From positions 1 through 20,556 of the IMG/VR virus record IMGVR_UViG_3300025668_000048: 20,556 nucleotides of DNA. One strand, given 5' to 3'. A program made the position numbers and the translations under genes. The notes under the pieces were generated by a model, which searched no databases, had not been told where the DNA came from, and saw nothing but the letters and a program-made list of their open reading frames with translations. The stretch comes from a virus. Each line of letters opens with the position of its first letter. Within the stretch, counting starts at the first letter, position 1. Shown one piece after another: positions 1 to 20,556 of this stretch.

Positions 1-669
1 GATACTATCTACAGCATCACCATCAGTTGTTCCTGTTGCTTTCGCTAGGAACTCATCACCAACAATCTCTTCTCCAACAGTAAAGTCTCCAGATCCACCG
101 GGATCCATAAAGAGTTTGATAGTATTAGCAAATGCTATCTCAACATCATCGATCTCCTCAACTCCAGTATCAAAGTCATCACTACCGATCTCATAGATCT
201 CAGCAGTGATAGCATAGAATTGGATCTTACCAAACTGGAAGAATGGTTCTTCCTTACCAACAAATTTAATCTCGTAGATATCTTTTGTTAGTGGGAAGTA
301 AAGCAGATCTCCCTCGTTAGGTCTACTCTCAACAGTAATAGTAGGATTGTGATCTGCTACTTCTTCGTCCCATCTCCTAGTAGATACTCTGAAGATAATT
401 TCATCCGTAATCCTTAAACCGAACTTGGAGATAAACTCAGCGTTGTCTCCAAATCCCATGACGTTTTGAAGCAACATCTCAATTTGAAAATGTTCTTGAT
501 ACTTAGAGTATCTAACCTCGTTAAGAGTGTTATCTTTTAGAGCTATTCTAGGAATGTAGTATATGTCTGTTCCGAACAGTTTAATTTGTTCGTCCACAAG
601 ATCCTGTGCGAGACCTTGCTCGCCGCTGTGTCCTGAATAGTAAGTTGGAAAATAGGGACTAGTAGGCAT
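1..669 (-). CDS. 14: T4-like neck protein gp14 (C-terminus outside window)
   Basis: The open frame starts at the ATG whose first base is 669 and stays open for 223 codons to the window edge, so the 3' end is missing. The product begins MPTSPYFPTYYSGHSGEQ and continues with DLVDEQIKLFGTDIYYIPR, a pattern I recognise from gp14 of T4-like cyanophages. In T4, gp14 joins gp13 to form the neck that closes the filled head and accepts the tail. The start lies one base after the gp13 stop (TAAGATG), so the two genes are probably translationally coupled. A GGATAAG stretch just before the ATG is a modest ribosome-binding site. The visible part is acidic, with a run of Glu/Asp around residues 180-190. 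Identification is from remembered family sequence and from synteny with gp13; no search was run. Confidence 0.88.
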   Translation of the reverse strand, partial: MPTSPYFPTYYSGHSGEQGLAQDLVDEQIKLFGTDIYYIPRIALKDNTLNEVRYSKYQEHFQIEMLLQNVMGFGDNAEFISKFGLRITDEIIFRVSTRRWDEEVADHNPTITVESRPNEGDLLYFPLTKDIYEIKFVGKEEPFFQFGKIQFYAITAEIYEIGSDDFDTGVEEIDDVEIAFANTIKLFMDPGGSGDFTVGEEIVGDEFLAKATGTTDGDAVDSI

Positions 670-670
670 C

Positions 671-1471
671 TTATCCGATCATATCCATGGGTGGGATGGC
701 GTACTTACTGAGAACTTCGCTTTCGATCTTCTCAATCTCGCCTAATGCGTCTGTATACAATTCTCTACCATTAAGCGTGATACCGCCAGGTAGTTGAACG
801 TTGTTATATTTAATCAAGTTTTGACCCCACTGTCTCTTCATAAGAGCAGTAGCATATTTCTTGACAAACATATCATTATTCATCTCTGTAGCATCTGTAG
901 GATCAATCATCCTATGTGCCTCAATTACAAGATAGGTATCTTCTTTGAGGAATGCTTTATTAATGTCAAGATATAAACGATCACGACGCTGTGTATATCT
1001 GAACTGTTGGAACGAACCATTATTCAGAATCATATCTAGAGTTTCTAGATACTGCTTATTCATAAAGTAGTTGACAATATCAAGAGATCCGAATGCATAT
1101 AGATCATTCAGAAACATCTGATACTCAACACCAAAAAGATTAGATCTAATTGAGTTGCTGACTAAACCAAAAACTTTGCTGATGCCAACTACATGATCTG
1201 GAACTGGAATATAGTTGGTAGACTCTTCCCAATTTGTTGTTCCAGATGATGTTGTTGCTTTATTATTGAAACGAGTTATATCGTCAGCAGTAATCTCATG
1301 CCTCAGAAAACATCTCTCCATACCGTTGTAGCAGTTCTCTTGGAAGAACTGATACGTGTCATCAATAACATTATTTACTTGCTCGTCATCGATGTTAACT
1401 TGTAATACAGGCTCACCAAGTTGCCTCTTACAATATGTGATAAGATCAGCTCTTGAATTTGGAGACGCCAT
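671..1471 (-). CDS. 13: T4-like neck protein gp13
   Basis: This 266-residue protein begins MASPNSRADLITYCKRQLGE and ends IPPMDMIG. It matches my memory of gp13 from cyanomyoviruses and sits directly before gp14, as in T4. In T4 gp13 (309 residues) is a head-completion/neck protein that works with gp14 after DNA packaging. The N-terminal region (residues about 5-50) carries the conserved pattern LGEPVLQVNIDDEQVNNVIDD. I chose the ATG at 1471 because family members start MASP, but an in-frame TTG at 1480 would add MCV and lies 6 bases after an AGAAGG ribosome-binding site, whereas the ATG is 15 bases away. The site is inside a terminator-like hairpin (1484-1514), so expression may depend on readthrough and on opening of that stem. 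No promoter fits between hairpin and start. Confidence 0.9.
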   Translation of the reverse strand: MASPNSRADLITYCKRQLGEPVLQVNIDDEQVNNVIDDTYQFFQENCYNGMERCFLRHEITADDITRFNNKATTSSGTTNWEESTNYIPVPDHVVGISKVFGLVSNSIRSNLFGVEYQMFLNDLYAFGSLDIVNYFMNKQYLETLDMILNNGSFQQFRYTQRRDRLYLDINKAFLKEDTYLVIEAHRMIDPTDATEMNNDMFVKKYATALMKRQWGQNLIKYNNVQLPGGITLNGRELYTDALGEIEKIESEVLSKYAIPPMDMIG

Positions 1472-1478
1472 TACACAC

Positions 1479-1514
1479 AAAAAATCCCTTCTTACCTATT
1501 TAGGAAGAAGGGAT
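1479..1514 (-). terminator. Intrinsic-terminator-like hairpin before gp13
   Basis: On the minus strand a 10-bp perfect stem (ATCCCTTCTT, 1514-1505, pairing with AAGAAGGGAT, 1493-1484) encloses a second short stem (CCT/AGG) and is followed by six T residues (1484-1479). This is the form of a Rho-independent terminator. It starts 7 bases after the stop of the small coiled-coil gene. The 3' arm also holds AGAAGG, the only good ribosome-binding site for gp13. Confidence 0.8.
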
Positions 1515-1521
1515 CTGAGAG

Positions 1522-1719
1522 TTATTCTTCTGTGGTTTCTGCCGCTGGTGCTGCTTCTTCTTCAGGTTTATCTTCTAGAAGACCTAGAGTTTCAAGACCA
1601 CCTTGGAGTTTAATCTTATACTCTCTTGCCTTGGTTAGGTTTTCTTCTAGTTCAGCAATTTGCTTTTCAGTTGTAGCAATCTGCTCTTCAAAATTTGCTT
1701 TGAGTTGTGCTGGATCCAT
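1522..1719 (-). CDS. Small acidic coiled-coil protein, function unknown
   Basis: A 65-residue protein beginning MDPAQLKANFEEQ. Residues about 5-50 show regular spacing of Leu/Ile in a highly charged helix (EEQIATTEKQIAELEENL), consistent with a coiled coil. The C-terminus is a disordered-looking Glu/Ala/Pro tail (EEEAAPAAETTEE). I chose the ATG at 1719; an in-frame GTG at 1728 would add MIT. No strong ribosome-binding site is visible for either. A NATAAATA element lies 28 bases upstream and a strong hairpin terminator follows the stop, so it may be a one-gene transcription unit. In T4 the gene just before 13 is wac (fibritin, a trimeric coiled-coil whisker, about 487 residues). This protein holds the same place and is helical, but is far too short to call an orthologue. 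The function is not recognised. Confidence 0.75.
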   Translation of the reverse strand: MDPAQLKANFEEQIATTEKQIAELEENLTKAREYKIKLQGGLETLGLLEDKPEEEAAPAAETTEE

Positions 1720-1746
1720 GGTTATCACAGGTAATTGTGTATGTTT

Positions 1747-1754
1747 TATTTATC
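1747..1754 (-). promoter_or_regulatory. T4-type late promoter element (GATAAATA)
   Basis: The minus strand reads GATAAATA, one base off the T4 late consensus TATAAATA. It lies 28 bases before the ATG of the 65-residue coiled-coil gene and overlaps the stop codon of the preceding oxygenase gene. The same motif at a similar distance precedes two other genes here, which supports a real signal. Confidence 0.5.
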
Positions 1755-2256
1755 TGAAGTAATTAAAGTTAATTACAAATCTTCCTGTTGAATCTGTTGT
1801 AGTTGTTCCAGTGTGTTTTATATTACTGTCAAAAATAACAATCCTATTCTCTACACTTTCTACAATTTCTCCAGTTTCAAATTTTGTATAACCATCGCAT
1901 GTATTGAGATAATAAACTGCAGTAGTGCAGTCTGGTAAATCTACATGATATCCATGTTCAATAATTTTACTAATGCATGGATTTAAATTTGCCTTTACTC
2001 TAGCTAAAGATTTTACTTTTAATTTTTCTCTAAAACATTCTAGATCTTTAAAATATTCTGTTATTGGAATATCAAAATTATAAAACAAATGAGTAAATTG
2101 ATTTTGTAATTCTTTATGTTTTAGATCTAATGGTATACCAGTATTAATATCCTGTAAAGTTGGTCCATATGTCCATGGAAAATACGAACTAATAATCGTA
2201 TTTTTTAAGTATTGAAATTGGTGTTCAAAAAGAAAATTATCAATAATTTCTATCAA
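1750..2256 (-). CDS. 2OG-Fe(II) oxygenase, prolyl-hydroxylase-like
   Basis: A 168-residue protein with the double-stranded beta-helix iron site of 2-oxoglutarate/Fe(II) dioxygenases. The likely facial triad is His104 and Asp106 (YHVD), then His148 (NIKH), with Arg159 (TGRF) placed to bind 2-oxoglutarate. Such enzymes couple oxidative decarboxylation of 2-oxoglutarate to hydroxylation of a protein, nucleic acid or small molecule; the substrate cannot be read here. The start is TTG at 2256, overlapping the TGA stop of the upstream oxygenase gene (TTGA). It is supported by a strong GGAGGGAG ribosome-binding site 9-10 bases upstream, and an ATG start would lose the conserved N-terminus MIEIIDNFL. 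It ends three oxygenase genes in tandem and lies close to structural genes. Confidence 0.82.
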   Translation of the reverse strand: MIEIIDNFLFEHQFQYLKNTIISSYFPWTYGPTLQDINTGIPLDLKHKELQNQFTHLFYNFDIPITEYFKDLECFREKLKVKSLARVKANLNPCISKIIEHGYHVDLPDCTTAVYYLNTCDGYTKFETGEIVESVENRIVIFDSNIKHTGTTTTDSTGRFVINFNYFR

Positions 2257-2858
2257 TTAAATCTCCCTCCTTTTATCCATCCAACAAGAGAATACCTAGT
2301 TCCTGATGTTACTTCTGTAACTCTATGAGGAACTCTACTATCAAAAATAGTTAGAAGACCTTGTTTCTTTTCAATAACTTGAATCTCATTAGTATTCATT
2401 GGATTCTGAAATTCCAAAACACCACCTTCATATTCACTAGGATCTGAAAGTTGAAATGTATAAGAAAGTTTTCTTACAAACTCTCCTGAGTTGTTTTGCA
2501 TTAACTCAAATGGATTCCTGTCTTCATCCATATGCCATTCGTAAAAATCACCAGCACTATACTTGGTAAACTGTACAGTTTCGTTATCATATCCAACTAG
2601 TTCATAACCAAAATATCTTCGGTTAATATTTGCGACATATGATAACAATACAGATGGTAACCAGTTAGTTTCATGTAACCATTTTACCATTGATGATCTT
2701 GCATCACGGTCAGTATCATTTACTTTTGCATGTGCGTATTCGATAATTTTATCAGTATCGTCTAAAGATTCCCAATCACGAATCGAATCACAAATTAATG
2801 GTGGTAATTCAGTTGATACTGAAAAAATATTTGGATTTACTATTAGTTTAATATCCAT
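2253..2858 (-). CDS. 2OG-Fe(II) oxygenase, PKHD-type
   Basis: A 201-residue protein with a full dioxygenase motif set: His109 and Asp111 (YEWHMDED), then GGVLEF at 145-150, His178 in FDSRVPHRV and Arg188 (SGTRYSLVGW). The HxD...H...R layout and the 'GGxLxF ... FDSxxPHxVxxVxxGxRxSLxxW' pattern match the PKHD/P4H-type hydroxylases that are common in cyanophages. All residues needed for iron and 2-oxoglutarate binding seem present, so the enzyme is probably active. The substrate is unknown. The ATG at 2858 is two bases after the upstream oxygenase stop and shows no clear ribosome-binding site, so translation is probably coupled. The 3' end overlaps the next oxygenase by four bases. It is not closely similar to either neighbour, so the cluster is not a simple tandem duplication. 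Confidence 0.88.
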   Translation of the reverse strand: MDIKLIVNPNIFSVSTELPPLICDSIRDWESLDDTDKIIEYAHAKVNDTDRDARSSMVKWLHETNWLPSVLLSYVANINRRYFGYELVGYDNETVQFTKYSAGDFYEWHMDEDRNPFELMQNNSGEFVRKLSYTFQLSDPSEYEGGVLEFQNPMNTNEIQVIEKKQGLLTIFDSRVPHRVTEVTSGTRYSLVGWIKGGRFN

Positions 2859-2860
2859 AA

Positions 2861-3457
2861 TTAATTAACAAAATTGAGGTTAAATGAAAGAGTTACTCTG
2901 AGTTTATCAGATTTTTGTCTAGGAACTTTATGTTCCAAGAAAGATGGAAAAATTAGTAAGTCACCTTCTTCTGCTTTTACAAATGATTGACCTACCCAAG
3001 TTCCGGGTGTTTCGTCTATTCCACCAATAAAATCAGGTGAATTTGATAGTGCTACTTGTCTAAAGGGATTAATAAAAATAGTTGGAGAGTGTTCTTCTTT
3101 GTCATATGAGACATAATGAATACAAGAAAAATGACCAGGAAGATGTTCATGTATTTCCTGATGTTGATTTGTCTTATATGCATTCAACCAAGCTTCTCTA
3201 ACCATAGGATTGCCAGCAATTCCCATTTGCATAGAAAAATTTCTTAGTTCATCAATGTAAAGAGGAACTACAGTTTTCCAATCAAAATTATTTTCTTGAT
3301 CGAAAGTTGTCCACACGTCAGCATCCCACGCATCAACAAAAGTTGATGGGTTTTTTTCATAATCTGGGATAACATAATCTAAACATGTTTTCTTAATTCT
3401 TTCATGATTTTTTACTTTTACTAAAAATAATGTAGAAGGAAACAATTCAATAATCAT
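2861..3457 (-). CDS. Putative 2OG-Fe(II) oxygenase, HxH variant
   Basis: A 198-residue protein resembling the phage and marine-bacterial putative 2OG-Fe(II) oxygenase group (Pfam 2OG-FeII_Oxy_5 type, from memory). Visible marks are WLNAYKTNQHQEIHEHLPGH at 90-109, then GDLLIFPSFLEHKVP at 165-179, and Arg187 in KLRVTLSFNL. The distal His176 and the Arg fit the fold. The first iron-binding pair reads H103-E104-H105 where classical enzymes have HxD. This may be the normal form of this subgroup, a changed iron site, or reduced activity. A small gene ends 9 bases upstream of the ATG, and no good ribosome-binding site is seen. It is the first of three oxygenase genes probably translated as one group. 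Confidence 0.8.
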   Translation of the reverse strand: MIIELFPSTLFLVKVKNHERIKKTCLDYVIPDYEKNPSTFVDAWDADVWTTFDQENNFDWKTVVPLYIDELRNFSMQMGIAGNPMVREAWLNAYKTNQHQEIHEHLPGHFSCIHYVSYDKEEHSPTIFINPFRQVALSNSPDFIGGIDETPGTWVGQSFVKAEEGDLLIFPSFLEHKVPRQKSDKLRVTLSFNLNFVN

Positions 3458-3466
3458 AAAAGTATA

Positions 3467-3733
3467 TTAACGGGGGGTAGAAAGAATTTCTGATGTGATC
3501 GGAACTTGTGCCATATCAAAGTCGTATTCATATTGAAGTTGTTCTAGATTAGCATTTAATCCAGATCTTGTCAATGCTCCGCAAGATTCTTCCAAGGGCA
3601 AACCGTATTCGTTTGCTGGAACTTCTATAATATCTTTTTTAATTACATTTCCGTTATGTTTAAATTCTACAACATAAGTGAAGTTATTGTTTGCATTAAT
3701 AGCAAACATGTTTTTTACAATTTTAATTTCCAT
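3467..3733 (-). CDS. Small protein, function unknown
   Basis: An 88-residue protein that I do not recognise. It starts MEIKIVKNMFAINANNNFTY and ends TSEILSTPR. The first half has an alternating hydrophobic/polar pattern suggesting a small beta-sheet (TYVVEFKHNGNVIKKDIIEV). No signal peptide or membrane segment is visible. The start is supported by an AAGG ribosome-binding site 7 bases before the ATG, which also covers the stop of the upstream lectin-like gene. It sits between that gene and the three oxygenases with gaps of 4 and 9 bases, so it belongs to the same transcript. A role as a partner or chaperone of the adjacent fibre protein is possible, but is only a guess from position. Confidence 0.7.
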   Translation of the reverse strand: MEIKIVKNMFAINANNNFTYVVEFKHNGNVIKKDIIEVPANEYGLPLEESCGALTRSGLNANLEQLQYEYDFDMAQVPITSEILSTPR

Positions 3734-3737
3734 TTGA

Positions 3738-4838
3738 TTACCTTACGAAAACAGAATATCCAGCATCGATGTATCCATTAGACCATCCATTGTTATTGCA
3801 ACTGGTGTGGATAATGGCTCCAGATTCTGGACTTGATTGGTAGTTATTACCACAACTACCACTGCTACAATACATAGCAACTGGTTCACAATATGATTGA
3901 ATGTATGTCATAGAAGCATAATATCCCCATCCACTGTGTCCATGTCTAATGCCCATGCCAGAATGAGTATGACCATAACTACTATTTCCACTTCCAGCAG
4001 TAGTGGCAAATCTTGCATATCCTCTAGAACTAGAACTCCAATATCCTGTAGAGTTGATAACTAAGTTATCGTTAGCATTGTTATTACCATTTACTGTTCC
4101 ATCGATAAATGGATCTCCACCTCTAGTTTGATTTCTTCTGCTATTCCAAGTTAAATTTCCTGAGTAGTTAGCACCAGATTTTCTACCACCACTACTTACA
4201 ATTTTATTATCTCCACCAGAAGAAATATCATAATAAGTTTGACCAGGGAAATTGTTATTTTGATAGACACCATACCCTCTTAGATTATTGGCATCATATC
4301 CATTCGTATTGTGGAGAATAATTAAAAACTCTGTGATTGGGTGTTTATCCCAAGCCCTAGTTTTTACATTATTTTGCCATGGAGCAGAAGATGATTGACT
4401 TTGCTCGTTTGGTGATCCCCAAAATGTTGTATTATCCCAGTGTGGACGACCGCCAATTGAATTGTTTGCGGAGGATCCGTTCATGTTCCAGAGAAGAACC
4501 CAACCACCACCATCAAATGTGCTATTAAAAGTACAGTATGCTTGGTATGTTGCTCCAAGACCATCTTTTAACCAATAGACACCATCAATAGAAATTCCAG
4601 CATCATCTCTCAAAGAAGTTACACTATCTGCTGCTTGTTCTGCAGATGATCCATCAGCTCCACCACCACCAGCAGCGTTAGTCCAATTGGAACCATTATA
4701 AACTTCTACCAACTCGGAAGTGGTATTGTAAATCATCATTCCAAGTTCTGCAACTAGCGCATCTCTCTGCGACTCGTTGTAGTTTGGCAACTTAAGTCGC
4801 TCACTAATGTTAAGTCTTCCGACATTTAATTGGGACAT
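3738..4838 (-). CDS. Fibrinogen/intelectin-like putative receptor-binding protein
   Basis: A 366-residue protein in three parts. Residues 1-53 form a short N-terminal module with IYNTTSELVEVYNGSNW, also seen in neighbouring structural proteins. A Gly/Ala/Ser linker follows (54-75). From about 80 to the end is a domain like the C-terminal fibrinogen/intelectin fold: IDGVYWLKDG (84-93), YQAYCTFN (98-105) and TFDGGGWVLLWN (107-118) follow the usual 'GxYxL..YxxyCdM..xGGGWtll' pattern, and the end GYSVFVR resembles the final strand of intelectins. Intelectins and related lectins bind carbohydrates through calcium. Five cysteines (102, 317, 324, 329, 347) and a His-rich stretch with HTH (290-292) and HGH (299-301) are visible. 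Position after the giant fibre gene suggests a virion adhesin for cell-surface glycans. An AATAAATA element and AAGAGG lie upstream. Confidence 0.72.
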   Translation of the reverse strand: MSQLNVGRLNISERLKLPNYNESQRDALVAELGMMIYNTTSELVEVYNGSNWTNAAGGGGADGSSAEQAADSVTSLRDDAGISIDGVYWLKDGLGATYQAYCTFNSTFDGGGWVLLWNMNGSSANNSIGGRPHWDNTTFWGSPNEQSQSSSAPWQNNVKTRAWDKHPITEFLIILHNTNGYDANNLRGYGVYQNNNFPGQTYYDISSGGDNKIVSSGGRKSGANYSGNLTWNSRRNQTRGGDPFIDGTVNGNNNANDNLVINSTGYWSSSSRGYARFATTAGSGNSSYGHTHSGMGIRHGHSGWGYYASMTYIQSYCEPVAMYCSSGSCGNNYQSSPESGAIIHTSCNNNGWSNGYIDAGYSVFVR

Positions 4839-4863
4839 TGCTACAAAAAACCTCTTATCTACT

Positions 4864-4871
4864 TATTTATT
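4864..4871 (-). promoter_or_regulatory. T4-type late promoter element (AATAAATA)
   Basis: AATAAATA on the minus strand, one base from the T4 late consensus, in the 40-base gap before the fibrinogen/intelectin-like gene and 26 bases from its ATG. The gap also holds AAGAGG followed by a T run, a plausible ribosome-binding site. Confidence 0.55.
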
Positions 4872-4878
4872 AAAAATA

Positions 4879-5727
4879 TCAAATGCCATATTTTGCCTTA
4901 GCATAGTTATAATTTTGCTGAATCATAGTAGGCGTTAATGCAAGACCATAAACTCTGAAGTAAGCATATCCACCTGGATTTGGATAACTGGTTGATGTAG
5001 TCGTATCACAACCTCTAGAAGCAAGTTTTGGCCAACATGATGTTTGGTTATTTAATTTTCCTCCAGATGGATAAGTATAACTATCAGTTTGCTGTCCATT
5101 CTTATAAAATTTTACATAATTTCCATCATAGGTTAGGACTAAGTGATACCATTCACCTACATTAATAGTACAAACTGCATCATCCCAGAACCAAGATTGG
5201 TTATCTGCCCAAAGTGCCCACCAAAGATCTGATGTTGTGGCAGTATTATTTCTTCTAGATAGTTCCCAACAGTTTTCTTTATTCCATATAATTGCATAAT
5301 CAACTGGTTGACCAGATGCTTTATAAACAATATCAATAGAAACAAAATCTGACGCTACATTATTGCCATCAATAACAAATGCTTCGTTAGTTGCAAACTC
5401 TTGATAAGAAAATGTGGATACACTGTTAGTTGTTGACTGGAGAGATCCTCCTCCATTTAAACCGCTAGTTCCATAACCATTGATAGTTTCTGTGCCATTT
5501 TGATTTAGATTCCAATCAACATTGGCAATCAATCCAAGAGTAGAGAAAGTAGATTGTTCTTTTAGACCTTTCCACTTCAACCCAGTATTTACACGCAATT
5601 CTCTATCGGTAGTATTATAATAAAGATAACCAGATCCATTATAATCTGGATCTTCTGGTAATGAAGGACAACCAGCAACATTACTGGGATCTACTTTACC
5701 AATAGAAAGTTCTGATGAAGATGCCAT
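4879..5727 (-). CDS. LamG/concanavalin-like lectin-domain tail protein
   Basis: A 282-residue protein. Residues 1-55 contain YLYYNTTDRELRVNTGLKWK (35-54), the same type of short N-terminal module as the next gene. From about 63 to 280 the pattern is that of a laminin-G/concanavalin-A-like jelly roll: DFVSIDIVYKASG (127-139), GEWYHLVLTYDGNYVKFYKN (191-210) and a final FRVYGLALTPTMIQQNYNYA, which is the usual last strand plus short helix of LamG_3-type domains. Such domains bind sugars or act as adhesion modules in phage tails. Cysteines occur at 20, 153, 186, 231 and 240. The gene starts just after the giant fibre gene, has a CATAAATA element inside the end of that gene, and precedes a second lectin-like gene. 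The ribosome-binding site is weak. It is likely a virion receptor-binding component. Confidence 0.75.
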   Translation of the reverse strand: MASSSELSIGKVDPSNVAGCPSLPEDPDYNGSGYLYYNTTDRELRVNTGLKWKGLKEQSTFSTLGLIANVDWNLNQNGTETINGYGTSGLNGGGSLQSTTNSVSTFSYQEFATNEAFVIDGNNVASDFVSIDIVYKASGQPVDYAIIWNKENCWELSRRNNTATTSDLWWALWADNQSWFWDDAVCTINVGEWYHLVLTYDGNYVKFYKNGQQTDSYTYPSGGKLNNQTSCWPKLASRGCDTTTSTSYPNPGGYAYFRVYGLALTPTMIQQNYNYAKAKYGI

Positions 5728-5733
5728 TTTAAT

Positions 5734-8700
5734 TCAGCTGATGGTCCAAATTGCACCATTATTTATGGTAATAACATAAGTATCTATTAATTCAAGTGGT
5801 CCGTTTGAAGAAGCAATAGAGTTTGCTGGGATGTCAACATCCTCATTGATAGTTGATGCAGCAAGAGTAATAATACCTTGAGTATCAGCAAAAAGTCTAT
5901 TTGAATTTAGATAAAATACACCAGCAATATTTGTATCTCCGGCAACGTCTAATTGATATGCAGGCGATGCGACATTACCAATACCAACTTTAGAGTTTCT
6001 GTAGATGTTAGCACCAGAATCATTTGCAGATTCCGTCCATCTAGAAGTAACAAATTTAGAGTTATTCTGATACAGAATACCATTGAGGTTGACATCACCT
6101 TGAACATTAAGGATATAATCTCTATTAACATTTGGAGTTGAACTAGTATCTGTGCCTGAGAAAACGTTGGTATTAATACCAACTCTGTTATTTTCACCTT
6201 GAATTGCAAGTGCTGGTGGTAATGCTTGTGGAGTTGCGAGACTCTTCCAATTATCATCCCCTGCTGTTTGTGATGCATAGATCTCAAATAAATCTGCACC
6301 ACCACCAATATTATTTCCTATTCGGAAATTCCTACCGCCACCTGCACCAGTTCCGCCACCCCTGAGTTGAATATCTGCTTCTGCATTAACAGACCCATCT
6401 CCAATTCTTACACTATCTTTAACAGTAGTAATATGGGTGTGAATATTTGCCCACTTAAGCGCACTAGAACCAAATTCTTGATCATTAGTTGCTCCTGGAG
6501 TAATATTTCCACCATTACTAATTTTCAATCTCTCAGCAGAAGTAGCATTTGCTGTTCTGGTTCTGATAATTAGTTCGCCAACATTAGCAGATGTTCTGTG
6601 TGCTGTTATGCCCCACTGAGCAGCAGCAGAAGCACCATGTTGCAAGACGATACCAGATTCACCACCATCTACTTGATTGAATACACTTGATTGATAAAGT
6701 GTTGTTTGTGAAGACAGTGCTAATCCAGACTGGAAGTTAATAGAACCAGAAGAACTATAAACATTAAACTTAACTGGATTTGCATCTGCAGTTTGACCAA
6801 TATTAACTGTGTCATTTGTGGAGTTAACATAAAGAACTCCACTATTAACAGTGAGGTCTGCAGTAATTGTTGTGTTTCCACCAACTGAAAGAGCGCCAGT
6901 TCCCTGAATAACAAGGTTATTATTACCAGTGATAGTCAAACCACCAGTCATTGTATCACCAGATTTTAAAACGTTGAGTGAAGATCCACCAATAATTGTA
7001 GCAGTAATTATATTAGCAGCAAAATTGCCACTTGTATCTCTCATTACAGCAGACTTGAGTGAAGCAGTAGAAAATACATTAGAGGAATTAAACGCAACAT
7101 TACCTGCATTCCAGATAGTATTGTTGTTAACTCTAAGTTCATTCTCATTTAATACTTTAAACTCAAGACTACCAGATCCTTCCGTAGCATTACCACCATC
7201 AGCAATAATAGCGGAGTTATAAGTAGGATCTCCATTATTATCTACTGCTTGTGCTTGAGAAGAGTTAAAATGAATGTATGGATTTGTGGCAAAGTTGCCA
7301 TCATATCTACCAAGTCTTAGGAATCCAGCACCAGAATTATTTCCTAGTTCAGCAAACTGAACCGTATTGCTATCATAAATTTCATAGTTTTCAAATATTC
7401 TTTCATCACCAGCAACACCAATGAATACAGCAGATTCGAGATTACCACCAGAAGCAAGTCTACCAATAAGCATTGTGTAGCTATTTGTAGAATCATTTTG
7501 ATCATTTACTTGCGGAGCAAGATCAATAAAGAAATCACCAATATCTTGTTTGTTAATATTGTAGATATTAATTTGAGATCCTGGTTCAAAATCTCCACCA
7601 ACACCTGTATCAAGGACTTGTCTTACTAGGATTCTGTATGAAACATCTGATCCAGAGTACGATTTAATTTCAATTTTGTTTCTAAATTTGGTAGAACTTC
7701 TCCATGTTGGAAGTCTGGTATCAAAAATTTCATTACTTTGAATATTCCAACCATCTTGATACCAGACACCTTCCTTGTTATCAAGTTTGTCGGAATCCAT
7801 TCCAGAATTAACACCCTGGTTTCCAGAGGTCCAAAGTTCAAACCAGGAATTGTAATTTGATACAGCATCACCAGATCCACGGAAGTAGATTCTATCGTCA
7901 TTAGCAAATGCAAGTTGTCTTACACCACCATATGTGGCGTCTCCACCAGTTTCTCCATTACGGAGAGTCATTACTAAGTGCTTGGCAGAGTTGCTATTCC
8001 CAGTATCTACACTTGGATATGCTGCTAATAGACCGTTAGAACTATTAAATAAAGTCTGTAGTGTTATACCTTGAACAGCATCACTTGGTATGGGGTTTGC
8101 ATTGGGGTTACTAATACCAGTATCAAGACGAAGTGTGTTAGTAGATTTACCACTAATATCAATGCTGTATGTTCCACTGGCAAGTTTATCCGGATTGATG
8201 CTACTATCAACGAAGAAAGCACCATTAAGGTAATAATTACCTTGCTGACCATCTAGCAAATCAGCATCCAATCCACTATCAGGACCCATCTTAATAGAAA
8301 CAGATCCGTTTCCTTCATCACCGATATTAAACTGAGACTTCTTAAATCTAGAAACACCAATTGTTCCAAAGAGATCCTGAGAGATTGTTAGATCAGAAAC
8401 TCTCTGAACATCTAATGCGATATTGGCAAATTGTTTTTGTGTAGTTGCTAATTTAGCAAGTAAAACTAAATTAGAACCAGAACCAATTACTGCTGGGTTT
8501 GGAGTAACTTGGAAATCTTGAGTGTATCCCTCACCAGCATTTGTTACAGTGACTGTTGTGACTTCACCTGATTGTCCGTTCTCACCAACAATAATATTTA
8601 CTCGCAGATCATTGCCATTGATTCCTGCAGGTGCATCTAATGCCACATCAAAGTATTGACCGTCTGTAAATCCAGTTCCTGGATTTGCAATTACAACAGA

Positions 8701-11700
8701 ATCAATAAATTCTCCTCCAGTATTTGTGGAATCGAAAACAAGTGGGGAAGCACCACGACCAAATTCAATAACAGTTCCTGCCGCAATATTGGCATTGATG
8801 GGATTATTAAAAGAAACTGTTGTTAGACCACCAACTACAGTAACACCATTTACAGTAGTATCTGCTACTACTCCAGCCACGCTATCGGAAATTGTATTTC
8901 CTTTAAGGACTCCAGATAAACCTTGGAAAATAAATGAATTTGCACCTACTGATGCTTGTGAATATAATCTTGCGAAGTATCTTGTTTCTGCTCCTTTTAA
9001 CGATTGAACAGTTTTTGCATATCTCTGGTCTCCTCTTAAGAAAGAGAAAGAGTTTGCCGCTTCAGAACCTAATAAGGTTGTAGAAATAACACCAGGACCA
9101 GTAAGAGATCCAACACCAACTGCTTCACTACTTAGTGATACCCAGTTGCTAATAAGTGATGATGATGTATTGACAACCCTGAGAATATTAATTGAATTTG
9201 CGGGACTACTGCTATCGTCAACTGTATCAGTGTCAAGCATCTTTATAGCATTGACAATATTACCATACAATCTACTTTCAGTTAGTCCAGTAGCAGTTGC
9301 TTGTGTGCCAGCTCCAGGAGGTGCCGCAATAGTAACTACTGGTTGTGTAGTATATCCAAATCCACCAACATAACTTGCGTTTTCTGTAATAGTAATAGTA
9401 ACAACTTCACCATTGGCAATAGTACAAGTTGCTGTAGCAGGAACAGAACCTGCTGATGGATTACCGCCAGAAATTGTTACCGTTGGAGCAACAGTATATC
9501 CAGAACCACCGTCTGTAATATTAATTTTATATAATACACCTTCTCTATACTCAGTAGATTGAATTCTGCCAGTAGAAGGAGAACCAGTAAATACATCACC
9601 GATAGTAAATGATAATGATGCATCAACAGCAAATCCAAGGAACAGACTGGTTAAATCATTATTCAAAATGAATGATTGTGGTGATCCATCTACAACATCA
9701 CTATTATCTTGAATAGCAATATCTCCAGCAAGTGCTCCGTCTAAAGAAAGTCTCTCTGCTTCATTTACGACAGTAAAAATACTAAATGGTCTTAATGCTG
9801 GGATCTGATCGAGAGAGATCTTACCCGAATCTGTAAGTTCAACCAGTGCTCTAGGAACAGCGTTCGTAGAATATGGTTTGTTGATGTATGGACCAAGAGA
9901 GTTTGTGATATAATCTTTAACTGCCTTCTGTGTAGGTAGTTTGGAGTCAGTGGCATTAGCACCACCAAGAGTATTCGAGTTATCGAATCCAGTAACAACA
10001 ACGTCACCACCTTTCAATTTCAAGAATTCAACTTCTGAAATGGTAACCGTGCCAGTAAAGGTAATATTACCAGTTCTGTTTTCAATTCTAGCAAATGTTC
10101 CAACTTTAAAGTCACCTAGTTCGTCAGTACCTGAGACATATACACGACCATAGTTTTCAGATACCTGCTCATTTGCTTCAACCTTAGTTCCACCGTTCTC
10201 GGGAAGAGCTAAGTAGTTAGTTCCCGAACCTGCAAATTCCCAAGTATGTGAGGAAGAGTTGACGATAGATGGTCTGTGTAATCTAATGGTAGCATTTGCT
10301 GAATTAGATGGTGTCAATGCTTGCTGTAGTGCTGTTAGACCAGAAACAGCGGCACCATCAGACTCTCTGATTAGAGTTAGACCATTTCCAACACCATCAT
10401 CAATCGTAAGTATTGCCGAGAAAGGAGGTCCAACAGTGACTCCACTTACAGATTCGATAAAGAATTCTTTGTCTGGATCTGCATTTCTATACCCATCAAG
10501 TTTAACAATATAATGTTCTAGTGGCTCTCTTCCGATATTTCCAATAGTAAGGATAGTTCTGCCAGTTGGTGTTTGAGAAACAACATTAACTGTGCCAGAG
10601 TCAAATTCATATGGATCTTTACGGAAACCTGTTCCTCTTAGAGCAAAGGTTCCAAAGTTAGTAGCAGAGTTAGTAATAGAAGCATAACCACCAGACTCGG
10701 CAAGAACACCATCCTGACAGAAGATAACGAAGACAGAAACTAACTGGGTATAACCATCGTTGATAACTTTATATCCTGTTCCACCGAAGGAGACAATCGT
10801 GAATGCCGCAGCAACCATCGACTTACCCTGATTGGGGAACGATGCTGTTCCGTCTGGTTCTAGACCAGCGAAGGGGCAGTTAGGTTGCTTAACCTTGTCT
10901 CCATCAACCTCAGCACCACTACCACCTCTAAAGGATATAACCGATGCGTTCTGTGTATATGGAGATGCCTCAATAATTGGATAATCATCATATATACCAC
11001 GAACTGCCATTCTTCTATTACTAAAATCATTAACAAAACTAGTAGGATAAGTCAGAAGACTATTCGTTTCATATAAAGTTCCGAAGGTCTGAGCAATAGA
11101 TCCAGGAGCAGCACCATTAACAGCATCAGAAGCATACTCTAAAATACTATCAAAGGTTGCTAGTGCTGTTGTGATAGCAGAAGCAATAGCAGCACATGAT
11201 GGGTTTGCACTATCTTCTAGAATACTCCAATCTTCAAATTTTGGAATAAGTGAAGTTGTTGCAAATGGAGCATAGATAATTTTAGTTCCGCCTGTTAAAG
11301 CACTTACAAACGTATGTACATCTGTGTTAGATCCAGCAACTCCAACATTAGCAGTAATTGTAGTATTTCCTCCAGAAGATGAAACATTTGTAAGCGCGAA
11401 ACTTTGTCCAAAATTTAGATCAGTTCTATAGGGACTTGCGTCATTACCACCACCGTTAGCAGCACAACTATATGTAATAGCTCCTTCAGCAAAAGCAATC
11501 CTATCCTGAAGGGATGGTATCGGAGATATATTGGGGAAAGTTACTGTAAATACTCCAGTAGTTGGAGCATATGTAGATCCTATTGGTGTTGTTGGTACAA
11601 CATCGCCATCGGACCAATTACGCATTGCTGCAATAGCAAGATCTTTTACTTGCTGGAATGCATATCTGGTTTCATCTAATTGTGCTTCTGGAATTCCAGA

Positions 11701-14700
11701 AAGAACAGTTCCACTAAAATACGATTCTGCAGCAGAAACAACACCATGGTTTCCTCCCAACACTAAGTCTCTTACAAGACCTTCAATTACAAGTCTAATG
11801 TCTCTAAGACATTTTCTTTGGCGAATATTTGAAAGACCTAAAGTTGGATATGCTACCTCGGTATCAATAAGTGCTTGGTCTGCAATTAGATCAGCATTCT
11901 TGGCAATTAGATAAGCAGCATCAAGATATGTTCCAGATGCATCATTTGTAATAACATCTGCCCAAAGATATGCTAGTGTATCAATAGCAGATCTTACATC
12001 ATCACAAGCAGGAGTTCCTGCTGTTGTATTAACAATAGTTGTATCAGTATACCTTAGTGATGTAGCATACTTTGTTGTATATAAAGGATCTAAAACTGTT
12101 CTATTTTTAATCCTCCAATTGCACATTGCATAAATTGCTAACTCTCTAGCATATTCAATTGCACGTACATTTTGAATAATTTCATCTTCAATAAAAGCAA
12201 TCTTTCCATCTACAATATACTTGGAAGCAGCTTCAATAATGTTATGGTTAGACCCAAACTCAAGGTCTCTTACAAGAGCATTTAGGAAGTGAATAATATC
12301 TTGCTTACATTGCTCATCACCGTTAGACCCAGTATTTGCGTTTGTCGGTGAACTATATGATGGATAAATTTTCTGACCGGCAGTGCAAGAGATTAAAATA
12401 TCTGCTAACTGAACAGTGTCGTCTTCAGACAATGCAGAGATGCCAGCTGCCGTGGTTGTAATAGTAGCTACACCAGTTACTACAGTATCGTATACAAATC
12501 CACTAATAGCATAAGAACTTCCTCCAAATGTTACAGTACCACCACTGACATATGTGTTTGCATGATCTAGTGGACCTAAGTAAATATCAAATGTATTATT
12601 AACCGCATCTAAGTTATATACAGAATAATAATCAGATTTAAATTGATCGTTAATAATACCAACTACTTCTTCTGCGATGTAGTCTCTGTTATTTCTAATT
12701 AATTGACAAGCATCCTGATATCTTCTTTCAGCAGGAGTTGCTAGAGCAAATTTGTTTGGTGAGTTTAGTAATGAAAGTGTGACAGACTTGGAATATGACT
12801 TTACTACAGCAAATTCACTTGGAGAGAAGTTGGCAGTTGATAGTGAAGGAACTTTTTTTGGAATAACGAAACGTCGTGCGCGACCATCAGCATCTTCTAA
12901 GACTTTGTAAATTCTTTGCTTTCCATTTAAGAAAGATAAGTCTGGTCCAGAAGTTGGGAGGTTTTCAAGAATAATTTCTTGACCTTCTTTAAATTCGTGG
13001 AAGTTGGTTCTACCTACAAGAGCACTAGTATAAACAACAACACCACCAATATCTTCTGCGTCTCCATAAATATCCGATTGGAAACCACCAGTAGCAATGC
13101 TAGGATCTCCTTGTAGAGAGAAATCTAATCTAGTGATTGGCAGAGTTGATATAATATCTTCGTCATAAGAAACAACCTCACCTTCAGCTCTAATTGACTT
13201 GAGGTTTGTGCTGTCAATAGTATTTGTTGTTGGTGTTGCAGAACTAACCGTGATTGTTGTATCAGATAAAGTGCTGTCCCATCCTACCGCACCTAGAATA
13301 GGAACAAAAGTAACATCCCAATACGTAGGTGCATTGCCATTATTGATAACCGAGACTTGATAAAAACCTTGAGTAAATGATGAGTTATCGGTATCGTCTA
13401 AGTAAACAACATTGTTTACAGGAAGATCTGTTGTTGGATCTGTAGTAAACCTTAAGGTATTTTCTCCAGAAGTGCCACTAATTGTTTGAGAGAACGCGCC
13501 ACCAACAGCAGCTGATGTAATATAACTATACTGGTCTCCTTCAATAAAAGAACCAGATTTTAATGTTACATCAATTGTGCCTGCAACAAATGCATTTGAT
13601 CCAGTTGTTGTGTTAAAAGATACACCAGAACTATCTGCTCTAGCACCAGTGTTCAAACCTAAAAGTTGAACTCCTGATTGTAGTAATGATAATCCTGTAT
13701 TATTTTGGAAAGAGATACGAAATCTATCTGGTCCAAAAACTTGATGTCCAACTGGAAACTCAACACCAAAATCTCCATTGACTTCATTGTCAATAATAAT
13801 TCTTTGCTTGTCATCAAAGACCATAGCAAAGTCCCACGTTCCAGTAGAATCTCCGTTTGAGTCAACTTTATCTCTATATGTTACGCCAGTGACATAGTTC
13901 TTATCACCAAACTTGAAGATGTGCTTACCAACATTACCAGGTCTGATAATTACCAAACGAAGGTTATCACCAACAACAGAACAATCAGGTGGTAGTGAGA
14001 TTGGGTTATCTTCTACGTAATTACCACCAGAAACAATTAGTGTTTCTTTGACACCAGGAGTTTTCCATGCCTCTTGTGCTGCCTTCTTAATTGTTCTGAC
14101 AGGGTTTACGGCAGAACGACCATCGTTTAGGTCAGAACCAATCTGCTGTGAAACGTAGATACGACCACCAACGTCATTCGTTGCTAGGTTGAGGACGTAT
14201 TCTGTAGTAGCAATTTTATCTGATCTATCACCAAGTAGGGGAGTGATAGAACGAGGGAATGCTCCTGCCTCACCTGTTTCCAAATAATTATATCCATTGG
14301 CATCAGATACTCTAAAACCAATATGCTTAAAGTTTACAGTTCCATTTAATTCAATTCCATCTTTATGCTCTGGTAAAAGAGACCCAGTAGTTCCTGTATT
14401 TTCTGCTTGGTATACATTACCAAGTGCATATCTATACTGACCTTTTTGTATAATAACATTAGAAGCCCACGGTGTGCCCGTACCATTCATGTATGTTTTG
14501 AGGTTTGGTGCCCTCAGATTCAAATCTGGCGTAATAAAATTCTCAATATCTAAGTTAAGAATTCTGGCAGTATCAGAAATGATAGATGTTGATGTTCTAA
14601 TAGCACCATTAATGTCAAGTTCAAACTCAACAGTATCTAGAACTGCAGTAGCATCTGCACCGACACCATTGCCACCAACAAATGAAACATCAGGAGCAGA

Positions 14701-15045
14701 TGTATACCCATTTCCAGGATTATTAACAGCAACGGAAACAATTCTGCCATTAAAAATAAATGCTGAAGCAAGTGCTTGAGTTCCACCAGATGGCGGGGCT
14801 TGAATAACAACAGTGGGTGCTAATGTATACCCAGATCCCCCTGCATCGACAACAATATTATTAACTCTTTGTCCAGTTCTATTAATGCCAACACGAGGCA
14901 ATCCACTTTGAGCATCTAGCTCTAAACGCATTATTTCTCGTTCGTTAGATCCCGAACCGACTCTGATGGTAGTCTCATTATCACCGATAAGTTTAGGGTT
15001 TACACCTCTAATTTTTTCTTTATCGGAATTAATATGAAAACTCAT
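5734..15045 (-). CDS. Giant modular tail fibre / virion structural protein (3103 aa)
   Basis: The largest gene, about 45% of the window. Visible modules, by residue: 62-137 two GxGYTxAP beta repeats; about 293-450 a pectin-lyase-like beta-helix start (GGRIYVSQQIGSDLNDGRS, VRTIKKAAQ, IVSGGNYVEDNPISLPP); 770-1350 an alpha-helical block with internal duplication; about 1363-1475 a return to beta-helix sequence (ISFRGGSG, FPNQGKSMVAAAFTIVSFGG, ITNSATNFGTFALRGTGF), familiar from large cyanophage structural proteins; 1630-1715 fibre linker ending LPTQKAVKDYI; 1843-1920 and 2116-2195 more GSGY-type repeats; 2003-2012 LRGDQRYAKT; 2256-2272 and 2412-2432 related LDADLLDG/MDSDKLDN motifs; 2690-2707 LKSGDTMTGGLTITG; 2955-3050 VGI...LDVxGD repeats. 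No peptidase S74-type self-cleaving tail is evident. It is probably a fibre or baseplate-periphery protein. GGGAACACC precedes the ATG; two lectin-like genes follow. Confidence 0.85.
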   Translation of the reverse strand: MSFHINSDKEKIRGVNPKLIGDNETTIRVGSGSNEREIMRLELDAQSGLPRVGINRTGQRVNNIVVDAGGSGYTLAPTVVIQAPPSGGTQALASAFIFNGRIVSVAVNNPGNGYTSAPDVSFVGGNGVGADATAVLDTVEFELDINGAIRTSTSIISDTARILNLDIENFITPDLNLRAPNLKTYMNGTGTPWASNVIIQKGQYRYALGNVYQAENTGTTGSLLPEHKDGIELNGTVNFKHIGFRVSDANGYNYLETGEAGAFPRSITPLLGDRSDKIATTEYVLNLATNDVGGRIYVSQQIGSDLNDGRSAVNPVRTIKKAAQEAWKTPGVKETLIVSGGNYVEDNPISLPPDCSVVGDNLRLVIIRPGNVGKHIFKFGDKNYVTGVTYRDKVDSNGDSTGTWDFAMVFDDKQRIIIDNEVNGDFGVEFPVGHQVFGPDRFRISFQNNTGLSLLQSGVQLLGLNTGARADSSGVSFNTTTGSNAFVAGTIDVTLKSGSFIEGDQYSYITSAAVGGAFSQTISGTSGENTLRFTTDPTTDLPVNNVVYLDDTDNSSFTQGFYQVSVINNGNAPTYWDVTFVPILGAVGWDSTLSDTTITVSSATPTTNTIDSTNLKSIRAEGEVVSYDEDIISTLPITRLDFSLQGDPSIATGGFQSDIYGDAEDIGGVVVYTSALVGRTNFHEFKEGQEIILENLPTSGPDLSFLNGKQRIYKVLEDADGRARRFVIPKKVPSLSTANFSPSEFAVVKSYSKSVTLSLLNSPNKFALATPAERRYQDACQLIRNNRDYIAEEVVGIINDQFKSDYYSVYNLDAVNNTFDIYLGPLDHANTYVSGGTVTFGGSSYAISGFVYDTVVTGVATITTTAAGISALSEDDTVQLADILISCTAGQKIYPSYSSPTNANTGSNGDEQCKQDIIHFLNALVRDLEFGSNHNIIEAASKYIVDGKIAFIEDEIIQNVRAIEYARELAIYAMCNWRIKNRTVLDPLYTTKYATSLRYTDTTIVNTTAGTPACDDVRSAIDTLAYLWADVITNDASGTYLDAAYLIAKNADLIADQALIDTEVAYPTLGLSNIRQRKCLRDIRLVIEGLVRDLVLGGNHGVVSAAESYFSGTVLSGIPEAQLDETRYAFQQVKDLAIAAMRNWSDGDVVPTTPIGSTYAPTTGVFTVTFPNISPIPSLQDRIAFAEGAITYSCAANGGGNDASPYRTDLNFGQSFALTNVSSSGGNTTITANVGVAGSNTDVHTFVSALTGGTKIIYAPFATTSLIPKFEDWSILEDSANPSCAAIASAITTALATFDSILEYASDAVNGAAPGSIAQTFGTLYETNSLLTYPTSFVNDFSNRRMAVRGIYDDYPIIEASPYTQNASVISFRGGSGAEVDGDKVKQPNCPFAGLEPDGTASFPNQGKSMVAAAFTIVSFGGTGYKVINDGYTQLVSVFVIFCQDGVLAESGGYASITNSATNFGTFALRGTGFRKDPYEFDSGTVNVVSQTPTGRTILTIGNIGREPLEHYIVKLDGYRNADPDKEFFIESVSGVTVGPPFSAILTIDDGVGNGLTLIRESDGAAVSGLTALQQALTPSNSANATIRLHRPSIVNSSSHTWEFAGSGTNYLALPENGGTKVEANEQVSENYGRVYVSGTDELGDFKVGTFARIENRTGNITFTGTVTISEVEFLKLKGGDVVVTGFDNSNTLGGANATDSKLPTQKAVKDYITNSLGPYINKPYSTNAVPRALVELTDSGKISLDQIPALRPFSIFTVVNEAERLSLDGALAGDIAIQDNSDVVDGSPQSFILNNDLTSLFLGFAVDASLSFTIGDVFTGSPSTGRIQSTEYREGVLYKINITDGGSGYTVAPTVTISGGNPSAGSVPATATCTIANGEVVTITITENASYVGGFGYTTQPVVTIAAPPGAGTQATATGLTESRLYGNIVNAIKMLDTDTVDDSSSPANSINILRVVNTSSSLISNWVSLSSEAVGVGSLTGPGVISTTLLGSEAANSFSFLRGDQRYAKTVQSLKGAETRYFARLYSQASVGANSFIFQGLSGVLKGNTISDSVAGVVADTTVNGVTVVGGLTTVSFNNPINANIAAGTVIEFGRGASPLVFDSTNTGGEFIDSVVIANPGTGFTDGQYFDVALDAPAGINGNDLRVNIIVGENGQSGEVTTVTVTNAGEGYTQDFQVTPNPAVIGSGSNLVLLAKLATTQKQFANIALDVQRVSDLTISQDLFGTIGVSRFKKSQFNIGDEGNGSVSIKMGPDSGLDADLLDGQQGNYYLNGAFFVDSSINPDKLASGTYSIDISGKSTNTLRLDTGISNPNANPIPSDAVQGITLQTLFNSSNGLLAAYPSVDTGNSNSAKHLVMTLRNGETGGDATYGGVRQLAFANDDRIYFRGSGDAVSNYNSWFELWTSGNQGVNSGMDSDKLDNKEGVWYQDGWNIQSNEIFDTRLPTWRSSTKFRNKIEIKSYSGSDVSYRILVRQVLDTGVGGDFEPGSQINIYNINKQDIGDFFIDLAPQVNDQNDSTNSYTMLIGRLASGGNLESAVFIGVAGDERIFENYEIYDSNTVQFAELGNNSGAGFLRLGRYDGNFATNPYIHFNSSQAQAVDNNGDPTYNSAIIADGGNATEGSGSLEFKVLNENELRVNNNTIWNAGNVAFNSSNVFSTASLKSAVMRDTSGNFAANIITATIIGGSSLNVLKSGDTMTGGLTITGNNNLVIQGTGALSVGGNTTITADLTVNSGVLYVNSTNDTVNIGQTADANPVKFNVYSSSGSINFQSGLALSSQTTLYQSSVFNQVDGGESGIVLQHGASAAAQWGITAHRTSANVGELIIRTRTANATSAERLKISNGGNITPGATNDQEFGSSALKWANIHTHITTVKDSVRIGDGSVNAEADIQLRGGGTGAGGGRNFRIGNNIGGGADLFEIYASQTAGDDNWKSLATPQALPPALAIQGENNRVGINTNVFSGTDTSSTPNVNRDYILNVQGDVNLNGILYQNNSKFVTSRWTESANDSGANIYRNSKVGIGNVASPAYQLDVAGDTNIAGVFYLNSNRLFADTQGIITLAASTINEDVDIPANSIASSNGPLELIDTYVITINNGAIWTIS
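5760..5767 (-). promoter_or_regulatory. T4-type late promoter element (CATAAATA)
   Basis: CATAAATA on the minus strand, inside the last codons of the giant fibre gene and 33 bases before the ATG of the LamG gene. Spacing matches the other NATAAATA elements in the window. Confidence 0.5.
8461..8700 (-). repeat. Divergent GxGY/GxGF beta-repeat pair in giant protein
   Basis: Residues 2116-2195 contain NPGTGFTDGQYFDVALDAPA and NAGEGYTQDFQVTPNPAVIG, more divergent members of the GSGY repeat family that punctuates both giant proteins. Confidence 0.6.
9286..9519 (-). repeat. GSGY beta-repeat pair, middle of giant protein
   Basis: Residues 1843-1920 hold TDGGSGYTVAPTVTISGG and GGFGYTTQPVVTIAAPPGAG, two copies of the same unit found at 14635-14862. 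The second ends GTQATATG, close to GGTQALASA of the first block. Confidence 0.72.
11602..12324 (-). repeat. Duplicated alpha-helical unit inside giant protein
   Basis: Residues 908-980 and 1076-1148 of the 3103-residue protein align: KQDIIHFLNALVRDLEFGSN with LRDIRLVIEGLVRDLVLGGN, then HNIIEAASKYI with HGVVSAAESYF, and ARELAIYAMCNWR with VKDLAIAAMRNWS. A preceding helix is also repeated (YQDACQLIRNNRDYIAEE at 776 and YLDAAYLIAKNADLIADQ at 1040). A further partial copy begins at 1284 (CAAIASAITTALATFDSIL, compare CDDVRSAIDTLAYLWADVI at 1014). The block lies between two beta-helix-like segments. Confidence 0.78.
14635..14862 (-). repeat. GxGYTxAP beta-repeat pair, N-terminal region of giant protein
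   Basis: Residues 62-137 of the 3103-residue protein hold two copies of a unit of about 40 residues: GGSGYTLAPTVVI...GGTQALASA and GNGYTSAPDVSFVGG...GADATA. Related copies recur at 9286-9519 and 8461-8700 and in the 1608-residue protein. Confidence 0.75.
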
Positions 15046-15080
15046 GGTGTTCCCGTGCCCTAGTCTTTTTTCCTATATTG

Positions 15081-15088
15081 TATTTAGC
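15081..15088 (-). promoter_or_regulatory. Weak late-promoter-like element (GCTAAATA)
   Basis: GCTAAATA on the minus strand, two bases from TATAAATA, in the 44-base gap before the giant fibre gene and 36 bases from its ATG. Position fits but the sequence is poor, so this is a tentative call. Confidence 0.25.
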
Positions 15089-15089
15089 A

Positions 15090-15590
15090 TTAAGACCAAG
15101 CAATGCTGACAACTTCTGTAGATACTGCCCATTTAATTGTTTCCACAGTTCCCGCTCTAACAGTAGAATAACTAAAACGGTTGGTTGCCGTAAAAGAACT
15201 AATCTCCCAAGATTCGTTAACGGGAACATCATGTTTAATAATGGTCAGCATATTTGATAGTTCTGACACAGAACCAACTTGATCACAATATACAGCACTT
15301 TCAATTTTACCAGAATAAACAACTCCAGAAGGATTAACACCTAAAAAATGACCGGTAATAAAATTTACAGTATTACTGTCAATAGTAATTTGAGTTCCAA
15401 CGTCATCTAGTTGAAGTGTAGCGGTATTAACACCTCTTAAAATATAGTTTGTTGTTTTACTATCCGAGTAAAACTGGTTTTTCATTTCAATAGAATTGAA
15501 AGACATAGCATTATGTCCTTCGTCAATATGGATGGTTTCATCTACTGAAAATCCACCAAGAGATTCAAATTTTTTTAAATTAGTAGACAT
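15090..15590 (-). CDS. Small putative structural protein, function unknown
   Basis: A 166-residue protein starting MSTNLKKFESLGGFSVDETI and ending VVSIAWS. I cannot assign a family. The sequence is rich in Thr, Ser and Val with alternating hydrophobic positions throughout, suggesting an all-beta protein; the C-terminal part (ISSFTATNRFSYSTVRAG, then TIKWAVSTEVVSIAWS) looks like the edge strands of a sandwich. No signal peptide or membrane helix is visible. Its ATG directly follows the stop of the 1608-residue gene (TAAATG), with AGGA 11 bases upstream, so it is likely translated together with that gene. It is followed, after 44 bases, by the giant fibre gene. Position between two very large structural genes suggests a connector, trimerisation or capping role, which is inference only. 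Confidence 0.75.
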   Translation of the reverse strand: MSTNLKKFESLGGFSVDETIHIDEGHNAMSFNSIEMKNQFYSDSKTTNYILRGVNTATLQLDDVGTQITIDSNTVNFITGHFLGVNPSGVVYSGKIESAVYCDQVGSVSELSNMLTIIKHDVPVNESWEISSFTATNRFSYSTVRAGTVETIKWAVSTEVVSIAWS

Positions 15591-18500
15591 TTACTTAATT
15601 TCCTGAACTAGTACGGTGAAGTTGATAATATCGGCAACAGTATGGTCATCACTTAAAGTTAAAGTAATTCTAGGTTCTAATAAAGAAGTAAAATCAAATA
15701 CTGCATTGTACTGATCATTTGAAGTATTTAAAGAAGAATACTCATTATGAAAAATGTCAGTACCATCATCTATAACAGCATATTTTGTCATAGACCTTTT
15801 TCCAGAATCAGATTTGGAAATAACAGTTACCTCACATCCTTTAGATGTGCCACTTGGATAAAGAACTACAGAAGAAGATTCCAACCCACCTTTATCTAAC
15901 ACAAATGTAGAAGAACTAATTTTGTAATCTGCTAATTCAAATTCTTTCAGTTCTCCATCAAGAACCTTGACACCATTAAATGTTCCAGTTCCAAAAGTTG
16001 TATTAAGATAAACATCACCTTGATCATCTAATCTTAAAATAGGATCTGTGTTTAATCCAGAAGATAATCCTAAATCAAGATATTGTTTGGTGCCACTAAT
16101 AAATGTTGTGGTAGAATCACTATTATCAATTGTTGTGTCTACAGAATTAAAAGTAACAATTTCTGTATTCAATGCTAATGAATTTCCTCCACTAGTTGTT
16201 ATGTTGTCAATTCCAGTAAAATCTAAAGAGGTAGTTGATAATTGTAATGTATTAACATTATTATTATAAAAATATAAAATATTTTCATTTGCTGCAGGAG
16301 CAGTTTCTGGAATAATATATGTATTACCATCAACGTCTCTAACACCACCAAGAGAAGACCAGTTAGCACCACTATATCCTTCAAATTGTTGGATTGTTGT
16401 ATTGAAACGAATAGAACCGGGCCCAGCAGCTGCAATTGATTTTTCATTATCAGTGCCAGCAGGAATTCTAAAATGTGTTACAGAATCAACAATTGTTTGC
16501 TTTCCTGCATTTGGTTGAATAATTAAATCTTTGACGGATGTTGAAATTATATTATCGTCAAGTTTTAATTCTGATCCAATAACTAAAGGGCAGTCTTTAT
16601 TTGGACCAACTCTTAGTTCGGAAATTTCTTCAAAGGTTAATGAATCAACAGCGATAGAAGACCAAGTTAATTGTGCAGTACCATTATTTTGAACTCCAGT
16701 AGTATGTATTGGTTCACCACCAGAAGAAGTAGTTGTTCCATCACCGGTTACTTCATATAAATTATTTTTGTATTTTAAATAAGATCCACTAATTACTGCT
16801 GTGTTAGATGCCCATTCTGTAAATGATGGAAGACCCAATTTACCAGAAGAAATTTTCTTAACATTTCTAAAATCTAGAAACTGTGGTGTTAATTTTAGTG
16901 TATTTACAGCATCATTGTAAAACCATAATGTATTATCGTTTGCTCCTGCCGTAAGTTCTGCTAGAATGTATGTATTACCATCAATATCTCTAACTCCACC
17001 AAGAGAAGACCACGAATTTGAAGTGGAATTGTATCCTTCGTATTGATTATTATCAGTATTAAATCTGATAGCACCATTTTGTCTGGTTGCTGCTCCTGGA
17101 CGCTCTGAAGTATTACCGACAGGTAATACTAGTGCTTGTGTTCCATTTACTTTAGCAATTCTACCTGCCACAGGATTTAAAACTAAATCATTACCGGTGG
17201 TAGTTTGAATTTCGTTTTCTTCAATTAAAAGTTTATCATTTATATTTAAAAACCCAGTTGTTTTTAAATAACCAGATGTAGTAATATTTCCACTGGTGCT
17301 AGCAATGTTAACACTACTACCTACATTTAATGGAGCATTAACATTTACAGAAGTTCCTGAAAAACTTAGTGTTGTTTGTGAAGAAATAGATGAAGCAACA
17401 ACATTAGTTCCATTTAACTGTGGAACAGTTATGGAACCAGTAAGAATTGCATCAACACCGGTAATAGTAGAAGAGGACGTAATACTTGTAGACGTAAACT
17501 CACCAGTACTGATATCTGCTGAAACAACATCAGATTGTTGTGTATCTAAAACGGATAACGAAAACCCAGAACCAAATACTTTTGGATTATTGGCATCAAT
17601 TGTTAATAGAGATTCATTTCCAGATTCACCACCTTGATCGGCAGTTAATCTATCATAATAGTATAGATTGGGAATAGTATCTGTTATTTTAATATTAACA
17701 TTTGAACCATCTGTTGATACACTATCAGTAAATTCGGTTCCTTCAAATAGTAAATCTGCGTCTCCTGAAATAGATGGTGCTGTATCTAATGTAATAGTAG
17801 TAGCGTCTACAACAGTATCTACTTTTGTCCCACTAACTAATGCTCCACCATCCTGACCAGTAGAAGTTACAAGCATACCAGATACAATTCCGGCCGTGCT
17901 AGTAACGGTAATAGTAGCAGACCCTACATCTAATGTAGATGTAAGTGTTCCAACCCTACTAACTCCCCACTTTCCTCCAGGAAAACTAGAGAAAGCAAAT
18001 TCTTGAGCATCGTTAGAAGAATCTGATAAATCAAATGAATATGTATTTCCAACATATAAAGTTAAGTCTGGAGTCATGGTAGACCCAGAACCTGTATCAA
18101 TGAATATTTTTGTTTCTAAATCAGTAAACGTATTGATAGTATAAGTTGGACCGGGAGCAGAATCTTTTTCAAATACAGATCCAGCAGCAAGACCAGTAGA
18201 ACTACAAATTAATGAACTTATATTTCCACCAAGAGATCTAATCTCAACAATTTCTGTGCTTGATCCTTGCGCTACTCCACTTTCAACTAGAATATCTCCT
18301 ACAGCAAACGTGCTTGTAGATACAGTTGCTGTTAGTGTAATTTCTACAACTTGTTTTCTAGTTACAGTATATGTAATAGGTTGAGTTAAATCAGATGGAT
18401 TTACTTCTAAAAGATCTCCTTCTATATAACCGTTTCCAACGTTGTTAATTGCAATACTTTCTACAGAACCAATTTTAGCAATGGTATATTGTAGTGCAGT

Positions 18501-20417
18501 TGATGGCGAACCATATGAAGGACTGAATGATAAAGTTGCAGATCCTGCAGTTGTTGGTGTATTTGATAATGTAATTACATTTCCAACAATTAAAGATACT
18601 GTAGTATCAGCAGCAACAGATCCGGGACCAGTAGTTACAGTAACAGTATCCCCAACATTAATACCCACAACACTAGATACAGTGATATCTGTTAAATTTG
18701 GTGAGGAGAATGATAAACTTGCAGATCCTGCAGTTCCTGGAATAGCAGATAATGTCAATTCAGTCGCACTATCGATAGTTGCAACTGTTGTGCTTGGTTG
18801 AAGAATTCCTGTATCTGATTGTCCATTAAAGACATTCATTCCTGCAGCAATACCTGCTGTGCTAGAAACAGTAATTTGTGCTGATGAATTGCTTAATGTT
18901 GTAGAAACATTATTTTTTTGTCCTGGAAGAGATGCAGCAACTCCTGTAACTCCAGCTGATAATGATAAAACATCATTTATGGCATAACCAGATCCCTTAC
19001 TATCAAATGTAAGAATTTCTGACAATTGACCAGGATTGGTGTTTACTGTATAAGTAAACCCAGATCCACCACCTCCACCTAAGTCAGAATCATTTGCTGA
19101 TAAAATATCTGTTGAGATATATCCAGAACCAATGTTTGTGAAAGTTATAGAACCAACAACTCCATTAAAAGAAGTTGTTGTTAACGTAAACGTAGATCCA
19201 GATCCAGTTCCTCCTATATCAGTAGGATTGAATGTTACAATGTCTCCAGTTGCATAATCATCTGCATCTGTAAATACGACCGACGAAACTGCTCCACCAG
19301 ATACAGTTACCTCTGCTGTTCCTCCTGTGCCTTCGTGAACTGTTGTTCCAGACTGAATGGTGACACTTGCACCCATATTATTATGAACTTCACAGTCATA
19401 ATTTACAGTTGCGGTTGTAGATGATCCCTTAACTACAACGTAGTAAAAAGCACCTGCACTGCCAGGAGTTCCTACTCTGACTCCAGTAACACCAGGAGAA
19501 TCACCTGGATTTAAATCTCCCCCAAACTGAGTTTCAAACCTAAATGGATGTCCGACGTTAGATGCATCAGATATATCAAATCTATAAGTATTTCCAGTAT
19601 CTAAAGTTAGTGCTGGTTGGGTATTGCCATCAATTACATATTGGAAAGGACCGGAACCAGTTACGGTTGCAACAAATGTTTGTATTGGTTCGTTGTATGT
19701 AGATACACCTTGATATGTTCCGTCTGTATATCCAGAACCACCACTTATTGTTCCATTAAATCCTGTACTACCAGTTACTATAATATCAGCAACAGCATTA
19801 GATCCATTTCCTCCAGTAATAGGAACATCATTATATGTTCCTGGCACATATCCAGAACCACCTACCAAAGCACCAACAATACCAGGAACGTTAAATGAAA
19901 TTAAAGCTCCAGATCCATTTCCTCCTGGTAAAGGAACTGAACTGTAAGTTCCCGGATTATAACCAGCACCAGTTTGTGTAATTGAACCTTCATATTCTGT
20001 AATTACAAAATCTAGAGACGCATTATCACCCGTTCCACTAATAAGAGCAACATTAGTATAAGACCCTGGATCATAGTTTAATCCAGTATTTAAAATAGAA
20101 ATACCACTATCATATAAAATTCTCTGTCTTACTTTAAAATTTTTAAAGAAGACAACACCCGATGGTTCTAAATCAATAATTTTTTTGTTTGAAGAAACAA
20201 ATCCCAAACTACCAGTATCTGATTTGTATATACCGACACTGGTATCTGATGTAAAAGATAAAGAAGGAACTAAAATAGTTCCATTCCCAAGTTTCAAATT
20301 TCCTGTAGAAAGATCACTTCCGCCCTGAGCGATATTAAAAATTTGAGTTCCAATCTCATTAATTTTTAACCTTTGTTTTTCAAAGGTATCAGTTCTAGCG
20401 ACATTAATTGCTGGCAT
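15591..20417 (-). CDS. Large modular virion structural protein with cupredoxin-like domains (1608 aa)
   Basis: Modules by residue: 1-100 an N-terminal region (MPAINVARTDTFEKQRLKIN) of the kind seen in large cyanophage structural proteins; 112-242 four GxGY-PGTY beta repeats; 247-355 a cupredoxin-like domain with possible copper ligands His290, Cys342, His345 and Met348; 385-500 and 650-690 further GSGY-type repeats; 504-632 two copies of a TDITVSS-type repeat; 766-940 a degenerate second cupredoxin-like domain with a third such repeat inserted; 985-1110 fibre-like beta sequence; 1115-1183 and 1334-1400 a duplicated fibre module containing SSLGGVRDxDGNTY; 1480-1608 a C-terminal domain. It is probably a tail fibre or baseplate-periphery protein. 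The ATG overlaps the 3' end of the upstream gene by 14 bases, and a CATAAATA element lies 55 bases upstream. No enzyme active site is recognised. Confidence 0.85.
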   Translation of the reverse strand: MPAINVARTDTFEKQRLKINEIGTQIFNIAQGGSDLSTGNLKLGNGTILVPSLSFTSDTSVGIYKSDTGSLGFVSSNKKIIDLEPSGVVFFKNFKVRQRILYDSGISILNTGLNYDPGSYTNVALISGTGDNASLDFVITEYEGSITQTGAGYNPGTYSSVPLPGGNGSGALISFNVPGIVGALVGGSGYVPGTYNDVPITGGNGSNAVADIIVTGSTGFNGTISGGSGYTDGTYQGVSTYNEPIQTFVATVTGSGPFQYVIDGNTQPALTLDTGNTYRFDISDASNVGHPFRFETQFGGDLNPGDSPGVTGVRVGTPGSAGAFYYVVVKGSSTTATVNYDCEVHNNMGASVTIQSGTTVHEGTGGTAEVTVSGGAVSSVVFTDADDYATGDIVTFNPTDIGGTGSGSTFTLTTTSFNGVVGSITFTNIGSGYISTDILSANDSDLGGGGGSGFTYTVNTNPGQLSEILTFDSKGSGYAINDVLSLSAGVTGVAASLPGQKNNVSTTLSNSSAQITVSSTAGIAAGMNVFNGQSDTGILQPSTTVATIDSATELTLSAIPGTAGSASLSFSSPNLTDITVSSVVGINVGDTVTVTTGPGSVAADTTVSLIVGNVITLSNTPTTAGSATLSFSPSYGSPSTALQYTIAKIGSVESIAINNVGNGYIEGDLLEVNPSDLTQPITYTVTRKQVVEITLTATVSTSTFAVGDILVESGVAQGSSTEIVEIRSLGGNISSLICSSTGLAAGSVFEKDSAPGPTYTINTFTDLETKIFIDTGSGSTMTPDLTLYVGNTYSFDLSDSSNDAQEFAFSSFPGGKWGVSRVGTLTSTLDVGSATITVTSTAGIVSGMLVTSTGQDGGALVSGTKVDTVVDATTITLDTAPSISGDADLLFEGTEFTDSVSTDGSNVNIKITDTIPNLYYYDRLTADQGGESGNESLLTIDANNPKVFGSGFSLSVLDTQQSDVVSADISTGEFTSTSITSSSTITGVDAILTGSITVPQLNGTNVVASSISSQTTLSFSGTSVNVNAPLNVGSSVNIASTSGNITTSGYLKTTGFLNINDKLLIEENEIQTTTGNDLVLNPVAGRIAKVNGTQALVLPVGNTSERPGAATRQNGAIRFNTDNNQYEGYNSTSNSWSSLGGVRDIDGNTYILAELTAGANDNTLWFYNDAVNTLKLTPQFLDFRNVKKISSGKLGLPSFTEWASNTAVISGSYLKYKNNLYEVTGDGTTTSSGGEPIHTTGVQNNGTAQLTWSSIAVDSLTFEEISELRVGPNKDCPLVIGSELKLDDNIISTSVKDLIIQPNAGKQTIVDSVTHFRIPAGTDNEKSIAAAGPGSIRFNTTIQQFEGYSGANWSSLGGVRDVDGNTYIIPETAPAANENILYFYNNNVNTLQLSTTSLDFTGIDNITTSGGNSLALNTEIVTFNSVDTTIDNSDSTTTFISGTKQYLDLGLSSGLNTDPILRLDDQGDVYLNTTFGTGTFNGVKVLDGELKEFELADYKISSSTFVLDKGGLESSSVVLYPSGTSKGCEVTVISKSDSGKRSMTKYAVIDDGTDIFHNEYSSLNTSNDQYNAVFDFTSLLEPRITLTLSDDHTVADIINFTVLVQEIK
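16218..17075 (-). repeat. Duplicated SSLGGVRD fibre module in the 1608-aa protein
   Basis: Residues 1115-1183 (16869-17075) and 1334-1400 (16218-16418) share IRFNT..NQYEGYN..WSSLGGVRDxDGNTYI...AN.N.LxFYN..VNTLxL...LDF. The DNA coding the GGVRD segment is also very similar. The units are about 219 residues apart. Similar YNTT...YNG..W segments open the two lectin-like proteins at 3738-4838 and 4879-5727. Confidence 0.8.
17598..18122 (-). other. Degenerate cupredoxin-like domain interrupted by a repeat module
   Basis: Residues 766-940 of the same protein. PDLTLYVGNTYSFDLSDSSN aligns closely with PALTLDTGNTYRFDISDASN of the first domain, but GHPF has become AQEF, losing the His. The closing strand reads NLYYYDRLTADQGGESG without Cys, His or Met. 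Residues 825-893 (17739-17945) between the halves form a TATITVTSTAGI-type repeat like those at 504-632, so it appears to have been inserted. Confidence 0.6.
18522..18908 (-). repeat. Tandem TDITVSS-type repeats with near-identical DNA segment
   Basis: Residues 504-571 and 575-632 are related units containing SAQITVSSTAGIAAGM and LTDITVSSVVGINVGD and ending TAGSASLSFS and TAGSATLSFS. At DNA level the ends (18525-18552 and 18708-18735) match over 28 bases with one mismatch, 183 bases apart and in frame. A third unit is at 17739-17945. Confidence 0.75.
19353..19679 (-). other. Cupredoxin-like domain with intact-looking type-1 copper motif
   Basis: Residues 247-355 of the 1608-residue protein. 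LTLDTGNTYRFDISDASNVG is followed by His290 in GHPFRF, and VNYDCEVHNNMGASVTI ends the domain with Cys342, His345 and Met348. A His far upstream plus C-x2-H-x2-M on the last loop is the type-1 copper ligand set, and this spacing equals that of amicyanin (Cys92, His95, Met98). I recall related domains in other marine phage and metagenomic proteins, not checked here. Copper binding is inferred from the motif. Confidence 0.65.
19692..20078 (-). repeat. Four GxGY-PGTY repeats near the N-terminus of the 1608-aa protein
   Basis: Residues 114-242 hold four units of about 38 residues: YDPGSYTNVALISGTGDNAS, YNPGTYSSVPLPGGNGSGAL, YVPGTYNDVPITGGNGSNAV and YTDGTYQGVSTYN. Each is led by GAGY or GSGY except the first (GLNY). 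The regular period and Gly-rich turns suggest a small beta-prism or solenoid. Confidence 0.8.
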
Positions 20418-20556
20418 TTTTTATTAACTCTCTAAGTAGAAATTTGATTTCAGAGACTTCATCCTTCAACATATTTATGTCGTCTAACGCGGAACCAAGG
20501 TGTTTTGATTTGCGTCTAGATTCTATGGCAGAATCGTCCAAACTGATGATGGCACC
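20404..20556 (-). CDS. 3' end of an unrecognised gene (5' part outside window)
   Basis: An open frame enters from the window edge and ends at TAA (20406-20404), giving the last 50 residues of a protein. It overlaps the start of the 1608-residue gene by 14 bases. The visible part is charged and probably helical (LDDINMLKDEVSEIKFLLRE), consistent with a C-terminal coiled coil ending LIKNASN. Identity cannot be told from this fragment. By T4 synteny it lies on the baseplate side of the fibre genes. A CATAAATA element lies inside it. Confidence 0.65.
   Translation of the reverse strand, partial: GAIISLDDSAIESRRKSKHLGSALDDINMLKDEVSEIKFLLRELIKNASN
20472..20479 (-). promoter_or_regulatory. T4-type late promoter element (CATAAATA)
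   Basis: CATAAATA on the minus strand within the partial upstream gene, 55 bases before the ATG of the 1608-residue gene. It sits in a near-palindrome (ACATAAATATGT). Distance is longer than for the other elements, so confidence is lower. Confidence 0.42.

Follow-up and report, generated by a model that had tools for sequence, protein, structure and literature searches.

A predicted cupredoxin domain carrying all four type-1 copper ligands in a tail or baseplate protein of a T4-like marine phage of cyanobacteria

Analysis of a 20,556-nucleotide stretch of viral DNA (hereafter the window) points to a marine T4-like cyanophage whose tail or baseplate protein, P0001, has a cupredoxin domain (domain 1) inserted in its repeats, with every ligand of a type-1 copper site in place. 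Sequence comparison and structure models show the predicted fold of the domain, its conserved ligands and the point at which it is inserted, as well as its dependent evolution with a second cupredoxin-like domain (domain 2). The reading that we favour, at a probability of roughly 60%, is that domain 1 is exposed on the virion and takes up copper, and that the metal site itself serves the virion, most likely in attachment. The features are listed in Table 1.

Table 1. Features of P0001 in the window, with coordinates and evidence
Feature	Position	Strand	Evidence
P0001, virion structural protein, tail or baseplate type, 1608 aa	15591..20417	(-)	ORF call, PHROG, tblastn
Domain 1, cupredoxin-like, complete type-1 copper ligand set, residues 246-357	19347..19682	(-)	sequence, conservation, AlphaFold2 model
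His290, first ligand, directly precedes a strand	19548..19550	(-)	155/158 copies
Cys342, ligand, end of next-to-last strand	19392..19394	(-)	157/158 copies
His345, ligand, loop between last two strands	19383..19385	(-)	157/158 copies
Met348, axial ligand position	19374..19376	(-)	152/158 copies, 5 Gln, 1 Arg
Domain 1 insertion, upstream edge, inside GGxGYxxGTY repeat run	19704..19739	(-)	alignment with L248 (without domain 1)
Domain 1 insertion, downstream edge	19308..19331	(-)	alignment with L248 (without domain 1)
Domain 2, second cupredoxin-like domain, residues 770-941, ligands lost in window (Gln805, Asp922)	17595..18110	(-)	sequence, L248 model
Beta-barrel inserted within domain 2, approximately residues 825-891	17745..17945 (approximate)	(-)	L248 model

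Results

P0001 and its gene context

The contig that carries P0001 is cyanomyovirus-like and T4-like. Among PHROG families, P0001 matched the virion structural protein phrog_6005 (E = 0, strongest over residues 709-1608) and phrog_32294 (baseplate wedge subunit, 2.6e-79), and tblastn gave matches in 64 phage records. In relatives, a giant gp7 or virulence-associated gene is followed by a small T4-GC 112 ORF, the P0001 orthologue and then T4-GC 512; in the window, the genes upstream of P0001 are cut off. Both full-length homology and gene order place P0001 in the phrog_6005 type, whose orthologues in Syn1 and S-PM2 carry the label 'virion structural protein'. Proteomics of S-SM1, S-PM2 and Syn9 was the basis for marking cyanophage structural proteins, according to PMC3037559.

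The sequence-only reading had pointed out GHPF with His290, and Cys342, His345 and Met348 in amicyanin spacing (C-x2-H-x2-M), in a segment at 19353-19679. The motifs were found in the ORF translation at residues 289-292 (GHPF) and 342-348 (C-E-V-H-N-N-M) with that spacing, and the proposed span agrees with the domain to within a few residues. The seven His of P0001 are residues 290, 345, 361, 1238, 1315, 1557 and 1592, and Cys342 is the sole Cys within residues 1-737. The nearest other Cys is 396 residues distant, which makes a disulphide role for Cys342 unlikely.

Fold and family of domain 1

The AlphaFold2 model of domain 1, built with 62 sequences, was confident (pLDDT 92.6, pTM 0.85) and predicts a cupredoxin-like beta-sandwich of nine strands, in keeping with the plastocyanin-like Greek-key sandwich of 7-8 strands that marks the cupredoxin superfamily. 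His290 lies before a strand, Cys342 at a strand end and His345 and Met348 in the next loop, which is the His, Cys, His, Met order and placement of type-1 copper ligands; judging from this topology, the four ligands would meet in space. In a structural comparison, all 50 matches listed were laccases, copper nitrite reductase or rusticyanin (Z 7.8-8.4). The first Foldseek matches were nitrite reductase and rusticyanin at probability 1.00 (the nine top matches had E values of 1.5e-3 to 6.7e-3), and no match against the PDB reached an E of 0.001 for domain 1 or domain 2. With Z scores only moderate, at about 8, and all Foldseek E values at 0.001 or above, the cupredoxin assignment leans also on sequence and ligands. 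An Ig-like fold was considered and rejected: Ig chains occurred among weak sequence and Foldseek matches, but the 50 aligned matches listed were all cupredoxins.

The profile searches that had been suggested gave a divided result. The family profile found plastocyanins first among PDB sequences (E 0.006), matched the same three loci as Pfam Copper-bind in the bacterial genomes searched, and aligned by hhalign to a mixed cupredoxin set at 96.8% with two of these linking sequences included and at 79.5% without them. On the other side, the window's domain 1 had no Pfam or NCBIfam match at E up to 1, neither P0001 nor its domain 1 matched Copper-bind (PF00127) or Cupredoxin_1 (PF13473) at this limit, short of the curated cut-offs, and single-sequence PDB searches gave no useful match. 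When 35 diverse copies of the domain were scanned, PF00127 was weakly matched in two (best 6.8e-4), PF13473 weakly in one and the NCBIfam amicyanin family TIGR02657 in one (3.9e-5; the window's domain had no match to it), while a weak Head_fiber_dimeric match occurred in four (best 0.064), more than for Copper-bind. Domain 1 is assigned to the cupredoxin superfamily only, outside the Pfam families PF00127 and PF13473.

Amicyanin, plastocyanin and pseudoazurin (PF00127) resemble domain 1 in the His...Cys-x2-His-x(2-4)-Met order, the Tyr two before Cys and the last two strands around the ligand loop; however, these proteins are free electron carriers, whereas domain 1 sits inside a virion protein of 1608 aa. 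After the first His, plastocyanin, azurin and amicyanin have Asn and domain 1 has Pro. The closest solved folds to the domain 1 model are 2dv6 (a three-domain copper nitrite reductase, through its N-terminal cupredoxin domain), rusticyanin and small laccases, but they share only 10-20% identity with it and are enzymes or soluble electron carriers with no virion link.

Ligand conservation and spread of the module

Alignment of homologues, which the sequence-only reading had put forward as one of its checks, revealed near-invariant ligands instead of free variation. His290, Cys342 and Met348 were invariant in the 35 diverse copies, and only one of these, with a longer loop, lacked His345; all four were invariant in 62 viral copies, the window included. 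Among 158 non-redundant copies, reduced from 276 full-length domain hits and open to a possible recruitment bias (the peptide patterns of two recruitment searches include ligand residues, those of two others do not), the ligand counts were those of Table 1, and the six least variable columns included all four ligand columns. The loop had the x2-x2 spacing of the window in 140 of them, a second gap of x3 in eight and of x4 in one, and a longer Cys-His loop in one. In whole, unsplit domains Met to Gln was the sole repeated ligand change; one copy was without all four ligands, and apart from it Met was replaced by Gln only. Gln is the axial ligand of stellacyanin. Ligand conservation across the 35, 62 and 158 copies excludes a chance motif, and fold, ligand order, spacing and conservation together support the type-1 copper reading, as far as sequences and models can carry it.

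By sequence comparison, domain 1 is part of a large module that marine phages have in their tail-fibre, baseplate and virion proteins and bacteria in surface-type proteins. A tail-fibre PHROG was matched by 34 of the 35 copies, and two copies on contigs filed under Pelagibacter follow a T7 tail-fibre N-terminal domain. Viral contigs held at least 574 relatives among the 600 stretches examined, whereas a search of 72,556 plasmid records gave no match with an E of 1 or less. For genomes, the scan used a closer sequence set (A2), the profile (A1) having no stretch conserved enough; module copies were found in giant bacterial surface-type proteins, and a Prochlorococcus genome encodes a small, apparently secreted cupredoxin with the HPF motif of domain 1.

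That Prochlorococcus protein, together with a ligand set that is that of electron-transfer cupredoxins, would suit a site that moves electrons or senses redox, the virion copper being reduced or oxidised at the host surface and helping to trigger or time attachment or injection. We regard this as improbable: no redox-partner-like protein was found among the window proteins scanned, and no route is known by which a lone centre on a fibre would reach a partner. The abundance of the family in viral contigs could instead reflect scavenging or carriage of copper, with virions acting as sea-water copper ligands or taking copper to a copper-uptake receptor of the host. A published parallel is the proposal of such a role for iron in phage tails (PMC11705849), but it is an analogy only, and we consider carriage unlikely. 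It also counts against carriage that we know of no host copper receptor serving as phage receptor in picocyanobacteria.

Domain 2 and the one-site pattern

The earlier reading also held that the ligands are lost in a paralogous domain of P0001, and this is what the window contains, with Gln at the His position and Asp at the Cys position of domain 2 (Table 1). The complete domain 2 of L248, an orthologue that lacks domain 1, was modelled with pLDDT 89.7. Aligned around the insertion, it had weak matches, at Z 6.2 to the N-domain of nitrite reductase and at Z 5.5 to rusticyanin, and the Foldseek probability for cupredoxins was just 0.16-0.18. Its inserted part (74-145) resembles the phage tail-tube structure 9n71 (Z 8.4). 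The ligands of domain 2 erode stepwise in orthologues: some have Cys and His with Glu for Met, others the first His alone.

To compare the two sites, 80 orthologues were analysed out of 137 full-length ones; 10 were re-classed by eye after the pattern had failed or misread, a further five that were 'degenerate' by pattern were renamed Gln-for-Met, and the first His was confirmed by eye in each of the 22 orthologues that have a complete domain 2 but no domain 1. Of the 26 orthologues without domain 1, these 22 have every ligand in domain 2, compared with 6 of the 54 that have domain 1 (P-value = 4e-11, Fisher test, which ignores kinship and is not to be read alone). Because some recruitment patterns include ligand residues, the count was repeated on loci recruited by the C-terminal region alone (the best 80 of 114 relatives; 40 after removal of short loci and near copies, including near copies of earlier loci), where the set was full in 15 of 17 without domain 1 and 3 of 23 with it. 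For 16 named phages, hand-picked from match listings, the values were 7/9 and 0/7.

On a first tree, for which the joining of long branches was flagged as a risk, a model in which the two sites evolve dependently fitted better than one in which they evolve independently (LR 30.1, reached by 0 of 200 null simulations). The second tree gave the same preference (LR 27.5, 0 of 100 nulls). In both analyses some fitted rates were at the imposed limit, so the order of rates alone is meaningful. L043, which has no anchor, was left off the first tree, and 15 long or gappy rows off the second. An independent pairs test had too few pairs and fell short of significance (7 pairs, median p 0.25 on the first tree; 8 pairs, median p 0.125 on the second). 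From these sequence data, dependent evolution of the two sites is strongly preferred. The contrast between paralogues, from which it had been suspected that the site is kept for a reason, thus appears across orthologues.

Given this dependence, one copper-type site per protein seems to be under selection, at least one complete site usually being kept. However, the rule is not strict, since 4 of the 80 orthologues have no complete site (S-PM2, S-WAM2, L247 and L276) and 6 have both. Synechococcus phages S-RSM4 and S-H9-1 are examples whose orthologue does have a complete site.

The pattern bears on two further explanations. The first takes the metal as a structural pin only, stiffening a small disulphide-free beta-sandwich as metals do in other phage fibres, with no binding or redox role. 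This fits the single Cys in the first 737 residues and the reuse of the module in many fibre contexts, but domain 2 persists without the full set in 48 of 54 orthologues with domain 1 and so can live without its site, and a pin for its own domain leaves the retention of the domain 2 site when domain 1 is missing unexplained; we give this account a modest chance at best. The second takes the fold as an ornament for adhesion, comparable to phage Ig-like domains, its residues kept for packing or by history with no metal used. An insertion in a repeat run of a structural protein, the copies in giant bacterial surface-type proteins, the frequent gain and loss of domain 1 (11 changes on the tree) and the stepwise erosion in domain 2 would all fit such an ornament. 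Nevertheless, few positions of whole domains vary as little as the four ligands, with Met otherwise changing to Gln only, and the two sites evolve dependently; the one-site pattern argues against a pure adhesion fold without use for the site, and we consider the ornament rather unlikely.

Discussion

Ig-like domains are small beta-sandwiches inserted in structural proteins of tailed phages and are often gained and lost. Domain 1 is like them in all these respects, but differs in its conserved metal ligand set; to our knowledge, Ig-like phage domains have no conserved metal ligands. Another comparison is with plastocyanin, a cupredoxin that cyanophages encode as petE (PMC3037559). Whereas petE is a separate, host-derived photosynthesis gene, domain 1 is part of a virion structural protein; instead of a separate small gene with an export signal, we found it inside an ORF of 1608 aa. 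A further parallel is the HxH iron sites of phage tail fibres, with the Trojan Horse hypothesis (PMC11705849). Those fibres, like P0001, have metal ligands in a tail part of a marine phage, but P0001 has a soft His-Cys-His-Met set in a cupredoxin fold instead and no HxH motif, no two of its seven His being two apart.

In the mechanism that we propose, domain 1 would be exposed on the virion and would bind a soft metal, copper more probably than any other, and the virion would make use of the metal site itself, beyond the fold alone. Its most likely use would be attachment, the domain acting as a rigid module without disulphides that, once loaded with metal, recognises the host surface; host attachment is our best guess for the role. 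A bolder version, which we hold only tentatively and think rather doubtful, is that T4-like marine cyanophages need one working type-1 copper centre in the P0001-type protein, in either cupredoxin domain, that the copper is loaded when the particle has reached sea water or the surface of its host, and that its binding or redox change is a step of host recognition, so that copper-dependent virions would be found across marine phage tail fibres.

The known type-1 copper sites belong to electron-transfer proteins and to oxidases. Among the open-licence literature matches listed, there was no report of such a site in phage virion proteins of this kind. The second cupredoxin-like domain and the pattern of one complete site per protein are the main new result, and the pattern makes the role of the site directly testable by its removal from the particle. 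The retention of one complete copper-type site in the protein of most relatives suggests, to judge from sequences and models, that copper may be carried and used by the particles of marine phages. If so, a conserved and widely shared site in the fibres, baseplates and other virion proteins of phages that abound in the ocean would give copper a role in particle stability or host recognition, and virions would be a pool of bound copper in sea water.

Gene context of P0001

The gene order of the window, a virus record of 20,556 bases, matches that of T4-like cyanophages. Relatives of P0001, the virion structural protein under study, were found by tblastn in 64 of 50,697 phage records, whose names refer to Synechococcus (36), cyanophage (12), Prochlorococcus (10), Methylophilales (4) and Pelagibacter (2), and identity to P0001 was below 60% at the best place of every matching record. 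P0004, which stands beside the giant P0002, is possibly another adhesion part. The neighbouring genes P0007, P0008 and P0009 have the head-tail adaptor on one side and fibre-type genes on the other.

Coordinates and matches of the features discussed (window features first)
Feature	Coordinates	Strand	Size	Match or content
P0001	15591-20417	-	1608 aa	phrog_6005, virion structural protein; best over residues 709-1608
Domain 2 of P0001	17595-18110	-	residues 770-941	second cupredoxin-like domain
Insertion in domain 2	17745-17945	-		small beta-barrel
P0002		-	3103 aa	giant protein
P0003		-	166 aa	
P0004	4879-5727	-	282 aa	adjoins P0002; Laminin_G_3 domain (LamG-type, concanavalin A-like), E = 2.1e-10
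P0005		-		weak likeness to short tail fibre gp12
P0006		-		head-tail adaptor
P0007, P0008	1750-3457 (with P0009)	-		2OG-Fe(II) oxygenase type; phrog_81, phrog_61
P0009	1750-3457 (with P0007, P0008)	-		phrog_274 (labelled DNA endonuclease V); weak 2OG-Fe(II) oxygenase match, 0.0082
P0010		-		no match in window protein searches
Flavobacterial giant surface-type protein	module at G004:C2:53518-53814 (L226)		12,095-aa open frame	holds the module
Prochlorococcus frame	G003:C5:112545-112796 (L218)		148 aa	HPF motif, CSPHASFGM loop
Phage P-HM2 copy	L062:4594-4872			start SGTDRNGSV

Domain 1 has a predicted cupredoxin fold

The sequence-only reading had proposed a type-1 copper motif in P0001, and its placing of His290, Cys342, His345 and Met348 agrees with the protein sequence. 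In the near relative L248, a run of GGxGYxxGTY repeats continues uninterrupted in the alignment where the window holds domain 1, so residues 246-357 are a separate domain. The AlphaFold2 model of this domain, built from 62 window and IMG/VR sequences, has nine strands (pLDDT 92.6, pTM 0.85). In it His290 lies just ahead of a strand, Cys342 at a strand end, and His345 and Met348 in the loop leading to the last strand; in the model, the ligand topology is that of type-1 copper proteins.

Against solved structures, the top Foldseek matches were nitrite reductase (E = 1.5e-3) and rusticyanin (E = 1.7e-3), both with probability 1.00; no match was below E = 0.001. All 50 matches listed in a second structural comparison were two-domain laccases, copper nitrite reductase or rusticyanin (Z = 7.8-8.4). 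Although a Z of about 8 is modest if taken alone, the predicted cupredoxin fold is firm because the structural matches agree with one another and the ligands agree as well. Among predicted viral proteins (BFVD), 55 matched the fold at E ≤ 0.001, and the named ones were mostly cyanophage tail-fibre, virion or connector proteins. The viral matches also include proteins of Marseillevirus and Pithovirus (E = 1.2e-4 to 4.5e-4), the majority carrying the name beta-sandwich protein.

Sequence comparisons were made with the module, that is, the family of domain 1-like copies in phages and bacteria. A search of PDB sequences with a profile of 35 copies gave plastocyanins as the top match (E = 0.006), the His, Cys, His and Met positions coinciding in the alignment; weak matches to antibody chains came next. 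Single copies matched curated models: Pfam Copper-bind (2 of 35, best 6.8e-4), NCBIfam amicyanin (1 of 35, 3.9e-5) and Cupredoxin_1 (1 of 35, 0.0018). The remaining Pfam matches were weaker, the commonest being Head_fiber_dimeric (4 of 35, best 0.064), and domain 1 of the window itself matched no Pfam or NCBIfam model. Alignment of the module with a cupredoxin set by hhalign gave 96.8% when the set included two of the three linking loci described below, and 79.5% without them. Taken together, the hhalign, profile and single-member matches place the module in the cupredoxin superfamily, outside every curated family tested as those families stand.

In eight module-bearing genomes, the phage module profile and Pfam Copper-bind coincided at three loci. 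One is the 148-aa Prochlorococcus frame, which has a hydrophobic start and the His-Pro-Phe motif of the module and, to judge from its sequence, is apparently a secreted cupredoxin. The phage P-HM2 copy, with a like start, lies within a large ORF.

Spread of the module and conservation of its ligands

The module occurs commonly and was detected in 57 phage records (E ≤ 0.01), 42 IMG/VR loci and 70 loci of GTDB species genomes, and in none of the plasmid records searched; relatives were present in at least 574 of 600 stretches examined. Among the 35 copies, 34 matched a tail-fibre PHROG and 33 the baseplate wedge tail-fibre connector. Many GTDB loci are filed under marine groups, among them SAR86, Pelagibacter, Prochlorococcus and marine Flavobacteriaceae. 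Some are phage genes within bacterial assemblies; this is probably so for two contigs filed under Pelagibacter genomes (L190 and L164), in which the module follows a T7-type tail-fibre N-terminal domain (PF03906). Others lie in large surface-type proteins, and in a Prochlorococcus record the module protein also has FG-GAP, bacterial Ig and cadherin-like repeats.

From 276 full-length matches, 158 non-redundant copies were retained (101 viral and 57 from genome contigs). Cys and the second His were each kept in 157 copies, the first His in 155 and Met in 152, and all four columns were within the six least variable. Two of the copies that lack the first His match only half of a complete domain 2, which is split by its insertion, and L171, a flavobacterial copy, retains none of the four ligands. 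Met is otherwise replaced five times, each time by Gln (four copies from phages, one from SAR86). The spacing Cys-x2-His-x2-Met was found in 140 copies, with x3 in eight, x4 in one and a longer Cys-His loop in one.

The Gln-for-Met loops (CSVHPxQGG, CQAHANQGG) occur in domain 1 of one phage clade (L282, L283, L290, L292) and separately in the SAR86 record (L160). The axial ligand of stellacyanin is Gln.

Domain 2 is a paralogous domain with an insertion

The paralogous domain mentioned in the sequence-only reading is domain 2 of P0001, which in the window lacks the Cys and contains a nested insertion. The complete domain 2 of L248 was modelled with a pLDDT of 89.7. Its insertion is similar to a phage tail-tube structure (Z = 8.4), and the parts of the model on either side of it align with the cupredoxin domain of nitrite reductase (Z = 6.2) and with rusticyanin (Z = 5.5), both weak scores; given this split model, Foldseek on its own showed no preference for cupredoxins. 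Better evidence that domain 2 is cupredoxin-like comes from its sequence match to domain 1, which is present on both flanks of the insertion. By eye, stretches like the tail tube-like barrel of the window seem to be repeated elsewhere in P0001.

A variant of domain 2 absent from the window occurs in many orthologues (including L007, L016, L038, L282 and L305), with His and Cys-x(4-6)-His-x2-Glu: Glu is found in place of Met, and more residues separate Cys from His. This repeated variant may be another kind of metal site rather than decay alone.

One complete site is usually kept in either of two places

Both domains were classed in 137 full-length orthologues; dropping near copies left 80, of which ten were re-read by eye. 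Of the 49 orthologues whose domain 1 carries all four ligands, 6 have a complete domain 2, 18 have Cys..His..Glu there and 25 (including the window) lack the Cys. Domain 1 has Gln for Met in 5, all with Cys..His..Glu in domain 2. Where domain 1 is missing (26 orthologues), domain 2 has the first His (verified separately) and Cys..His..Met in 22, Cys..His..Glu in one (S-PM2) and no Cys in three (S-WAM2, L247 and L276). Thus at least one full ligand set is present in 71 of 80 orthologues (76 counting Gln), none in 4 and two in 6. Within the clade of the window, L248 has a complete domain 2 and no domain 1, while its sisters (the window, L003, L005 and L006) show the reverse.

Kinship was allowed for with a tree of 79 rows built from the C-terminal region, on which domain 1 changed 11 times and domain 2 completeness 8 times. 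A dependent model, in which the rate of each trait is tied to the other, was favoured over independence (LR = 29.8-30.1; across 200 simulations of the independent model, the mean LR was 3.96 and the highest 13.4). With a second tree, built under a mixture model with 15 long or gappy rows left out, the LR was 27.5, reached by none of 100 nulls. In the fitted rates, loss of domain 1 is almost confined to a background of complete domain 2 (at the rate limit set for the fit), and domain 2 decays about five to ten times faster with domain 1 present. A stricter test, by independent pairs, leans the same way on the first tree (average 2.9 vs. 0.2 pairs, median P-value = 0.25) and the second (4.0 vs. 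0.3, median P-value = 0.125), with too few pairs in both.

Possible role of the metal site

The folding needs of each domain can hardly explain one site kept in either place, because most domain 1-bearing proteins still have a domain 2, with an incomplete ligand set. The pattern points to a metal site that serves the protein or the particle as a whole, and from the ligand set the metal is expected to be copper. No report of a cupredoxin domain in a virion was found among the listed titles and abstract openings of open-licence papers. Such a site could serve as a structural pin, in redox sensing or in copper carriage, which are rivals to a role in host attachment. In the simplest picture, a tail or baseplate part would display a metal-loaded module on its outer face. 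Attachment to the host is our leading guess because the module is found in the context of fibres, baseplates and bacterial surface proteins.
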